This document shows positions 1 through 64,000 of a stretch of 64,000 bases of DNA, one piece after another. Made by a program: the position numbers and the translations under genes. The notes under the pieces are model-generated. The model did not search any database. It was given only the letters and a program-made list of their open reading frames with translations, and was not told the origin of the DNA. This DNA comes from Sphaerisporangium perillae (GTDB taxonomy: Bacteria > Actinomycetota > Actinomycetes > Streptosporangiales > Streptosporangiaceae): NCBI RefSeq assembly GCF_023276435.1, contig NZ_JALLPO010000025.1, positions 1 to 64,000 on the forward strand, given 5' to 3'. Within the stretch, counting starts at the first letter, position 1, and every line of letters starts with the position of its first letter.

Positions 1-206
1 CCGTTGCAGGTGTACAGCTGGATCTGCGCGCCGTTGGCGCTGCTCGCGCCCGCCACGTCGACGCACTTGCCCCCGTACCCGGTGATCTGGCCGGTGGCGG
101 CCCAGGCGGGGGAGAGGCCGGTCGCGAGGAGGGCCACGGCCGCCGCGAGGGCGACCACAAGCGGCCGGAATCGGAGACGGAGACGGCTGGGGGGTTCCGG
201 ATGCAT
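1..206 (-). CDS. Secreted ricin-type lectin (CBM13) protein, N-terminus only
   Basis: Only about 68 codons are inside the window; the gene continues past the left edge. Translation on the minus strand from the ATG at 206 gives a basic N-terminus rich in Arg, a hydrophobic stretch (VVALAAAVALLATG) and a signal-peptidase-like site near PAWA-A, so the product is exported. The mature part starts with GQITGYGGKCVDVAG and NGAQIQLYTCNG, the first repeat of a ricin B / CBM13 beta-trefoil (GxCLDV...NGTxVQLxxC). Such modules bind galactose or xylan-type sugars and are usually attached to glycoside hydrolases; the catalytic part, if any, lies outside. A GGAAG sequence about 11 nt upstream supports the start. 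The family call is firm; the full function is unknown. Confidence 0.8.
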   Translation of the reverse strand, partial: MHPEPPSRLRLRFRPLVVALAAAVALLATGLSPAWAATGQITGYGGKCVDVAGASSANGAQIQLYTCN

Positions 207-374
207 GTGGGGTGTCGCTTCCTTAGAGGTGGAGACGTCAACTAAGGGCCGTGATGCGCGTTCGGACCTCCCCTCGGCCTTCCTTCTCGCAGCTCAGGGG
301 GCCAGCTCCGAAACCGACAAGAAGGTTTCTTTTTTATTTATGGCCTGGATTCAACACCGAGGGAACAGGTCTGG

Positions 375-500
375 TCAAGAGATTGGTCGAGGCCGGTACG
401 GCCATTTCTGGTTGGCGCTGATGGCGCAGTCCCAGATCTGCAGCGCGGTGCCGTCTGCCGAGCTGAGGTTGCCGGTGCTGTTCCACTTCCAAGGATGTGG
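375..500 (-). pseudogene. Decayed ricin-lectin (CBM13) repeat
   Basis: The minus strand encodes an open stretch ending at a TGA (377-375) that reads WKWNSTGNLSSADGTALQIW, then DCAISANQKW. This is one ricin-type repeat: QxW at its start, G-x-L-S, GTALQIWDC, and the closing NQKW. No start codon, signal peptide or preceding repeats are present, and the reading ends a few residues after the motif. It is therefore a remnant of a lectin module, probably derived from a gene like the one at 1-206. The rest of 207-624 shows no gene that I can support. Confidence 0.6.
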
Positions 501-624
501 AACTACAACGTGGTCGCGGCCGTCGCCGCGGAGGGCTGGGCCGTGCCGGAAGAGCAGCAGCGCAGCGGGAATCGGCCGGAGCGCATCGTGTACGCGGTCG
601 GCTCCGGCTGTAACCGTTGGCGGG

Positions 625-1620
<996 letters not shown>

Positions 1621-1701
1621 GCCGCGAGCCTAGTACTGCAACACGCCTGGGCGTGGTCCACGTGGCGATGCCGCCGACAACACCAGGCCCCGCCTCGGCC
1701 A

Positions 1702-1920
1702 CTATCGACGACGCGAGTACCCTCTCGCAGAGGCGGCGTCCGCGATCAGACCTCGTCGAGCTGCAGGATCATGCCGCGGAAGGTCGCGTAGCGGGCCAAT
1801 CGCCAACGGGATGTGGACATCGTTGTAGTGACGTTTGAACGCGTCGACGTCGGAGGGGGTGTCGTACATCACGACGAATCGCGCCATCTGCTTGGCGGGC
1901 GGGTCCACGGTTGCGGTCAT
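1702..1920 (-). pseudogene. EthD/dimeric alpha-beta barrel gene, internally deleted and frameshifted
   Basis: From the ATG at 1920 the product starts like an EthD-type small protein: RFVVMYDTPSDVDAFKRHYN followed by DVHIPLA. Family members are about 100 residues with a further beta strand and a C-terminal VDEV-like end. Here the open frame changes character after HIPLAIGPL. In the shifted frame the same DNA reads YATFRGMILQLDEV and then TGA (near 1750), which is a plausible original C-terminus. The simplest reading is a gene that lost its middle and the frame. An intact short variant is possible but less likely. It lies 70 nt downstream of the quinone oxidoreductase, probably one transcript. 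Confidence 0.6.
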
Positions 1921-1989
1921 CTGTTTCGACTCCTGTAATGAGAACCTCCGGTGTGCGTTGTCACCGGCTCGGTACTAGAGGGGGTTTTC

Positions 1990-2982
1990 TCAGGGCAGCA
2001 GGGCCAGTTTGCCGATGGTGGCTCTGGTTTCCAGTTCCGCGAGCGTTTTCGGGCCGTCGGCCAGTTCGTACGCGGTGGGCTGGCCGGGGGTGAGCACGCC
2101 GGCGGCGATGAGCGCGGATAGCTCACCCATGACCTCGCCGAAGATCTGCGGCGCGGCCTGGATCAGCACGCCGATGTTGAGGCCGATGACATGGACCTGG
2201 TGCTTGTACACCAGGTCCCAGTTGGTGATCGCGGCTTCGCCGCCTGCGACGCCGTAGACGACGACACGGCCGGTGACCCGCTTGGCGGCGGCCAGGCTGG
2301 CGTCGAAGGTGGCGCCGCCTGCCGACTCCAGCACAAGGTCGGCGCCGGCGCCGCCGGTCAGCCGCAGCACCTCGGCGGCGAGGTCGCCGCCGAGGGAGTC
2401 CAGGATGTGGTCGGCTCCCAGTGCCAGCACTGTCTCGTGCTTGGCCGGCGAGGCGGCGGCGATGACCGTCGCGCCGTAGTGTTTGGCCATTGTGACCGCG
2501 GCCTGGCCGGTCGCGCCCGCCGCGGCGTGGATCAGCACGGTCTGCCCTGCGGTGATGCCGCCCAGAGGCTTGAGTGCGGCCAGCGCGGTGGGCCGGTTCA
2601 CGACCAGGCCGAGCGCCTGCTGCTCCGTCCAGCCGGGGGGCACTGGCATCGCCGCGGCCGCGGGCAGCACCATGTACTCGGCGAAAGCGCCGTTTCCGAC
2701 GCCGGTGACGCGGGTCCCCGGTTGCGGGCCGGTCACCGCCTCGCCCATCGCGACGACCTCACCGGCGGCCTCGAAACCGGCCAGGTACGGTGGCCGCGGG
2801 CCGTCCAGGAACGTGCCGTGAGCCTTCGAGATGTCGGCGAAGTTGACGCCGGCGGCGGTGACGCGGATTAGGACCTCGCCCTGGCCGGGGCTCGGCACTG
2901 GCACGTCGGTGATCAGGCGCATGTCCTGCGGGCCGTTGAGGGAAGTCTGCTGCAGCGCGCGCATGGTCGCGGGAATGCTCAT
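1990..2982 (-). CDS. Zinc-independent NADPH:quinone oxidoreductase (MDR superfamily)
   Basis: A 330-residue medium-chain reductase of the zeta-crystallin/QOR type. The N-terminal GroES-like half contains PGQGEVLIRVTAAGVNFADI and the G-E-A-G signature region GFEAAGEVVAMGEAVTG. The Rossmann half carries LIHAAAGATGQAAVTMAKHY, the AxxGxxG dinucleotide motif favouring NADPH. The catalytic zinc Cys/His of alcohol dehydrogenases are absent, so two-electron reduction of quinones or enones in the cytoplasm is expected. An AAAGG ribosome site precedes the ATG. It heads a minus-strand group with the EthD fragment and the ECF sigma factor. The natural substrate cannot be told from sequence. Confidence 0.85.
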   Translation of the reverse strand: MSIPATMRALQQTSLNGPQDMRLITDVPVPSPGQGEVLIRVTAAGVNFADISKAHGTFLDGPRPPYLAGFEAAGEVVAMGEAVTGPQPGTRVTGVGNGAFAEYMVLPAAAAMPVPPGWTEQQALGLVVNRPTALAALKPLGGITAGQTVLIHAAAGATGQAAVTMAKHYGATVIAAASPAKHETVLALGADHILDSLGGDLAAEVLRLTGGAGADLVLESAGGATFDASLAAAKRVTGRVVVYGVAGGEAAITNWDLVYKHQVHVIGLNIGVLIQAAPQIFGEVMGELSALIAAGVLTPGQPTAYELADGPKTLAELETRATIGKLALLP

Positions 2983-3010
2983 TGGCGATCAGCCTTTCTT
3001 TCTCGGCGTA

Positions 3011-3053
3011 CATGAGAGAGACCGGCCCGGCGCGCGGGCCGGTCTCTCTCATG
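3011..3053. terminator. Perfect 19-bp inverted repeat hairpin
   Basis: Left arm 3011-3029 (CATGAGAGAGACCGGCCCG) pairs perfectly with right arm 3035-3053 around a 5-nt loop. It lies 29 nt upstream of the oxidoreductase start. No T-run follows on either strand, so it is either a factor-dependent or actinomycete-type terminator, insulating the operon from the region at right, or an operator. Very few hairpins in the window are as long and perfect. Confidence 0.6.
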
Positions 3054-3455
3054 TAGACCCCGGCCACCACAAAAAGGAATCGGCCGCTCCCGAACGGCAC
3101 GGGGTCAGCTTCCGCCGAGGGTGAGTCGACGGCTATGTCGCCTGGGCAGGTCATCCGAACAGGACGGCCTGCGAGAAGCGCTGGCCAGATGGTTCGGTCC
3201 CGGGAAGTAAAGGGCCACCAGCCCAATTGAGGGTGTACCCGTACATCCTCTCGACCAGCGCGTCCCGAGGCACGAAATAGGGGGCGAGCGGTGGCGGACC
3301 TCTGATGGCGCGCTGGTTCCGGCAACTCGCGAGCAGATGAGCCGCGGACGTACCTGGGCGGGCCGCTATCGGTGACAGGGCGTCATGGTCCTTGACCGAC
3401 GAAATCATGAGGCGGACGATCCATGGGTCCTTTCCCATTCACAGAAAGGCACCAC
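3054..3455. other. Gene-poor stretch left of the repeat-peptide locus
   Basis: About 400 nt without a convincing gene. The minus strand holds an open frame of 95 codons (3151-3438) whose middle reads YFVPRDALVERMYGYTLNWA. It has no good ribosome site and no recognised family, and could be a remnant. A TTGACC at about 3392 could be a -35 box for the small gene at 3456, but a convincing -10 was not found. Confidence 0.3.
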
Positions 3456-3557
3456 ATGGGCGAGTTCCACGGGGACGACACCGAGCCCATCGCAGAGATC
3501 ATGATTCGGCTGTTGGATCGGAGCGAGACCACCGTCAGCAGTTCCGTCGGAAACTGA
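3456..3557 (+). CDS. 33-residue peptide gene with one HxD motif, upstream of the repeat-peptide operon
   Basis: A short frame with its own ribosome site (AGAAAGG, 7 nt before the ATG) encodes MGEFHGDDTEPIAEIMIRLL followed by DRSETTVSSSVGN, and is closed by TGA at 3555-3557. A strong hairpin begins only 9 nt later, so it looks like a complete small transcription unit. It contains F-H-G-D, one copy of the His-x-Asp tripeptide that dominates the protein encoded 430 nt downstream. It may be a second, single-core substrate of the same radical SAM enzyme, or an unrelated small protein. No family is recognised. The start, stop and hairpin are direct observations; the role is inference. Confidence 0.5.
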   Translation: MGEFHGDDTEPIAEIMIRLLDRSETTVSSSVGN

Positions 3558-3566
3558 CGCCGCAGC

Positions 3567-3594
3567 CGGGCGGGCCTCAGAAGGGGCCCGCCCG
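3567..3594 (+). terminator. Hairpin terminator after the 33-residue peptide gene
   Basis: Arms CGGGCGGGCC (3567-3576) and GGCCCGCCCG (3585-3594) pair perfectly over an 8-nt loop, 9 nt after the stop codon. The GC-rich stem without a U-tract is normal for actinomycete terminators. It separates the small peptide gene from the downstream operon. Confidence 0.65.
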
Positions 3595-3695
3595 CTCGTC
3601 CGCTCGCCGATCCAGGAGGAGCCTGCAAGACGGTCTGGTGCCGGTGGCACTTGACGCCCCGGACGACGGACGCCTCTCAACCCATCTGACGCCGG

Positions 3696-3788
3696 CTATT
3701 CCGGCTCAGGATCCAGATGGATCCGCAAGTGGCTCGTGTAAGCACCACCGCCATCGCGCTCGCCGACCGCATCCGGCGTGCCAGGCGT
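3696..3788 (-). pseudogene. Decayed 3' end of a cold-shock-domain gene
   Basis: Read on the minus strand this stretch gives TPGTPDAVGERDGGGAY then TSHLRIHLDPEPE and a TAG stop (3698-3696). The intact gene at 7602-7937 ends TPGTPDEVDDSLGGGAY, ESHLRIQFDPPSE, TAG. The two are clearly homologous over about 31 codons and at the DNA level, in the same orientation, but nothing resembling the cold-shock domain is found to the right of 3788. This is therefore a broken paralogue tail. Together with 7602-7937 it flanks the repeat-peptide operon as imperfect direct copies. Confidence 0.7.
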
Positions 3789-3988
3789 CAATTCCCTCGG
3801 CCACCGCTATGGATGGAACCCGCATGCGTGCCTCCATAACACTTCCAGCCTCCAGCGGTGCCGCTCAATCTGATTTCGATGGAGCCACCGCCGTGCTCGA
3901 TCAGCCGGATCGCTTTCTTACCGACCGTTGAGCGGTTACCGTCAAATCGACTTCATCCTGGGTTTGCGCCGAATCGAGGGAGTCGAAG

Positions 3989-4729
3989 TTGGCGGACGAA
4001 CCTTCGCGAGCGGGTTCCGCGCGATTCACGAAGCTCCGGTCCCTGGACGTGCCACGGCTCTCGGACCTCGGGCCGAACGACCCCCACATCGACTACGGCC
4101 ACGCCGACCTGCCCCACATCGACTCTCCGCATGTGGACGGCCATCACGCCGATGACCACTTCGATGTGGGGCATGTCGACAACCATGGCGACGACGGTCA
4201 TATGGACGACCACCTGGACGCCGGCCACAGCGATGTGTTCCACGTCGACTCGCACGACGATGTGCCTTACGGGGACGAGCACTACGACGGGGACCACGCT
4301 GACATCCCTCATGGGGACCTCAACCATGACGATGCCGGGCACGGCGACGAGGGGCACAGCGACGATCCGCCGTACAGCGACCAGGGATACAGCGACGACG
4401 GGTACATCGACGAGCCGTACATCGATGGGTACAGCGACGCGGCGCACGGTGACGACCCGTACAGCGATGCGTACAGCGACGGCGGCCACGGTGACGAGCC
4501 GTACAGCGACGGGCCGCACAACGATGCCGACGGTGTCGAAGGGGTCATCGGCCGGCTCGAGCGCTACATGGACGAACTCCAGGACATCCTGGTCGAGCGG
4601 GAGGTCCAAGTCGGCCAGGCGGTCGAGCGCCGGATGCGAGAGGCGGTGGCCGAGCTCGGCGCGCACCTCGCCGGCCACGAGGCCCGCCTCGCCGAACTCG
4701 AACGAAGGCTAGGCGGGACACAAGGATGA
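3989..4729 (+). CDS. Repeat precursor protein with 31 [His/Tyr]-x-Asp motifs (putative RiPP substrate)
   Basis: A 246-residue protein started by TTG, with GAGGGAG 6 nt upstream. Residues 1-32 look like a leader (ARFTKLRSLDVPRLSDLG). Residues 33-179 are an unbroken array of tripeptides His-x-Asp (22 copies) or Tyr-x-Asp (9 copies), spaced every 4, 5 or once 6 residues; the first 13 are all His, and Tyr dominates later. Separators are small or acidic residues (G, P, D, A, E, S). Residues 180-246 form a charged helical, probably coiled-coil tail (RLERYMDELQDILVEREVQV). The stop overlaps the start of a radical SAM/SPASM gene (ATGA). Radical SAM enzymes of the triceptide family make three-residue cyclophanes on aromatic-x-x(Asp/Asn) motifs, including Tyr and His types, so this protein is the likely substrate. 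An unmodified metal-binding HxD protein is the main alternative. Confidence 0.8.
   Translation: MADEPSRAGSARFTKLRSLDVPRLSDLGPNDPHIDYGHADLPHIDSPHVDGHHADDHFDVGHVDNHGDDGHMDDHLDAGHSDVFHVDSHDDVPYGDEHYDGDHADIPHGDLNHDDAGHGDEGHSDDPPYSDQGYSDDGYIDEPYIDGYSDAAHGDDPYSDAYSDGGHGDEPYSDGPHNDADGVEGVIGRLERYMDELQDILVEREVQVGQAVERRMREAVAELGAHLAGHEARLAELERRLGGTQG
4085..4525 (+). repeat. Coding repeat array of (H/Y)xD units
   Basis: This is the DNA encoding residues 33-179 of the precursor. Units are 12 or 15 nt (one of 18). The 3' half keeps near-identical DNA copies of TACAGCGAC (YSD), seen repeatedly between about 4371 and 4512, and of GACGAGCCGTACA before two of them. This suggests recent unit duplication, while the 5' half is more diverged. 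It is an in-frame protein repeat, not a CRISPR or non-coding satellite. Confidence 0.85.
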
Positions 4730-5940
4730 CAGTCGAAGTCCGGCCACTGGGCGTCAAGTGCAACCTGAGCTGCACCTACTGCTACCAGGACCCGCAACGC
4801 GCCGCGGGCAACATCACCCGGCACTACGACCTCGACCGCATGAAGGCCGGGCTGCTGGCGGAAGGCAGAAGGTTCTCGGTCTTCGGCGGAGAGCCGCTGA
4901 TGCTGCCGATCGACGATCTGACGGATCTGCTTTCATGGGGCTACGAGCGTTTCGGCGGCAGCGGCGTCCAGACGAACGGAACGCTGCTGACGGACGAGCA
5001 CATCACCCTCTTCAGGAGGTACAACGTCCACGTCGGCGTGTCCATCGACGGCCCCGATGAGCTGAACGACGTTCGCCGCCTCGGCAGCCTCACCCGTACG
5101 AGGCAAGCCACCGAACGGACGTTCAGCGCGATACATCGGCTCTGCGAAGCGGGCGTCCCCCCGAGCCTCATCATCACGCTGCACCGTGGCAACGCCTCCC
5201 CCGATCGCCTTCCCCGCCTGATCGACTGGGTTCGTGGCCTCGAGACCCTCGGTGTCCGGCATGCGCGACTGCACCTGCTCGAGACCGAGAGCGCGACGAT
5301 CAAGGCCGACCTGGGCCTTTCGGCCGAGGAGAACATCGCCGCGCTCAGAGCCTTCAGGGCGCTCGAGGCGGAGCTGACCGGCCTTCGGTTCGACCTCTTC
5401 ACGGACATGCGCGACCTTCTGCAGGGCCGTGACGATCGCACCACCTGCGTATGGAACGGCTGCGACCCCCTGACGACGCAGGCCGTACGCGGTGTCGAGG
5501 GAAACGGGCAAAGGACGAACTGCGGCCGGACGAACAAAGAGGGCATCGACTTCCAGAAGGCCGACCAACCCGGCTTCGAACGGTATCTCGCGCTGTACCA
5601 CACCCCTTACGAGGCGGGCGGCTGTAATGGATGCCGGTTCTTTCTCATGTGCAAGGGACAGTGCCCGGGAACGGCCATCGACCAGGATTGGCGCAACCGC
5701 ACAGATCATTGCGAGGTCTGGATGACGTTGTACGCCGACCTCGAGCGAGAACTCACCGACCAAGGGACAGCCGTGGTGTCCCGTAGCCGGGAGCGCCGCG
5801 AGATCGAGGGTGCGATGCTGGCGGCGTGGTCCAACGGCCGGCAGGTGACCATGACCACCCTCCTTTCACGCCGGCAGACGGCACGTCCCTGGCGCGAGCG
5901 CATGAACGACCTTCGCGCGCGCGTGGCCGACCGCACATGA
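4726..5940 (+). CDS. Radical SAM/SPASM peptide maturase
   Basis: A 404-residue enzyme. The N-terminal CX3CX2C (C12, C16, C19 in KCNLSCTYCYQ) binds the SAM [4Fe-4S] cluster. FGGEPLM is the GGE SAM-contacting motif, and GVQTNGTLLTDE and GVSIDGP follow as in peptide-modifying radical SAM proteins. The C-terminus has a SPASM domain: an early Cys pair around CVWNGC and TNCGRTNKEG, then C300, C303, C309, C313 (CNGCRFFLMCKGQC) and C329, enough for auxiliary clusters. There is no separate RRE gene; an RRE could be within this protein but is not evident. It starts inside the precursor stop (ATGA) and its stop overlaps the next gene in the same way, so the three genes are translationally coupled. The likely reaction is C-C crosslinking within HxD/YxD triads. 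Confidence 0.88.
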   Translation: MTVEVRPLGVKCNLSCTYCYQDPQRAAGNITRHYDLDRMKAGLLAEGRRFSVFGGEPLMLPIDDLTDLLSWGYERFGGSGVQTNGTLLTDEHITLFRRYNVHVGVSIDGPDELNDVRRLGSLTRTRQATERTFSAIHRLCEAGVPPSLIITLHRGNASPDRLPRLIDWVRGLETLGVRHARLHLLETESATIKADLGLSAEENIAALRAFRALEAELTGLRFDLFTDMRDLLQGRDDRTTCVWNGCDPLTTQAVRGVEGNGQRTNCGRTNKEGIDFQKADQPGFERYLALYHTPYEAGGCNGCRFFLMCKGQCPGTAIDQDWRNRTDHCEVWMTLYADLERELTDQGTAVVSRSRERREIEGAMLAAWSNGRQVTMTTLLSRRQTARPWRERMNDLRARVADRT

Positions 5941-7484
5941 TCCGGTCCGGTTACGAAGACCGCCTGCCGTTCGTCCTTCCCGACTTCACCCGGGTGGCCT
6001 GGGTCAGCGACCACGCGTCGGACGTCTGGGGGCCCAGGATTCGGCAGATCGCCGGCGCCTGGTCTCAGGTGGAGCGCCATTCCGTGCTCGAGGGTGTGCG
6101 CCCGTGCTTCCTCTCGCGGATGCCGGTCGAGGAGCTTCTCGCCAACGCCCCGGTCTGGGTGCGTCACGGGCTCGCGGTACTGCCCCTCAAGCAGGAAGGA
6201 ATGGTCAACGGTTATCGTGCCGCGCCGGTCCCGAGCGGCGCCGGCGACCGGGACGGCCTGCTCACCGTGGTCGGGCGTCCCGAGGACACGGCCCGATTCC
6301 ATGCCGCCTGGACGAGCCACGACCATGACGCGATGGGCCGGCTGCTCGGCTACCCGTCCTGCTGCCGGAGCTTCTTCGACGACATCTGGGTGAAGCGGCA
6401 GTGTGTCGACACCACCTGGCAGATGGCCGCCGCGGCATCGGGCCCGGACGTCCGGAGCGTACGCGTCGGCGGCCCTGTGGAGGCCAACATCCTGTGGCGG
6501 TGGATGGGCCTGCGCCTGGTCCCCCACCTGCCTTGCGATTTCGCGTGCGCGGCCACCGTCGAGTTCGGCAAGGCTCTTCGCCAGGTCGCCGACGCCCTCG
6601 GTGTGGGTGAGCAGATCGCGCTGCTCGATGAGATTCTCGACTGGCCTGTCCAGTGGACCGCCCTGCACGGGATCGCCGAGATAAAGACGCCCGTCTGCAA
6701 GATCGTCACCCGGACGGACGCCACGGCGACTCGTTACGCCGTCGAACGCGAAGGTGACCGTTATCCCGCCGAAGGGGCGGACGGGCTGGGCTTTCCGTAC
6801 CGGAAGCGTTTGAGGGTCGGCCCCATCCCCATCTCGATCGAACTCAAGAACCCGTCGTCGACACGCCCCCGCGCCTCGCCCGAAAACACCTCACCCGAAA
6901 CCGCACCGGCCGAAACCGCGTCGCCCGAAGGCGTCGGTGTCGATGCCCGCGCCGATGATGAATACCGGGACAACGGATTCCAGAGCCTGTCCGCAATGCG
7001 GCGCCTGCACGCCCCGATCGTCAAGGCCGCGATTTCCTGCCTTGGGGAAAGCGAAGGGAACATCGCCGACCTCGGATGCGGCAACGGCGCCCTGCTCCGA
7101 GCGATCGCCTCGCGTGCGCCGGGGCGCCTTCGCGGATTCGGCGTCGAAATCGATCCGGCGAAGGTCCGGCGATCGTTCGCGATTCTCGAGGGGACGGACA
7201 TCGACCTGGTCAGCGGCGACCTCTTCGAGGTCGACAGGTGGGCGGCAGGACGGCGGTACCTCCTCAGCCTGCTCGCCGCATCCCGCTTGACCGAGGTGTC
7301 ACCGGACGAAGCGAGGGCGTTCCACTCGAGGTTGAGCCGGTACTCGAAGAAACTGTTGCTCTACTCCTATCCCGATCGGCCACGGGACAGCGTCGAGCGG
7401 GCCTTGGCCGTCCTGAGGCTCCAAGCGCACCATGCCGACGAATCGGTGGCCGTCGTAGAACTCCACGACGAGACCAGCGGCTGA
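5937..7484 (+). CDS. Two-domain protein: Cys-rich domain plus class I SAM methyltransferase
   Basis: The start is the ATG at 5937 that overlaps the radical SAM stop; it gives 515 residues. Residues 1 to ~290 are a domain I do not firmly recognise, with GYPSCCRSFF (C142, C143), C156 and HLPCDFAC (C200, C204). The pattern recalls uncharacterised DUF483-like proteins and may bind a metal. A Pro/Glu/Ser/Thr linker follows (about 300-345; ENTSPETAPAETASPEG). Residues ~355-515 are a Rossmann methyltransferase with motif I IADLGCGNG (376-384), an acidic residue ending the second strand (GVEIDPAK) and DLVSGDLFEV. In this operon it is a good candidate for methylating or otherwise tailoring the repeat protein. 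No protease or exporter gene is adjacent. Confidence 0.75.
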   Translation: MIRSGYEDRLPFVLPDFTRVAWVSDHASDVWGPRIRQIAGAWSQVERHSVLEGVRPCFLSRMPVEELLANAPVWVRHGLAVLPLKQEGMVNGYRAAPVPSGAGDRDGLLTVVGRPEDTARFHAAWTSHDHDAMGRLLGYPSCCRSFFDDIWVKRQCVDTTWQMAAAASGPDVRSVRVGGPVEANILWRWMGLRLVPHLPCDFACAATVEFGKALRQVADALGVGEQIALLDEILDWPVQWTALHGIAEIKTPVCKIVTRTDATATRYAVEREGDRYPAEGADGLGFPYRKRLRVGPIPISIELKNPSSTRPRASPENTSPETAPAETASPEGVGVDARADDEYRDNGFQSLSAMRRLHAPIVKAAISCLGESEGNIADLGCGNGALLRAIASRAPGRLRGFGVEIDPAKVRRSFAILEGTDIDLVSGDLFEVDRWAAGRRYLLSLLAASRLTEVSPDEARAFHSRLSRYSKKLLLYSYPDRPRDSVERALAVLRLQAHHADESVAVVELHDETSG

Positions 7485-7577
7485 TCGCGGAGAACCCCGA
7501 AGTCGGCGCCCGCCGGCGACCCGGCCGCGCTCGGCCCGAGCGTGGCCGCCGCGTTCGACCGACTCGGCATCGCCTAG
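7485..7577 (+). other. Short in-frame tail after the methyltransferase stop
   Basis: Directly after the methyltransferase TGA the same frame stays open for 30 codons to a TAG at 7575. It encodes SAPAGDPAALGPSVAAAFDR then LGIA, which looks like a genuine protein C-terminus. It may be a gene remnant, or the original end of the methyltransferase cut off by a nonsense change. No start codon of its own is evident. Confidence 0.3.
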
Positions 7578-7601
7578 GCCATGGCCTCCGCCTGCGGCCG
7601 G

Positions 7602-7937
7602 CTACTCCGACGGGGGGTCGAACTGGATTCGCAGGTGGCTCTCGTAAGCACCGCCGCCAAGGCTGTCGTCGACCTCGTCCGGTGTGCCGGGCGTGAGGTC
7701 GTCGCCCACGAACACGTCGATCGCGCGGAAATCGAAGCCGTCTTGCCGGGCTCGCTCCCACGTGAACCGGACACGCTGACCCGGCGCGAGGGTCCGGTAC
7801 CCCTGAACCCCGGTGATCATCGAGAAGTGGGCGAAAATGTCACCGGGGACGTCGGCGGACCGGAGGAAGCCCCAGCCCTCGTCGTCACTCCACTCCACCA
7901 CTGTTCCGGTGGCCACCTCGACCGGCTCCTCACTCAT
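7602..7937 (-). CDS. Cold-shock-domain protein with C-terminal extension
   Basis: 111 residues. Residues ~9-65 are a cold-shock domain: GTVVEWSDDEGWGFLRS, then DIFAHFSMI, and VRFTWERARQ. The classical KGFGFI/VFVHFS RNP motifs are altered (EGWGFLR, IFAHFS) but the aromatic ligand-stacking positions remain. The ~45-residue C-terminal extension (IDVFVGDDLTPGTPDEVDD) is not part of standard CspA. A single-stranded nucleic-acid chaperone role in the cytoplasm is expected. The start is the ATG at 7937. It faces away from the AraC gene at 8130. Its 3' end has a decayed copy at 3696-3788. Confidence 0.82.
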   Translation of the reverse strand: MSEEPVEVATGTVVEWSDDEGWGFLRSADVPGDIFAHFSMITGVQGYRTLAPGQRVRFTWERARQDGFDFRAIDVFVGDDLTPGTPDEVDDSLGGGAYESHLRIQFDPPSE

Positions 7938-8129
7938 GATCAACCCCTTCGAACGGCCTGTCCCCCATAGCGCTCGTCCCATTTTCGCGCAGACCGGCCG
8001 CGGCCGCGTCGATGACGGCAGTCTGCCGTAGTCCAACGACCACCCCCGACCGAACCGGGCACAGGATGTCGGGTCCGGCGGGGTGGTGCTGCCTAGCGTG
8101 GGTGTCGGAAAGGGAAGGAGGGGGCGAGG

Positions 8130-8996
8130 GTGCTGGAGCGGCTGAACCAGGCCATGGACCACATCGAGCGGAACCTCGACCAGCGGATCGAGGTGGCCGA
8201 GCTCGCGCGGATCGCCGCCACGTCGGAGTACCACTTCCGGCGGCTGTTCTCGGCTCTGGCGGGCATCCCGCTGTCGGAGTACATCCGGCGCAGGCGGCTC
8301 ACCGTCGCGAGCGCTCAGGTACTCGCCGGGGAGTGGACGCTGCTCGACGTCGCAGTGCGTTACGGCTACGGCTCGAGTGAGGCGTTCGCCCGTGCGTTCC
8401 GCGCCATGCACGGCGTCGGCCCTGGTGAGGCCAGGCGGACCGGTGCGGCTCTGCACTCCCAGCCCCGGATGTCCTTCCGCCTCATCGTCGAAGGGAGCGG
8501 CAGCATGCGTTATCGGGTCGTGGAGAAGGAGCAGTTCCGTCTGGTGGGGAAGAAGGCGCGCGTCCCCCTCGTCCACGAGGGGATGAACCCGGCGATCGTC
8601 GCATTCATCCGGAGCATCGACCAGGAGACCGTGCGGCGCATGGTGGAACTCTCCGACCAAGAGCCGCAGGGGATCGTCAACGTGAGCGACAACATCGCCG
8701 GCGGCCGCGAGGAGGGCACCGAGCTGGACTACTACCACGCCGTGGTGACCAGCGCCGACGCGCCCGAGGACATGGAGAGCCTCACCGTCCCGGCGGGGAC
8801 GTGGGCGGTCTTCGAGAGTTCGGGCGCGTTCCCGCAGGCGCTGCAGTACCTGTGGCGGGATGTGTTCACCCAGTGGTTCCCGTCCAATCCGTACCAGAGC
8901 AGGCCGGGCCCGGAGATCTCGCGCACGCGGCTGTCGCAGGACGGGAAGGAGGCGGACGCCCAGCTGTGGATCCCCGTGGAGCGGACCACGGGCTGA
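8130..8996 (+). CDS. AraC-family regulator with GyrI-like effector-binding domain
   Basis: 288 residues from a GTG preceded by GGAGGGGG. Residues 1-105 are the AraC double helix-turn-helix (MLERLNQAMDHIERNLDQRI, then AELARIAATSEYHFRRLFSA, DVAVRYGYGSSEAFARAFR). Residues ~115-285 form a SOUL/GyrI-like (AraC_E_bind) domain (YRVVEKEQFRLVGKK; then TVPAGTWAVFESSG and WFPSNPYQSRPGPEI). Family members such as Rob/SoxS-linked BmrR-type regulators sense small hydrophobic molecules. It is probably a ligand-dependent transcription activator. No obvious target operon is adjacent downstream. Confidence 0.88.
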   Translation: MLERLNQAMDHIERNLDQRIEVAELARIAATSEYHFRRLFSALAGIPLSEYIRRRRLTVASAQVLAGEWTLLDVAVRYGYGSSEAFARAFRAMHGVGPGEARRTGAALHSQPRMSFRLIVEGSGSMRYRVVEKEQFRLVGKKARVPLVHEGMNPAIVAFIRSIDQETVRRMVELSDQEPQGIVNVSDNIAGGREEGTELDYYHAVVTSADAPEDMESLTVPAGTWAVFESSGAFPQALQYLWRDVFTQWFPSNPYQSRPGPEISRTRLSQDGKEADAQLWIPVERTTG

Positions 8997-9060
8997 CGTG
9001 TCCCCCGTGGAGCGGACCTCAGGCTGACGTGGTTCCCCATGGAGGGGACACGGGCTGAAG
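8972..9060 (+). repeat. Three imperfect tandem copies of the AraC gene 3' end
   Basis: Units begin at 8972, 9003 and 9035. Each reads roughly CCCCGTGGAGCGGACC, then CA(C)GGGCTGACGTG, the last copy with several changes. The first unit contains the last codons and the stop of the AraC gene; the others lie after the stop. This is a local slippage-type duplication of ~31 nt. Confidence 0.75.
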
Positions 9061-9071
9061 GGGGACAGGGG

Positions 9072-9683
9072 TCACCCGTGGGCGCCGGTGGTGAGGAGGC
9101 GGGTGATGGCGCGGCGGGCGCGGGTGGGGGCCGCCGGGTCGTGGTGGAGCTGGATGGCCTGGTCGGCGGCGAGGACGACGCCGTGCAGCTCGAAGGCGAG
9201 CTGGTCGGCGTCGGTCTCCGGCGGCAGCTCACCGGCGTCGACGGCCGCGCGTATCTCACCGATGACATACGCGGACCAACTGGACAGCGCCGCCAGTACG
9301 GCGTCGCGGATCGGCCCCGGGCGCCCGTCGAACTCGGTGGCGACCGAGGTCACGAAGCAGCCACCCGGCGCCTTACCGTCCTGCATGTAGTCGATCCATT
9401 CGCCGAACACGGCCGCCAGCCGCTGGACCCCCGGCTTCGCGCCCACGGCCCTGGCGGGAACCCGCAGGCGGAACGCCTCGACGGCGGCATCGAGGGTGGC
9501 GAGCTGCAGCGCCTCCTTGGTGCCGAAGTGGCCGATCACTCCTGCCTTGCTCATGCCGAGGTCGGTCGCGAGCCGGCCGATCGTCAGCCCTTCGAGCCCT
9601 TCGGCGGAGGCCATCGCCAGGGCGCACTCGATGATCCTGGTGCGGGTGGCGACCGTTTCGACGGCGGACTTGCGCGGACTCAT
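9072..9683 (-). CDS. TetR-family repressor
   Basis: 203 residues. The helix-turn-helix is at ~15-60 (TRTRIIECALAMASAEGLEG; LTIGRLATDLGMSKAGVIGHF; GTKEALQLATLDAAVEAF). The C-terminal ligand domain has the PGGCFVTSVATEFDGRPGP stretch common in TetR_C members near oxidoreductases. It is divergent from the metallohydrolase gene at 9751, and a perfect 12-bp palindrome lies between them, so self-repression and control of that gene is the likely scheme. The ligand is unknown. Confidence 0.88.
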   Translation of the reverse strand: MSPRKSAVETVATRTRIIECALAMASAEGLEGLTIGRLATDLGMSKAGVIGHFGTKEALQLATLDAAVEAFRLRVPARAVGAKPGVQRLAAVFGEWIDYMQDGKAPGGCFVTSVATEFDGRPGPIRDAVLAALSSWSAYVIGEIRAAVDAGELPPETDADQLAFELHGVVLAADQAIQLHHDPAAPTRARRAITRLLTTGAHG

Positions 9684-9721
9684 GAAGGCAGCTTAACCTA
9701 CCGATCGTTCGCCAATTACAT

Positions 9722-9733
9722 ACGAACGTTCGT
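9722..9733. promoter_or_regulatory. Likely TetR operator, ACGAACGTTCGT palindrome
   Basis: A perfect 12-bp palindrome in the 67-nt divergent region between the TetR gene (start 9683) and the metallohydrolase gene (start 9751). A related half (CGATCGTTCG) occurs at about 9701, so two sites may exist. The typical TetR arrangement supports this role. Confidence 0.65.
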
Positions 9734-9750
9734 TATCTAAAGGAGCCTCC

Positions 9751-10653
9751 GTGCGAATCCACCACCTCAACTGCGGATCGATGCGCCAGATCGACCCCGT
9801 CGAAGCAAGCTCTCGCACCGAAGGCACCGAAGGCGGCCCCCTCGCCCCCGCGCGCGCCGTCTGCCACTGCCTGCTCGTCGAGACCGACCGCGACGGCCTG
9901 ATCCTGGTCGAGACCGGGCTGGGCACCCCCGACATCGCGCGGCCCGAAGAGACGCTCAGCCTGGAGTTCCTCGACCGGGCCCAGCCGGTGCTCGACGAGC
10001 GGGAGACCGCCCTCCACCAGGTACGCGAGCTGGGTTTCCAACCGGAGGACGTGCGGCACATCGTGCTCAGCCACCTCGACCTCGACCACACCGGGGGCCT
10101 GCCGGACTTCCCCTGGGCCCAGGTCCACCTGCGCGAGGCCGAGCACCGTGCGGCGATGGCGGCCCCCGGCCACCACCCGGAGGACCGCGTCCGCTACCGG
10201 CCCGCACACTGGGCGCACCGGCCGCACTGGGTCACCTATCCCGGGCACCAGGGAGACCCGTGGTTCGGCTTCGACGCCGTACGCCCGCTCAAGGACGTGG
10301 CGGCCGAGGTCCTGCTCGTGCCGCTCGGCGGCCACACCCTCGGCCACAGCGCCATCGCCGTGCCCGACGGCGACCGGTGGCTGCTGCACTGCGGTGACGC
10401 CTACTACTTCCACGGGGAGATCGACCCCGACCACCCCCACGGCCACCCGGGCTTGGACATCCTGCAGCAGATCACCGAGGTCGACCGGCCCCTGAGGCTC
10501 GGCAACCACGCCCGCCTGCGCGAGCTGGTCCGCCTGCACGGCGACGAGGTGAGCGTCCTCAGCGCCCACGACCCCTGGGAGTTCCAGCGCCACGCCTCCG
10601 CCCAGACAGGTGAAAGCGGCATGCAAGCGGGGGGCTCTATGACTGAGGTGTAG
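9751..10653 (+). CDS. MBL-fold metallohydrolase, lactonase-like
   Basis: 300 residues, GTG start with AAAGGAG 9 nt upstream. The metal motif reads SHLDLDHTGG, i.e. HxDxDH instead of the classical HxHxDH, a variant known in parts of the AHL-lactonase-like group. Further ligands are suggested by GGHTLGHS and HCGDAYYF, and AHDPWEF closes the fold. It probably hydrolyses a lactone or ester in the cytoplasm; there is no signal peptide. It is controlled together with the divergent TetR gene. Confidence 0.8.
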   Translation: MRIHHLNCGSMRQIDPVEASSRTEGTEGGPLAPARAVCHCLLVETDRDGLILVETGLGTPDIARPEETLSLEFLDRAQPVLDERETALHQVRELGFQPEDVRHIVLSHLDLDHTGGLPDFPWAQVHLREAEHRAAMAAPGHHPEDRVRYRPAHWAHRPHWVTYPGHQGDPWFGFDAVRPLKDVAAEVLLVPLGGHTLGHSAIAVPDGDRWLLHCGDAYYFHGEIDPDHPHGHPGLDILQQITEVDRPLRLGNHARLRELVRLHGDEVSVLSAHDPWEFQRHASAQTGESGMQAGGSMTEV

Positions 10654-10709
10654 ACCGGGCGGCGGGGAATGGAACGCCGCCTTTCATCAGGAAAGCCAGG
10701 GAGGCTTCC

Positions 10710-11108
10710 GTGACCACACCTGCTCCCCCCGCGCCGTCCGCACAGCCCACCTTCGATTGGCGCAGGCCGTCCGTGTGGCTCGGCCTGCTGCTGATCCCGA
10801 TCGACATCTACCTGACCATCGCCCTCACGGAGAAGCACGGCCTGGCGGTCGGCATTCTCGCGGGGGTGGTGTACGGATCCCTGACGCTGGTATCCCTGGC
10901 CTACAACCGCGTGGTCGCGTGGTCGAAGGCCCACCCGCTGCTCGACAGCCTGATCCTCCTCCCCCTGGTCTTTCTGGCTCTCGCCTATCTGACCCCGCTG
11001 TCGCTCGTCATGTGCGCAGTGATCACCGCCGCCTGCGGCGTGCCGTGGCTGGCGCTCACCACCTTCGCGCGCCGCCGCCACAAGGACTTGCCAGAGAAAT
11101 CTATATAG
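10710..11108 (+). CDS. Small integral membrane protein
   Basis: 132 residues from a GTG with GGGAGG 6 nt upstream. A Pro-rich N-terminus is followed by about four hydrophobic segments (VWLGLLLIPIDIYLTIAL; VGILAGVVYGSLTLVSLA; LLDSLILLPLVFLALAYL; SLVMCAVITAACGVPWLAL) and a basic tail (RRRHKDLPEKS). No family is recognised and no functional motif is visible. It stands alone between the metallohydrolase and a convergent HxlR gene. Confidence 0.6.
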   Translation: MTTPAPPAPSAQPTFDWRRPSVWLGLLLIPIDIYLTIALTEKHGLAVGILAGVVYGSLTLVSLAYNRVVAWSKAHPLLDSLILLPLVFLALAYLTPLSLVMCAVITAACGVPWLALTTFARRRHKDLPEKSI

Positions 11109-11210
11109 CCGCGCAGGCTCGACGTCCGCGGCGAGCTACGGGGCGCATGGTGAGCCGCCCGCGACGGCCGGCGAGCCGCCCCGAACGACCGGTGAGCGGC
11201 AGGACGTTTC

Positions 11211-11567
11211 CTAGTGCGGGGCGTGGTGAGCGCCCTCAACGCCGCCGAGTATGTGCTCCCGTCCCCATGCGCCGAGCGGCGCCAGCGCCTCGTTGAGCGA
11301 GACGCCGAGTGGAGTCAGCGAGTACTCGACGCGCGGCGGCACCTCGTCGTACACCTCGCGATGCACGATGCGGTCCACCTCCAGCTCCCGCAGATGAGAG
11401 GCGAGCACCTTCTCGGTCACCCCCGGCAACAGCCTGCGCAGCTCGCCGAAGCGGCACGCCTGTTCGTTGAGCGCCCACAGGATCAACCCCTTCCACTTGC
11501 CGCCGATCACTTCCATCGCCGCGTCGATCCCGCAGACGTACGCCCCCGGCCTCCGCACGGTCGCCAT
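11211..11567 (-). CDS. HxlR-family winged-helix regulator
   Basis: 118 residues with the HxlR signature: a Cys near the N-terminus (YVCGIDAAMEVIGGKWKGLI), then LWALNEQACRFGELRRLLPG, VTEKVLASHLRELE and YSLTPLGVSL. HxlR proteins are dimeric repressors or activators of adjacent oxidoreductase genes, often responding to electrophiles. It is divergent from the imine-reductase-like gene at 11664 with a palindrome between them. Confidence 0.9.
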   Translation of the reverse strand: MATVRRPGAYVCGIDAAMEVIGGKWKGLILWALNEQACRFGELRRLLPGVTEKVLASHLRELEVDRIVHREVYDEVPPRVEYSLTPLGVSLNEALAPLGAWGREHILGGVEGAHHAPH

Positions 11568-11607
11568 GGCCCACCCCTCCTACCTGCTCGCTCACCCCGG
11601 CGTAACC

Positions 11608-11625
11608 ACGCACTTCAAAGTGCGT
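11608..11625. promoter_or_regulatory. Likely HxlR operator palindrome
   Basis: ACGCACTT-CA-AAGTGCGT, an 18-bp perfect inverted repeat in the 96-nt divergent region between the HxlR gene and the reductase gene. GTACTT at 11624-11629 (+ strand) repeats part of a half site. Confidence 0.75.
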
Positions 11626-11663
11626 ACTTGATCATTCCGGGACCTGCGACCAGCCTAACCAGC

Positions 11664-12545
11664 ATGGAACACAGCAGCTTCGAGAAGTCCGGGCTCACCC
11701 TCCTCGGGCTCGGCGACATGGGTACCGCGCTCGCCCGCGCGTGGCTCGCCGCCGGGCATCCGCTGACCGTTTGGAACCGCACTTCCAGTCGGGCCGAACC
11801 GCTCGCCGCCGAAGGTGCGAAGGTCGCCGGGACGGTCGCCGGCGCGGTGGCCACGAACGACCTCGTGGTGGTCTGTTTGCTGGACGACGCCTCGGTGGGC
11901 GAGGCCCTGGCCGACGCCGATCTGACGGGCAAGGACCTGGTCAACCTCACCACCGGCACCCCCGCCCAGGCCCGCGCTCGGGCCGAGTGGGCCGCTGAGC
12001 GCGGCGCCCGATTCCTGGACGGTGGGATCATGGCGGTCCCGCCGATGATCGGAGCGCCGGGATCCGGCGGCTACATCTTCTACAGCGGATCTCGCGCCCT
12101 CTTCGACGCCCACCAGAGCGCGTTGGCCATACCGGCCGGCACCATGTACGCCGGTGAGGATCCCGGCTTCGCCGCCCTCCACGACGTGGCACTGCTGAGC
12201 GCGATGACCGGGATGTTCGCCGGGGTCTCGCACGCCTTCGCGCTGATCCGCAAGGAGGACATCGCGCCCAAGGGCTTCGCCCCTTTGCTCGTCGGCTGGC
12301 TCACCGCGATGGCCTCCTACGCGTACGGGATCGCCGATCACCTCGAGAGCGGCGACTACACCAAAGACGTGGTCTCGAACCTCGCCATGATGGTCGAGGG
12401 CAACGCGACGCTGCTGCGCACGGCCGAGGAGCAGGGGGTCAGCGCCGAACTGCTGACCCCGTTCATGGCCCTGATGGAGCGCCGCCTCGCTGACGGCCAC
12501 GCCGACGAGGGCACCACAGGCGTGATCGACCTGCTCACTCGCTGA
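11664..12545 (+). CDS. NADP-dependent imine-reductase-like dehydrogenase
   Basis: 293 residues from ATG 11664. The N-terminal Rossmann fold has LGLGDMGTALARAWLAAGH and VWNRTSSRAEPLAAEGAKV, where the Arg after Asn suggests NADPH. The middle FLDGGIMAVPPMIGAPGSGG followed by YIFYSGS is characteristic of imine reductases rather than plain 3-hydroxyisobutyrate dehydrogenases. The C-terminal helical domain (HAFALIRKEDIAPKGFAPLL) forms the dimer active site. It likely reduces a cyclic imine or a related carbonyl. Divergent HxlR control is expected. The physiological substrate is unknown. Confidence 0.82.
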   Translation: MEHSSFEKSGLTLLGLGDMGTALARAWLAAGHPLTVWNRTSSRAEPLAAEGAKVAGTVAGAVATNDLVVVCLLDDASVGEALADADLTGKDLVNLTTGTPAQARARAEWAAERGARFLDGGIMAVPPMIGAPGSGGYIFYSGSRALFDAHQSALAIPAGTMYAGEDPGFAALHDVALLSAMTGMFAGVSHAFALIRKEDIAPKGFAPLLVGWLTAMASYAYGIADHLESGDYTKDVVSNLAMMVEGNATLLRTAEEQGVSAELLTPFMALMERRLADGHADEGTTGVIDLLTR

Positions 12546-12560
12546 GGCACGTCCCTCGGT

Positions 12561-12629
12561 GTGGGGCTACGCCGATGGGGGCTACGCCGTCGTGGGGCTA
12601 CGCCGGTGGGGCGCTACGCCGGCGTGGGG
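12561..12629 (+). repeat. Four short tandem repeats, unit about 16 nt
   Basis: TGGGGCTACGCCG recurs at 15-16 nt steps (CTACGCC at 12567, 12582, 12598, 12614). It lies between the stops of two convergent genes; the last unit contains the stop codon of the minus-strand membrane gene. It is probably slippage-generated and has no obvious function. Confidence 0.7.
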
Positions 12630-13252
12630 ACGGCGATCGGTCCGGGGCGGAGGAAGCGGAGCCCCACCGCACCGAAGGCAAGGACGAGCAGGATGCCGCC
12701 CACCCCCTCGGTGACCGGGAGGAAGAACGAGATCACGGTCGCGAGAAGGAGCGCCGGGACGGTCAGGTGGACCGTTCGCGCCCGGAAGAGAGCGGCCGCC
12801 AGCAGGATGAAACCGAGCAGCCCGACCAGCACCATGAGCTGGATGACGATGAAGACGGCGTTCCCCGCGACCGCGTCCGCGATCGCCACCTCCTGGTCGG
12901 TGACGCCGCCCGCGGCCAAGGCCGACAGTGCCGAAGAGTTCGCCGCGTCGCCCAGGTTGCCGAACAAGTTGAGCGCGAACAGCCCCACCCCGAGGTGGCC
13001 GAGGACGGCGCCCCGGCCCGACAGCAGCCGCAGCAGCCCGGCGAGGCCAGGCAGCATGAGCACGGCGGCCGCGAACTGGAGCAGGGTGGACAGCTGGAAC
13101 CTGCCCGGATCGGCGGCGACCTCGTTGAGGATGGTCCGGGAGTCACCGCCCGAAATGGTCTTCAGTGCCATCGCCACGGCCATCGCGAGCGGGCCGGCGA
13201 TCAGGCAGGCGCCGGAGAAGCGGCGACGGAAGTCCTCGGCGGGTGTGGACAT
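12614..13252 (-). CDS. Six-helix membrane protein of unknown function
   Basis: 212 residues with hydrophobic segments GACLIAGPLAMAVAMAL, LLQFAAAVLMLPGLAGLL, HLGVGLFALNLFGNL, FIVIQLMVLVGLLGFILLAA, VPALLLATVISFFL and GGILLVLAFGAVGL. The overall pattern resembles DUF4386-type proteins, without certainty. The first residues (STPAEDFRRRFSG) would be cytoplasmic. Its upstream region (13262-13360) contains a direct repeat, GATGTGCGAGGCCG, twice. Confidence 0.65.
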   Translation of the reverse strand: MSTPAEDFRRRFSGACLIAGPLAMAVAMALKTISGGDSRTILNEVAADPGRFQLSTLLQFAAAVLMLPGLAGLLRLLSGRGAVLGHLGVGLFALNLFGNLGDAANSSALSALAAGGVTDQEVAIADAVAGNAVFIVIQLMVLVGLLGFILLAAALFRARTVHLTVPALLLATVISFFLPVTEGVGGILLVLAFGAVGLRFLRPGPIAVPTPA

Positions 13253-13459
13253 GGGAGCCTCCTTGATGTGCGAGGCCGGCGACGGAATCCCTGGTAAGGG
13301 AGACCGTCAGCGGCCTCCCCACTGCGGGAGACCGCCGCCGGCCCTTCGATGTGCGAGGCCGCCAAAGTAGGTCGCGCGTACGGCTCAAGTCGTCGGGCGG
13401 ACCGACGATCCCGGCGTCGTCCACGCGGACGATTCGGATGTCGGATGCCCGGAGTTATC

Positions 13460-14620
13460 GTGAGCGCCATGCGCTTGATCCCGCCCCGGCCGCCGTGGCT
13501 CGATGTCGCGGTCTCCGGGGCGCTCGCCATCGCCGCCGTGCTTGAGGCGTTGACGAGTACCGAAACCTCGTTCACCGCCGTCGACATGCTCGCCGCCGCG
13601 GCCACCGTCGTTCCCATCGCGTGGCGGCGGGTCTGGCCACTCGGCGTGGTCGCCGCCGAACTGCTCATCGTGGCCGCCTTCGCGCCGGTGGCCCACAACT
13701 TCGAGAGCGGCTACGCCTTCTTCGCCATGCTCGTGGTCTGCTACTCCGTCGCGAACAACGCTCCGCTGAGGGACGCCGTCATCGGCGCGGCGCTGGTCAC
13801 CACGTTCGTGCTGGTCGGCTTCGCCATCGATCCCAACCGGGGCGGCGCGGGCGACTACCTGTTCACCGGCGTGCTGTTCGGCGGAGCCTGGACGCTGGGC
13901 TACCTGATCCGCAAGCGTGGCGAGGAGGCGCAACTGCTCAAGGAACAGGCCGCCGGGCTCGAAAGGCGGCGTGCCGATGACGCGCAGCGCGCCGTACTGG
14001 CCGAGCGCGGCAGGATCGCCCGGGAGCTGCACGACGTGATCGCCCACAGCCTCAGCGTCATGGTCGTCCAGACCGGCGTCGTACGGCGGCGCCTGCGGCA
14101 TGATCGGCCCGAGGACAGCGAGCTGCTCGCCGAGGTCGAGCAGACGGGGCGGGGCGCGATCGGGGAACTACGGCGGCTGCTCGGCATCCTCCGCGCGGAC
14201 GACGAGTCGCTCTCGCTCGCCCCGCAGCCCGGGCTCGACCGGCTGCCGCCGCTGCTGGAGCAGATGCGCGAAGCCGGGCTCGCGGTCGAGATGACGGTCG
14301 AGGGCACGCCCTCCCCGCTCCCCGCCGGCATGGAGCTGGCCACCTACCGCATCGTGCAGGAATCGCTCACCAACGCCCTCCGGCACGGCGGGCAGGGCGC
14401 GCGGGCGCAGGTCGCGATCCGATGGAACGGCACGGCCGTCGAACTGGAGGTCCACGACGACGGCAAGGGAACCACACCGCTCGGTGCGGGCACCGGCCAC
14501 GGGCTCATCGGGATGCGCGAGCGGGCGGCGCTCTACGACGGAGTGCTGGAGGCCGGACCACACGAGAACGGCGGCTTCCACGTACGCGCGATACTGCCCT
14601 TGACCGGGAGCGAACGATGA
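13460..14620 (+). CDS. NarL-type sensor histidine kinase
   Basis: 386 residues from the GTG at 13460, chosen because GGAG lies 5 nt upstream. Residues ~10-155 hold about five membrane helices (WLDVAVSGALAIAAVLEAL; FAMLVVCYSV; ALVTTFVLVGFAI). The dimerisation/phosphoacceptor part reads RIARELHDVIAHSLSVM with His191 (HisKA_3). The ATPase domain has YRIVQESLTNALRHG, HDDGKG and GHGLIGMRERA. The stop overlaps the start of its response regulator (ATGA), so it is a cognate pair. The signal is unknown. Confidence 0.92.
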   Translation: MSAMRLIPPRPPWLDVAVSGALAIAAVLEALTSTETSFTAVDMLAAAATVVPIAWRRVWPLGVVAAELLIVAAFAPVAHNFESGYAFFAMLVVCYSVANNAPLRDAVIGAALVTTFVLVGFAIDPNRGGAGDYLFTGVLFGGAWTLGYLIRKRGEEAQLLKEQAAGLERRRADDAQRAVLAERGRIARELHDVIAHSLSVMVVQTGVVRRRLRHDRPEDSELLAEVEQTGRGAIGELRRLLGILRADDESLSLAPQPGLDRLPPLLEQMREAGLAVEMTVEGTPSPLPAGMELATYRIVQESLTNALRHGGQGARAQVAIRWNGTAVELEVHDDGKGTTPLGAGTGHGLIGMRERAALYDGVLEAGPHENGGFHVRAILPLTGSER

Positions 14621-15261
14621 GCATCCGTGTGGTGGTCGCCGATGATCAGGCGATGGTGCGGCGGGGCTTCCGGCTGGTGCTCGACGACGAGCCTGACATG
14701 GAGGTCGTGGCGGAGGCCGGCGATGGCGAGCAGGCCGTACGGGCCGTCCGTACCTTCGCCCCGGACGTCGCGCTCATGGACATCCGGATGCCCAACCTCA
14801 ACGGCCTGGAGGCCACCAGGCGGCTCGCGGGGCTGCCGACACGGATCATCGTCCTGACGACGTTCGACCTCGACGAGTACGTGTACGAGGCGCTGCGGGC
14901 CGGCGCCGCCGGGTTCCTGACCAAGGAGGCCCCGGCCGAGCAGCTCATCGAGGCGGTCAGAGTGGTCGCCGCCGGGGACGGCATGCTCACACCGGGAGTG
15001 ACGCGACGTGTCATCGAGGCCTTCGCCAAGGCGCCCCTCCCACGCCGCTCGCCCGCCCTCGACACCCTCACCCCGCGCGAACTTGAGGTGCTACGGCTCA
15101 TCGCCCGAGGCCTGTCCAATGCCGAGGTCGCCACGGAGCTCTTCATCTCCGACACCACGGCCAAGACCCACGTCAGCCGGATCCTCACCAAACTGGACCT
15201 GCGCGACCGCATCCAGGCAGTGATCTTCGCCTATGAGTCCGGCCTCGTCCTACCCAGCTGA
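14617..15261 (+). CDS. NarL/FixJ-family response regulator
   Basis: 214 residues. The receiver domain has VVVADDQAMVRRGF, the phosphorylation site D55 in LMDIRMPNLNG, and T/K positions in VLTTFD and FLTKEAP. The C-terminal LuxR helix-turn-helix reads LTPRELEVLRLIARGLSNAE and ISDTTAKTHVSRILTKLDLR. It is translationally coupled to the upstream kinase. Targets are unknown; self-regulation is possible. Confidence 0.93.
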   Translation: MSIRVVVADDQAMVRRGFRLVLDDEPDMEVVAEAGDGEQAVRAVRTFAPDVALMDIRMPNLNGLEATRRLAGLPTRIIVLTTFDLDEYVYEALRAGAAGFLTKEAPAEQLIEAVRVVAAGDGMLTPGVTRRVIEAFAKAPLPRRSPALDTLTPRELEVLRLIARGLSNAEVATELFISDTTAKTHVSRILTKLDLRDRIQAVIFAYESGLVLPS

Positions 15262-15408
15262 CACGTTCGCCGGCCGGCCGCCGTACAGCGGCGCCGAAAT
15301 CGCCGCACACCTCCCACTGCCCCGGCGCCTCACACACCACCACACCGAGCGGTACAAGGGGTGTGTTGGTCGCTGCAGGGGTATGCGCATATTTCTGCCG
15401 GCTGGGCT

Positions 15409-15795
15409 ATGGTCGGGCTCATGGGGCGTTCGTGGCGGGCCGCGGGTCGGTCCACCGCCGTTTCGACGGTGGTGGGTCTGCTGCTGTTCGCTCTCGTGCT
15501 GATCGCCTCGGCTCCGGCCTGGTACGGCAGCGACCCCGCCCAGCGGCACACCAATGTGGCAACCGAGGTGTGGGCCCCTGGAGCGTGGGTCGAGCAGCCG
15601 TCGACCGCGCCGTCCGCCTCCGTCGGAACGCCGGAACACCTGCCGGGCCGTTCTCAGCCCGTCTCCCCGCCGCTTCTTGATCCGGCGGGCACGCAGTCGC
15701 CGTTCTGGCTCGCCTGGCGCGACCCCGGAGCGAAGTTCACTCCGCAGCGAGCGGGTCATCAACCCCCGGACTCGCGAAGTCCTCCCCTGGCCTAG
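15409..15795 (+). CDS. Small membrane-anchored or secreted protein
   Basis: 128 residues if started at ATG 15409 (a second ATG is at 15421). One hydrophobic segment (VSTVVGLLLFALVLIASAPA) after an Arg-rich start suggests a signal anchor. The remainder is Pro/Ser-rich and ends in a low-complexity tail. No family is recognised. The coding quality of the last 40 residues is poor, so the true end could differ. Confidence 0.4.
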   Translation: MVGLMGRSWRAAGRSTAVSTVVGLLLFALVLIASAPAWYGSDPAQRHTNVATEVWAPGAWVEQPSTAPSASVGTPEHLPGRSQPVSPPLLDPAGTQSPFWLAWRDPGAKFTPQRAGHQPPDSRSPPLA

Positions 15796-16316
15796 CCGGA
15801 TTTTCTCGAACGTTCCCGATCGATCGCCGTCAGGCCCGATGGATCGCCGTATGGCGTGACCTCCTGAGGCGGTACGCCGCGACGCGGTGACACCGTCAGG
15901 TCGTACGCCGAGACGCGGTGACGCCGGTGATGCCGTTCTGCGGCTCGTCGTGGTGGGGTCGGGATGGCCGGCCGTGGTGTCGGGCCTTCCGGCGTCCTCT
16001 GCGGCGGGTACTCCTTGGGAACGTTCGCGAGCAAGCCTCTTCTGCTTTCTGATCGCCTGTCGAGTCACGGCCCGGCCGGCGGCAGGGCCGTGCGCCGGTC
16101 TCCACCGGTGACGCGCCCTGACGCGCGGTCGCAAGGCCACTGGCCACGGCGACCGCCTCCCAAGGTCGCATGCCACTCGACAGGGTCTCGCCGAGCCGTA
16201 TCCGGTTCGGCGCACGCCGCGCCCATCAGGCCACACCCGGGGTCATACCCGGGCCCTCACCGGCGCGCGTCATCTCCTTCCGTCCAGGCCAGCCGAGGCT
16301 AGGAGTCGATGTCGTC
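15796..16316. repeat. 520-nt intergenic stretch with duplicated segments
   Basis: No gene is supported here. A ~30-nt segment containing GTACGCCG(C/A)GACGCGGTGA occurs twice in tandem (about 15871-15931), and GATCGCCGT(C/A) occurs twice just before (about 15824-15854). The rest is unremarkable, with the promoter of the downstream zinc-finger gene presumably near its right end. Confidence 0.5.
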
Positions 16317-16682
16317 ATGGCGGACATCAGGTCAGTGAACACGCTCATGCAGGACTACCAGCGGCATGTCGCTCAGCTCGAGCGGCTGCGCGCGTTGCTA
16401 CAGGAACGGCTCGGCGCGGCCGAGGCGGAGTTCGACCGGCTCGGCGAGCGGCTCCTTGCGAACGAGCCCACCACTTCCCGGCGAGCGCTCGTCGAGCGCG
16501 CGCGTCGCGCGCGCGTGACCGTCGTCAAGATGCGGGCGGCGATCGTGCGGATGGACCGCGGGCTGTACGGGACGTGCCGGCGGTGCGGGACGTTCATCCC
16601 TCTCGACCAGCTCCTCCGCGCTCCGCACATACAGGAGTGCGCCACCTGCCGCAATGCTCACGTGGACCGGGTGGCGGTATGA
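16317..16682 (+). CDS. DksA/TraR-type zinc-finger protein (first copy)
   Basis: 121 residues from ATG 16317, with AGGAG about 11 nt upstream. A coiled-coil N-terminus (QDYQRHVAQLERLRALLQER; EFDRLGERLLANEP) is followed by GLYGTCRRCGTFIPLDQL and CATCRNAH, the C4 zinc finger of the DksA/TraR family. Members bind in the RNA polymerase secondary channel, or serve as small chaperone-like regulators in actinomycetes. A related gene follows at 17018. Confidence 0.85.
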   Translation: MADIRSVNTLMQDYQRHVAQLERLRALLQERLGAAEAEFDRLGERLLANEPTTSRRALVERARRARVTVVKMRAAIVRMDRGLYGTCRRCGTFIPLDQLLRAPHIQECATCRNAHVDRVAV

Positions 16683-16846
16683 ACGCCTACGGACACCTTC
16701 TCGGACCCGGGAACCGTGCCGACATCGATCTCGGCACGGTGCGGACCCGGCTCGTCATGGCGGGGAAGCTACGCGTCGCCGTCACCGCCGCCAATGAACC
16801 GCAGCACGCCACCGTCCGAGGTCTGACCGTTCTGGCACGCCTGTGA
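16679..16846 (+). CDS. Small protein coupled to the zinc-finger gene
   Basis: 55 residues whose ATG overlaps the stop of the DksA-like gene (TATGA), suggesting translational coupling. The sequence (MNAYGHLLGPGNRADIDLG; VTAANEPQHATVRGLTVLAR) matches no family I know. Its length and the coupling are the only support, so it could be spurious. Confidence 0.4.
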   Translation: MNAYGHLLGPGNRADIDLGTVRTRLVMAGKLRVAVTAANEPQHATVRGLTVLARL

Positions 16847-16860
16847 CGCGCCGATCTCGC

Positions 16861-16925
16861 GTGCCCGTGACTCGCCGTTCTCACGTGTCCGCGACCCGCA
16901 CGTGCCCGTGACTCGCCGTTCTCAC
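16861..16925 (+). repeat. Perfect 24-nt direct repeat between two zinc-finger genes
   Basis: A 24-nt sequence beginning GTGCCCGTGACTCGCCG is present at 16861-16884 and again at 16902-16925, 41 nt apart. Related fragments (CGTGTCCG, CATGTCCG) surround it. It lies in the 171-nt leader of the second DksA-like gene, so it could be regulatory or slippage-derived. Confidence 0.7.
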
Positions 16926-17017
16926 ATGTCCGTGTCCGGCCGTTCGGGCGTGCCGGTGGACAGTGCCGGTCCGGCGCATCCGGCTCACACCTTCGTACTG
17001 AAAGGACTCCTCGAACC

Positions 17018-17359
17018 ATGACCATCAGCGAAGAGAACACCCGGCTCAGCAGCGTGCAGATTCAGTCGATCCGCGAGGAGCTGCATGAGCAGTTGCTGTG
17101 GCGGACCAACCAGCTCAGCAGTCTGAAGGCCTCGATGGAGGCGGCGGGCACCGAGGGCGTGTCCTGGCAGGATGTGCTCGCCGACATCGCCGCCACCGAT
17201 CGCGCGATCGCCGAGATCCGGCAGAGCATCGCGAACCTGGAGGGCGGGGACTATGGCCGGTGCACGGGCTGTGGCGCGCGCATCCCGTTCGAGCGGTTGA
17301 AGATCCGGCCGCTGACCCGGAACTGCGTGGCCTGCCAGCGCCGGCACGAGATGCGCTGA
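17018..17359 (+). CDS. DksA/TraR-type zinc-finger protein (second copy)
   Basis: 113 residues, ATG with AAAGGA 12 nt upstream. A long helical N-terminus (IREELHEQLLWRTNQLSSLK; DRAIAEIRQSIANLEGG) precedes the zinc finger DYGRCTGCGARIPFERLKI and CVACQRRHE, all four Cys present. It is more typical of the family than the first copy. Its TGA shares a base with the ATG of secDF, so it is probably co-expressed with the export component. Confidence 0.88.
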   Translation: MTISEENTRLSSVQIQSIREELHEQLLWRTNQLSSLKASMEAAGTEGVSWQDVLADIAATDRAIAEIRQSIANLEGGDYGRCTGCGARIPFERLKIRPLTRNCVACQRRHEMR

Positions 17360-19797
17360 TGGCACCCTCGAGTCGAGCGACCGAAGCAGGCGGTGGGCAG
17401 GCCGGGCGTGGCGCCACCGGCAAGGCCGTAGGCCGGCGCGCGGGGCGGGTCAGGGCGATCGTGGCCCTGGGCGTCATCGCCGTCTCGGCGTACCTCACGG
17501 TGACGACGCCCGTGCGGCTGGGCATCGACCTGCGCGGCGGCACGCAGATCGTGCTGGAGACCCGCGACTCCCCCACCGCCAAGGCCGACGCGGCGGCCAC
17601 CGACCGCACCCTGGAGGTGCTGCGCCGCCGGGTGGACGCGCTCGGGGTGGCCGAGCCCAACCTCGCCCGCTCCGGGGACAACCGGATCATCGTCGAGCTG
17701 CCCGGGCTCCAGGACGCGCGCCAGGCCGCCGACGTGCTGGGCCGTACCGCGCAGCTCACCTTCCATCCCGTTCTCGGCGTCGCCGGCGCGGCCGCTCCCA
17801 CGCCGCGACCTGAGAACGGCGCGCGGAGCCCGGCCGAGCAGGTCCTCGCCGACGCGTCGGGGGAACGGCTGCGCCTGGGGCCTGCCGCGCTCAGCGGAGG
17901 GGAGGTGGCGAGCGCCGAAGCCGCGACCGATCCGCAGGCGGGACCGGGCTGGTTCGTCGCGCTCGACCTGCGCGGCGCCGGCGAGGAGGCGTGGGCGCGG
18001 CTGACCGGCGAGGCCGCGTGCGCCGCGCCCGGCGACCCCGCCCGCCGCGTCGCGATCGTCCTGGACGGGAAGATCGTCTCCTCGCCCCAGGTCGATCCCT
18101 CGGTCGCGTGCCGGACCGGGATCCTCGGCGGCTCGACGCAGATCACGGGCGGCTTCGGCCACGAGGAGGCGCGGGAGCTGGCGACGCTCATCACCGGTGG
18201 CGCGCTGCCGGTGCCGGTCGAGACGGTCGAGCAGCGCACGGTCGGCCCCAGCCTGGGGGCCGAGGCGATCGCGGCGAGCATGTGGGCGGCCATCATCGGC
18301 ACCGCGCTGACCTGCGCGTTCATCGTGACCGTCTACCGGCTGTTCGGTGCTCTCGCCGCCTTGGCGCTGGCCTGCTACGGGCTGGTCGCCTATGCCGCCA
18401 TGCTGGCGATCGGCGCGACGCTGACCTTGCCGGGACTGGCGGGTTTCGTGCTGGCGATCGGCATGGCCGTGGACGCGAACGTGCTGGTCTTCGAACGCAC
18501 CCGGGAGGAGTACGCAGCCCGGCGCGGCAGGGACGCGGGGGACACCTCGTCACGACCGTCCGATGGCCCACGCGGGGAGCAAGGCTCGCCACCGTCCGCC
18601 GGCCGCGGATCCAAGGGGTCCGGGAGCTTGCGTGCGGCGCTGGCGGCGGGGTTCCGTAACGCGTTCAGCGCCATCGCGGACTCCAACGTCACCACGCTGC
18701 TCGCCGCCGGGCTGCTGTTCTTCCTCGCCTCGGGTTCGGTGCGGGGGTTCGGTGTCACGCTGTCCATCGGCGTGCTCGCCTCCATGTTCAGCGCGCTGGT
18801 CATCACCCGCGTCCTCGCGGAGTACGCCGTGGCCAGGCGCTCGGTGCGGGCGCGGCCATGGCTGACGGGCGTCGCGAGCGCCGGAAGGGTCCGCGAACGG
18901 CTGGCGGCGCGGAACCCGAATCTGATGCGGCATCCGCGCCGCTGGCTGGCGGGGTCCGCCGCCGCGCTGGTCCTCGCCACCTCGGGGGTCGCCGTACGCG
19001 GGCTGGACTTCGGCGTCGAGTTCACCGGGGGGCGGCTGATCGAGTACTCCACCGCCGCCTCCGTCGATCCGGACCGCGCCCGATCCGCGCTCGCCGAGGC
19101 GGGTTTTCCCCGCGCGGTCGTGCAGGCCTCCGGGGACGGCGACCTGACGGTCCGTACGGACCGGCTCACGGAGGCCCAGGAGGCGCGGATCGCCGCGGCG
19201 ATCGGCGAGCTGGGAGGGGCCCCCGAGACGGTCCGCGACGAGCTGATCGGGCCGAGCCTCGGCGACGAGCTGCGCAGGGCCGCTTTGGTCGCCCTGGGGG
19301 TGGCGCTCGCCGCCCAGATGGCCTACCTGGCGGTGCGGTTCCGCTGGACCTTCGGCGCGGCGGCGGTCACGGCGATGGCCCATGACGTGCTGATCCTCAT
19401 CGGCGTCTTCGCCTGGCTGGGCAAGCCGATCGACGGGGTGTTCCTGGCGGCCCTGCTCACGGTGATCGGCTACTCGGTGAACGACTCGGTGGTGGTCTTC
19501 GACCGGATACGCGAGCTGCGGACCGCCGACAGGAAGGCCGTCTTCGCCCGCGTGGCGAACAGCGCCATCCTGCAGACCCTTCCTCGCACGATCAACACGG
19601 GCATGGGAGCGGTGTTCATCCTGGCCGCGCTGGCGCTGCTCGGTGGTGATTCGCTGACGGACTTCGCCCTCGCGCTGCTGATCGGCATCGTCGTCGGCAC
19701 CTACTCCTCGATGTTCACCGCGGCTCCGCTCGCCATCGAACTGGAATCGCGGACGGGCCCGGCCGCGGCCGGGGATCGAGGACGGACCCGGCGATGA
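17359..19797 (+). CDS. secDF: Fused SecDF protein-export subunit (accessory copy)
   Basis: 812 residues with SecD and SecF in one chain. The SecD half starts with one membrane helix (AIVALGVIAVSAYLTV) and GIDLRGGTQIVLE (G55), then the periplasmic P1 part (VLRRRVDALGVAEPNL; RIIVELPGL) and five helices including GMAVDANVLVFERTREE. A polar insert (~392-418, Ser/Gly/Pro-rich) is followed by FRNAFSAIADSNVTTL. The SecF half begins near residue 520 with GVEFTGGRLIEY (552) and ends with GYSVNDSVVVFDRIREL. SecDF uses the proton gradient to pull exported proteins from SecYEG. Most actinomycetes have separate secD and secF, so this is likely a second copy; its coupling to a DksA-like gene is unusual. 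Confidence 0.9.
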   Translation: MAPSSRATEAGGGQAGRGATGKAVGRRAGRVRAIVALGVIAVSAYLTVTTPVRLGIDLRGGTQIVLETRDSPTAKADAAATDRTLEVLRRRVDALGVAEPNLARSGDNRIIVELPGLQDARQAADVLGRTAQLTFHPVLGVAGAAAPTPRPENGARSPAEQVLADASGERLRLGPAALSGGEVASAEAATDPQAGPGWFVALDLRGAGEEAWARLTGEAACAAPGDPARRVAIVLDGKIVSSPQVDPSVACRTGILGGSTQITGGFGHEEARELATLITGGALPVPVETVEQRTVGPSLGAEAIAASMWAAIIGTALTCAFIVTVYRLFGALAALALACYGLVAYAAMLAIGATLTLPGLAGFVLAIGMAVDANVLVFERTREEYAARRGRDAGDTSSRPSDGPRGEQGSPPSAGRGSKGSGSLRAALAAGFRNAFSAIADSNVTTLLAAGLLFFLASGSVRGFGVTLSIGVLASMFSALVITRVLAEYAVARRSVRARPWLTGVASAGRVRERLAARNPNLMRHPRRWLAGSAAALVLATSGVAVRGLDFGVEFTGGRLIEYSTAASVDPDRARSALAEAGFPRAVVQASGDGDLTVRTDRLTEAQEARIAAAIGELGGAPETVRDELIGPSLGDELRRAALVALGVALAAQMAYLAVRFRWTFGAAAVTAMAHDVLILIGVFAWLGKPIDGVFLAALLTVIGYSVNDSVVVFDRIRELRTADRKAVFARVANSAILQTLPRTINTGMGAVFILAALALLGGDSLTDFALALLIGIVVGTYSSMFTAAPLAIELESRTGPAAAGDRGRTRR

Positions 19798-19803
19798 CCT
19801 CGG

Positions 19804-19965
19804 TCAGCCGGCGAAGAGCTGGGTGAGCTTCTGGAACAGCTCGTAGACCCCGTAGGCGAAGGGGAGGCCCACCCAGGCCCAGGTCAGGACCATGAGGGGA
19901 GTGTGCCGAGTCGTACCGGTGGCCGCGGTGGTGTCAGGCGGGGAGGCGTCGGGGTGGTCGGGCAT
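19804..19965 (-). CDS. Small single-helix partner of the MFS transporter
   Basis: 53 residues: a Thr/Pro/Asp-rich N-terminus, then one membrane helix (PLMVLTWAWVGLPFAYGVYE) and LFQKLTQLF. The start overlaps the MFS stop (ATGA). Such small proteins are repeatedly found behind oxalate/formate-type MFS genes (called MFS transporter small subunit), and this one fits in length and sequence. Confidence 0.75.
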   Translation of the reverse strand: MPDHPDASPPDTTAATGTTRHTPLMVLTWAWVGLPFAYGVYELFQKLTQLFAG

Positions 19966-21383
19966 CAGGCGTCTCCCTGTCTGGTGGCCATCGGCTTCTG
20001 GCGGGTGGCGGCCTCTGCTGCGAGATCGGCGTGGTGGACGGGGTGCACCGGGCGGATCAGCTCGTTGGCCAGGAAGCCCACCACCAGCAGGCCGATCATG
20101 ATGTAGAGGGATGTGGTGTAGAGCGCGGGCCCGGACCGGCCCGCGGCCTTCTGGGCGTCGGCGATGGCGTTGACGATCAGCGGCCCGAGGATCCCGGCGG
20201 TGGACCAGGCGGTGAGCAGCCGGCCGTGGATGGCCCCGACCTGATAGGTGCCGAACAGGTCCTTCAGGTATGCCGGGATCGTGGCGAATCCTCCTCCGTA
20301 GAAGGACAGGATGCCCAGCGCGCAGATGATGAACAGCGGCTTGGAGGTGTTCCCGGCCAGGGCGATCACCAGGTAGAACAGGGCGCCGGCGCCGAGGTAG
20401 ACGCGGTACATGTTCTTGCGGCCGATCAGGTCGGAGGTGGACGACCACACGATGCGCCCGGTCATGTTCGCCAGGGACAGCAGCGCCACGAAGCCCGCCG
20501 CCGCCCCCACCGCGACCGGCGTGGCCGTGCCGGAGAAGAAGTCACGGATCATCGGCGCGGCCTTCTCCAGGATGCCGATGCCCGCGGTGACGTTGCAGCA
20601 GAGGACGATCCACAGGCACCAGAACTGCGGCGTGCGGATCGCGTTGCAGGCCGAGACGTCGGCGGTGGTGACGAGCGGCCGGGCGGCGACCTTCGCGGGC
20701 GTCCAGCCGCGCGGGAGCCAGCCGTCCGGCGGGACGCGGACCAGGAGCACGCCCATGGACATGAAGACCGCGTAGACCAGGCCGTGCACGAGGAAGGTCG
20801 TCGCTATGCCGCCGGTGCCGGTGCCGAAGGCCTCGAGCATCTGCGTGGACCATGGCGAGGCGATGAGGGCTCCGCCGCCGAAGCCCATGATGGCGATGCC
20901 CGTCGCCATGCCGGGCCGGTCGGGGAACCACTTGATCAGCGTGGACACCGGTGAGATGTATCCGATGCCGAGGCCGATTCCGCCGACGAGCCCGTAGCCG
21001 AGGACGACCAGCCAGTACTGCCGGGTGGCCACGCCGAGCGCGGACAGCAGGAAGCCGGAGGAGAAGCAGGTCATCGAGACGAACATCGCCCAGCGCGGCC
21101 CGTTGCGCTCGACCAGCGTCCCTCCGAAGGCGGCGGACAGGCCGAGCATGACGATGCCGAGCTGGAACGGCAGGGCGCTCTGCGTGCCGGTGAGGCCGAG
21201 CGCCGACTCGAGCGGGGGCTTGAACACGCTCCAGGCGTAGGCCTGGCCGATCGCGAGGTGGACGGAGAGCGCTGCGGGGGGAATCAGCCAGCGACTCCAG
21301 GTCGGCGGTGCGACGGTGCGTGACCGGCTGAGGAAACCATGGGGAGTCGGAAATATCGGCCTGTGTCGCTCTTCACCTGCCAT
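19965..21383 (-). CDS. OFA-family MFS transporter (oxalate/formate antiporter-like)
   Basis: 472 residues and 12 predicted membrane helices. The family features are the QAYAWSVFKPPLESALGLT opening, GYGLVGGIGLGIGYISPVST in helix 4-5 and WFPDRPGMATGIAIMGFGGG. A long cytoplasmic loop separates the halves. Members exchange small monocarboxylates or dicarboxylates across the plasma membrane; the substrate cannot be fixed here. There is no ribosome site before the ATG, but TACTGT ends 7 nt upstream, so a leaderless transcript is plausible. It is coupled to the 53-residue partner. Confidence 0.87.
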   Translation of the reverse strand: MAGEERHRPIFPTPHGFLSRSRTVAPPTWSRWLIPPAALSVHLAIGQAYAWSVFKPPLESALGLTGTQSALPFQLGIVMLGLSAAFGGTLVERNGPRWAMFVSMTCFSSGFLLSALGVATRQYWLVVLGYGLVGGIGLGIGYISPVSTLIKWFPDRPGMATGIAIMGFGGGALIASPWSTQMLEAFGTGTGGIATTFLVHGLVYAVFMSMGVLLVRVPPDGWLPRGWTPAKVAARPLVTTADVSACNAIRTPQFWCLWIVLCCNVTAGIGILEKAAPMIRDFFSGTATPVAVGAAAGFVALLSLANMTGRIVWSSTSDLIGRKNMYRVYLGAGALFYLVIALAGNTSKPLFIICALGILSFYGGGFATIPAYLKDLFGTYQVGAIHGRLLTAWSTAGILGPLIVNAIADAQKAAGRSGPALYTTSLYIMIGLLVVGFLANELIRPVHPVHHADLAAEAATRQKPMATRQGDA

Positions 21384-21417
21384 GAAAAATACAGTATGCC
21401 GTAGCCAGTTGTCCGTC

Positions 21418-21449
21418 GAGAGTGATCGAAGAACCCGCCGATCACTCTC
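21418..21449. terminator. 11-bp perfect inverted repeat between hydrolase and transporter genes
   Basis: GAGAGTGATCG (21418-21428) and CGATCACTCTC (21439-21449) with a 10-nt loop, followed on the plus strand by TTTT. As a terminator it has a U-run only for plus-strand transcripts, yet both neighbours are on the minus strand. It may end the hydrolase transcript without U-tract, or be an operator for the transporter whose start is 35 nt away. Confidence 0.55.
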
Positions 21450-21545
21450 TTTTCACCGGACCGCCGACTGAGCCCCCGCGCGGTGCCGGCGTGTGGTGCC
21501 GGCACCGCGGGTGCCACGTCAAGCCCAGACCACGGGGGTGCCGCG

Positions 21546-22322
21546 TCAGGCGGAGAAGTGCTCCAGCAGGGCCGGGGCGATGGCGGCGGGGTCGACGTTG
21601 TGCGGCTGGCCGTGCAGCGTGGCGCGCCGCACGCCCGGGAGAACGCCGGCGACCGCCTCGGCGCCGATGGTCAGCCACGGCGTCGTCCCTCCGTCGATGA
21701 CCAGCGTGGGCACCGCGACCGAGGCCAGCCGCTCGGCGGGAAGCGAGAAGTCCCCGGTCAGCGTGGCGTCGTAGACCAGGGTGTGCGCTATGGCCTCCAT
21801 CGACTCCCAGAACGGCATGCCGCGCATGGGGGTGACGAACTCGGCGGGCATGCCGACCGCGGCCGTGAGGAACAGCTCCACCATGTCGCCCCGGCGGCCT
21901 TCCTCCAGCGCTCGCACCAGCCGGTCCCTGTAGTCCGCGGGCACCGGGGTACGGCTGCCCTCGATGATGTACGGCGGCTCCCACACCGCGAGCCTGCTGA
22001 TGCCGAGGCCGCGCGCAGCCGCCTCCAGGGCGATCATCCCGCCGCCTGAGGTGCCGTACACCAGGGCCGATCCGCCGGCCTCGGCGATGAGGGCTTCGAT
22101 GTCCTCGTACTCGCGGTCCACCGCGTAGGGCGCGGTGTCGCCGCTGTCGCCCCGGCCGCGACGGTCGTAGTTGAAGACGGTGAGGTCCTTGGCCAGCAGT
22201 TCGGCCAGCGGCGTGTTCGCCGACCGGTCGGTGGGGCCGCCGCCGATCAGGATGACCACCGGTCCCGCACCGGACCGGTCGAACGCGATCGGGGTGCCGT
22301 CCCTCGAAATGACCTTCTCCAT
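21546..22322 (-). CDS. Alpha/beta-hydrolase
   Basis: 258 residues from the ATG at 22322, preceded by GAGGGAAG; an upstream in-frame ATG lacks such a site. The fold is shown by GPVVILIGGGPTDRS, FNYDRRGRGDSGDT and the nucleophile elbow VYGTSGGGMIALEA (Ser in G-T-S-G-G). A late PTLVIDGGTTPW holds the acid position and HGQPHNVDP the His. The broad class includes esterases and haloperoxidase-like enzymes. No signal peptide. The substrate is unknown. Confidence 0.85.
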   Translation of the reverse strand: MEKVISRDGTPIAFDRSGAGPVVILIGGGPTDRSANTPLAELLAKDLTVFNYDRRGRGDSGDTAPYAVDREYEDIEALIAEAGGSALVYGTSGGGMIALEAAARGLGISRLAVWEPPYIIEGSRTPVPADYRDRLVRALEEGRRGDMVELFLTAAVGMPAEFVTPMRGMPFWESMEAIAHTLVYDATLTGDFSLPAERLASVAVPTLVIDGGTTPWLTIGAEAVAGVLPGVRRATLHGQPHNVDPAAIAPALLEHFSA

Positions 22323-22649
22323 GATGATCTTCCCTCTCCGGTTCGCGGTCTCGCCTCCGGCGGGCTTCGAACCCGCCTTCACTCAGGCGTCGACCGGCGG
22401 CGAGCCAGAAAGACATTCCGGGCGAACTTTTTTCGCGAGCCGTCCGGGGCCGTGCCCGGTCCTGCGGCCGGCGGGTCTTCCCGTGGCGCCGGCCGTCCGG
22501 CTCAGTGCGGCGACAAAGCACCGCCAGCCACTACACACAGTGACAAAGTTCAAGATTCATCCCTTTCCACCTCGACTTATGCGCAAAGCGGCGTTTGTCA
22601 GTCGCTTCGCTCGGTAACCAGACTCCTGCGGCCCTACGGAGGTAAGCCG
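22323..22649. other. Intergenic region before the glycan locus
   Basis: About 330 nt between divergent genes. It contains an inverted repeat GGCGGG-CTTCGAA-CCCGCC (near 22356) that resembles a tRNA T-arm but has no tRNA around it, and a relatively AT-richer segment (22540-22580, e.g. TGACAAAGTTCAAGATTCATCC) that probably carries the glycan-locus promoter. No gene seen. Confidence 0.4.
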
Positions 22650-22994
22650 ATGCGGTTTCTGGGGATCAACGCCATATTTCACGATCCGGCGGCAGCCTTG
22701 GTCGTGGACGGCGGCTTCCGCGTCGAGCCGGTCGACTGGGGCGGCTACGCCAAGGCGCTCATGACCGGCGCCGACCTCGACCGGGGATGGACCGAGGACG
22801 AGTTGGCCGCCTGGCTGGACGCCTTCCAGGCGCGGACCGGGCTACCGGTCATCGTCAACACCAGCCTCAACACCGCGGGCCGGCCCATGGTCGACGACCC
22901 GCGCGACGCCCTCGAGTGCTTCGGCTCCGCGCCGGTGGACGTGCTCGCCATCGGGCCGTACCTCGTCCGGCGGGGGGAGGTGTTCGCCGCATGA
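22650..22994 (+). pseudogene. Carbamoyltransferase gene with large in-frame internal deletion
   Basis: Only 114 codons remain, against ~550 in NodU/CmcH-type carbamoyltransferases. The N-terminus MRFLGINAIFHDPAAALVVD is the start of the Kae1-like domain, and the C-terminus TGLPVIVNTSLNTAGRPMV followed by LAIGPYLVRR is the end of the C-terminal domain. Over 400 central residues, including the ATP and carbamoyl-phosphate sites, are missing, and the ~40 residues joining the ends match neither side well. The frame is intact, the ribosome site GGAGG is good, and the stop overlaps the next gene. It may therefore persist as a translated leader for the glycosyltransferase, with no enzymatic function expected. 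Confidence 0.75.
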
Positions 22995-23941
22995 TCACCG
23001 TTGTGATCCCCACCATCGGCCGGCGGAGCCTCCACCGCGTCCTCGCCGCGCTCGGCGCCGACGTGGAGACCATCGTCGTGGACGACCGCCCGCGCTTCTG
23101 CCCCGCGCTCAAGGTGCCCGGCCACGTCCAGGTGCTGCGTACCGGCGGGCGCGGACCCGCCACGGCCAGGAACGCGGGCTGGCGGGCCGCCCGCACGCCG
23201 TGGATCGCCTTCCTCGACGACGACGTGGTGCCCCAGCCCGGCTGGCAGGACGCGCTCATCGCCGACCTGGCCGACCTCCCCGACGATGTCGCCGGCTCGC
23301 AGGGACGCCTGCGGGTGGAGCTGCCGGTCGGGCGTCGGCCCACCGACGCCGAGTGGAACACCGTCGCCCTCACCAAGGCCGGCTGGGCCACCGCCGACAT
23401 GGCCTACCGCAGGTCCGCCCTGGAGAGCATCGGCGGCTTCGACGAACGCTTCCCGCACGCCTACCGCGAGGACGCCGACATCGCGCTGCGGTTGCTCAAG
23501 GCGGGATTCGAGCTCGCCAAAGGACAGCGCGTCACCCTGCACCCCGTCCGCGACGACGGGTTCTGGAGCAGCGTGCGCGCCCAGCGGGGCAACGCCGACG
23601 ACGCGCTGATGCGGCGGGTGCACGGGGCGGGCTGGCGGGCCGCCGTCGACGGCGTTCCCGGCCGCCTCTCCCGGCACGCCGTGACCACCGCGCTCGGCCT
23701 GGTGTCGTGCGCCCTGCTGGTCGCCGTGGGGCGCGGCGGACACCAGGCGCGCTACCTGCCGGCCCTCGGCGCCATGGCCGGGCTGGGCTGGCTCGCGCTC
23801 ACCGCCGAGTTCGCCTGGGCACGGCTGGCCCCAGGGCCCCGTACGCCCGAGGAGGTCCTGCGGATGACCGTGACCAGCGTGATCATCCCGCCCGTGGCCT
23901 GCGCGCACCGTCTCCGAGGAGAACTGCGGGTACGCCGGTGA
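22991..23941 (+). CDS. GT2-family glycosyltransferase
   Basis: 316 residues; the ATG overlaps the upstream stop (ATGA). GT-A fold motifs: VVIPTIGRRSLHRVLAALG, TGGRGPATARNAGWRAARTP and the metal-binding WIAFLDDDVVPQPGW; later FDERFPHAYREDADIALRL supplies the ED catalytic region. The C-terminus has one or two hydrophobic helices (TTALGLVSCALLVAVG; ALGAMAGLGWLAL), suggesting membrane association. It transfers a sugar during surface-polysaccharide synthesis; donor and acceptor are unknown. It is coupled to the following GT9 gene (GTGA). Confidence 0.88.
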   Translation: MITVVIPTIGRRSLHRVLAALGADVETIVVDDRPRFCPALKVPGHVQVLRTGGRGPATARNAGWRAARTPWIAFLDDDVVPQPGWQDALIADLADLPDDVAGSQGRLRVELPVGRRPTDAEWNTVALTKAGWATADMAYRRSALESIGGFDERFPHAYREDADIALRLLKAGFELAKGQRVTLHPVRDDGFWSSVRAQRGNADDALMRRVHGAGWRAAVDGVPGRLSRHAVTTALGLVSCALLVAVGRGGHQARYLPALGAMAGLGWLALTAEFAWARLAPGPRTPEEVLRMTVTSVIIPPVACAHRLRGELRVRR

Positions 23942-25140
23942 CCGGGCCCGCACGGGGAATCCGTTCCGTACTCCAGTCCGGCACCGCGCGCAGGACGGCG
24001 GCCGAGGCCGGTGGCCGGATCGGACGCGGGACGGCGCCCATGGCCGGGAGCCGGATGGCCGCAGGCACGCCGCGGCTCGGAACCGTCCTCGTCGCTCGGC
24101 TCGACAACGCCGGCGACGTCCTGCTGGCCGGGCCCGCCATCCGCGCGGTCGCGGCGTCCGCCCGTGAGGTGGTGCTGCTCACCGGTCCGAACGGCGGCGC
24201 CGCCGCCCAGCTCCTGCCCGGAGTGGACCAGGTGCTGGAGTGGCGTGCGCCGTGGATCGACCCCGACCCGCTGCCGCTGACCCGGCCGCACGTGGAGCGG
24301 CTCGCCTCCCTGGCCGAGAAGGCGGCCCCGGAGCTCGCCGTCATCTTCACGTCGTTCCACCAGTCGTCCCTTCCGCTGGCGCTGCTGCTGCGACTGGCCG
24401 GCGTGCCGCGGATCGCCGCCATCAGCGAGGACTACCCCGGATCCCTGCTCGACGTCCGGCACATCGTGGACGAGACCGTCGACGTGCCCGAGGCAGAGCG
24501 CATGCTCGGCCTGGCCCGTGCCGCGGGGTTCGAGCTGCCGCCCGGCGACGACGGCGCCCTCGCGGTGCGCCGCCCGCTCCCCTCGGTGGACCAGTTCACC
24601 GGGCCGCCCGGCTACGTGGTCGTCCACCCCGGCACCTCGGCGCCCGCGCGAGCATGGCCGGCCGAGCACCACGCGAGGACGGTGCGCGATCTCGCGCTCG
24701 CCGGGCTGCGTGTGGTCGTGACCGGCGACCCGGACGAGCAGGCGCTCACCGCGCAGGTCGCCGGGGCGTACGGCACCGACCTCGGCGGTGTGACGACCTT
24801 CCCCGAGCTGGCGGCCGTGCTCGCCGGAGCATCCGCGGTCGTGGTCGCCAACACCGGTCCCGCGCACCTGGCCGCGGCGGTCGGCACGCCTGTGGTCAGC
24901 CTCTTCGCTCCTGTCGTGCCCGCGGAGCGCTGGGCGCCGTACCGCGTGCCCGTCGTGCTGCTGGGCGACCAGCGGGCCCCCTGCCAGGGAAGCCGGGCGC
25001 GGGTGTGCCCGATCCCCGGGCATCCGTGCCTGTCGTCGGTATCGAGCGACGAGGTCGTCGGCACCGTCCTCGGGCTGATCGCCGCCCAGCGGGACGGCTC
25101 CGGCCGGGGCCCGAGCGGCGTGACGGAGGGGGCGCGATGA
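23938..25140 (+). CDS. GT9-family glycosyltransferase (heptosyltransferase-like)
   Basis: 400 residues from a GTG overlapping the GT2 stop. After a variable N-terminus the GT9 fold begins at VLVARLDNAGDVLLAGPAIR. The C-terminal donor-binding half has VVVHPGTSAPARAWPAEHHA and VVVANTGPAHLAAAVGTPVV, the NTGPAH(L/I)A signature of ADP-heptose:LPS heptosyltransferases. In Gram-positives such genes sit in clusters for heptose-containing surface glycans, and the remnant HldE sequence next door fits. It is a cytoplasmic-face enzyme. Confidence 0.88.
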   Translation: MTGPARGIRSVLQSGTARRTAAEAGGRIGRGTAPMAGSRMAAGTPRLGTVLVARLDNAGDVLLAGPAIRAVAASAREVVLLTGPNGGAAAQLLPGVDQVLEWRAPWIDPDPLPLTRPHVERLASLAEKAAPELAVIFTSFHQSSLPLALLLRLAGVPRIAAISEDYPGSLLDVRHIVDETVDVPEAERMLGLARAAGFELPPGDDGALAVRRPLPSVDQFTGPPGYVVVHPGTSAPARAWPAEHHARTVRDLALAGLRVVVTGDPDEQALTAQVAGAYGTDLGGVTTFPELAAVLAGASAVVVANTGPAHLAAAVGTPVVSLFAPVVPAERWAPYRVPVVLLGDQRAPCQGSRARVCPIPGHPCLSSVSSDEVVGTVLGLIAAQRDGSGRGPSGVTEGAR

Positions 25141-25350
25141 GGATCGCTCTGGTATCCGAGCACGCCAACCCGCTGGCCGCCGTGGGCGGGGGCGACGCGG
25201 GCGACCAGAACGTCCACGTCGCGGGGCTGGCCGCCGCACTGGCCCGAGGCCGAGGCGGTGCGCCGCGCCGGCGGCGAGATCGTCGTCCTGCCCACTGTGC
25301 CTGGCCATTCGACGAGCGGGCTCATCGCCGCCGCCCAGGAGGTGGTCTGA
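25137..25350 (+). pseudogene. GT4 start joined out of frame to an HldE (ADP-heptose synthase) end
   Basis: The ATG overlaps the GT9 stop and starts MRIALVSEHANPLAAVGGGD, the N-terminus of a GT4 glycosyltransferase (normally ~400 residues), reading cleanly to LAAALAR at about 25248. From there another frame encodes AEAVRRAGGEIVVLPTVPGH then STSGLIAAAQEVV and TGA at 25348-25350. That is the C-terminal end of RfaE/HldE-type nucleotidyltransferases (VxLLPLVEGxSTTxLI). The original frame continues as Arg-rich noise to 25373. A deletion therefore removed the rest of GT4, probably intervening heptose genes, and most of hldE. No functional product is expected. Confidence 0.75.
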
Positions 25351-25454
25351 CGCCCACGGCGTGCGGTCGGTGATCCAAGGCATCCGGCTTTCCGGACGGC
25401 CTGGCGGTCCACACGGTCGGGTACGGCCCCCCTTCGCAGCGAGGAGAAACGAGC

Positions 25455-26135
25455 ATGGTCGGGAACATCCTGATCACCGGTGGGGCGTCGGGCCTGGGAA
25501 AGGCCACGGCCGCCGCGGTCGCCAAGATCGGCGGACGGCCCCTGGTGATCGACGTCAACGCGCCCGAGGACGGTGTCGACCACGTGGTGGCCGACGTCGC
25601 CGACCGTGAGCGCGCCGAAGAGGCCGTACGGGAGCTGGCCGGGCGGGCGGGCGGCCTCGACGGGGTGGTGACCGCCGCCGGCGTCGACCGGTGCGGTCCG
25701 CTGTCAGCGGTGCCCGCGGCCGAATGGGAACGGGTGATCGGCGTCAACCTCCTCGGCACCGTGTCGGTGGTGCGCGCCGCCCTGCCCTACCTGGTGCGCT
25801 CAGGCGGCCGCGTCGTGACGTGCGCGTCGACGCTCGGGCTGCGCGCCGTGAGCGACGCGACGGCGTACTGCGCCGCGAAGTTCGGCGTCGTCGGCTTCAC
25901 CCGGGCGCTGGCCGCCGAGCTCGCCGGGCAGGTGGGCGTCACGCTGCTGGTGCCGGGCGGCATGCGGACGCGCTTCTTCGACGACAGGGACGAGCAGTAC
26001 CGTCCCGGCCCGGACGCCCGCCTGAACCAGCCCGAGGACGTCGCCGCGGCCATCCTGTTCGCGCTCGGCCAGCCTCGCGGGTGCGAGGTCCGCGAGCTCG
26101 TCGTCTGCCCGTCCACGGAGACCTCATGGCCCTGA
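25455..26135 (+). CDS. Short-chain dehydrogenase/reductase
   Basis: 226 residues, ATG with GAGGAGAA 9 nt upstream. The Rossmann motif is ILITGGASGLGKATAAAVAK; VVTAAG replaces NNAG; the catalytic part is VVTCASTLGLRA with YCAAKFGVVGF (YxxxK). Asp in VIDVNAP suggests NAD. It probably oxidises or reduces a sugar-related intermediate in the glycan locus. The last codons overlap the next GT9 gene by 10 nt. Confidence 0.87.
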   Translation: MVGNILITGGASGLGKATAAAVAKIGGRPLVIDVNAPEDGVDHVVADVADRERAEEAVRELAGRAGGLDGVVTAAGVDRCGPLSAVPAAEWERVIGVNLLGTVSVVRAALPYLVRSGGRVVTCASTLGLRAVSDATAYCAAKFGVVGFTRALAAELAGQVGVTLLVPGGMRTRFFDDRDEQYRPGPDARLNQPEDVAAAILFALGQPRGCEVRELVVCPSTETSWP

Positions 26136-27097
26136 ACCACCCGGTACTGCTGGTGCTGCGCGGGCTCGGGCTCGGCGACCTGCTCACGGCCGTTCCCGCG
26201 CTGCGGGCGCTGCGGCGCGCCCATCCCGGCCACCGTCTCGTGCTCGCCGCGCCCGCCGCCCTGGCCGGCCTGGTCTCGCTCTTCGACGCCGTCGACGAGC
26301 TGCTCGACGTGTCCGGCCCGGGACCGGTGCCGCTCGACCGGCCCGCCGTCGCGGTGAACCTGCACGGGCGCGGCCCGCAGAGCGTCGCCGCGCTGTCTCG
26401 TACCCGTCCCGGACGGCTGCTCACGCACGCCCACCCGGAGTTCCCCGGCCTGGAGGGCCCGCCATGGCGTCAGAGCATGCACGAAGTGCGCAGGTGGTGC
26501 GCGCTTCTGGAGTGGTACGGCCTCCCAGCCGACCCGGCCGACCTCCTGCTCGACCCGGCCCGCCTCCTGCCCGGCCAGGTCCCCGTCCCTGACACGGCGG
26601 GCGGGGACGGGCAGGGACACGTGATCGTGCATCCCGGCGCGGCCTCGCGGGCGCGGCGCTGGCCGGTGGAGCGGTTCGCCGAGGTGGCCGCCGCCCTGGA
26701 GCACGCGGGTCACCGCGTCTTGATCACCGGCGACGCGGCGGGACGATCCCTGGCGTTCCGGGCCGGCACGCTGGCCGGGCTCCCCGTCGAGCAGATCGTG
26801 GCCGGCCGTACGGACCTGCGCGACCTGGCGCGGCTCGTCGCCGGGGCACGCCTGGTGATCTGCGGGGACACCGGCGTCGCGCACCTGGCGACGGCCTTCG
26901 CCACGCCATCGGTGGTGCTCTTCGGGCCGGTGTCGCCCCGGCAGTGGGGGCCGCCGCCGACCGGCCGCCACGTCGCCCTGTGGTCCGGGCGGCACGGCGA
27001 CCCGCATGGGAACCGGCCGGATCCCGGCCTGCTGGAGATCGGCGTCGAGATCGTGCTCGACGCCGCCATGGGCCTGCTGGAGGTGGGCGTCCGATGA
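26126..27097 (+). CDS. GT9-family glycosyltransferase (second)
   Basis: 323 residues from ATG 26126. [20 protein letters not shown] is the GT9 N-terminal motif. [20 protein letters not shown] and [20 protein letters not shown] with VLFGP are the C-terminal donor-site motifs. It is more canonical than the first GT9, with no N-terminal extension. It presumably adds a second heptose-like sugar; if ADP-heptose synthesis is lost at this locus, the donor must come from elsewhere or be another nucleotide sugar. Confidence 0.88.
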
Positions 27098-28056
27098 GAG
27101 CACACCGGGTCGTGGTCACCGGAGGCGCCGGGTTCCTCGGCTCTCACCTGTGCGAGCGGCTGCTCGCCGAGGGCGCCACCGTCATCTGCATGGACAACTT
27201 CCTCACCGGCTCGCCGGTCAACGTCGAGCACCTCATCGGCCGGCCGAGGTTCCGCGTGATCGAGTGCGACCTCACCGGCTACGTCCACGTGCCCGGCGAG
27301 GTGGACCTGGTGCTGCACTTCGCCTCGGCGGCCTCGCCGACGGACTACCTGCGCCATCCGATCGCCACGCTCAAGGTCGGCAGCCTCGGCACGCTGCACG
27401 CGCTCGGGCTGGCCCGCGAGAAGGGCGCCCGTTTCGTGCTGGCCTCGACGAGCGAGGTGTACGGGGACCCGCTGGAGCATCCGCAACGCGAGACGTACTG
27501 GGGCAACGTCAACCCGGTGGGCCCGCGCAGCGTGTACGACGAGGCCAAGCGGTTCGCCGAGTCGCTGACGACGGCCTACCGCCAGTCCCACGGCGTGGAC
27601 ACCGCCATCGTGCGCATCTTCAACACCTACGGCCCGCGGATGCGGCCGCACGACGGGCGGGCCATCCCGACGTTCGTCCGCCAGGCCGTCCACGGCCGGC
27701 CGATCACCGTCACCGGCGACGGGAGCCAGACGCGGTCCATCTGCTACGTCGACGACACCGTGCAAGGCGTGCTCACCCTCGCCGACAGCGACTTCGAGGG
27801 ACCGGTGAACATCGGCAACCCGTCGGAGCTGTCCATGCTCGAGCTCGCCCAGACCATCAGGGACCTGGCGGGCTCCTCCTCGCCGATCGAGTTCGTCGAC
27901 CGGCCGGTGGACGATCCGGCCGTACGCCGGCCGGACACGTCCCTGGCCCTGGCCAGGCTCGGCTGGCGGCCGGAGATCGACGTGACCACCGGGCTCCTGC
28001 GCACCATCTCCTGGTTCGAGCAGGAACTGCTGGAGAAGAGCCGCCCGGCGTCCTGA
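27094..28056 (+). CDS. NAD-dependent sugar epimerase/decarboxylase (UDP-glucuronate decarboxylase-like)
   Basis: 320 residues, ATGA overlap with the GT9 gene. Extended-SDR motifs: [61 protein letters not shown], and [13 protein letters not shown] (YxxxK). [20 protein letters not shown] and the late [12 protein letters not shown] are typical of UXS/ArnA-type enzymes, which make UDP-xylose from UDP-glucuronate. It is the last gene of the glycan operon, followed by a strong hairpin. Confidence 0.87.
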
Positions 28057-28078
28057 ACCCCCGGCCTGCCACCGCGAT

Positions 28079-28111
28079 GGCCCCCTCAGCCACACCTCGG
28101 CTCAGGGGGCC
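28079..28111. terminator. Convergent terminator hairpin
   Basis: GGCCCCCTCAGCC (28079-28091) pairs with GGCTCAGGGGGCC (28099-28111), 12 of 13 positions, with a 7-nt loop. It begins 23 nt after the glycan operon and includes the stop codon of the opposing MFS gene, so it serves both strands. Confidence 0.75.
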
Positions 28112-29406
28112 GTCTCCGCACAGGCCATCTCCACGCCACCGGCCGCATCCCCCGGCCTGAGCGTGGCCAGGCTGTGGATGCGCGGTATCGGTGAGGGCAG
28201 GAGCCAGAGCAGCGACAGCGCCCCGCCGACGGCGGCGACGATCAACGTGGTCCGGAGGCCGAGGAAGGTGCCGAGGAGGCCGCCCACGACGGCGCCGACG
28301 GGGCGTACGCCGTAATTGATCATGCTGAACGCGCCGGCCACGCGGCTGCGCATGCCATCGGGGATCACAGCGGTCTGGAGGGAGTTGAGGTTGACGTCGA
28401 ACAGCATCACCCCGATACCGGAGAGGAACTCGGCCGCGGCCAGGGCGCCGGCCCGGACCCAGACAGGGCCGTCCGCGGCGGCGGCGATCGCGATCGGGGC
28501 CGGGAACAGGACGGCGCCCACGGCGATGCTGCGCCCCACGCCCACGCGTCGTGAGACCTTCGGCGCGATCACGGCACCAAGGAGGGCGCCGAACGCGCCC
28601 ACACCGAACGCCAGTCCGATGGTCGCCGCGGAGAGCCCGAGGACACGGCTGGCGAACAGCACGGTCAGCCCGCTCCCCGATACGAAGGTGAAGAAATTGA
28701 CGGTCGCCGCGCAGCCGAGGCCTGCCCGCAGCACCGGGTGACGTACGACGAACGCCAGCCCCTTCCCGGCACGCCGCAGCAGCGAGAGCGCCGCCACGTC
28801 GTCGGCGGCCCTCGGCTCGTCCATCGGGATCCGGCCGATCAGCACCGCCGACGCCAGGAAGGACAGCGCGTCGGTGATGATGGTGAGCGGAGCGGTGATC
28901 GCCTGGACCAGCGCACCACCGATCGCCGGGCCGGCGACGTACGACGCGGAACGGCTGGCGCTGAGCTTGCTGTTCGCGTCGACGTAGGACGAGCGCGGCA
29001 CGAGGTGGGCGAAGAAGGGCGGATAGGCGGTGTTGAACAGCACCGCGCCGGCGCCGATCACCAGCGCCACGGCGTACAGGTGGCCGATGGTCACCGTCCC
29101 GAGCAGGTAGGCGGCCGGGATGGTGAGAAGCACCGAGGCGCGCGCCAGGTCGGCGAGAACCATCAGGCGGCGCTTGTGGACGCGGTGGTCGACCCAGGCC
29201 CCGAGGAGGGCCGCGAGCAGGTTAGGGGTCCAGATCAATGCGGTCAGCCACGCCACCTGGTTGGCCGATGCGTGCAGCGTCCCCACGGCGATCAGCGGCA
29301 GGACGAGTTCGGAGATCCGGTCGCCGAACTGCGAGATCGACTGACCGGCCCAGAAGCGGCGGAACCGTCGATCACGCCACAGTGACACCGGGACCGGAGC
29401 GCTCAC
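28102..29406 (-). CDS. MFS exporter (enterobactin-exporter-like, MFS_3)
   Basis: 434 residues from a GTG overlapping the ArsR stop. Twelve hydrophobic segments are visible; the first motif RFRRFWAGQSISQFGDRISE and AALLGAWVDHRVHKRRLMVL (motif A) are typical of MFS_3 exporters. Asp/Arg positions in motif A are kept. The ArsR-controlled operon suggests export of a compound sensed by that regulator. The substrate is unknown. Confidence 0.87.
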   Translation of the reverse strand: MSAPVPVSLWRDRRFRRFWAGQSISQFGDRISELVLPLIAVGTLHASANQVAWLTALIWTPNLLAALLGAWVDHRVHKRRLMVLADLARASVLLTIPAAYLLGTVTIGHLYAVALVIGAGAVLFNTAYPPFFAHLVPRSSYVDANSKLSASRSASYVAGPAIGGALVQAITAPLTIITDALSFLASAVLIGRIPMDEPRAADDVAALSLLRRAGKGLAFVVRHPVLRAGLGCAATVNFFTFVSGSGLTVLFASRVLGLSAATIGLAFGVGAFGALLGAVIAPKVSRRVGVGRSIAVGAVLFPAPIAIAAAADGPVWVRAGALAAAEFLSGIGVMLFDVNLNSLQTAVIPDGMRSRVAGAFSMINYGVRPVGAVVGGLLGTFLGLRTTLIVAAVGGALSLLWLLPSPIPRIHSLATLRPGDAAGGVEMACAETAP

Positions 29407-30002
29407 GGCGTCCCACCGGTCCGCTCACCTGCCCCCTCCGGCAGGACGTAACGGATCAGCTGGACGCCGCGGCCGTCCGCCGGCCGGTCGGCCGGGTCAC
29501 GGGTCACGTAGGGCGCGAGAAGCCGCTCGATGCCATCCTCGATGGCGGCGAGTTCTTCAGCCGAGACGACGACGCGGGTGTTGGCGAGACCGGCGAGTCG
29601 CCGCCAGACCGGATCGAGCTCGGGCTCGACCTCCGCGGCCCATCGGTTCGGGAGGTCTCCGTAGCGGAGGATCATCTGCTGGAGCAGCATCCGAGCGGCC
29701 GGCCTGCCCTCCTCGTCGTCGGGCGTCTCGAACCGGAAGCCGCGCGCCACCGCCTCCCACCGCCGCTGCCTGCGGTCTCGGCCGGGCTCGCTGTCGCGGA
29801 CCAGCCCGAAGCCCGCCAGGTGCCGCAGATGCCAACTGGTGACCGATGGCGTCGCTCCGACGTCGGGGGCGAGCTGTGTCGCCGTCGCCGGCCCGTACCG
29901 CCGCAGATGGTCGAGGATCGCCAGCCGCACCGGATGCGCCAACGCCCGCATCGTCTGCGGATCGGTGATCTCGACATCGCCCAGAGGATTATCAGAGTCC
30001 AT
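29403..30002 (-). CDS. ArsR-type helix-turn-helix repressor
   Basis: 199 residues from ATG 30002. An upstream ATG at 30023 is rejected because its codons lie inside the operator palindrome. The winged helix is at ~10-90 (TMRALAHPVRLAILDHLRRY; ATATQLAPDVGATPSVTSWH; LRHLAGFGLV). No metal-binding Cys cluster is present, so it is not a metal sensor; a longer C-terminal domain (VSAEELAAIEDGIERLLAPY) probably dimerises or binds a ligand. Its GTGA overlap with the exporter makes an autoregulated two-gene operon. Confidence 0.87.
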   Translation of the reverse strand: MDSDNPLGDVEITDPQTMRALAHPVRLAILDHLRRYGPATATQLAPDVGATPSVTSWHLRHLAGFGLVRDSEPGRDRRQRRWEAVARGFRFETPDDEEGRPAARMLLQQMILRYGDLPNRWAAEVEPELDPVWRRLAGLANTRVVVSAEELAAIEDGIERLLAPYVTRDPADRPADGRGVQLIRYVLPEGAGERTGGTP

Positions 30003-30005
30003 GAC

Positions 30006-30046
30006 GTGAGAGTATTCTCTCACAATTCGTGAGAGTCAACTCTCAG
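30006..30046. promoter_or_regulatory. Double operator for the ArsR-MFS operon
   Basis: Two tandem 18-bp dyads: GTGAGAG-TATT-CTCTCAC (30006-30023, perfect) and GTGAGAG-TCAA-CTCTCAG (30029-30046, one mismatch), spaced 23 nt centre to centre, starting 3 nt upstream of the ArsR ATG. The AT-rich spacers may include the -10 element, so binding would block initiation. Confidence 0.8.
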
Positions 30047-30395
30047 ATCTGTCACCACGCCTCGGGGTCCTCATCGCGGGCGACAGGGGCGCTCAGGGCT
30101 TGATGAAGGCCAGGAGGGTGAAGCGCGCGCGCAGGAAGCGGGCGCCGACCGAGGGGGTCGTGTCCGATCCATGGACGCTCGCCGGTGGGTACGGCCGAGA
30201 TCGGCCTGCGCCTGTTCTACCCGGCCGAGCGGTCGCCGCTGCTGAAGGTGTTCTTTCCGGACGAATCGGCGCCGCTGATCGAGATCGCGTGCCCGGACGG
30301 GATCTCGGACGCCGCGGCGCTTCCGGACGCCGTCGTCCCCCGGCACCCGTTCATGAACCGATCCTGCCTTCGCGGGCAGCGGCCGGACAGGGCGG
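30047..30395. other. Gene debris between ArsR and NUDIX genes
   Basis: The minus strand at 30093-30160 encodes SVGARFLRARFTLLAFIKP and a TGA, resembling the C-terminal end of a SAM methyltransferase. The plus strand at 30185-30360 reads GTAEIGLRLFYPAERSPLLK then VFFPDESAPLIEIACPDG, protein-like but without a start signal or a known family. Both look like fragments of lost genes. No complete gene is supported. Confidence 0.4.
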
Positions 30396-30896
30396 TCAGG
30401 GCATGTACTCGTGGGAGCCTTCCGTGAGGTAGAACGTCGTGCCGTGGCGTCTGGCGTCCAGGGCCGCGTGCAGGCGGTGGATGAGGTAGGAGGGCATCAG
30501 GGCCCTCGCCTCGTCCTCGTCGAAGAAGCCGCACTCGTCCAGCTCCTCCTCCTGCAGGACGAGGCCGTCACAGCCGGCGAGGCTCCCGCAGTCGAACAGG
30601 AAGTGCACCAGGGGCACCGGGCGGTCGCCGAACGGGGGCACCCAGTGCACGCCGAGCAGCCTGCCGACCGGCAGGGCCATCCCGAGCTCCTCGACGATTT
30701 CCCGGGCGCACGCCTGGTCGGGGGTCTCGCCCTCGTCCACGTGACCGCCTGGCCAGAGCCAGTGAGCGCGATAGTTGGGCTTGACGAGCAGCACCCGGCC
30801 GTCGGGGTCGGTGATGAACGCGCCGGCGCCCGCGAGGGTCTTGTTGAGCCGAGCGTAGAACTCGTCGGGCGAGATCGCGACCATGCTTCCGACCAT
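30396..30896 (-). CDS. NUDIX hydrolase
   Basis: 166 residues from ATG 30896 (162 if the ATG at 30884 is used). The Nudix box GHVDEGETPDQACAREIVEE followed by LGM matches Gx5Ex7REUxEExGU completely. Before it LLVKPNYRAHWLWPGG is the usual strand/loop, and VHFLFDCG and LDECGFFDEDEA follow. It probably hydrolyses a nucleoside diphosphate derivative in the cytoplasm. Stand-alone gene. Confidence 0.9.
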   Translation of the reverse strand: MVGSMVAISPDEFYARLNKTLAGAGAFITDPDGRVLLVKPNYRAHWLWPGGHVDEGETPDQACAREIVEELGMALPVGRLLGVHWVPPFGDRPVPLVHFLFDCGSLAGCDGLVLQEEELDECGFFDEDEARALMPSYLIHRLHAALDARRHGTTFYLTEGSHEYMP

Positions 30897-31071
30897 AGTG
30901 CCGAGGCCATCCCCACCCGTCCCTTAGGGGCTGACCCGTAGACCTGAAGAGGGACGGTTCCACGGCGTCCTACCCCCTTCGCAGGATCCCTCTCTGGATT
31001 CCACGGCCGATGTACCGGGCTTTTCCCGCTTCTACCTTCGAAATTAAAAACGAATGGCAGGAGAGAACGGG

Positions 31072-33330
31072 ATGAGACGCCGGAGGAATCTGGCCGCCTC
31101 GATCGGCGGGTGGAGCGCCCGCCACCGCTGGGCGGCGCTCATGATCTGGGTCGCCTTCGTGGCGGTGGCGACATTCGCCGGGAACGCCGTGGGAACGGCG
31201 AAGATGAAGGGCTACGAGAGCCAGAACGGCGATTCCCGGGAGGCCGGCCGCATTCTCGACGGCGCGGCCTTCAAGGACGTCGCGAGCGAGGTCGTCCTGA
31301 TCCAGTCGAAGGACGGCTCGCTGACGGTGTCCGACCCGCGGTTCCGCGAGGCCGTCACCGGCGTGCGGGACGCGGTGACCGCCACCGGCCAGGTCGAGCA
31401 CGTGCGCACCCCGTACGACAAGGAGCCCTCGCCCGTCACCGCCGACCGGCACACCACGCTCGTCCAGTTCGACATGAAGGGCGCGGCCGACACCGCGGAC
31501 GACCGGGTGCAGCCGGTCCTCACCGCCGTCGCGGGCGTGCAGGAGAGATTCCCCGACCTGCGGGTGGAGCAGGCCGGCGGGGCGAGCGCGAACAAGCTGA
31601 TCGGCGAGGCGATCGACAAGGACTTCGTCCGGGCCGAGCAGCTCTCCCTGCCGATCACCTTCGGGATCCTGCTGGCGGCGTTCGGGGCGATCCTCGCCGC
31701 GCTGGTGCCGCTCGCGCTGGCGATGACGGCCATCGTCGCCGCCACCGGGCTGCTCGGCTTGACCAGCCAGTTGCTGCACGTCGACGACGCCACCCCCAAT
31801 CTGATGCTGCTCATCGGCCTCGCGGTCGGCGTGGACTACTCGCTGTTCTACATCCGCAGGGAGCGGGAGGAGCGGGCGAAGGGCCGTGACAAGCGGCGCG
31901 CCATCGAGATCGCGGCGGCGACGTCGGGACGCGCGGTGCTCATCTCCGGCATCACCGTCATCGTCGCCATGGCCGGCATGTTCCTGACCGGCAACGGCAC
32001 GTTCATGGGCTTCGCGGAGGGCACGATCCTGGTCGTCCTCACCGCCATGATCGGCTCGCTGACCGTGCTGCCCGCCCTGCTCTCGCTGATCGGCGACAAG
32101 ATCGACGCGCGGGTGATCCACGGCACCGTGCGCGTGCTGACGCGGGGCAGGATCACCTGGGCGCGCAAGCTCGGCGGGCGCGACGGGCAGGGCCGGTTCT
32201 GGAACGCGGTCCTCACCGGCGTCCTGCGCCGCCCGCTGGTCTCCGCCGTCGTCGCGGGCGGCCTGCTGGTCGGGCTCGCGGTGCCGGCGTTCGCGCTGCG
32301 CACCGGCTCGCAGTCCATCGACGACCTGCAGGGCGACTACGCGATCGCCGAGACGTTCAAGAGGATCGACAAGGCGTTCCCGGGCGGGAACGACCCGGCC
32401 GTCGTCGTGCTGAAGGCGCCGGACGTGACGACCCCGGCCGTCACCGCGGCGATCGACGACTTCAAGCGGCGGGCGTTCGCCACGGGCGAGGCCAACGAGC
32501 CCTTCGGCGTGGAGGTCAACCCGGACAAGACGGTGGCGAGGATCTCCATCGGGCTGAAGGGCGAGGGCACCGCCGCCGAGCACGCGGTGCGCTCGCTACG
32601 GGAGGAGGTGCTCCCCGCGACGCTCTCGGGCGTCGGAGAGGCCCACGTCACCGGCAACACCGCCGGCTCGATGGACTTCAACGACCAGCTCGCTCGCACG
32701 ATCCCACTGGTCTTCGGGTTCGTGCTCCTGCTGGCCTTCCTGCTGCTGCTGACCTCGTTCCGCTCCCTGGTGGTCGCGGTCAAGGCGATCCTGCTCAACC
32801 TGCTGTCGGTGGCGGCGGCGTACGGCGTGCTCGTCCTGGTCTTCCAGAAGGGGTACGGCGAGGGCGTGCTGGGCTTCACCTCGACCGGGTACATCACCGA
32901 CTGGCTGCCGCTGTTCCTGTTCGTGATCCTGTTCGGCCTGTCGATGGACTACCACGTGTTCATCCTCAGCCGGATCCGCGAGGCCTTCGACCGGGGGATG
33001 CGCACCGATGACGCCGTCGCCTTCGGCATCAGGTCGACGGCCGGCGTCGTGACGAGCGCGGCGCTGATCATGGTCGCCGTCTTCGCGACGTTCGCGACGC
33101 TGTCGCTGCTGACGTTCATGCAGATGGGCGTCGGCCTGGCGGCGGCGATCCTGATCGACGCGACCATCGTCCGCGCGGTCCTGCTGCCGGCGACGATGAA
33201 GCTGCTCGGCGACTGGAACTGGTACCTGCCGCGCTGGCTGAACTGGCTGCCGCAGCTCTCGCACGGCGACGACGAGGACGATGAGCAGGCGGCGCTTCGC
33301 CGGAAGGAGACTCCCGTGCCCGTGGCGTGA
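31072..33330 (+). CDS. MMPL-family RND transporter
   Basis: 752 residues from ATG 31072, chosen because GGAGAG lies 8 nt upstream; an ATG 18 nt earlier has none. Architecture: helix 1 (RWAALMIWVAFVAVATFAG), extracytoplasmic domain, five helices with GLAVGVDYSLFYIRREREER, then a second domain and five helices with LFGLSMDYHVFILSRIRE. The GxDY(S/H) motifs are the proton-relay signatures of MmpL proteins. Lipid or drug export across the membrane is likely. An acidic tail (GDDEDDEQ) ends the protein. Confidence 0.9.
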   Translation: MRRRRNLAASIGGWSARHRWAALMIWVAFVAVATFAGNAVGTAKMKGYESQNGDSREAGRILDGAAFKDVASEVVLIQSKDGSLTVSDPRFREAVTGVRDAVTATGQVEHVRTPYDKEPSPVTADRHTTLVQFDMKGAADTADDRVQPVLTAVAGVQERFPDLRVEQAGGASANKLIGEAIDKDFVRAEQLSLPITFGILLAAFGAILAALVPLALAMTAIVAATGLLGLTSQLLHVDDATPNLMLLIGLAVGVDYSLFYIRREREERAKGRDKRRAIEIAAATSGRAVLISGITVIVAMAGMFLTGNGTFMGFAEGTILVVLTAMIGSLTVLPALLSLIGDKIDARVIHGTVRVLTRGRITWARKLGGRDGQGRFWNAVLTGVLRRPLVSAVVAGGLLVGLAVPAFALRTGSQSIDDLQGDYAIAETFKRIDKAFPGGNDPAVVVLKAPDVTTPAVTAAIDDFKRRAFATGEANEPFGVEVNPDKTVARISIGLKGEGTAAEHAVRSLREEVLPATLSGVGEAHVTGNTAGSMDFNDQLARTIPLVFGFVLLLAFLLLLTSFRSLVVAVKAILLNLLSVAAAYGVLVLVFQKGYGEGVLGFTSTGYITDWLPLFLFVILFGLSMDYHVFILSRIREAFDRGMRTDDAVAFGIRSTAGVVTSAALIMVAVFATFATLSLLTFMQMGVGLAAAILIDATIVRAVLLPATMKLLGDWNWYLPRWLNWLPQLSHGDDEDDEQAALRRKETPVPVA

Positions 33331-33349
33331 GGGGGACGGGCAGGGGGAC

Positions 33350-33380
33350 CCGGGCCCGCGGCGCCGCGCCGCGGGCCCGG
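33350..33380 (+). terminator. Perfect 14-bp hairpin terminator after the MMPL gene
   Basis: CCGGGCCCGCGGCG (33350-33363), loop CCG, CGCCGCGGGCCCGG (33367-33380). It starts 20 nt after the stop codon and just before the promoter of the next MFS gene. Confidence 0.8.
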
Positions 33381-33405
33381 TCGTGATCTACAAACGGACA
33401 AACAG

Positions 33406-33411
33406 TAAAAT
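33406..33411 (+). promoter_or_regulatory. -10 element TAAAAT for a leaderless MFS transcript
   Basis: TAAAAT ends 7 nt before the ATG at 33419, and no ribosome site is present between them. This spacing would start the RNA at or next to the start codon, a common actinomycete arrangement. No clear -35 is visible. Confidence 0.55.
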
Positions 33412-33418
33412 ATCGTTC

Positions 33419-34699
33419 ATGGCGGGGGAAAGAACACCTGGACGGGTCTGGATCATCTGGGCGACCGGCGTTCTCGCCTACGCCGTCGCCGTCTTCCACC
33501 GCCAGTCGCTCGGCGTCGCCGGCATCGAGGCGGGCCTGCGGCTCGGCGTCGGCGCCACCGGGCTGTCGGTGATCGCCATGCTCCAGATCCTGGTCTACGC
33601 CGGGATGCAGATCCCCGTCGGCATGCTCGTCGACCGGCTCGGCTCCAAGCGCATGCTGCTCATCGGCGCCGGCGTCATGGCCTGCGGCCAGCTCCTGTTC
33701 GCCGTGTCCGGCGGGCTGCTGGAAGCCATCGGCGGGCGGGTACTGGTGGGCTGCGGCGACGCCATGACCTTCATCAGCGTCATCCGGCTCGTCAACATCT
33801 GGTTCCCGGGCCGGCATAACCCGCTGATCGCCCAGCTCACCGGCCTGCTCGGCCAGCTCGGCGCCATCGCCTCCGCCGTGCCGCTCATCCAGGGCCTGCA
33901 CCGGTACGGCTGGACGCCCACGTTCCTGGCCGCCGCCGCGGTGGGCGCGCTCTCCCTGATGCTCGTGGCGGCCGCCCTGCGCGACTCCCGCCCCGCCGTG
34001 GCGCCCGAACGGCCACAAGTGCGCGAGGCGTGGGCCGAGCCGGGGACCCGCCTCGGCATGTGGACCCACGCGGCCACCCAGTCGTCCTCGGCCGCGTTCC
34101 TTCTGCTGTGGGGCTACCCGTTCCTCGTCGAGGGCCAGGGACTGCGGCCCGAGACGGCGGGCGTGCTGCTGAGCGCGATGACGCTGGCCGGCATGGTCTT
34201 CGGGCCGGTCCTCGGCTATCTCGCCGGCCGCCACCCCTTCCACCGGTCGCGGATGGTGCTCATCGTCATCGGCTCCACCGCCGCCGCCTGGAGCACGGTG
34301 CTGCTGTGGCCGGGACGCGCGCCGCTGTGGCTGCTCGTGGCGCTGGTCATCGTGCTGGCCTGGAACGGCCCCGGCTCCATGATCGGGTTCGACTACGCCC
34401 GCACCTTCAACCCGAGCGCGCGCATCGGCGTGGCCACCGGCATCGTCAACGGCGGCGGCTTCACCGCCACCATGTCACTGATCGCCCTCATCGGCATCGG
34501 CCTGGACCTGCGCGGCGGCACCGGCCTTTCCGCCTACCGATTGGCGTTCGCCATGCAGTACCCCATCTGGATCATCGGCGCCGTCCAGGTGCTGCGCTAC
34601 CGGGGCAAGGCGCGCAGGCTCATCGCCGAGCTCAGTGAAGGGCTCGGGGAAGTGGGCGGTGCCGATCAGCCCGCCGCGGCCACGCGCCCTGCGCAGTAG
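33419..34699 (+). CDS. MFS transporter
   Basis: 426 residues, 12 hydrophobic segments. The N-terminal half shows RVWIIWATGVLAYAVAVFHR with MQIPVGMLVDRLGSKRMLL (motif A, DRxGxK/R). The family resembles uncharacterised sugar-phosphate/nitrate-like permeases, not a known drug exporter. The last ~75 codons are antisense to the extended C-terminus of the metallohydrolase frame at 34475. The transcript appears leaderless. Confidence 0.82.
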   Translation: MAGERTPGRVWIIWATGVLAYAVAVFHRQSLGVAGIEAGLRLGVGATGLSVIAMLQILVYAGMQIPVGMLVDRLGSKRMLLIGAGVMACGQLLFAVSGGLLEAIGGRVLVGCGDAMTFISVIRLVNIWFPGRHNPLIAQLTGLLGQLGAIASAVPLIQGLHRYGWTPTFLAAAAVGALSLMLVAAALRDSRPAVAPERPQVREAWAEPGTRLGMWTHAATQSSSAAFLLLWGYPFLVEGQGLRPETAGVLLSAMTLAGMVFGPVLGYLAGRHPFHRSRMVLIVIGSTAAAWSTVLLWPGRAPLWLLVALVIVLAWNGPGSMIGFDYARTFNPSARIGVATGIVNGGGFTATMSLIALIGIGLDLRGGTGLSAYRLAFAMQYPIWIIGAVQVLRYRGKARRLIAELSEGLGEVGGADQPAAATRPAQ

Positions 34700-35395
34700 C
34701 GCCTGCCGCGTCCCGATCCCCCGCTCCGGGTCCTCGTCGTGGACGTAGCCGATGGCCGGGTCGGCGAGCTGGACGGGATGCAGGATCACATCGCCCGTCA
34801 GCGTCAGCGGGCCCACCTCGACCACCTGATGGCCCGGCGTGTGGCCGGGAGCCAGGAAGACCCGCACGCCGGGGGCCACCTCGGCCCCCCCTTCCACGGC
34901 GTCCACCAGCCCGGTCAGCGGGCGCAGGACCCGTTCGAGGATCGGGTTCGGCCCGGCGCCCTCGATCCAGTCGATCTCGGCCCGCTGGAGGACGTGCCGG
35001 GCGTTGGGGAAGGCCGGAACCCCGTCGGTGACGGCCCCGGCGGCGTGGTCGCTGTGCAGGTGGGTGAGCACCACCGTGTCGATGTCCGCAGGCTGGAGGC
35101 CCACCGCGGCGAGCTCGGCCACCAGCCCGCCGGGCACGGGCGCCCAGTTGGCCGCCGGCGAGTCCGCCCCGCCGATCCCGGTGTCCACCAGGACCGTCCC
35201 CCCGGTGGGCAGGCGTAGCAGGTAGCACCGGAAGTGCAGGATCCATTCGTCGCCGTCGAGCAGGGCCCGATGCTCGGCCGACCACCCGGTGAACTTCTCC
35301 CGCAGCGGCGTGCGAAGCTCACCACCCATCGGGCCCACCGCGTCGCGGAGCGGGACCACCTCCACACCGGCGATCAGCCTGGCCGCGTATGACAT
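34475..35395 (-). CDS. MBL-fold metallohydrolase with overrun 3' end
   Basis: 306 residues as read. The metal motif TVVLTHLHSDHAAGAVTDG (HxHxDH) and FLAPGHTPGHQVV are complete, and GLIGTAHFPEPF supplies the last ligand region near residue 240. Family proteins end soon after this point. Here the frame continues ~60 residues into the opposing MFS gene with no homology-like features (GADDPDGVLHGERQSVGGKA), giving a 225-nt tail-to-tail overlap. The catalytic domain looks intact. It probably hydrolyses a lactone or ester; cytoplasmic. Confidence 0.78.
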   Translation of the reverse strand: MSYAARLIAGVEVVPLRDAVGPMGGELRTPLREKFTGWSAEHRALLDGDEWILHFRCYLLRLPTGGTVLVDTGIGGADSPAANWAPVPGGLVAELAAVGLQPADIDTVVLTHLHSDHAAGAVTDGVPAFPNARHVLQRAEIDWIEGAGPNPILERVLRPLTGLVDAVEGGAEVAPGVRVFLAPGHTPGHQVVEVGPLTLTGDVILHPVQLADPAIGYVHDEDPERGIGTRQALLRRARGRGGLIGTAHFPEPFTELGDEPARLAPVAQHLDGADDPDGVLHGERQSVGGKAGAAAQVQADADEGDQ

Positions 35396-35452
35396 CGAAC
35401 TCCCCCAACTCTGGACGCCTGCCCCCAGCTTGGCACGGCAGGGACCCGCGGA

Positions 35453-35575
35453 TCACTCCCACGCGTCGTGGGCGAGCACGGCGAGCTGGATCCGGTTGGC
35501 CGGCCCGAGCTTGGCCAGCGCGCTGGAGATGTGCGCCTTGACCGCGCCCACCGACATGTACAGGCGCTGGGCTGC
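35453..35575 (-). pseudogene. LuxR-type helix-turn-helix C-terminal remnant
   Basis: The minus strand encodes RLYMSVGAVKAHISSALAKL followed by GPANRIQLAVLAHDAWE and a TGA, the last two helices and tail of a NarL/LuxR response regulator. Nothing upstream matches the first HTH helix or a receiver domain, and the sequence changes abruptly at about 35575. It is a 3' fragment of a lost regulator gene. Confidence 0.75.
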
Positions 35576-35578
35576 ACA

Positions 35579-35602
35579 CCCTCCGGCGGGATTCGCACCC
35601 GC
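35579..35602 (-). other. tRNA 3'-end-like fragment beside the regulator remnant
   Basis: On the minus strand GCGGG-TGCGAAT-CCCGC (35602-35586) forms a 5-bp stem with a 7-nt loop like a T-arm (TTCGAAT with one change), and CGGAGGG follows where an acceptor strand would be. No matching 5' acceptor, D-arm or anticodon arm was found further upstream. It may be a tRNA end left by a mobile element or a chance resemblance. Confidence 0.25.
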
Positions 35603-35987
35603 GATCGCCCCTGGCCGACCCCGCCATCGACCATCATCTTCCGCCGGCGTTCCCGCCCGGGATCAGCGATCGGGCTTGCGCGGGGACCGGTCGGTGCTGT
35701 TATGTTGTAAGTGGCTCTCCAGCGAGGTCGACTCGATCCCTCGCCGTTCCAGAGCCGTTCAACTCATCTTTCGCCGCCCCGCTGAGGGCAGGCATCTCGC
35801 GCCGATCACTTGATCGGTCGCAGGTCCCGGCCGAAGGTCATCGCCGTCGCCGCCTGGTGTTCCGGCATGTCCGGACGATTCCTCCGTGCGATCTCGACGA
35901 TCCCCTGTGCGACTCCGTCGTACGGCCTCCGGCGCGTTCCCGCCGACCGGCTCAGCCCCGCGTGCGGCCCATCCCCAAGGACAAATC
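35603..35987. other. Leader region of the rho gene
   Basis: About 385 nt without a gene. A TATGTT at about 35701 could be a -10 element, leaving a leader of roughly 280 nt. The leader has several small hairpins and a C-rich, G-poor part (e.g. CCTCCGTGCGATCTCGACGA at about 35881), the sort of sequence on which Rho could terminate its own transcript. That role is inference. Confidence 0.35.
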
Positions 35988-37154
35988 ATGACTCTGACCA
36001 TCGAAGCGCCCGCGAGGAACACCTCGCAGGCATCACAGAAAAGGACGCGCCGGCGCACTCCGACCGGCGAACCGGACGGCCGGATCGAGCAGGTGTCCGG
36101 CCTGCTCGACATCCGCGACAAGGCCGCCTTCATCAGGACCGGCGGCCACCTGCCGGGCGAAAAGGACGCCCGCCTGTCCCTCGCGCAGGTCAAGGAGCTC
36201 GACCTGCGCCCCGGAGACCTGCTGGTGGCGCGCACGCGCGGAGCCGGCGGCGCCGCCGAGGTGGTGTCCGTCGACGGCGAGAAGCCCGGGCAGGCCAGGC
36301 CGCACTTCGCCGCCATGACACCGGTCCACCCGCACGACCGCCTGCTGCTGGAGACCGGATCCGCGGTCACCCGCCTGATCGATCTCCTGGCCCCCGTCGG
36401 CAAGGGGCAGCGCGGGCTGATCGTCGCACCGCCCAAGGCGGGCAAGACCATGGTGCTCAAGGCGATCGCCGAGGCCGTCACGAGGAACCACCCCGACAGC
36501 CATCTCATGGTGGTCCTCGTCGGCGAGCGGCCCGAGGAGGTCACCGACTTCCGCGAATCCGTGCACGGCGAGGTGATCGCCTCCACGTTCGACCGGCCGG
36601 AGCGCGACCACACCCTGATCGCCGAGCTGGCGGTCGAGCGGGCCAAGCGGCTGGCCGAACGCGGGAGCGACGTCGTCGTCCTGCTGGACTCGCTGACCCG
36701 GCTCGGCCGGGCCTACAACGTCATCGCGCCGAACGGCGGCAAGACCCTCACGGGAGGCGTCGACGCCCAGGCCGTCTACCTGCCGAAACGGCTCTTCGGC
36801 GCTGCTCGCGCGACCCGTGAGGGCGGCTCGCTCACGATCCTCGCGACCGCTCTGGCCGAGACCGGCTCGCGGATGGACGACTACTTCTACGAGGAGTTCA
36901 AAGGGACGGGGAACATGGAGCTCCGGCTCAGCCGGGCGCTCGCCGAGCATCGCCTGTTCCCCGCCATCGACGTGGCCGCCTCCGGAACCCGCCGCGAGGA
37001 GCTGCTCCTCGCCGGTGACGAGCGCGAGATCGTCTGGAAGCTCCGGCGCGTGCTGTCCGGCCTGGACCGCGAGCAGGCCCTCTCCGTGCTCCTCGACCGC
37101 CTCCGCGAGACGCCCTCGAACGCCGCCTTCCTGCGGCAGGTCGCGACCTCGTAA
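35988..37154 (+). CDS. rho: Short transcription termination factor Rho
   Basis: 388 residues, ATG with AAGGA 6 nt upstream. Residues ~30-110 are the primary RNA-binding cold-shock-like domain (GRIEQVSGLLDIRDKAAFIR). The ATPase has Walker A APPKAGKTM (K153), Walker B VVVLLDSLTRLGRAYN, and downstream GGVDAQAVYLPKRLFGAARA, ATALAETGSRMDDYFYEEFK with GTGNMELRLSR. All catalytic and secondary-site motifs appear present. Housekeeping actinobacterial Rho carries a long N-terminal helical/disordered extension (total ~600-700 residues), absent here, so this is likely a second, accessory Rho. Its role could be local termination or silencing of foreign DNA; this is inference. Confidence 0.9.
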   Translation: MTLTIEAPARNTSQASQKRTRRRTPTGEPDGRIEQVSGLLDIRDKAAFIRTGGHLPGEKDARLSLAQVKELDLRPGDLLVARTRGAGGAAEVVSVDGEKPGQARPHFAAMTPVHPHDRLLLETGSAVTRLIDLLAPVGKGQRGLIVAPPKAGKTMVLKAIAEAVTRNHPDSHLMVVLVGERPEEVTDFRESVHGEVIASTFDRPERDHTLIAELAVERAKRLAERGSDVVVLLDSLTRLGRAYNVIAPNGGKTLTGGVDAQAVYLPKRLFGAARATREGGSLTILATALAETGSRMDDYFYEEFKGTGNMELRLSRALAEHRLFPAIDVAASGTRREELLLAGDEREIVWKLRRVLSGLDREQALSVLLDRLRETPSNAAFLRQVATS

Positions 37155-37176
37155 CCGCCCTGACCGTCGTGAGAGG

Positions 37177-37812
37177 TCAGTAAGCGACGCCGACCGCCTG
37201 CTTGACGGTGGCCGGGTCGTCCAGGAAGGACAGCATCGCGTGGGCGAGGTCGGCGCGCGAAATGAAGCGCCCGCGCGACACGTTGCCGCCGACGACGCGC
37301 CGGTAGGTGCCGGTGTACGGCTTGTCGGTCAGCCGGGGCGGGCGCACGATCGTCCACTCCACGGGGCTGCGCCGCACCTCCTCCTCCATCGCGCCGAGGT
37401 CGGCGTACACCTCGCGCAGGAGGCGCTTCAGCAGCGGAAGCACCACCGACCGGTAGATGAAGGGCTCCCCCTCGGGGAGCGGGCCGGCCGGGACGGCGCT
37501 GAGGACGACGAGCCGGCGCACGTCATTGGTCTCCATCGCGCGCAGGATCGAGCCCAGCGCGGCCGAGGCGATGCCCGCTTCCCCCCTGCTGTTGGGCCCG
37601 AGCGCCGAGATCACGGCGTCGCGGCCGGCGAGCGCGGGGCGCAGCGCGTCCGGGCCGGTCACGTCGGCGGTGATCACCTGGAGCGCGGAGTGGCTGATGG
37701 ACAGGCGGGCCGGATCGCGGACCACGGCCGTGACCTGGTGCCCAGCGTCCAGCGCCTGCCGGACGACCTCCTTGCCCGTGCGGCCGGTCGCTCCGAAAAC
37801 GGTGAGCTTCAT
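37177..37812 (-). CDS. NmrA-like NAD(P)-binding protein
   Basis: 211 residues from ATG 37812 (LTVFGATGRTGKEVVRQALD is the first strand and Gly-rich loop). The atypical SDR features are VTAVVRDPARL, VISALGPNS and EWTIVRPPRLTDKPYTG; there is no clear catalytic YxxxK. Relatives are redox-sensing or flavin-reductase-like proteins. A 12-bp palindrome precedes it and a TetR gene is divergent. Confidence 0.85.
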   Translation of the reverse strand: MKLTVFGATGRTGKEVVRQALDAGHQVTAVVRDPARLSISHSALQVITADVTGPDALRPALAGRDAVISALGPNSRGEAGIASAALGSILRAMETNDVRRLVVLSAVPAGPLPEGEPFIYRSVVLPLLKRLLREVYADLGAMEEEVRRSPVEWTIVRPPRLTDKPYTGTYRRVVGGNVSRGRFISRADLAHAMLSFLDDPATVKQAVGVAY

Positions 37813-37832
37813 GAGACGTCCCCCGTATGTTG

Positions 37833-37844
37833 GTGAGTACTCAC
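37833..37844. promoter_or_regulatory. Likely TetR operator, GTGAGTACTCAC
   Basis: A perfect 12-bp palindrome with an extra TCA after it, lying between the divergent NmrA-like and TetR genes, 21 nt from the former's start. TGAGT(A)CTCA-type sites are common for TetR proteins. Confidence 0.7.
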
Positions 37845-37916
37845 TCACATCATAGGATGACTACCCGTTCCGTACGCGGCCAAAAGCCGCACCGGCCGAG
37901 AGGACCAGTCATCCAG

Positions 37917-38531
37917 ATGCCCCAGCCGCGCACGGCCGCAGGCGCCCGCACCCGCCGGCGCATCCTGGACTCCGCCGAGCACCTCATGCGGACCATGGGG
38001 CTCTCCCGCGTCACCACCAAGGAGATCGCCCGCGAGGCCGGGTGCTCGGAGGCGGCCCTCTACCGCCACTTCACCGGCAAGGAAGAGCTGTTCGTCGCCG
38101 TCCTGCGGGAGCGGCTGCCCGCGCTCGGCTCGGTGATCGGCAGGTTGTCCGCCGACCCTGGCGAGCGGACGACCGAAGAGTGCCTCACCGAGATCGCCCG
38201 CACCGCGACGCTGTTCTACGAGGCGAGCATGCCGATCGGCTCGTCCCTGTTCGCCGAGCCCGCCCTGCTCCAGCGTCACCGCGACGAGCTGCGCAAGCTC
38301 GGCGCGGGCCCGCACAAGCCGCTGGAGGCGCTCGCCGGGTACCTGCGCGCCCTGCGCGACGCAGGCCGCGTCCGCGCCGGCACCGACCCGGACGCGGCGG
38401 CGTCGCTGCTCCTCGGCGCCTGCTACCAGCGGGCCTTCCTGCGGCTGTTCGTCGGCGAGGAGGCCTCGCCGGGAAGCGCCGACGACTTCGCGGCGGGCCT
38501 GGTCCGCACGCTCCTCGGCGGCATCGGCTGA
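37917..38531 (+). CDS. TetR-family regulator
   Basis: 204 residues from ATG 37917 (AGAGGA about 12 nt upstream). An ATG at 37857 would add 20 residues but has no ribosome site. HTH: ARTRRRILDSAEHLMRTMGL, SRVTTKEIAREAGCSEAALY then RHFTGKEELFVAVLRERL. The C-terminal domain is of the TetR_C type that binds hydrophobic ligands (ETTFYEASMP-like region; AASLLLGACYQRAFLRLFVG). It probably controls the divergent NmrA-like gene and itself. Confidence 0.87.
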   Translation: MPQPRTAAGARTRRRILDSAEHLMRTMGLSRVTTKEIAREAGCSEAALYRHFTGKEELFVAVLRERLPALGSVIGRLSADPGERTTEECLTEIARTATLFYEASMPIGSSLFAEPALLQRHRDELRKLGAGPHKPLEALAGYLRALRDAGRVRAGTDPDAAASLLLGACYQRAFLRLFVGEEASPGSADDFAAGLVRTLLGGIG

Positions 38532-38580
38532 CGTCCGGCCCCCGGGATGCCCCGGAGGCCGTGAAGATCGCCCTGGGGAT

Positions 38581-39906
38581 CTAGGCGGTCTCTGACGTCT
38601 CCGCGTCGCCGATCCAGGAGCCGTGGAAACCGGCCGGGACACGGCGCGGGAGCCGTACGGAGGCGACGAAGTCCAGCCCTCCGGCGTCGAGCACGAGCAG
38701 CTCCGAGCCGGCTCCCGCGTGGTCGGTGACGATCGACAGCAGGTAACCGTCGTCCTCCGACCGCGCGCCCGCGGCGGGCACGAACACCGCCTCGCCGGGC
38801 TCCGCGCCGAGATCCCGTACCTGGGAGGCGCCGGTCCCGGTGTCGTACTTCACCACCGCGTCGCCGGACACGGCGTACAGGAACCTGCTGGGACGGCCGA
38901 CCCGGGAATCGTCGAGCGTCGGGAACTCCACCTTGCGGTCGTCGAGCTGCTGCTCCGTGACCGTGCCGCGGGCCGGGTCGAGCACCCACCGGTGCAGGAC
39001 GGCGCCGCCCGTGTCCGCCGCCGGGTTGTCGCTGCCGCCGATGCGCGGCCAGATCTCGGCGAAGGCGCCCCGCGAGTAGCGGACCGCGTCCAGCACCACC
39101 CGGCCGGAGGCGTCCTCGCGGGCGTTGCCGACATGGAACACGTAGCACGGGTCGACGTCGAACCAGGTCACGCGCCCGCCGCAGTCCATCACGCCGATGC
39201 GGGCCCCGTAGGCGTCGTCCCACCGGAACGGCATGCCCTGCCCGAGGAGGTCCAGGTCGAAGACGACGGGCAGGTCCAGCCATACGACGTGGTTCTCGGT
39301 GATCGCGAAGTCGTGGACCATCGTCGGCCCGGGGACGTCCACGACACGGCTCTCGACCAGCTCGCCGGCGGCGGACAGGCGGTGGTAGGTGAGGTAGGGG
39401 TCGAAGAAGCCGTACCCGAAGAAGTGCAGCTCCCCGGTGACCGGATCCTGCTTAGGGTGCGCCGTCATCGCGGTGGTCAGCCGCCCGCCGAAGTCGCACG
39501 GCCCGACCGTGTCCAGCTCCGGGGTCATCTCGTACGGCAGGCCGACCTCGACCAGGGCGAGGATCTTCCCCGCGTGGTGGACGACGTGGGTGTTGGCGGG
39601 GACGGCCGCGAGGTCGATGCCGTCGGGGCCGACGAGGGATGCGCCGCCGGTGAAGGCGCGGGTGCGCACCCACCGGTTGCGGTACCACTCGGCGCGGCCG
39701 TCGCGGAGCCGGATCCCGTGGATCATGCCGGGGCCGGTGAACCAGTGGCCGGGATCCTGGCCCGGCAGCGGGTTCGGGCCGTTGCGGAAGTAGCGGCCGC
39801 TGAGCTCGGCGGGGAGGGCGCCGGTGACCGGCAGGTCGAGCGCACCGATCTCGTCGGGGACGGGGGCGAGGTTGCCGGTCAGGTAGGTGGGCGTGGCGGT
39901 GGTCAT
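38581..39906 (-). CDS. Carotenoid cleavage oxygenase
   Basis: 441 residues from ATG 39906 (GGAGG 7 nt upstream). RPE65/CCD family marks: GRYFRNGPNPLP, HWFTGPGMIHGIRLRDGRA, and four spaced His likely binding the iron, in MTAHPKQDP, MVHDFAIT, VFHVGNA and GFHGSW. EDASGRVVLDAV and RFLYAV lie on propeller blades. It cleaves a double bond of a carotenoid or stilbenoid with O2. No carotenoid genes are adjacent. A small membrane protein follows upstream on the same strand, both facing a PadR gene. Confidence 0.9.
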   Translation of the reverse strand: MTTATPTYLTGNLAPVPDEIGALDLPVTGALPAELSGRYFRNGPNPLPGQDPGHWFTGPGMIHGIRLRDGRAEWYRNRWVRTRAFTGGASLVGPDGIDLAAVPANTHVVHHAGKILALVEVGLPYEMTPELDTVGPCDFGGRLTTAMTAHPKQDPVTGELHFFGYGFFDPYLTYHRLSAAGELVESRVVDVPGPTMVHDFAITENHVVWLDLPVVFDLDLLGQGMPFRWDDAYGARIGVMDCGGRVTWFDVDPCYVFHVGNAREDASGRVVLDAVRYSRGAFAEIWPRIGGSDNPAADTGGAVLHRWVLDPARGTVTEQQLDDRKVEFPTLDDSRVGRPSRFLYAVSGDAVVKYDTGTGASQVRDLGAEPGEAVFVPAAGARSEDDGYLLSIVTDHAGAGSELLVLDAGGLDFVASVRLPRRVPAGFHGSWIGDAETSETA

Positions 39907-39935
39907 TGAGGTGCCTCCAGATGATGGTGCGGGGC

Positions 39936-40307
39936 TCAGACCGCGTGGCGGGCGGCGACGACCGTGGGGTGGCGGACGGTGAAGAGCGCGGGCAGGACGA
40001 AGCTCAGCACCTTGATCGAGATGACGGCGACCGTCGCGTGCGGGGCGCTGTGCAGCAGGAACGTCAGGGAGACGGCGGCGATGACGAAGGCGGCGCCCCA
40101 GACCGAGGTGATGACCGCGTTGACCCGGTAGAACACCGGCGTGTCCCACATCTCACGCGAGGTCATGCTCCGGGCGATGCCGAGGGTGAAGGGCCTGCGG
40201 AGGGCCGGAGAGCCCAGGGCGGTCAGCGCCAGCCACGCGTTGACCAGGGCGGGCCCGTACGGCATGAGGACGATCCATGGGAGGAACCCGAGGAGGCTGC
40301 GGAGCAT
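39936..40307 (-). CDS. Small membrane protein upstream of the carotenoid oxygenase gene
   Basis: 123 residues with about three hydrophobic helices (LLGFLPWIVLMPYGPALVNA; ITSVWGAAFVIAAVSLTFLL; VISIKVLSFVLPALF). No family is recognised. It lies 30 nt before the oxygenase gene on the same strand and behind the PadR operator, so the two are probably one PadR-controlled operon. Confidence 0.65.
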   Translation of the reverse strand: MLRSLLGFLPWIVLMPYGPALVNAWLALTALGSPALRRPFTLGIARSMTSREMWDTPVFYRVNAVITSVWGAAFVIAAVSLTFLLHSAPHATVAVISIKVLSFVLPALFTVRHPTVVAARHAV

Positions 40308-40323
40308 TTCGGTGACCTTTTCG

Positions 40324-40386
40324 ACATTCCACTGTAGACATGTCGAAGCTAGAAGGTTCTATATCGACATGTCAATAGTGGAATGT
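40324..40386. promoter_or_regulatory. Long inverted repeat, probable PadR operator
   Basis: Two 23-bp arms (40324-40346 and 40364-40386) are mirror copies except for 3 central bases: ACATTCCACT-n3-GACATGTCGA and its complement, 17 nt apart. It fills the space between the divergent membrane-protein gene and the PadR gene. Each arm contains ACATGT-type half sites usual for PadR binding. Confidence 0.8.
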
Positions 40387-40962
40387 ATGATCGGCTCCAT
40401 GAGCCTCCGACACGCACTGCTCGGCCTGCTCGCCGAAGGCCCGGCGAGCGGTTACGACCTGCTGAAGATCTTCAATATCTCCCTGGCCAACGTGTGGCCG
40501 GCGACGCAGAGCCAGGTCTACACCGAGCTCTCCCGCCTCGCCGACGCCGGGATGGTCAAAGTGGCCGCCGAAGGGCCGCGCGGGCGCAAGGAGTACGCCA
40601 TCGAGGAGGCGGGGCTCACCGAGCTGCGCCACTGGCTGACGGAGGTCGAGCCCGTCGGGACCGAGCGCAGCGACCTGCTCCTGCGCGTCTTCTTCCTCGG
40701 CCAGGTCATCCCCGAGCAGGCCCGCACCTACCTGCGGCGGCGCGCCGAGTCGGCGGCCGGCACCCATGAGAGGCTGAGCGGGCTGGGCGAAATGGTGGAT
40801 CAGGGCCAGGACGACCTGTCGGTCTACGGCCGCATCGCGCTGGAGTGGGGGCTGCGGTACAGCGCCATGCAGCGCGAGTGGGCCGAATGGGCCGAAGGCG
40901 AGGTGGATCGCATCTCCCGCTCGCGCGGATCGCGGACGGGTGAGCGGGAATGCCCGGCCTGA
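40387..40962 (+). CDS. PadR-family regulator
   Basis: 191 residues from ATG 40387, directly after the inverted repeat (GTGGAA is a weak ribosome site; ATG 40399 is an alternative). The winged helix reads MSLRHALLGLLAEGPASGYD, NISLANVWPATQSQVYTELS and GRKEYAIEEAGLTEL; a C-terminal helical Vir_act_alpha_C domain (RVFFLGQVIPEQARTYLRRR) forms the dimer. It probably represses itself and the oxygenase operon in response to a small phenolic or terpenoid-type ligand. Confidence 0.9.
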   Translation: MIGSMSLRHALLGLLAEGPASGYDLLKIFNISLANVWPATQSQVYTELSRLADAGMVKVAAEGPRGRKEYAIEEAGLTELRHWLTEVEPVGTERSDLLLRVFFLGQVIPEQARTYLRRRAESAAGTHERLSGLGEMVDQGQDDLSVYGRIALEWGLRYSAMQREWAEWAEGEVDRISRSRGSRTGERECPA

Positions 40963-41070
40963 GCTCGTCACGACCTGCACGACCAGGAGTGCCAGGCGTG
41001 AGGTCGTCACGACATACGTGACCGGGACGCCCGGAGACCCCCCGCCGCGCCGGAGGTCATGCCGTGGCAT

Positions 41071-41092
41071 CATGTTACTCGCGAGTAGCATG
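41071..41092. promoter_or_regulatory. Palindromic operator upstream of fadA-fadB
   Basis: CATG-T-TACTCGCGAGTA-G-CATG: a perfect 12-bp core with a matching CATG pair outside. It lies 36 nt before the thiolase start. TACT(N)AGTA dyads of this kind are known for TetR-type regulators of fatty-acid degradation in actinomycetes. No such regulator gene is adjacent, so the site should be read by a distant one. Confidence 0.75.
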
Positions 41093-41127
41093 TAGCTCGG
41101 AAGCCATCCAGCAGCGAGGAGCCAGCC

Positions 41128-42327
41128 GTGCCTTCGTCCCGTGACGTCGTGTTCGTCGACGGCGTGCGCACACCCTTCGGCCGGTCCGGGCCCAAGGGTC
41201 TGTACGCCGAGACACGCGCCGACGACCTGATCGTCCGTGTCATCCGTGAACTGATGCGGCGCAATCCGCAACTGCCGCCCGAGCGGGTCGACGAGGTCGC
41301 CATCGCGGCCACCACCCAGATCGGCGACCAGGGCCTCACCATCGGCCGCTCCGCGGCGGTGCTCGCCGGGCTGCCGAAGTCCGTGCCCGGCTACGCCATC
41401 GACCGCATGTGCGCGGGCGCCATGACCGCCGTCACCACGGTCGCCGGCGGCATCGCCTTCGGCGCCTACGACGTCGCCATCGCCGGCGGCGTCGAGCACA
41501 TGGGACGCCACCCGATGGGCGAGGGCGTCGACCCCAACCCGCGTTTCCTGTCCGAGAGGCTCGTCGACGGCTCCGCCCTGATCATGGGCATGACCGCGGA
41601 GAACCTGCACGACCGCTACCCGGAGATCAGCAAGGAGCGCGCCGACGCCTACGCCGTCGCCTCCCAGGAGAAGGTCGCCAAGGCCTACGCCAACGGCAGG
41701 ATCCAGCCCGACCTGGTGCCGATGGCGACCCGCAAGGCCGCCGAGGGCTGGGGCCTCGCCACCGAGGACGAGCCCCCTCGGCCCGGCACCACCCTTTCGG
41801 GCCTGGCGTCCCTCAAGACGCCGTTCCGCCCGCACGGGCACGTCACCGCCGGCAACTCCGCGGGCATCAACGACGGCGCCACCGGCAGCATCATCGCCGC
41901 CGCGGACGCCGCCGCCGAGCTGGGCCTGACACCGAAGATGAAGCTGGTCTCCTACGCCTTCGCCGGAGTCGACCCCGAGGTGATGGGCGTCGGCCCGATC
42001 CCCTCCACCGAGCGGGCGCTGCGCCTGGCCGGGCTGTCCATCGGCGACATCGGCCTGTTCGAGATCAACGAGGCCTTCGCGGTGCAGGTGCTGGCCTTCC
42101 TGTCGCACTTCGGCATCGCCGACGACGACCCGCGCGTCAACCCCTACGGCGGTGCCATCGCGTTCGGGCACCCGCTGGCCTCCTCCGGCGTGCGGCTGAT
42201 GACCCAGCTCGCCCGCGAGTTCGGTGAGCGCCCCGACGTGCGTTACGGCATCACCACCATGTGCGTCGGCATGGGCATGGGCGGGACGGTCATCTGGGAG
42301 AACCTCGCCTGGGAGGGCGGCAAGTGA
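41128..42327 (+). CDS. fadA: Acetyl-CoA acyltransferase (3-ketoacyl-CoA thiolase)
   Basis: 399 residues, GTG start. Thiolase motifs: nucleophile C95 in DRMCAGAMTAV, VAIAGGVEHMGR, NEAFAVQVLAF, GGAIAFGHPLASSGVR (His) and the second Cys in TTMCVGMGMGGTV. It cleaves 3-ketoacyl-CoA with CoA, the last step of beta-oxidation. Its TGA overlaps the GTG of fadB, giving the classic fadA-fadB pair, in this order under the palindromic operator. Confidence 0.93.
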   Translation: MPSSRDVVFVDGVRTPFGRSGPKGLYAETRADDLIVRVIRELMRRNPQLPPERVDEVAIAATTQIGDQGLTIGRSAAVLAGLPKSVPGYAIDRMCAGAMTAVTTVAGGIAFGAYDVAIAGGVEHMGRHPMGEGVDPNPRFLSERLVDGSALIMGMTAENLHDRYPEISKERADAYAVASQEKVAKAYANGRIQPDLVPMATRKAAEGWGLATEDEPPRPGTTLSGLASLKTPFRPHGHVTAGNSAGINDGATGSIIAAADAAAELGLTPKMKLVSYAFAGVDPEVMGVGPIPSTERALRLAGLSIGDIGLFEINEAFAVQVLAFLSHFGIADDDPRVNPYGGAIAFGHPLASSGVRLMTQLAREFGERPDVRYGITTMCVGMGMGGTVIWENLAWEGGK

Positions 42328-44426
42328 GCGACACCACCGACATCACCGGCATCTTCGACGACGAGGTCGTCACCGGCGCGCTCGTCCGCGACGTCCGGCT
42401 CCCCGGCGGGGCGGGCACGATGGCCCTGATCACGCTGGACAACGGCTTCGACCACACCAAGCCCAACACCTTCGGCCCACGCGGCCTCGCCGAGCTGGAC
42501 AAGGCCCTCGACGCCGTCTGCGACCGCACCGACCTCGCGGCCGTCGGCATCACCGGCAAGCCGTTCATCTTCGCCGTCGGCGCCGACCTGAAGGGCGCGG
42601 CGCTGGTCCGCACCCGCGACCAGGCCGAGGCGCTCGGCCGGCTCGGGCACGAGGTGTTCCGCCGGCTCGGCGAGCTGGAGGTGCCGTCGTTCGCCTTCGT
42701 GAACGGGGCGGCGATGGGCGGCGGCCTGGAGGTGGCGCTGCACTGCACGTACCGCACCATCTCCTCGGGCGTCCCCGCGGTCGCGCTCCCCGAGTGCTTC
42801 CTCGGCCTGGTGCCCGGCTGGGGCGGCACGCAGCTGCTCCCCCGGCTCATCGGCCCGGCGAACGCGCTGAAGCTGATCATCGAGAACCCGCTGTCCCAGA
42901 ACCGCATGGTCAAGGGGACCGAGGCGTTCAAGCTCGGCGTCGCCGACGCGCTCTTCGAGCCCGCCGACTTCCTGGAGGAGTCGCTGCGCTGGGCCGCCCG
43001 CGTGCTGACCGGCGAGGCCGCCGTCTCCCGCCACCCGTTCACCGAGGACGCCGGGTCCTGGAACGCCGCGGTGGCGGGCGCGAAGACGCTCGTGGACCTC
43101 AAGCTGCACGGCGCCTCCCCCGCCCCGTACAAGGCGCTGGAGCTGGTGGAGCTGGCCCGCACGGCGAGCCGCGACGAGGGCTTCGAGGCCGAGACGAAGG
43201 CGCTGGCCGACCTGCTGATGGGCGACGAGCTGCGTGCCGGGCTGTACTCCTTCGACCTCGTGCAGCGGCGCGCCAAGCGGCCCGCCGGCGCACCGGACAA
43301 GGCCCTGGCCCGCAAGGTCACCAAGGTCGGCGTGGTCGGCGCCGGCCTGATGGCCTCCCAGCTCGCCCTGCTGTTCGCCCGGCGCCTCGAGGTCCCCGTG
43401 GTGCTCACCGACCTCGACCAGGCCCGCCTGGACAAGGGCGTCGGCTACGTCCGTGCCGAGGTCGACAAGCTGCTCGGCAAGGGACGGATCACCGCCGACC
43501 AGGCCAACCGGCTGAAGGGGCTGGTGTCCGGCTCGCTCACCAAGGACGCGTTCGCCGACGCCGACTTCGTCATCGAGGCCGTCTTCGAGGACCTCGCGAT
43601 CAAGAAGCGGGTCTTCGCCGAGGTCGAGGCCGTCGTCACCCCCGAGTGCGTGCTGGCCACCAACACCTCCTCCCTGTCGATCTCGGCGATGGCGGCGGAG
43701 CTGCGCCACCCCGAGCGGGTGGTGGGCTTCCACTTCTTCAACCCGGTCGCCGTGCTGCCCCTGCTGGAGATCGTCCGGGCCGAGCGGACCGACGACGCCA
43801 CACTGGCCACGGCGTTCGCGGTCGGCAAGGCGCTGAAGAAGTCCAGCGTGCTGGTGAAGGACGCTCCGGCGTTCGTGGTCAACCGGCTGCTCACCCGCTT
43901 CATGGGCGAGGTCATCGGCGCGGTCGACGAGGGCACCCCGATCGAGGTCGCCGACCACGCGCTGGACGGGCTCGGGCTGCCGATGACGCCGTTCGCGCTG
44001 CTGCAGCTCGTCGGCCCCGCCGTCGCGCTGCATGTCGCGGAGACGCTGCACGAGGCCTTCCCGGGCCGGTACGGCGTCTCGGCGAACCTGGCGACCCTCG
44101 TGAAGGCCGGCAAGCCGGGCGTCTACGCGCCGGACTTCTCCATCGACCCCGAGGCGCGGCAGATCTTCGAGGCCGCGGGGGCGAGCGGGCCGAGCGCGGA
44201 GGAGGTACGCGACCGGTCACTGCGCGCGCTGGCCGAGGAGATCCGGCTGATGCTGGACGAGGGGGTCGTCGCCGCGGCCGAGGACATCGACCTGTGCATG
44301 ATCCTCGGCGCCGGGTGGCCGTTCCACACCGGCGGCATCACGCCGTACCTGGACAGGACCGGCGTCTCGGCCCAGGTCAACGGGCACCGGTTCCTGGCGC
44401 CCGGCGTCGCCTCCGTCCCCGCCTGA
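42324..44426 (+). CDS. fadB: Fatty-acid oxidation multifunctional protein (enoyl-CoA hydratase / 3-hydroxyacyl-CoA dehydrogenase)
   Basis: 700 residues from the GTG overlapping fadA. Residues ~1-200 are the crotonase part (FAVGADLKGAALVRTRDQAE; NGAAMGGGLEVALHCTYRT). Residues ~325-500 are the NAD domain (GVVGAGLMASQLALLFARRL; NTSSLSISAMAAELRHPERV; GFHFFNPVAVLPLLEIV). The C-terminal helical domains follow (FVVNRLLTRFMGEV). Together they hydrate enoyl-CoA and oxidise the 3-hydroxy product. Confidence 0.93.
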   Translation: MSDTTDITGIFDDEVVTGALVRDVRLPGGAGTMALITLDNGFDHTKPNTFGPRGLAELDKALDAVCDRTDLAAVGITGKPFIFAVGADLKGAALVRTRDQAEALGRLGHEVFRRLGELEVPSFAFVNGAAMGGGLEVALHCTYRTISSGVPAVALPECFLGLVPGWGGTQLLPRLIGPANALKLIIENPLSQNRMVKGTEAFKLGVADALFEPADFLEESLRWAARVLTGEAAVSRHPFTEDAGSWNAAVAGAKTLVDLKLHGASPAPYKALELVELARTASRDEGFEAETKALADLLMGDELRAGLYSFDLVQRRAKRPAGAPDKALARKVTKVGVVGAGLMASQLALLFARRLEVPVVLTDLDQARLDKGVGYVRAEVDKLLGKGRITADQANRLKGLVSGSLTKDAFADADFVIEAVFEDLAIKKRVFAEVEAVVTPECVLATNTSSLSISAMAAELRHPERVVGFHFFNPVAVLPLLEIVRAERTDDATLATAFAVGKALKKSSVLVKDAPAFVVNRLLTRFMGEVIGAVDEGTPIEVADHALDGLGLPMTPFALLQLVGPAVALHVAETLHEAFPGRYGVSANLATLVKAGKPGVYAPDFSIDPEARQIFEAAGASGPSAEEVRDRSLRALAEEIRLMLDEGVVAAAEDIDLCMILGAGWPFHTGGITPYLDRTGVSAQVNGHRFLAPGVASVPA

Positions 44427-44453
44427 CCAGGCGTGCTCCAGCGGCCGGCGTCG

Positions 44454-45650
44454 TCAGCTCAGGTAGTCCTTGAGCGTGATGACGTCGGCCTGCTGGAGCT
44501 TCTTGGCGATCAGCCCCTTCCACGGCATGTAGGGCAGCGTCCGGATCATCTGGTTGCGCATCCAGATCGCCGCGTTCGACTTCGGGAACAGCGATGAGGC
44601 GCCGCCGCCGGCCCGAGCATGGGCCTGCCTGACGTACTCCCGCATCTCGCGCTCGTAGGCGGCGAACCCGGCCACGTGATCACCACCTGCCGCGGCGAGC
44701 TCTCCCGCGAGCACGTACGCGCCGACCAGCGCCAGGCTGGTGCCGAGGCCGGTCAGGGCCGAGGGGCTGTAGCCCGCGTCGCCGACCAGGACGGCCCGCC
44801 CGCTCGACCAGCGCTCCATGCGGATCTGGCTGACCGTGTCGAAGTAGAAGTCCTGCGCCTCCCACATGCCCTCCAGCAGCCGTGGCACCTCCCACCCGAC
44901 TCCGGCGAACGCGCCGGCGAGGATCTCCTTCTGCTCGTTCACGTCATGCCTGTCGTACCGCAGCGGCGGCGAGGTGAACCCGAACAGGGCCTTGGCCTCG
45001 TTCTCACGGGGAGTCGGGCGGATCGCCGCCACCCTGCCTCCCAGGGCGGTGTGGTAGAGATCCCACCGATCATGCTTCACCGGATACGGGATGGTGAAGA
45101 ACGAGGTGTAGGAGCCGAGGTGGTGGCTGAACCTCGACTCCTCGCCGAAGGCGAGGGCGCGCACCGCCGAGTGGACGCCGTCCGCCCCGACGACGAGGTC
45201 GAACCTGCGTGCCTCGGCCCGCTCGAACGTGACCTTCACGCCATCGCGGGCGTCGGCGAGCGCGGTGATCGAGTCGTCGAAGATGTAGTCGGTGTCGCGG
45301 CGGGTGGCGTCGTAGAAGACGCGGGCGAGGTCTCCGCGCAGGATCTCGATCTCCGCCACCGGTCCCTCCCCGCCGAACATGTCGGCGGGCATGCTCGCCA
45401 TGCGCTTGCCCGCGCCGTTGACGAACGACATCCCGCGGGTGCCGATGCTCGCCCGCCGTACCTCCGCCATGAGCCCCATGCGCTCCACCACCTCGCGGGA
45501 CACGCCGCGCAGGTCGATGGCGTGGCCGCCGTCCCGGAACGCGGGCGCCTTCTCGACCACCACCGGGTCGAAGCCGTGGCGGCGCAGCCAGTACGCCAGC
45601 GCCGGCCCGGCGATGCTCGCTCCCGAGATCAGGATGCTTCTGTTCCTCAT
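44454..45650 (-). CDS. FAD-dependent monooxygenase
   Basis: 398 residues from ATG 45650. Group A flavin hydroxylase motifs: ILISGASIAGPALAYWLRRH (GxGxxG variant), the DG motif LVVGADGVHSAVR, and the GD motif RAVLVGDAGYSPSALTGLGT. It resembles aromatic-polyketide or tetracycline-modifying (TetX-like) flavoproteins. It is divergent from a GntR-TetR fusion regulator whose C-domain is of the TetR/tetracycline type, so an antibiotic or polyketide ligand is plausible, but this is inference. Confidence 0.87.
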   Translation of the reverse strand: MRNRSILISGASIAGPALAYWLRRHGFDPVVVEKAPAFRDGGHAIDLRGVSREVVERMGLMAEVRRASIGTRGMSFVNGAGKRMASMPADMFGGEGPVAEIEILRGDLARVFYDATRRDTDYIFDDSITALADARDGVKVTFERAEARRFDLVVGADGVHSAVRALAFGEESRFSHHLGSYTSFFTIPYPVKHDRWDLYHTALGGRVAAIRPTPRENEAKALFGFTSPPLRYDRHDVNEQKEILAGAFAGVGWEVPRLLEGMWEAQDFYFDTVSQIRMERWSSGRAVLVGDAGYSPSALTGLGTSLALVGAYVLAGELAAAGGDHVAGFAAYEREMREYVRQAHARAGGGASSLFPKSNAAIWMRNQMIRTLPYMPWKGLIAKKLQQADVITLKDYLS

Positions 45651-45729
45651 TGACCCTCTCCAGCCCGCGTCGGAACGGCCCAGGTGTATGTACGCTGTAC
45701 GAGCCGTTGCGTACACGGTAAGGCGTACG

Positions 45730-45741
45730 GCGTATATACGC
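45730..45741. promoter_or_regulatory. GCGTATATACGC palindrome
   Basis: A perfect 12-bp palindrome 79 nt upstream of the monooxygenase start. Related GTACGC/GCGTAC half sites lie at 45691-45727. It is probably an operator or promoter-overlapping site of the monooxygenase gene. Confidence 0.55.
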
Positions 45742-45767
45742 AATTACCTGCTTAAATGTGTTCTAGA

Positions 45768-45877
45768 GTACTAGTGCACCAGCAGGTGGACAGAGAGAGT
45801 GGGATGAATCCTGACCACGGCGAACGTCCATCCGGCCACGGCCGCCGAGTACGCTCGCTCGCACGGTGCACTAGTAC
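45768..45877. promoter_or_regulatory. Separated 13-bp perfect inverted repeat
   Basis: GTACTAGTGCACC (45768-45780) and GGTGCACTAGTAC (45865-45877) are exact mirror copies 84 nt apart, in front of the GntR-TetR gene (start 45926). Such spaced identical sites allow one dimer to bridge them or two dimers to bind. They are the best candidates for autoregulation. Confidence 0.7.
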
Positions 45878-45925
45878 GCCCCTGCGGGGATCGAGCATCG
45901 GAACCCGACCGGACAAGGAGGCACC

Positions 45926-46888
45926 GTGAACCGACCCGGGCCGCAGCCCGACCCGCCGTACATCCGGATCGTCCGGGAGATCCGGCGGCGCATCGCCGCG
46001 GGCGAGCTGCGGGCGGGCGACCGCGTCCCCTCGACCCGCGAGATCACCCGGCAGTGGGGGGTGGCGATGGCCACCGCGACCAAAGTGCTGACCACGCTGC
46101 GGCAGGAGGGCCTCGTTCGCGCCCTGCCCGGGGTCGGCACCGTCGTGCACGTCCCCGAGCCGAGCCGTCCCGCCGTCCGGCGCCTTGAGGGCCGCGGGGG
46201 CCCTGAGGGCGGCGAGGGTCGTGTGGGCGAGCAGGACCTCACCCGCGAGCGGATCGTGCGGGCCGGCGTCGCGATCGCCGACGCCGAAGGGCTGGCGGCC
46301 CTGTCCATGCGGCGGATCGCGGCCGAGCTGGACGTCGCCACCATGTCCCTCTACCGCCACGTGGGCGGCAAGGACGAGCTCGTCACGCTGATGGTCGACA
46401 CCGCGTTCGGTGACTCGGCTCCCCCCGAGTCCTCCCCAGAGGGCTGGCGTGAGCGGCTGGAGCTGGCGGCGCGCATGCACTGGGCGCTCTACCGCCGGCA
46501 CCCCTGGCTGGCGCAGGTCATGTCGTTCACGCGGCCGTTGTTGTCGCGCAACGCGCTCGTCCATTCCGAGTGGCTGATGCGCGCACTGGACGGCCTCGGG
46601 CTCCGCCCGAACATCGTGCTCCACACGGCCATGACGGTGATCAGTTACGTGCACGGCATCGCGGTGAACCTGGAGCGGGAGGCCCTGGCGCAACAGGAGA
46701 CCGGGGTCACCGACGAGGAGTGGCTGGAGGCACTGGACCCGACGTTCGCCGGGATCCTGGCGTCGGGAGACTTCCCCACGTTCGCCGGCATCGTCACCCA
46801 CCCCGAGTCCGACTTCGACCTGGACACGCTGTTCGAGTTCGGCCTGGAACGCATGCTCGACGGCCTCGCCGTGCTCATCGAGCGGTGA
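45926..46888 (+). CDS. GntR-TetR fusion regulator
   Basis: 320 residues from a GTG with AAGGAGG 6 nt upstream. Residues ~10-80 are a GntR winged helix (YIRIVREIRRRIAAGELRAG; REITRQWGVAMATATKVLTT; LVRALPGVGTVVHV). A linker leads to a TetR HTH (~105-150; IVRAGVAIADAEGLAALSMR; RIAAELDVATMSLYRHVGGK) and a TetR_C_1-type C-terminus (tetracycline-repressor class). Two DNA-binding domains in one chain occur in actinomycetes. It probably represses the divergent monooxygenase gene. Confidence 0.88.
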   Translation: MNRPGPQPDPPYIRIVREIRRRIAAGELRAGDRVPSTREITRQWGVAMATATKVLTTLRQEGLVRALPGVGTVVHVPEPSRPAVRRLEGRGGPEGGEGRVGEQDLTRERIVRAGVAIADAEGLAALSMRRIAAELDVATMSLYRHVGGKDELVTLMVDTAFGDSAPPESSPEGWRERLELAARMHWALYRRHPWLAQVMSFTRPLLSRNALVHSEWLMRALDGLGLRPNIVLHTAMTVISYVHGIAVNLEREALAQQETGVTDEEWLEALDPTFAGILASGDFPTFAGIVTHPESDFDLDTLFEFGLERMLDGLAVLIER

Positions 46889-46918
46889 GGGGGACACATG
46901 CGCGCTCCCCCCTCACCG
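46883..46918 (+). terminator. Hairpin terminator overlapping the regulator stop codon
   Basis: CGGTGAGGGGG (46883-46893) pairs perfectly with CCCCCTCACCG (46908-46918) over a 14-nt loop; the stop TGA is inside the left arm. It separates the regulator from the rRNA methyltransferase gene 29 nt further on. Confidence 0.75.
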
Positions 46919-46946
46919 GCGGGCGGCGCACCCTCGTACGGCCGGG

Positions 46947-47777
46947 ATGATGGGGGACATGCTGGCCGACGTCATCGACTACCTCACCTGCCCCGTGTGC
47001 CGGGCCGATCAGGCGCTCGACGGCAACGTGGTGCGGTGCGCGCGAGGTCACGCGTTCGACGTCGCCAGGCAGGGCTATGTGAGCCTGCTGACGGGGTCGG
47101 GCGTCCCCGGCACGGCCGACACCCCCGCCATGGTGGCCGCGCGTGCCGCGTTCCTGGGAGCGGGCCATTACGCCCCTCTCGCCGCCCGCCTGCGCGAGTC
47201 GGCGTCCGGCGGGGTCGTCCTCGACGCCGGGGCCGGTACGGGGTACTACCTGGCCGAGGTGCTGCGCCCCGATGACGCCGGCATCGCCCTGGACATCTCC
47301 AAGCACGCGCTCAAGCGCGCCGGCCGGGCCCATCCGCGGATCGGCGCGGTGGTGGCGGACGTGTGGCGTCCGTTGCCGGTCAAGGACGGGTGCGTCGACG
47401 TGCTGCTGAACGTCTTCGCCCCCCGCAACGGGCCGGAGTTCGCCCGCGTGCTGCGTCCCGGCGGGACGCTGGTCGTGGTGACGCCGACGCCGCGGCACCT
47501 GGCCCCCCTGGTCGGCGAGCTCGGGCTGCTCTCGGTGGACGAGTCCAAGGCGCGGCGGGTCCAGGAGGCGCTCGGGGCGCATTTCGCCGAGACCGGCCAT
47601 CTGATCGAGGAGTCGGACATGCGGCTGGACCACCGGGCCGTCGAAACCGTGGTAGGCATGGGGCCGAGCGCCTGGCACACCGATCCGGTGGCGCTCAGGC
47701 GGGAAATCGTCCGCTTTCCGGACCCGATGACCGTCAGGATGTCGTGCCGGATCTCTCTCTTCCGTAAGATCGCCTAG
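46947..47777 (+). CDS. RlmA-type 23S rRNA (guanine-N1) methyltransferase
   Basis: 276 residues. The N-terminal zinc finger has YLTCPVCRADQ and VRCARGHAFDVARQGYVSLL, the hallmark of RlmA(I)/RlmA(II) enzymes. The Rossmann part has VVLDAGAGTGYYLAEVL, ALDISKHALKRAGRAHP and VLLNVFAPRNGPEFARVLRP. These methylate G745 or G748 of 23S rRNA; the actinomycete RlmA(II) branch includes TlrB, which gives tylosin resistance. Which guanine is used cannot be decided here. It may start at the ATG at 46959. Confidence 0.87.
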   Translation: MMGDMLADVIDYLTCPVCRADQALDGNVVRCARGHAFDVARQGYVSLLTGSGVPGTADTPAMVAARAAFLGAGHYAPLAARLRESASGGVVLDAGAGTGYYLAEVLRPDDAGIALDISKHALKRAGRAHPRIGAVVADVWRPLPVKDGCVDVLLNVFAPRNGPEFARVLRPGGTLVVVTPTPRHLAPLVGELGLLSVDESKARRVQEALGAHFAETGHLIEESDMRLDHRAVETVVGMGPSAWHTDPVALRREIVRFPDPMTVRMSCRISLFRKIA

Positions 47778-47893
47778 ACGCACCCGAATTACGAATTTCC
47801 CCTACTTTGTAGGCCATCTTGCGTACAGAAGCGACATACTTGACGGCAACCCGCCGATCCCGGTCCGGGAGAGCGTGAGGGAGGGGCACGCCC

Positions 47894-49687
47894 ATGAAGG
47901 CCGAGGAACGCTGGCAGGCCAGGTTCCGCGCGGCACGTATGACACTGCCCATTTGGGCACGGCTTGCTCCTGGCCGGGCCGTGTACCGCTGCAACATCTC
48001 CGGCATCTGGGAGATCCACGCCTGGGACCGCGCGAGCGGCGCGACCCGCCAGGTCACCAGCCGCCCGCGAGGCACCTCCTACGCCGCGATCGACCCCACC
48101 GGCCAGTGGATCTGGTGGTTCTCCGACACCTACGGCGACGAGTTCGGCATCTGGATGCGCCAGCCCTTCGACGGCGGCCCCGAGATGCCGGCCCATCCCG
48201 ACCTCGCCCCCGGCCACCCCACCGGCCTCGCGCTGTCCGGCATCGGCACCGCCGCCGTCGGCAGGAGCAGCCGCCACGGCTTCCAGGTCCTCCTCGTCCG
48301 CGTCGGCAGCGAGGAGAAGCCTGTGGTGATCTACGAGTCCCGCGAGTTCGCGCAGGTCGCGGGAATCTCACTCGACGGCTCGCTGATCGCCGTGACCCAC
48401 AGCGAGCACGGCGACTCCCGCCACCCCGCGCTGCGCGTGATCAGGCCGAACGGCCAGGTCGTCGGCGACCTGCACGACGGGCCGGGCAAGGGCTTCACCG
48501 GCGTGCGGTTCGCGCCGACCATGAACGACCGGCGCATCCTCGCCCTCCACGAGCGGCGGGGCCGGCGCGAGCCCCTTGTCTGGGACCCGGTGACCGGCGA
48601 GCAGCGCGAGATCTGGCTGCGCGTCCCCGGAGAGATCACCGCCGACTGGTACCACGACGGGCGCGCGCTGCTGATCGGCCACAACAACCGCGCCAGGACC
48701 GAGCTGTTCCGGTACGACCTCGGCGGCGGGCACCTCGCGCCGATCAAGACCCCGCACGGCGTCATCCACGACGCGATGCCCCGCCCCGACGGCACGGTGG
48801 AGTACTCCTGGTCGAGCGCCGCGCATCCTCCGGTGATCAGGGCCAGCGACGGCCATGTCGTCATGAACCAGTCGGGGCCGTCCGCGCCGCCGGCGGTTCC
48901 GCTGGAGGACGTCCTCGTCGAGGGCCCCGGCGGGCGCGTCCACGCCCTCGTGTCGCGCCCCACCATCGGCACCGCGCCCTACCCGACGGTGTTCCTGCTG
49001 CACGGCGGCCCGGCCGCGCAGGACGACGACTCCTTCATGCCGAACGTCGCCGCCTGGGTGGACGTCGGCTTCGCCGTCGTCCGCGTCAACTACCGGGGAT
49101 CCACCGGGTACGGCTCGGCATGGCGGGACGCGCTGCGGGGCGACGTGGGCCACATCGAGCTGGCCGACGTGGCCGCGGTCCGCGAGTGGGCCGTCAACCA
49201 GGGCGTGGCCGATCCCGAGCGCCTGGTGCTCGCCGGCGCCTCCTGGGGCGGCTACCTCACCCTGCTCGGTGTCGGCACCCAGCCCAAGTCGTGGGCGGCC
49301 GGCATCGCCGCCGTGCCGATCACCGACCACGCCGCGGCCTACAGCGACGAGACCGAGGGCCTGCGCGCCTACCACCGGGCGCTGTTCGGCGGGTCGCCCC
49401 AGGAGGTGCCCGATCTGTACGCGGCGTCGTCGCCGATCACCTACCTCGACTCGCTGCAGGCGCCGCTGCTGGTGCTGGCCGGCGAGAACGACCCGCGCTC
49501 TCCGATCAGGCAGATCGAGAAGTACCTCGGCAAGCTGGCCGAGCGCGGGCACGAGCACGAGGTCTACCGCTACAACGCCGGCCACGGCACCCTGGTCATC
49601 GAAGAGCGGATCCGCCAGATGGCCACCCAGATCGACTTCGCGTACAAGCATGTCGGCCTGGCCCAGCCTCCCTCCACCCAGCCCTGA
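47894..49687 (+). CDS. S9-family prolyl-oligopeptidase-like peptidase
   Basis: 597 residues, ATG after GAGGGAGGGG. Residues ~20-340 form a beta-propeller (repeated W/Y-DRASG...; SGIWEIHAWDRASGATRQV; LVWDPVTGEQREIWL). The C-terminal alpha/beta-hydrolase has PTVFLLHGGPAAQDDDSF, the nucleophile S450 in LAGASWGGYLTL, D533 in AGENDPRSP and H564 in NAGHGTLV. No signal peptide, so cytoplasmic. It removes dipeptides or cleaves acylated peptides. Confidence 0.9.
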   Translation: MKAEERWQARFRAARMTLPIWARLAPGRAVYRCNISGIWEIHAWDRASGATRQVTSRPRGTSYAAIDPTGQWIWWFSDTYGDEFGIWMRQPFDGGPEMPAHPDLAPGHPTGLALSGIGTAAVGRSSRHGFQVLLVRVGSEEKPVVIYESREFAQVAGISLDGSLIAVTHSEHGDSRHPALRVIRPNGQVVGDLHDGPGKGFTGVRFAPTMNDRRILALHERRGRREPLVWDPVTGEQREIWLRVPGEITADWYHDGRALLIGHNNRARTELFRYDLGGGHLAPIKTPHGVIHDAMPRPDGTVEYSWSSAAHPPVIRASDGHVVMNQSGPSAPPAVPLEDVLVEGPGGRVHALVSRPTIGTAPYPTVFLLHGGPAAQDDDSFMPNVAAWVDVGFAVVRVNYRGSTGYGSAWRDALRGDVGHIELADVAAVREWAVNQGVADPERLVLAGASWGGYLTLLGVGTQPKSWAAGIAAVPITDHAAAYSDETEGLRAYHRALFGGSPQEVPDLYAASSPITYLDSLQAPLLVLAGENDPRSPIRQIEKYLGKLAERGHEHEVYRYNAGHGTLVIEERIRQMATQIDFAYKHVGLAQPPSTQP

Positions 49688-49750
49688 CCCATCCCGCGAG
49701 GGGCGCCCCGACCCGCCGAGAGAAGCGAGGCCATCAACGCAGCGGGGCGA

Positions 49751-51307
49751 TTAAATAGGCTCGGCTCTGAGGACCAGGATCGCCAGGTCGTCGGCGCTGG
49801 GCTCGATCGCGTATTCCTGCACGGCGCGGCGGATGCGCTCGGCCACCGCCCGGGCCGACAGGTCGGCGCACTCGGCGAGGAGCTTGGCGAGGCCGCCGTC
49901 GTCGTCGAGCAGCCGCCCGTTCGACCGGCGTTCGGTCACGCCGTCGGTCACGCCGAGCAGAACGTCTCCGGGTGCCAGGTGGACGTGGTCGACGGCGAAC
50001 TCGGCCTCGGGGAAGACGCCGAGCAGTGACTGGGAGGTCACGACGGCCTCCACCACGCCGCTCGGGCGCAGCCGCAGCGCCTCGGGGTGCCCGGCGGAGA
50101 TCAGGGAGAGGTCGAGGCCGTCATCGGTGCTGGTGATCTCACCGTGGAGCAGGGTGAGGAACCTCGCCCGCTCGCCCTCCTCCAGGATCGCCTGGTTGAG
50201 CCGCGAGACGACCGCGGCCACGTCGTACCCCTCGCGGGCCAGCAGGCGGATCGTGTGGCGGGCCAGGCCGGTGACGGCCGCGGCCTGCGGACCGGTGCCG
50301 CAGACGTCGCCGATGGCGAAGCGCCACGTGCCCTCGCCGGTGGTGAACAGGTCGTAGAAGTCGCCGCCGACCTCGTTGGTCTCGCCCGCCGGCTCGTACA
50401 CCACGGAGTAGTCCAGGCCGGGCGTCTCGGCGGGGGTGCCGGGCGGCAGGAGGCTGCGCTGGAGCGCGCGGTTGGCGTCGGCCTGCTGGGCGTACAGCCT
50501 GGCGTTGTCCATGGCGAGGGCGGCCCGCCGGCCGAGGTCCTCGGCGAGCTGGGCGACGTCGTCGGGGAAGCGCCCCGATCGGCCGAGGCACATCAGGCCG
50601 AGGCTGCGCCCGCGCGCCATCAGCGGGAAGGCGAGGGACTGCCACTCGGTGAGCTGGATCGGCACAGGAGTGAGATTGTCCACAGAAGGGATGGCCGCCT
50701 CGTCCAGCCGCTCGCGCAGCTGATCGATCTTGGACTCGTCGGCGTGCCACAGGTAGGCGAGGCTGAGCGGCCCGTCGTCGGCGGGGACCGTGTAGACCGC
50801 GCACCAGGTGGCGAGCCTCGGCACCACGATCTGCGCGATGAGGGCGGGCACCATGTCGGGGTCGAGCGTGCCGGCGAGCAGGTCGCTGGCGTCGGCGAGG
50901 TAGCCCAGCCAGCCGGGCCCCTGTGAGGCCCGCTGCCCCGTCCAGTCGTCGACGGGGCTGCTCTGGCCGCCGGGCAGGGCGAGGCGGGCCCAGCGGGTGC
51001 GCAGCGCTCCGGCGAAGCTGACCCCCCAGACCGTGACGGAAGCCGAAGGAGGGGACATCGCGGCGCTGTCGCGTTCCTTCTCGCGCAGCTCAATCTGGAG
51101 AGAATCTCCCTGATGCACCCATACAATCTCAAATGGGACATCGCCCACTTCGGAGACCAGCTCTCCGGTCAGCCGCTCGGCCTCCATGCTGATGGAGGCG
51201 GCCGCCCATGCGGTCATCACCTCGCGGGTGAACCGCGTGGCGGCGGGTAGGGCGGTCCTGCCAGGCGCGAACGAAGCGGCCAGCACACCCCGGGAAGAAC
51301 TTGTCAT
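49751..51307 (-). CDS. SpoIIE-type Ser/Thr phosphatase with GAF domain
   Basis: 518 residues. Residues ~25-90 resemble an RsbW-like ATPase (FTREVMTAWAAASISMEAER; LTGELVSEVGDVPFEIVWVH) but the ATP-binding N-box Asn is missing, so it looks degenerate. Residues ~150-270 are a GAF domain (VPALIAQIVVPRLATWCAVY). Residues ~290-515 are the PP2C/SpoIIE catalytic domain with VGGDFYDLF, AIGDVCGTGPQAA, LLGVTDGVTE and SADDLAILVL (Mn-binding Asp). It dephosphorylates an anti-anti-sigma factor in general-stress or developmental partner switching. It is divergent from the hybrid kinase. Confidence 0.9.
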   Translation of the reverse strand: MTSSSRGVLAASFAPGRTALPAATRFTREVMTAWAAASISMEAERLTGELVSEVGDVPFEIVWVHQGDSLQIELREKERDSAAMSPPSASVTVWGVSFAGALRTRWARLALPGGQSSPVDDWTGQRASQGPGWLGYLADASDLLAGTLDPDMVPALIAQIVVPRLATWCAVYTVPADDGPLSLAYLWHADESKIDQLRERLDEAAIPSVDNLTPVPIQLTEWQSLAFPLMARGRSLGLMCLGRSGRFPDDVAQLAEDLGRRAALAMDNARLYAQQADANRALQRSLLPPGTPAETPGLDYSVVYEPAGETNEVGGDFYDLFTTGEGTWRFAIGDVCGTGPQAAAVTGLARHTIRLLAREGYDVAAVVSRLNQAILEEGERARFLTLLHGEITSTDDGLDLSLISAGHPEALRLRPSGVVEAVVTSQSLLGVFPEAEFAVDHVHLAPGDVLLGVTDGVTERRSNGRLLDDDGGLAKLLAECADLSARAVAERIRRAVQEYAIEPSADDLAILVLRAEPI

Positions 51308-51428
51308 TGCACCGTGCTTATCACAGTCGACTCTCGCACGCGGTCGATAGACAGGGCGACCGCACAGCGCCCTTCATGCCAGACTGGCACTACTCCACAT
51401 CCCGCCCGAACAGCGTGAAGGAGGCTTC

Positions 51429-55609
<4,181 letters not shown>

Positions 55610-55610
<1 letters not shown>

Positions 55611-56236
55611 TGCCGGACCGGGCGAAGATCCTGCTGGTCGACGATCGCGAGGAGAACCTCATCGCGTTGGAGGCCATCCTCAGCTCCCTCGACGTGGTGG
55701 CCATCCGGGCACGGTCGGGGGAGGAGGCGCTCAAGGCTCTGCTCGGCATCGACTTCGCGCTCATCCTGCTCGACGTGCGCATGCCCGGCATGGACGGCTT
55801 CGAGACCGCCGCGCACATCAAGCGGCGCGAGCGCACCCGCAATATCCCGATCATCTTCCTGACCGTGGTCGACAGCGCCCCCGACTACGCCTTCCGCGGG
55901 TACGCCGCGGGCGCCGTCGACTATCTCACCAAACCCTTCGACCCCTGGGTGCTCCGGGCCAAGGTGTCGGTCTTCGTCGAGCTCTACAACATGAACCGCC
56001 GGCTCGCCGAGCAGGCCGCCCTGCTGCGCGAGCGCCTCACCGTGGAGCTGCCGGACGGCGTGGGGGCCGAGGTGCTCCCTGAGCTGTCCCGGCGGCTGAA
56101 GGGCGTGGAAGAGGAGCTGGCCCGGCTGGAGGAAATGGTGTCAAAGGCCAACGGCAGCACCTCGTTCGCCGGCCCCGTCAAGGACCTCACCGAACGGGTC
56201 CTCCACCTCCGCGCCGGCTTCGACGCCCTCTCGTAG
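55610..56236 (+). CDS. Response regulator with C-terminal helical tail
   Basis: 208 residues from the ATG at 55610 that overlaps the kinase stop (TGATG). The receiver has ILLVDDREENLIALEAIL, D55 in LILLDVRMPGMDGF, T in FLTVVDS and K in YLTKPFDPWV. Residues ~125-208 are a charged helical tail (ELSRRLKGVEEELARLEEMV) without a DNA-binding or enzymatic domain. It probably passes the signal from the poly-HAMP kinase by protein contact, perhaps to the neighbouring phosphatase. Confidence 0.9.
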
Positions 56237-56270
56237 CCTCCCCGCGTTTCCCGCCCGGGCACCCGCGGCG

Positions 56271-58424
56271 TCAGCGGCGGGCGCGCTCCAGGGCGTCCCA
56301 GAAGCCGCGGCGCAGGGCGTGGCGCACCTCGTCGTGGAGCAGGAAGTCGATGGGCAGCGAGGAGCCCTGGAGGAGGCGGGCCTCGAGGTCGGAGGGCATG
56401 CGCGGCTTGCGGGCGAGCACGGCCTCGAGCCAGAGGGCGGGAGCGTCCCGCGCGACGGACTCACCGAAGTCGTGGCCCTCCTTGTGCGCGGCCTTCACCG
56501 CGTCGGCCAGCGTGGTGGTGCCCGGCGTGCCGGCGAGCGAGGGCATCGGAGCCGGCTGGGGACCGGTGTAGGGGCCGAGCTGAGGCCCGGGATAGGCCGG
56601 CTGGCCGCCGGAGCCTCCCATGTTGTACTGGCCCGGGACGGACTGCGGGGGCACCGGTGCCGCCATGGGGGCCGACGGTGGAGCCTGAGGAGGAGACTGC
56701 CGCGACTCGGAGGCGTAGCCGGAGTAGCCGGCGGGGAGCGCGGGCGGCGACGAGCGCTGCGGGGCCGGCGGCGGCGAGCCGGAGCCGTGCGCGCCCGACC
56801 CCTGGGAGCCGGCGCTGTGGGAACCGGTCGCGTGAGCGCCCCCGGCATGGGAGCCGGACCCGTGGGAGCCCGACGCCAGACCACTCGACCTCGCAGAGCC
56901 GGACAGGCCGGATGCGAGACCGCTGGAACCGTGCGAACTCGCCCCGAGGCCGCCGGAGCCGTGCGAGGCGGACCCGAGGTCGCCGGAGGTCGAAGGGCCG
57001 GCGGCCGGACCGCCGCCCGTCCTCGCGGTGGCGGACCCGGGACCGCCGGAGCCGTGCGAGGCAGACTCGAGACCACCGGCCCCCGAGGAGGCCGGAGAGG
57101 CACCGCTGGGCCCATGTGAGCCAGACCCGAGGGCCCTGCGCGCCTGCATGCGCGAGTCGCCCGCCTGCGCGGCGGACGCGTGCGCCTCGGAGCCGATCGA
57201 GGTGGACCCGAGCGAGCTCGACCCGAGGGTGCCCGCTCCGGCGGACGATCCCTGGAACTCCGACCCCAGGCCTGCTCCAGCGGACGACCCCTGGAACTCC
57301 GGCCCGTGGGAACCCTGCCCTGCCGAGGAGCCGTGCGAGGCGGAGCTGAACGAGCCCTGCCCGGTGGAGGACCCCTGGTGATCACGGCCGCTGGAAGACC
57401 CCTGGTAGTCCGAGCCGAGAGAGCCGTGCCCGGTGGAGGTCCCTTGGTAGTCCTGGTCGAGGGAGTCCTGCCCGGCGGAGGACCCTTGGTAGTCGGAGCC
57501 GGAGGAACCCTCCCCGGCCGGGGACCGCTGGTAGCCGGAGCCGAGTGGACCTTGACCGGGCGGGGGCGACTGGTAGTCGGAGTCGAGAGGGCCCTGCGCG
57601 GTCTGGGAGTCGCGAGACGCGGACTCCAGGGGGCTCTGCCCGTGGCCGGCGGCCGCCTGGGAAGGCTCGCGCGACGCGGAGCCGTGCGAACCGGCCCCCT
57701 GTGACAGGGGACCATGGGAGCCGGCGCCGTAGGCGGAGGGCGCGGGGGACGCCGGGGCTCCCGCCGAGGAGGCCGAGCGGCCACTGCTGTGGCCGTGACC
57801 CTCGCGGGACCGGCCGTTGGTGACCGGCTGCGGCAGGTGGTGCCCGTTTCCGGAGGCGGACCCGTTGCCGGAGCCGCCTGCCACGTTGCCGGTCACCAGG
57901 TTGACGTAGGGCCGCAGGTGGCCGCTGCCGATCTCGATCAGGTCGTCGCACTCCTGCTGGAGCGTGCGGGACACCGCCCAGCTGCCCTCGGCCGCGATGT
58001 GGATGACGGTGACGCGGATGCCGAGATCCTGGGCGTCGCTCACGACCTGGGCCAGGTCTTCGTCGCCGCTCACCACCACGGCGTCGCAGATGGCGTTGTT
58101 GCGGGCCAGGGTCATCAGGTCACGGTGGACCTGGGCGTCCACGCCTTCCCTGCGGCCGGGCCGGATGCGGGCCAGGCGCAGCTTGAGGCCGGGGATGTCG
58201 GCGAGCGCGTCGTGTTCGGGGGTGCGCCTGCCCTCGACCGTCGCCTCGTACCAATAGCAGCGCAGGAGCGGGAGGTCGGTGCGCTCGCGGGAAAGCGTTG
58301 ACAGCAGCTGGAGCAGGCCGGGATAGTCCCACGCGACGGCCTCGCGATGGCGGGTCCCATGCACGGCCATCGCGCCGTCCGCCAGCAGATAGCCGGCGTC
58401 CACGAACAGCGCGCAGCGATCCAC
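56271..58424 (-). CDS. NYN-domain (PIN-like) protein with long Ser/Gly repeat region
   Basis: 717 residues, GTG start. Residues 1-175 are an NYN ribonuclease-like domain: CALFVDAGYLL (D9), LRCYWYEATVEG, DAQVHRDLMTLARNN, AVVVSGDEDLAQVV, with the three or four Asp that bind Mg. Residues ~185-620 are low complexity, built from units such as (S/G)DYQGSSAGQ, SHGSSG and SQGSGAHGSG, rich in Ser, Gly, Gln, His. Residues ~640-717 are a helical domain (LADAVKAAHKEGHDFGESVA; LPIDFLLHDEVRHALRRGFW) conserved in actinobacterial NYN proteins. It probably cleaves or binds RNA; the middle part could drive condensation. Confidence 0.88.
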   Translation of the reverse strand: MDRCALFVDAGYLLADGAMAVHGTRHREAVAWDYPGLLQLLSTLSRERTDLPLLRCYWYEATVEGRRTPEHDALADIPGLKLRLARIRPGRREGVDAQVHRDLMTLARNNAICDAVVVSGDEDLAQVVSDAQDLGIRVTVIHIAAEGSWAVSRTLQQECDDLIEIGSGHLRPYVNLVTGNVAGGSGNGSASGNGHHLPQPVTNGRSREGHGHSSGRSASSAGAPASPAPSAYGAGSHGPLSQGAGSHGSASREPSQAAAGHGQSPLESASRDSQTAQGPLDSDYQSPPPGQGPLGSGYQRSPAGEGSSGSDYQGSSAGQDSLDQDYQGTSTGHGSLGSDYQGSSSGRDHQGSSTGQGSFSSASHGSSAGQGSHGPEFQGSSAGAGLGSEFQGSSAGAGTLGSSSLGSTSIGSEAHASAAQAGDSRMQARRALGSGSHGPSGASPASSGAGGLESASHGSGGPGSATARTGGGPAAGPSTSGDLGSASHGSGGLGASSHGSSGLASGLSGSARSSGLASGSHGSGSHAGGAHATGSHSAGSQGSGAHGSGSPPPAPQRSSPPALPAGYSGYASESRQSPPQAPPSAPMAAPVPPQSVPGQYNMGGSGGQPAYPGPQLGPYTGPQPAPMPSLAGTPGTTTLADAVKAAHKEGHDFGESVARDAPALWLEAVLARKPRMPSDLEARLLQGSSLPIDFLLHDEVRHALRRGFWDALERARR

Positions 58425-58657
58425 GCGACACCGCCCTTTCTACATGGCCCTGGCCCGGTGGCAGCCGAAGCCCGGCCCTATCTCAGGGTAATGAAGCCAC
58501 TGATCGTACGAGGGTGAATCCCGGCGATTCGGCCCGCGCCTGACCATATCTAGGAACGTTCACGCAGACCGTACCAGTTTGTCCTCTATTACCGACCTGG
58601 GGTGATAAACGAGTGGCCCGTCGGACCACGGGATTCGGGCCTCTCTAGGCTTGCACC

Positions 58658-59194
58658 ATGAGCGACCGTGAGAATCTGCTGGACGAGATCAAGCAAAAGG
58701 GCGTGGTGCACGGCAGGGTCGTGCTCTCCTCGGGCCGCGAGGCCGACTGGTACGTCGACCTGCGGCGGATCACCCTGGACGGCACCGCGGCCCCGTTGGT
58801 CGGCCGGGTGATGCTCGATCTGACCGAGGATCTCGGCTACGAGGCCGTCGGCGGGCTGACCCTGGGCGCCGACCCGGTGGCCGCCGCCATGCTCCACGCG
58901 GCCGCCGCGCGGGGGCGCCATCTGGACGCGTTCGTCGTCCGGAAGGCCGGCAAGGCCCACGGGCTGCAGCGCCGCATCGAAGGACCGGACGTCGCGGGCC
59001 GGCGCGTCCTGGCCGTGGAGGACACCTCGACCACGGGCGGGTCGGTGCTCACGGCGGTGGAGGCGCTACGGGAGGCGGGAGCCGAGATCGTGGGGGTCGC
59101 GACCATCGTGGACCGGGGCGCCGCGCGGGCGATCGAGGACACCGGGCTTCCGTACCGCACGGCCTACACGCTCACCGACCTCGGCCTCGACTGA
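58658..59194 (+). CDS. pyrE: Orotate phosphoribosyltransferase
   Basis: 178 residues, ATG start. The PRPP-binding motif VLAVEDTSTTGGSVLTAVEA is complete, preceded by VVRKAGKAHGLQRRIEG (catalytic Lys loop) and VLSSGREADWYVDLRR. It converts orotate and PRPP to OMP in pyrimidine synthesis. It stands alone here, not in a pyr operon, as usual in actinomycetes. The 58425-58657 gap upstream holds its promoter; no further gene is seen there. Confidence 0.95.
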   Translation: MSDRENLLDEIKQKGVVHGRVVLSSGREADWYVDLRRITLDGTAAPLVGRVMLDLTEDLGYEAVGGLTLGADPVAAAMLHAAAARGRHLDAFVVRKAGKAHGLQRRIEGPDVAGRRVLAVEDTSTTGGSVLTAVEALREAGAEIVGVATIVDRGAARAIEDTGLPYRTAYTLTDLGLD

Positions 59195-59202
59195 GCCGGG
59201 GG

Positions 59203-59685
59203 TCAGGACGCCGGGGCGCGCTCGGCGGTGAAGCTCTGGCGCTCCCCGGGCTTGCCCGCGGAGCGCGGCTCGCCGTTCACCTCGACGTGGACGGTGGAGG
59301 CGTCGCCGATGACGACGTCCAGGGCGGGCTGGAAGTAGGACGCCTGCTGGCCCCGGCTCAGGTCGCGGTCCTCGACGACGTCGCCGCCGGTGACGCGGAC
59401 GAACAGCGGGCACCGGTCGGCCTGGCACTCGACGAACAGCGTGGGCACGTCGGCCCCAGGTGAGCCCCGCGACACCGAGACGACCGGCGAAGCCGGTGAG
59501 GACACGTCGGTCACCACCTGTCCGAAGCCGCCGGCACCGCTCGGCGCCGGCGTGGTCTCGTCGGACTTGAGCGAGCCGATGAGAGACAGAACGCCGACCA
59601 CGATCAATGCCAGCAGCACGAGGACCGCCAGGCCCACGAGCAGCAGGCGGGCGATGCCCATGGGGTCAGACCGGTGGCGTCCCAC
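59203..59685 (-). CDS. Single-helix membrane protein with RodZ-C-like domain
   Basis: 160 residues (152 if started at the ATG at 59661). One transmembrane helix (ARLLLVGLAVLVLLALIVVG) follows a short basic start. The outside part has a Thr/Pro/Gly-rich linker and a beta-rich domain with PTLFVECQADRCPLFVRVTG and VHVEVNGEPRSAGKPGE, resembling the DUF4115/RodZ C-terminal fold. A Cys pair (C..C in ECQADRC) could form a disulfide. The RodZ HTH is absent. The role is unknown. Confidence 0.65.
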   Translation of the reverse strand: MGRHRSDPMGIARLLLVGLAVLVLLALIVVGVLSLIGSLKSDETTPAPSGAGGFGQVVTDVSSPASPVVSVSRGSPGADVPTLFVECQADRCPLFVRVTGGDVVEDRDLSRGQQASYFQPALDVVIGDASTVHVEVNGEPRSAGKPGERQSFTAERAPAS

Positions 59686-59776
59686 ATACCGGAGGGTAGC
59701 GCCTGCGCGAGCCCGGCGGCCCGCTCAGCAGGACTTTCTTGGCGAAAGCCCGCCCGTCGCGTCCTCTGCCGTGCCG

Positions 59777-60469
59777 CTAGAGCGGGGAGGCGGAGTCCTT
59801 GTGATGGCGTCCACGAGGCTCGCCGGCGGTGTCCTTGGACTCCCTGCGGCCCTTGAGCACCTCGCGCACGATCGGGATGACCGACAGAAGGATGATCACC
59901 ACGGCGCCGGGCAGGATGTACCGGTCGACGTTCGGGATGGCGCTGCCCGCGAAGTAGCCGATGAGCAGCATCGACTCGGTCCACAGGACGCCGCCCACGA
60001 CGTTCCACAGGAAGAATTTCGGCACGGGCATGCCGAGCATGCCGGCGACCGGGTTGAGGAACGTGCGGACGATCGGGATGAACCTCGCCAGCACCACGGC
60101 CCTCGACGGCCCGAACTTCTCGAAGTAGTGCTCGGCCTTCTCCACGTACTCCGTCTTGAAAAGGCGGGAGTTGGGTCTGGAGAACAGCCGGGGGCCGGTC
60201 TTGGCGCCGATGTAGTGGCCCACCTGGGCGCCCGCGATGGCGCACAGCGGCGCGCAGATGAGCAGGACCGCCAGCGGAAACGGCGCGTCGAGGCCGACCG
60301 AGGAGGCGACCGCCGCGGACGCCCCCATCCCGGCGACCACGAGGAGCGAGTCACCGGGCAGGAAGAATCCGATGAGGAGCCCGGTCTCGGCGAAGATGAT
60401 CGCGAGGATGCCAATGAGCCCGAAGGTGACGATCCACCATTGGGCGTCCAGAAGATTTGTGAGGTCCAT
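59777..60469 (-). CDS. DedA-family membrane protein
   Basis: 230 residues (a GTG at 60472 is an alternative start). DedA features: FAETGLLIGFFLPGDSLLVV, GAQVGHYIGAKTGPRL, ARFIPIVRTFLNPVAGMLGM, and NVVGGVLWTESMLLIGYFAG. These membrane-embedded proteins flip or transport undecaprenyl phosphate or phosphatidylethanolamine. A basic C-terminal tail follows. It stands alone, convergent with the upstream genes. Confidence 0.9.
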   Translation of the reverse strand: MDLTNLLDAQWWIVTFGLIGILAIIFAETGLLIGFFLPGDSLLVVAGMGASAAVASSVGLDAPFPLAVLLICAPLCAIAGAQVGHYIGAKTGPRLFSRPNSRLFKTEYVEKAEHYFEKFGPSRAVVLARFIPIVRTFLNPVAGMLGMPVPKFFLWNVVGGVLWTESMLLIGYFAGSAIPNVDRYILPGAVVIILLSVIPIVREVLKGRRESKDTAGEPRGRHHKDSASPL

Positions 60470-60698
60470 CACCGATGAGGGTACCCCTGAGCGGCGGGTG
60501 GGGCGCGCCAGAGGGTAGGACCAGGTGTGTCAGCGCACGCGGTGGCACGGCGGGCGGGCGTGGAGCCCACGGGCACGACCCCGGTCGTGAACCCGAGTCC
60601 GGCTCCTGCTTCCTCGACTGCCGCTCCTTCGCAATACTTGCCCGGGGGTGGACTCAGCCCCGCGCCAGCCATCCGTTCCGTCTAGGGAGATGACTCCG

Positions 60699-61721
60699 AT
60701 GCCTATCGCGACCCCAGAGGTCTACGCCGAGATGCTCGACCGGGCCAAGGCCAATGGTTTCGCATACCCGGCGATCAATGTGACGTCCTCGCAGACGTTG
60801 AACGCCACGCTGCGCGGCTTCGCCGAGGCCGAGAGCGACGGCATCATCCAGGTGTCGACCGGCGGAGCCGAATACCTGTCCGGCACCACGGTGAAGGACA
60901 TGGTGACCGGTGCCGTGGCCCTCGCGGAGTACGCCCGCGTCGTCGCGGACAAGTACCCGGTGAACATCGCCCTGCACACCGACCACTGCCAGAAGGACAG
61001 GCTCGACGGCTTGGTGCGCCCGCTGCTGGAGATCTCCAAGGAGCGCGTGGCCCGGGGCGAGGACCCGCTGTTCCAGTCGCACATGTGGGACGGCTCGGCC
61101 TGCCCGCTCGACGAGAACCTCGAGATCGCCCGCGAGCTGCTCGAGAAGGCCAGCGCCGCCAAGGTCGTCCTCGAGGTCGAGATCGGCGTCGTCGGCGGCG
61201 AGGAGGACGGCGTCATCGGCGAGATGAACGAGAAGCTTTACAGCACCCCGGAGGACGCCCTGGCCACCGCCGAGGCGCTCGGCCTGGGCGACCGCGGCCG
61301 CTACCTGCTGGCCGCCACCTTCGGCAACGTGCACGGCGTCTACAAGCCGGGCCACGTCAAGCTGCGTCCTAGCGTGCTGAAGGACATCCAGGAGGCCGTG
61401 GGCGCCAAGTACGGCCAGGACAAGCCCTTCTACCTGGTCTTCCACGGCGGCTCGGGCTCGTCGCTGGAGGAGATCCGCGAGGCGATCTCCTACGGCGTGG
61501 TGAAGATGAACATCGACACCGACACGCAGTACGCCTTCACCCGGCCGGTCGCCGACCACATGTTCAGGAAGTACGACGGCGTCCTGAAGGTCGACGGCGA
61601 CGTGGGCAACAAGAAGGACTACGACCCGCGCTCGTGGGGCAAGTCGGCCGAGGCCGGCATGGCGACGCGCGTAAGGGAGGCCTGCGAGAACCTGCTCTCC
61701 GCCGGGACGAAGCTGTCCTGA
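60699..61721 (+). CDS. fbaA: Class II fructose-bisphosphate aldolase
   Basis: 340 residues from ATG 60699 (GGGAG 9 nt upstream; an ATG at 60690 is too close to it). MPIATPEVYAEMLDRAKANG is the usual actinobacterial start. Zinc ligands are in LHTDHCQKD, AATFGNVHGVYKPGHV and LVFHGGSGSS; the phosphate loop is SYGVVKMNIDTDTQ. It splits fructose-1,6-bisphosphate in glycolysis. A strong hairpin ends the transcript. Confidence 0.95.
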   Translation: MPIATPEVYAEMLDRAKANGFAYPAINVTSSQTLNATLRGFAEAESDGIIQVSTGGAEYLSGTTVKDMVTGAVALAEYARVVADKYPVNIALHTDHCQKDRLDGLVRPLLEISKERVARGEDPLFQSHMWDGSACPLDENLEIARELLEKASAAKVVLEVEIGVVGGEEDGVIGEMNEKLYSTPEDALATAEALGLGDRGRYLLAATFGNVHGVYKPGHVKLRPSVLKDIQEAVGAKYGQDKPFYLVFHGGSGSSLEEIREAISYGVVKMNIDTDTQYAFTRPVADHMFRKYDGVLKVDGDVGNKKDYDPRSWGKSAEAGMATRVREACENLLSAGTKLS

Positions 61722-61757
61722 TGGAGATCTTGAAGTCGAAGATGTCCTGACTCGCAG

Positions 61758-61791
61758 TGGAACGGGCAGGCTGCACGACCTGTCCGTTCCA
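61758..61791 (+). terminator. Terminator after fbaA
   Basis: TGGAACGGGCAGG (61758-61770) pairs with CCTGTCCGTTCCA (61779-61791), 12 of 13 positions, loop 8 nt, starting 36 nt after the stop codon. Confidence 0.78.
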
Positions 61792-61856
61792 TGTGAGCTT
61801 CCTGAGAAAAAACGTAAAAACAGTTGACTGCGAGGCAGATGTAACAAATACGTCGT

Positions 61857-61862
61857 TACTAT
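61857..61862 (+). promoter_or_regulatory. -10 element TACTAT for a leaderless transcript
   Basis: TACTAT ends 7 nt before the ATG at 61870 with no ribosome site between, in a locally AT-rich segment (61806-61862). An upstream TTGACT (61824) is too far for this -10 and may belong to a second promoter. Confidence 0.5.
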
Positions 61863-61869
61863 GGGCTAA

Positions 61870-63522
61870 ATGTCCATCTCATACCGAGCGCGACCATATG
61901 TGTGCGGTGCCATCGGGAACTGGGATGCGCGCGTGGTGGACCGGCTGCTGTCGGCCTCGCCGCGAGGGCTCGACGAAGTGCACCGTTCTCCCTTGGCTGC
62001 CCTGTGGTCGACGGGCGAGCCGGAGAACTGGACCGCGGGGCCGCGTTCCGGCTACCTATGGTGGCCCGTGGCGGGCGGTCTCCCGCAGCCGCACTCCTGG
62101 CAGGACGCCGCCGAGCGCCGCCTGGCCGCCGGGCTGGTCATCGACCGGCAGGGCGCGGTCCTGCACACCGACGCCCTCGGCCTGAACGACATGAACGTCC
62201 GTCTCCTCGGGGACGCCCTCTACTTCTCCGCCCGCCTCGACCCGCTCGTCCGGCTGGACGACGCCCCCTTGCACATCGACTGGTCGGCGTGGGCGAACCT
62301 CCTGGTGATGACCACGCCGCTCGCGGACGAGACGCCGTTCCGCGAGATCAGGCACCTCGCGCCCGCGACCGCCTGGCGTGCGGCCCCCGGCGGTCCCGAT
62401 CGGCTGCGGGTGGAGCGGTTCGAGCCCGCGTGGCTGGCGGCGGAACCGGACAAGCCGCCTTCTCCGGAGGACATGGTCGACCTGATCGCCCAGCGGATCC
62501 CGCACCGCGCGGGTCCCGTGGCGATCGGGCTCAGCGGCGGCTGGGACTCCCGGCTGCTCGCCGCGCTCGCCGTCCGCCGCCCCGGCAGCCAGGTGGAGGC
62601 GTGGACCACCAGCACCGACGACGGCCTGGACCTGGACATCTCCTGCGCTCGTACCGTCGCGGCGGCGCTCGGCGTGCCGCACCACGTGGTGGTGCCGGGG
62701 CCGGAGTCCTGGCTGGAAGAGCACCGCCAGGTGTGGCGCCGCACGCAGTACCAGACCTTGCACCACGGATGGGCCATGCCGTACGCGCGGGCGGCGCACC
62801 GCCTGCGGGCGCCTCTGATCGACGGCTGCCTCGGGGACGGGCTGCTCAGGACCCGTGGCGACCACCGGGACGTCATGGGGGCCGCGAGTCCCGAACAGGC
62901 CCGCACCATCACGTGGCGGACGCTGTCGACGCACTTCCCCCGGCAGCCGGAGGTCTGGGCGCCCGGTGTGGGCGACGCCCTCGCCGACCTCAGCCTGGCG
63001 GCGTTCCACCGGGTGACGCGTCCGGTCGACGGGCATCACGCCATGCCGATCCTCGCGCGGCTCCTCACCCGCTACCGCGGCATCTACTCCTCTCCGAACT
63101 GGCTGCTAGGGCCCGAGGCCGAGCTGTGGCTGCCGTTCGCCGACCCCGACGTGGTCACCGCCGCGCTGAGCGTGCCGCTCGCCGCCCGGGAAGATCATGC
63201 GTATTACCTGGCGATGCTCGGGTCCGGTTCACCAGAGCTGGCCTCGCTGCCCTCCACGAACGACGCCGGCGACCAGCCCGCGCCTGGCCCGCGCCGGGCG
63301 ACCACCCCGGCCGCGCTCGCCGCACTCGCCGAGAGCATCTCGGGGCGCGACGAGGTACGCGCGCTGCTGGGTCCTCGGCTGCTCGCGACGCTGACCGATC
63401 CCGGACTCCGTGCGCGCCAGGCGCAATGGTCAGGACCGCTCTACGTCCTGCGCTGGGCGAGCATGCTCGCTCGCTGGTGCGAGGAATACGGCTCCCGCGT
63501 CGCTTGGGAGCCCGTTATCTGA
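61870..63522 (+). CDS. Asparagine-synthetase-like amidotransferase
   Basis: 550 residues. Residues ~1-160 correspond to a degenerate glutaminase half lacking the N-terminal Cys2. Residues ~175-540 are the synthetase half, with the PP-loop VAIGLSGGWDSRLLAALA (SGGxDS for AMP), TTSTDDGLDLDISCARTVAA and FADPDVVTAAL. Such stand-alone proteins use ammonia or an amine and occur in lasso-peptide and surface-polysaccharide clusters. No lasso precursor or protease is seen before the window ends. The gene seems leaderless. The substrate is unknown. Confidence 0.8.
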   Translation: MSISYRARPYVCGAIGNWDARVVDRLLSASPRGLDEVHRSPLAALWSTGEPENWTAGPRSGYLWWPVAGGLPQPHSWQDAAERRLAAGLVIDRQGAVLHTDALGLNDMNVRLLGDALYFSARLDPLVRLDDAPLHIDWSAWANLLVMTTPLADETPFREIRHLAPATAWRAAPGGPDRLRVERFEPAWLAAEPDKPPSPEDMVDLIAQRIPHRAGPVAIGLSGGWDSRLLAALAVRRPGSQVEAWTTSTDDGLDLDISCARTVAAALGVPHHVVVPGPESWLEEHRQVWRRTQYQTLHHGWAMPYARAAHRLRAPLIDGCLGDGLLRTRGDHRDVMGAASPEQARTITWRTLSTHFPRQPEVWAPGVGDALADLSLAAFHRVTRPVDGHHAMPILARLLTRYRGIYSSPNWLLGPEAELWLPFADPDVVTAALSVPLAAREDHAYYLAMLGSGSPELASLPSTNDAGDQPAPGPRRATTPAALAALAESISGRDEVRALLGPRLLATLTDPGLRARQAQWSGPLYVLRWASMLARWCEEYGSRVAWEPVI

Positions 63523-63570
63523 CATCCGAATACTCGGGACCCCTCCTTGATATATCCAGAAAGGGCAGTA

Positions 63571-64000
63571 ATGCGGACATTACCTCCACGCCTCCTGCTG
63601 ATCATCAGCGCCGCCTTCGCGGGTGTCGTGATGATCACGCTGGTGCTGCTGTCCGCTGCGGGAGCCGTCGACCCCATCGCGGCGGCTCAGCTCGCCGTCT
63701 CGGTGCTGACCCTGGCCGCGGCGGCCGTGATCGTCGCCGCCGTGCGCAGGACGGACGGCAAGGCCTTGCGGATCGACGCACGGACCAAGCGCGAGGAGGC
63801 CGCGCTCACCAGAGCCGAACACGGCCTGGCGCAGCTCGCCGCCACCCTCGATGGGCTCACCGGGCGGCTGGAGGAGGCCGGGCTCAGGCAGTCGCGCGTC
63901 GTCCTCGCCGCCCTCGGTGAGGACCGCATGGAGCTGACCGCGCAGGCGGAACGGCTCTCCCAGCTCGCGAGCGCCGTGTCCCGCGTCGACGCCACCGTCC
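63571..64000 (+). CDS. Membrane/coiled-coil protein, 5' part only
   Basis: The gene runs off the right edge after 143 codons; ATG with AAAGGG 8 nt upstream. Two hydrophobic segments (LLLIISAAFAGVVMITLVLL; AAAQLAVSVLTLAAAAVIVA) are followed by a basic linker and a long predicted coiled coil (ARTKREEAALTRAEHGLAQL; RLEEAGLRQSRVVLAALGED). Together with the asparagine-synthetase-like gene 48 nt upstream it may begin a surface-polymer cluster. No family can be named from this part. Confidence 0.6.
   Translation, partial: MRTLPPRLLLIISAAFAGVVMITLVLLSAAGAVDPIAAAQLAVSVLTLAAAAVIVAAVRRTDGKALRIDARTKREEAALTRAEHGLAQLAATLDGLTGRLEEAGLRQSRVVLAALGEDRMELTAQAERLSQLASAVSRVDATV

Follow-up and report, generated by a model that had tools for sequence, protein, structure and literature searches.

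Long His/Tyr-x-Asp arrays encoded with a radical SAM/SPASM enzyme in bacteria and phages as candidate substrates for serial cyclophane formation

Introduction

What becomes of a protein in which a histidine or tyrosine, followed two residues later by an aspartate, recurs 31 times in a row, and whose gene runs into that of a radical SAM/SPASM enzyme (here, the rSAM)? The question is raised by the first 64,000 nucleotides of contig NZ_JALLPO010000025.1 of Sphaerisporangium perillae, a stretch that we call the window. Enzymes of the triceptide class offer a precedent for chemistry on such triads: YxdB joins Tyr C3 to Asp Cbeta, HaaB joins His C2 to Ala Cbeta, and YhhB forms bonds from both Tyr and His to Arg Cbeta (excerpt of PMC11002830). 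TvgB, which makes poly-cyclopropylglycine, is likewise a radical SAM enzyme that modifies a repeated motif several times per chain, but its motif is TVGG, its product is cyclopropylglycine and not a ring-to-Asp bond, and its substrate is a peptide (excerpt of PMC9062424). A module of an rSAM and a DUF483 protein was described in 2024 in the phages Cumys and phiMa, close kin with 96% ANI, together with DUF483 fusions and prophage copies, and DNA modification was suggested as its function (excerpt of PMC11437467). Our literature search for HxD arrays accompanied by an rSAM turned up no description that we recognised within its coverage, outside which lie most subscription papers, including the main triceptide ones (JACS 2022, ACS Chem Biol 2022), which may mention HxD systems.

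Results

The array protein

The array ORF (Table 1) opens with a TTG, the sole start codon between an in-frame stop at 3929 and the array. The original prediction, made from the letters of this DNA, had described 31 consecutive triads at residues 33-179, 22 headed by His and nine by Tyr, and a recount of ORF 3989-4729 agrees: neighbouring triad starts are spaced 4, 5 or 6 residues apart with no gap, and a 32nd triad, YMD at residue 193, lies beyond the run. Several features set the array apart: firstly, 31 of the 34 His and Tyr in the core have Asp at +2, against only 3, 8 and 3 at +1, +3 and +4; secondly, 10,000 shuffles of the core's own residues averaged 9.2 triads and never exceeded 18; thirdly, no other stop-to-stop ORF that reaches 100 codons in the window (352 in all, this one included) has a run of six or more triads. 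Nine of the 11 core Tyr head xD triads, which makes a strong case for Tyr. The 31 triads hold 11 different middle residues and are joined by linkers of 1-3 residues, and this variety around a fixed H/Y and D argues for selection on the triad. Third-position GC is 0.83, the same as in both neighbouring genes, consistent with a coding frame. The computed pI of the protein is 4.35.

Table 1. Features of the array, rSAM and partner genes, in window coordinates
Feature	Positions	Strand	Basis or remark
Shine-Dalgarno-like GGGAG	3978..3982	+	6 nt upstream of the TTG start; read from the sequence
Array protein, predicted substrate, 246 aa	3989..4729	+	no Pfam family above cut-off, no NCBIfam or PHROG match
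N-terminal segment, residues 1-32, putatively leader-like	3989..4084	+	
31 consecutive (H/Y)xD triads, residues 33-179 (22 HxD, 9 YxD)	4085..4525	+	
C-terminal charged, helix-like segment, residues 180-246	4526..4726	+	sequence; heptad test not above shuffles
Radical SAM/SPASM enzyme, 404 aa	4726..5940	+	start overlaps the array ORF stop (ATGA, 4 nt)
CNLSCTYC, radical SAM [4Fe-4S] motif (C12, C16, C19)	4759..4782	+	sequence; columns at least 90% conserved
SPASM region, eight further Cys (C241, C246, C266, C300, C303, C309, C313, C329)	5446..5712	+	invariant in 50 aligned relatives
Partner protein, 515 aa	5937..7484	+	start overlaps the rSAM stop (ATGA)
DUF483-like domain, about residues 1-290	5937..6806	+	homologous to Cumys_11 (34% identity, 2e-53); predicted fold confident
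Methyltransferase domain, residues 337-515	6945..7481	+	

Searches by sequence returned no homologue of the array protein at E <= 0.001, nothing under E 0.04 in a comparison with 20 relatives, and no relative among the viral contigs searched. The 67 residues after the array look helical by eye; the coiled coil first proposed for them was not borne out, since the hydrophobic moment at a 3.5-residue period was equalled in 4519 of 5000 shuffles. About 430 nt upstream of the array gene, at 3456-3557 (+), a 33-aa ORF (MGEFHGDDTEPIAEIMIRLLDRSETTVSSSVGN) with one HGD stands behind AAAGG; relatives of it are absent from 15 related genomes.

The radical SAM/SPASM enzyme

The rSAM matches Pfam PF04055 well above the cut-off (3.1e-16; 60.4 bits against 29.5), and its CxxCx5Cx3C aligns with that of anSME in a weak second stretch of 13 bits. 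anSME, which is not known to make a crosslink, is a formylglycine-forming enzyme that matures sulfatases. The predicted model of a relative of the window rSAM has the fold of a SPASM enzyme and is equally close to anSME and ChlB (PDB 4k38, 9gmc), at an identity of only 19-20%. Among the named maturase models listed, AmcB scores best (77.7 bits, cut-off 425); the cyclophane-maturase models YhhB (61.2/445), GrrM/OscB (55.1/310), XyeB (47.9/450) and FxsB (34.2/370) score lower, and the DynA, DarW and anSME models match as well. The enzyme lies below the cut-off of every named maturase model listed, so we reject membership in these families and regard it as a putative enzyme that would work like a triceptide maturase.

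What the locus shares with the triceptide and cyclophane systems (YxdB, HaaB, YhhB, OscB, XncB) is an enzyme encoded beside a ring-x-X3 substrate, here a gene with 31 (H/Y)xD triads that overlaps the rSAM gene by the four nucleotides ATGA. It differs from them in the number of triads (31 in the window; single chains of relatives hold as many as 101 HxD), in the long segment that follows the array, with no small excised core visible, in the DUF483-like partner and in the low scores of the enzyme against the maturase models.

The DUF483-like partner

On the window partner the Pfam DUF483 model scored 0.059, below its cut-off; the model matches 9 of 38 partner relatives at E <= 0.01 and leaves Cumys_11 itself unmatched at 0.01, while Methyltransf_25 matches 11 of the 38 aligned members. 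Fold searches aimed at the DUF483-like domain listed methyltransferases with Foldseek, and the VIA matches covered about residues 330-510. The DUF483-like domain accompanies the rSAM in 60 of 62 named bacterial loci: in 57 of these it overlaps the enzyme, is fused to it or lies no more than about 85 nt away (match extrapolated), and in the other three (L050, L056, L058) it lies 277-789 nt away. Enzyme and domain share a single ORF in 19 of the 62, and 49 of 53 viral loci also encode a DUF483-like protein.

Two variants of the partner were seen in individual loci. DUF364, annotated as putative heavy-metal chelation, takes the place of the methyltransferase in L008 (3121-5004), L022 (9214-11001) and L058 (9450-11330). 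In L007, both the rSAM and the DUF483-methyltransferase partner (1727-3274 and 3305-5311) carry HxD arrays towards their C-termini, like substrate tails.

Distribution in bacteria

At least 2522 relatives of the rSAM were found at E <= 0.001 among 7999 candidates scored in a protein search, and a genome scan placed the enzyme in 62 named bacterial loci from at least 12 phyla, as read from record titles and tree labels: Acidobacteriota, Actinomycetota, Armatimonadota, Bacillota, Bacteroidota, Chloroflexota, Cyanobacteriota, Myxococcota, Nitrospinota, Planctomycetota, Pseudomonadota and Verrucomicrobiota. The trio of array, rSAM and DUF483-like domain is a widespread system. Its occurrence is patchy: of 341 genomes from the window's family two have the rSAM (E <= 1e-30), and of 396 drawn from its phylum one has it (E <= 1e-40), the window's own genome being included in both counts. 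The second family genome (G217), from the same genus, encodes an rSAM identical to a recorded Sphaerisporangium krabiense protein and an array protein in which a helix-like tail comes after nine HxD. In a tree built from 107 rSAMs (117 possible rows, of which 114 were long enough and 107 distinct), a weak branch (support 73) separates bacterial from viral rows, with the window among the bacteria.

Arrays across loci

We counted arrays in 63 bacterial loci (the 62 named loci and L066) and 53 viral loci (50 IMG/VR contigs and three phage records); the counts cover L004-L066, L075-L127 and the window, to the exclusion of L001-L003, L067-L074 and L128 onward, and near-identical viral loci were retained. 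The original prediction did not mention the rSAM gene that overlaps the 3' end of the array ORF, but it implied a radical SAM neighbour for this protein and for similar ones elsewhere, and the pairing does recur: a separate ORF with at least four spaced triads is present in 45 of the 63 bacterial and 46 of the 53 viral loci, and such an ORF holds at least eight triads in 27 and 45 loci, respectively. At 33 of the 53 viral loci and at one of the 63 bacterial loci the rSAM ORF itself bears at least four triads, and HGD repeats stand near the C-termini of three rSAMs (P0035, P0045, P0110).

The longest arrays in relatives count 72, 93 and 101 HxD in a single chain (with 53 in L018 and 41 in L021), and many bacterial arrays sit at the end of ORFs 900-2667 codons long. 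The prediction of a protein-scale product in place of a small excised peptide is consistent with the size of these chains, and no protease is encoded among the three genes of the window locus, though the product may still be cut. Six loci (L017, L027, L035, L048, L062, L065) encode proteins of 900-1500 aa in which repeats that look strand-rich by eye precede a C-terminal HxD array. Pfam found no family in five of these (L017, L027, L035, L048, L065). In scans of eight large bacterial array proteins, Pfam and NCBIfam each found nothing in seven; the exceptions were beta/gamma-crystallin and I36 domains in Nannocystis L040 (Pfam) and a weak ribosomal S11 match in L017 (NCBIfam).

Eighteen of the 63 bacterial loci have no array by the count of at least four spaced triads. 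Four of these (L012, L028, L037, L063) carry sparser or other arrays on inspection, including a mostly Tyr array in L063, 2 kb upstream of the rSAM with one intervening ORF; L020 and L034 sit at contig ends; and Pseudoalteromonas, Paraburkholderia and others have no array in the flanks examined.

Repeat proteins lacking an rSAM neighbour had been named at the outset as evidence that would count against crosslinking. A search of the 341 family genomes gave weak array matches in 15, and of six loci inspected, five have HxD runs of 4-8 in which only one or two different middle residues occur, and one (L131) has none; the five come from genomes without this rSAM at E <= 1e-30. This search is insensitive, having missed the arrays of the window and of G217. 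Third-position GC is 0.57 in L130, 0.76 in L132 and 0.90-0.91 in L133, L134 and L135, and some of these short runs may be coding; the L133 run shows R replacing H and E replacing D.

Residue rules within the arrays

In 120 distinct arrays with at least six triads, those on rSAM ORFs being omitted, Asp occupies the +2 position for 2224 of 2310 His; the others found there include Asn (8), Gln (3) and Glu (2). Since arrays were picked by the HxD motif, this 96-97% is no independent estimate. We recounted the other rings in 121 arrays, again not on rSAM ORFs, defined by HxD alone (Asp 20.5%), so that Tyr was not chosen by the motif. In these, 97% of His have Asp two residues on, as do 16% of Tyr (187), 16.5% of Phe (170) and 14.5% of Trp (55); for the remaining residue types listed the share is just 1-4%. 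Of the 316 Tyr, Phe and Trp that lie in linkers, 55 (17%) start an additional xD triad, compared with 28 of 4771 (0.6%) for 13 other residue types; for Phe alone the count is 27 of 131. A ring at position i goes with Asp at i+2, Phe included; most Tyr, Phe and Trp in arrays (359 of 454, over 75%) head no triad.

Phage loci

The rSAM occurs in 50 IMG/VR contigs and in 3 of 50,697 phage records, the Thermus phages phiLo, Cumys and phiMa (E <= 1e-20). Array queries match these three records only, those from L093 and L098 two each and Cumys_13 all three; the low-complexity filter of BLAST may mask further phage arrays. The Cumys and phiMa module is homologous to that of the window in its rSAM (49% over 390 columns, 4e-139) and in its DUF483-domain protein (34% over 307 columns, 2e-53). 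An HxD-array protein also precedes its rSAM: Cumys_13 has 54 HxD in 343 aa, with all 54 of its His within HxD, against 31 triads in the window. The module differs from the window in its phage tail-gene setting and in a partner without methyltransferase. The section of the original description that treats the module (section 3.4) does not mention the array (excerpt of PMC11437467).

Both named phage lineages have tail genes next to their arrays, as do 8 of the 14 IMG/VR contigs scanned (14 of the 53 viral loci). The order in Cumys is baseplate genes, tail collar fibre, a hypothetical gene, array, rSAM and DUF483; in phiLo three hypothetical genes separate the arrays from two baseplate wedge genes upstream, and the rSAM and DUF483-like genes are about 3-6 kb away on the opposite strand. 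Tail-category PHROGs upstream of the array comprise a tape measure in L098 (2.6e-18), which also has an endolysin-like gene downstream; tail families in L093, L100 and L090 (tail protein and host specificity); a tail fibre in L085 (1.1e-15), second to a better 'structural protein' match; and weak tail matches in L122, L117 and L120. The other six contigs gave no upstream tail match: nothing in L075, L083, L088 and L105, a head protein in L099 and families of unknown function in L107. The array protein of L081 bears a Laminin_G_3 domain and has one weak PHROG match; six other phage array proteins gave no PHROG match, nor did that of L122. phiLo (178 kb; L126/L128) has two adjacent array genes, phiLo_136 and phiLo_137, with 101 HxD in 782 aa and 72 in 474 aa.

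Discussion

These data suggest that the rSAM crosslinks the triads into a stiff rod of full length, a reading to which, taken whole, we give a probability of roughly 0.65. A SPASM enzyme paired with a substrate that presents a ring at i and Asp at i+2 has the geometry of cyclophane formation, from which we infer serial closure: the rSAM would act on the array, joining the His or Tyr ring at i to the Asp beta-carbon at i+2, with a predicted loss of 2 Da at each triad, and would convert a flexible chain into a stiff ladder of three-residue rings that resists proteases. Once 31 to about 100 rings were closed, with linkers as short as the 1-3 residues of the window, the product would be a rod, presumably kept at full length as a structural element and not cut into a small peptide. 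The phage setting suggests a fibre shaft, so that in phages the rod would form part of the tail fibre; the helix-like tail of the Sphaerisporangium proteins suggests a smaller structural rod, intracellular or on the surface, with a helical end. Because nearly every locus has the DUF483-like partner, in many cases fused to the rSAM, our guess is that it delivers the substrate or adds a second modification; the methyltransferase domain might, equally as a guess, modify the closed triads or the array. Several observations count against this reading: AlphaFold predicts the HGD tail of the L007 rSAM to be disordered (pLDDT below 50), the enzyme misses every maturase cut-off listed, most Tyr, Phe and Trp in the arrays head no triad, some bacterial loci have no array by our count, short HxD runs exist in genomes without this rSAM, and six of the 14 phage contigs scanned gave no tail match upstream.

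More tentatively, at somewhat less than even odds, the arrays may form a new class of structural protein: polycyclophane rods of tens to about 100 rings, serving as covalent tail-fibre shafts in phages and as rigid rods in a dozen bacterial phyla, often at the ends of giant proteins. If so, they would surpass in size every other enzyme-made cyclophane polymer and provide the first virion part matured by a radical SAM enzyme, and radical SAM crosslinking would reach beyond small peptide natural products to load-bearing protein rods, some of them in virions. Such rods would explain the phage rSAM/DUF483 module, give DUF483 a role and offer a genetically encoded means of stiffening long polypeptides.

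The alternative that survives best, though we think it unlikely, keeps the array as substrate and changes the reaction: a crosslink from a His nitrogen to the Asp carbon forming a C-N bond, epimerisation, or oxidation or decarboxylation of Asp. Dynobactin contains just such a His N to Asp C-N crosslink. The matches of the enzyme to the DynA, DarW and anSME models favour this alternative, as does the model of the relative, no nearer to ChlB than to anSME. Triads headed by Tyr and Phe suit a bond from a ring carbon better than one from a His nitrogen, and the known Tyr-x-Asp chemistry is C3-Cbeta (excerpt of PMC11002830).

A further alternative, which we regard as distinctly improbable, is that the array stays unmodified as a metal-binding polymer of His and Asp, while the rSAM, DUF483-like protein and methyltransferase act elsewhere or make a cofactor. 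Both residues are frequent metal ligands, the array is acidic, and DUF364 in three loci hints at chelation. HxH motifs in phage fibre tips bind iron, which counts on the same side. However, metal sites would tolerate Glu, which is nearly absent at +2 (2 of 2310); Phe, a non-ligand, heads triads in linkers far more often than the 13 non-ring types; and the register is exactly i, i+2, with phage arrays and the rSAM found only together.

Very little can be said for DNA modification by the rSAM module, as the authors on Cumys proposed, and we reject it: homologues lie near deazapurine-DNA genes in some cyanobacteria (excerpt of PMC11437467), but the gene that precedes the Cumys rSAM, presumably the module's other protein of unknown function, encodes the 54-HxD array protein, arrays accompany the rSAM in most bacterial and viral loci counted, and the enzyme resembles SPASM enzymes that modify proteins and peptides. 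Least credible of all is a neutral DNA repeat expansion that reads HxD by accident, for which 15- and 42-bp periods at 4344-4524 and the short HxD runs elsewhere could be cited, but the copies found by Tandem Repeats Finder are just 65-80% alike, the window array has 11 middle residues where the runs without rSAM keep to one or two, and the shuffles, the variety of middle residues and third-position GC lead us to reject chance or a non-coding repeat.

Two other repeat regions are present in the window: a 276-bp unit in tandem at 51868-53539 (6.1 copies, 78% matches), and clustered tandem repeats of 15- to 42-bp at 56776-57602.
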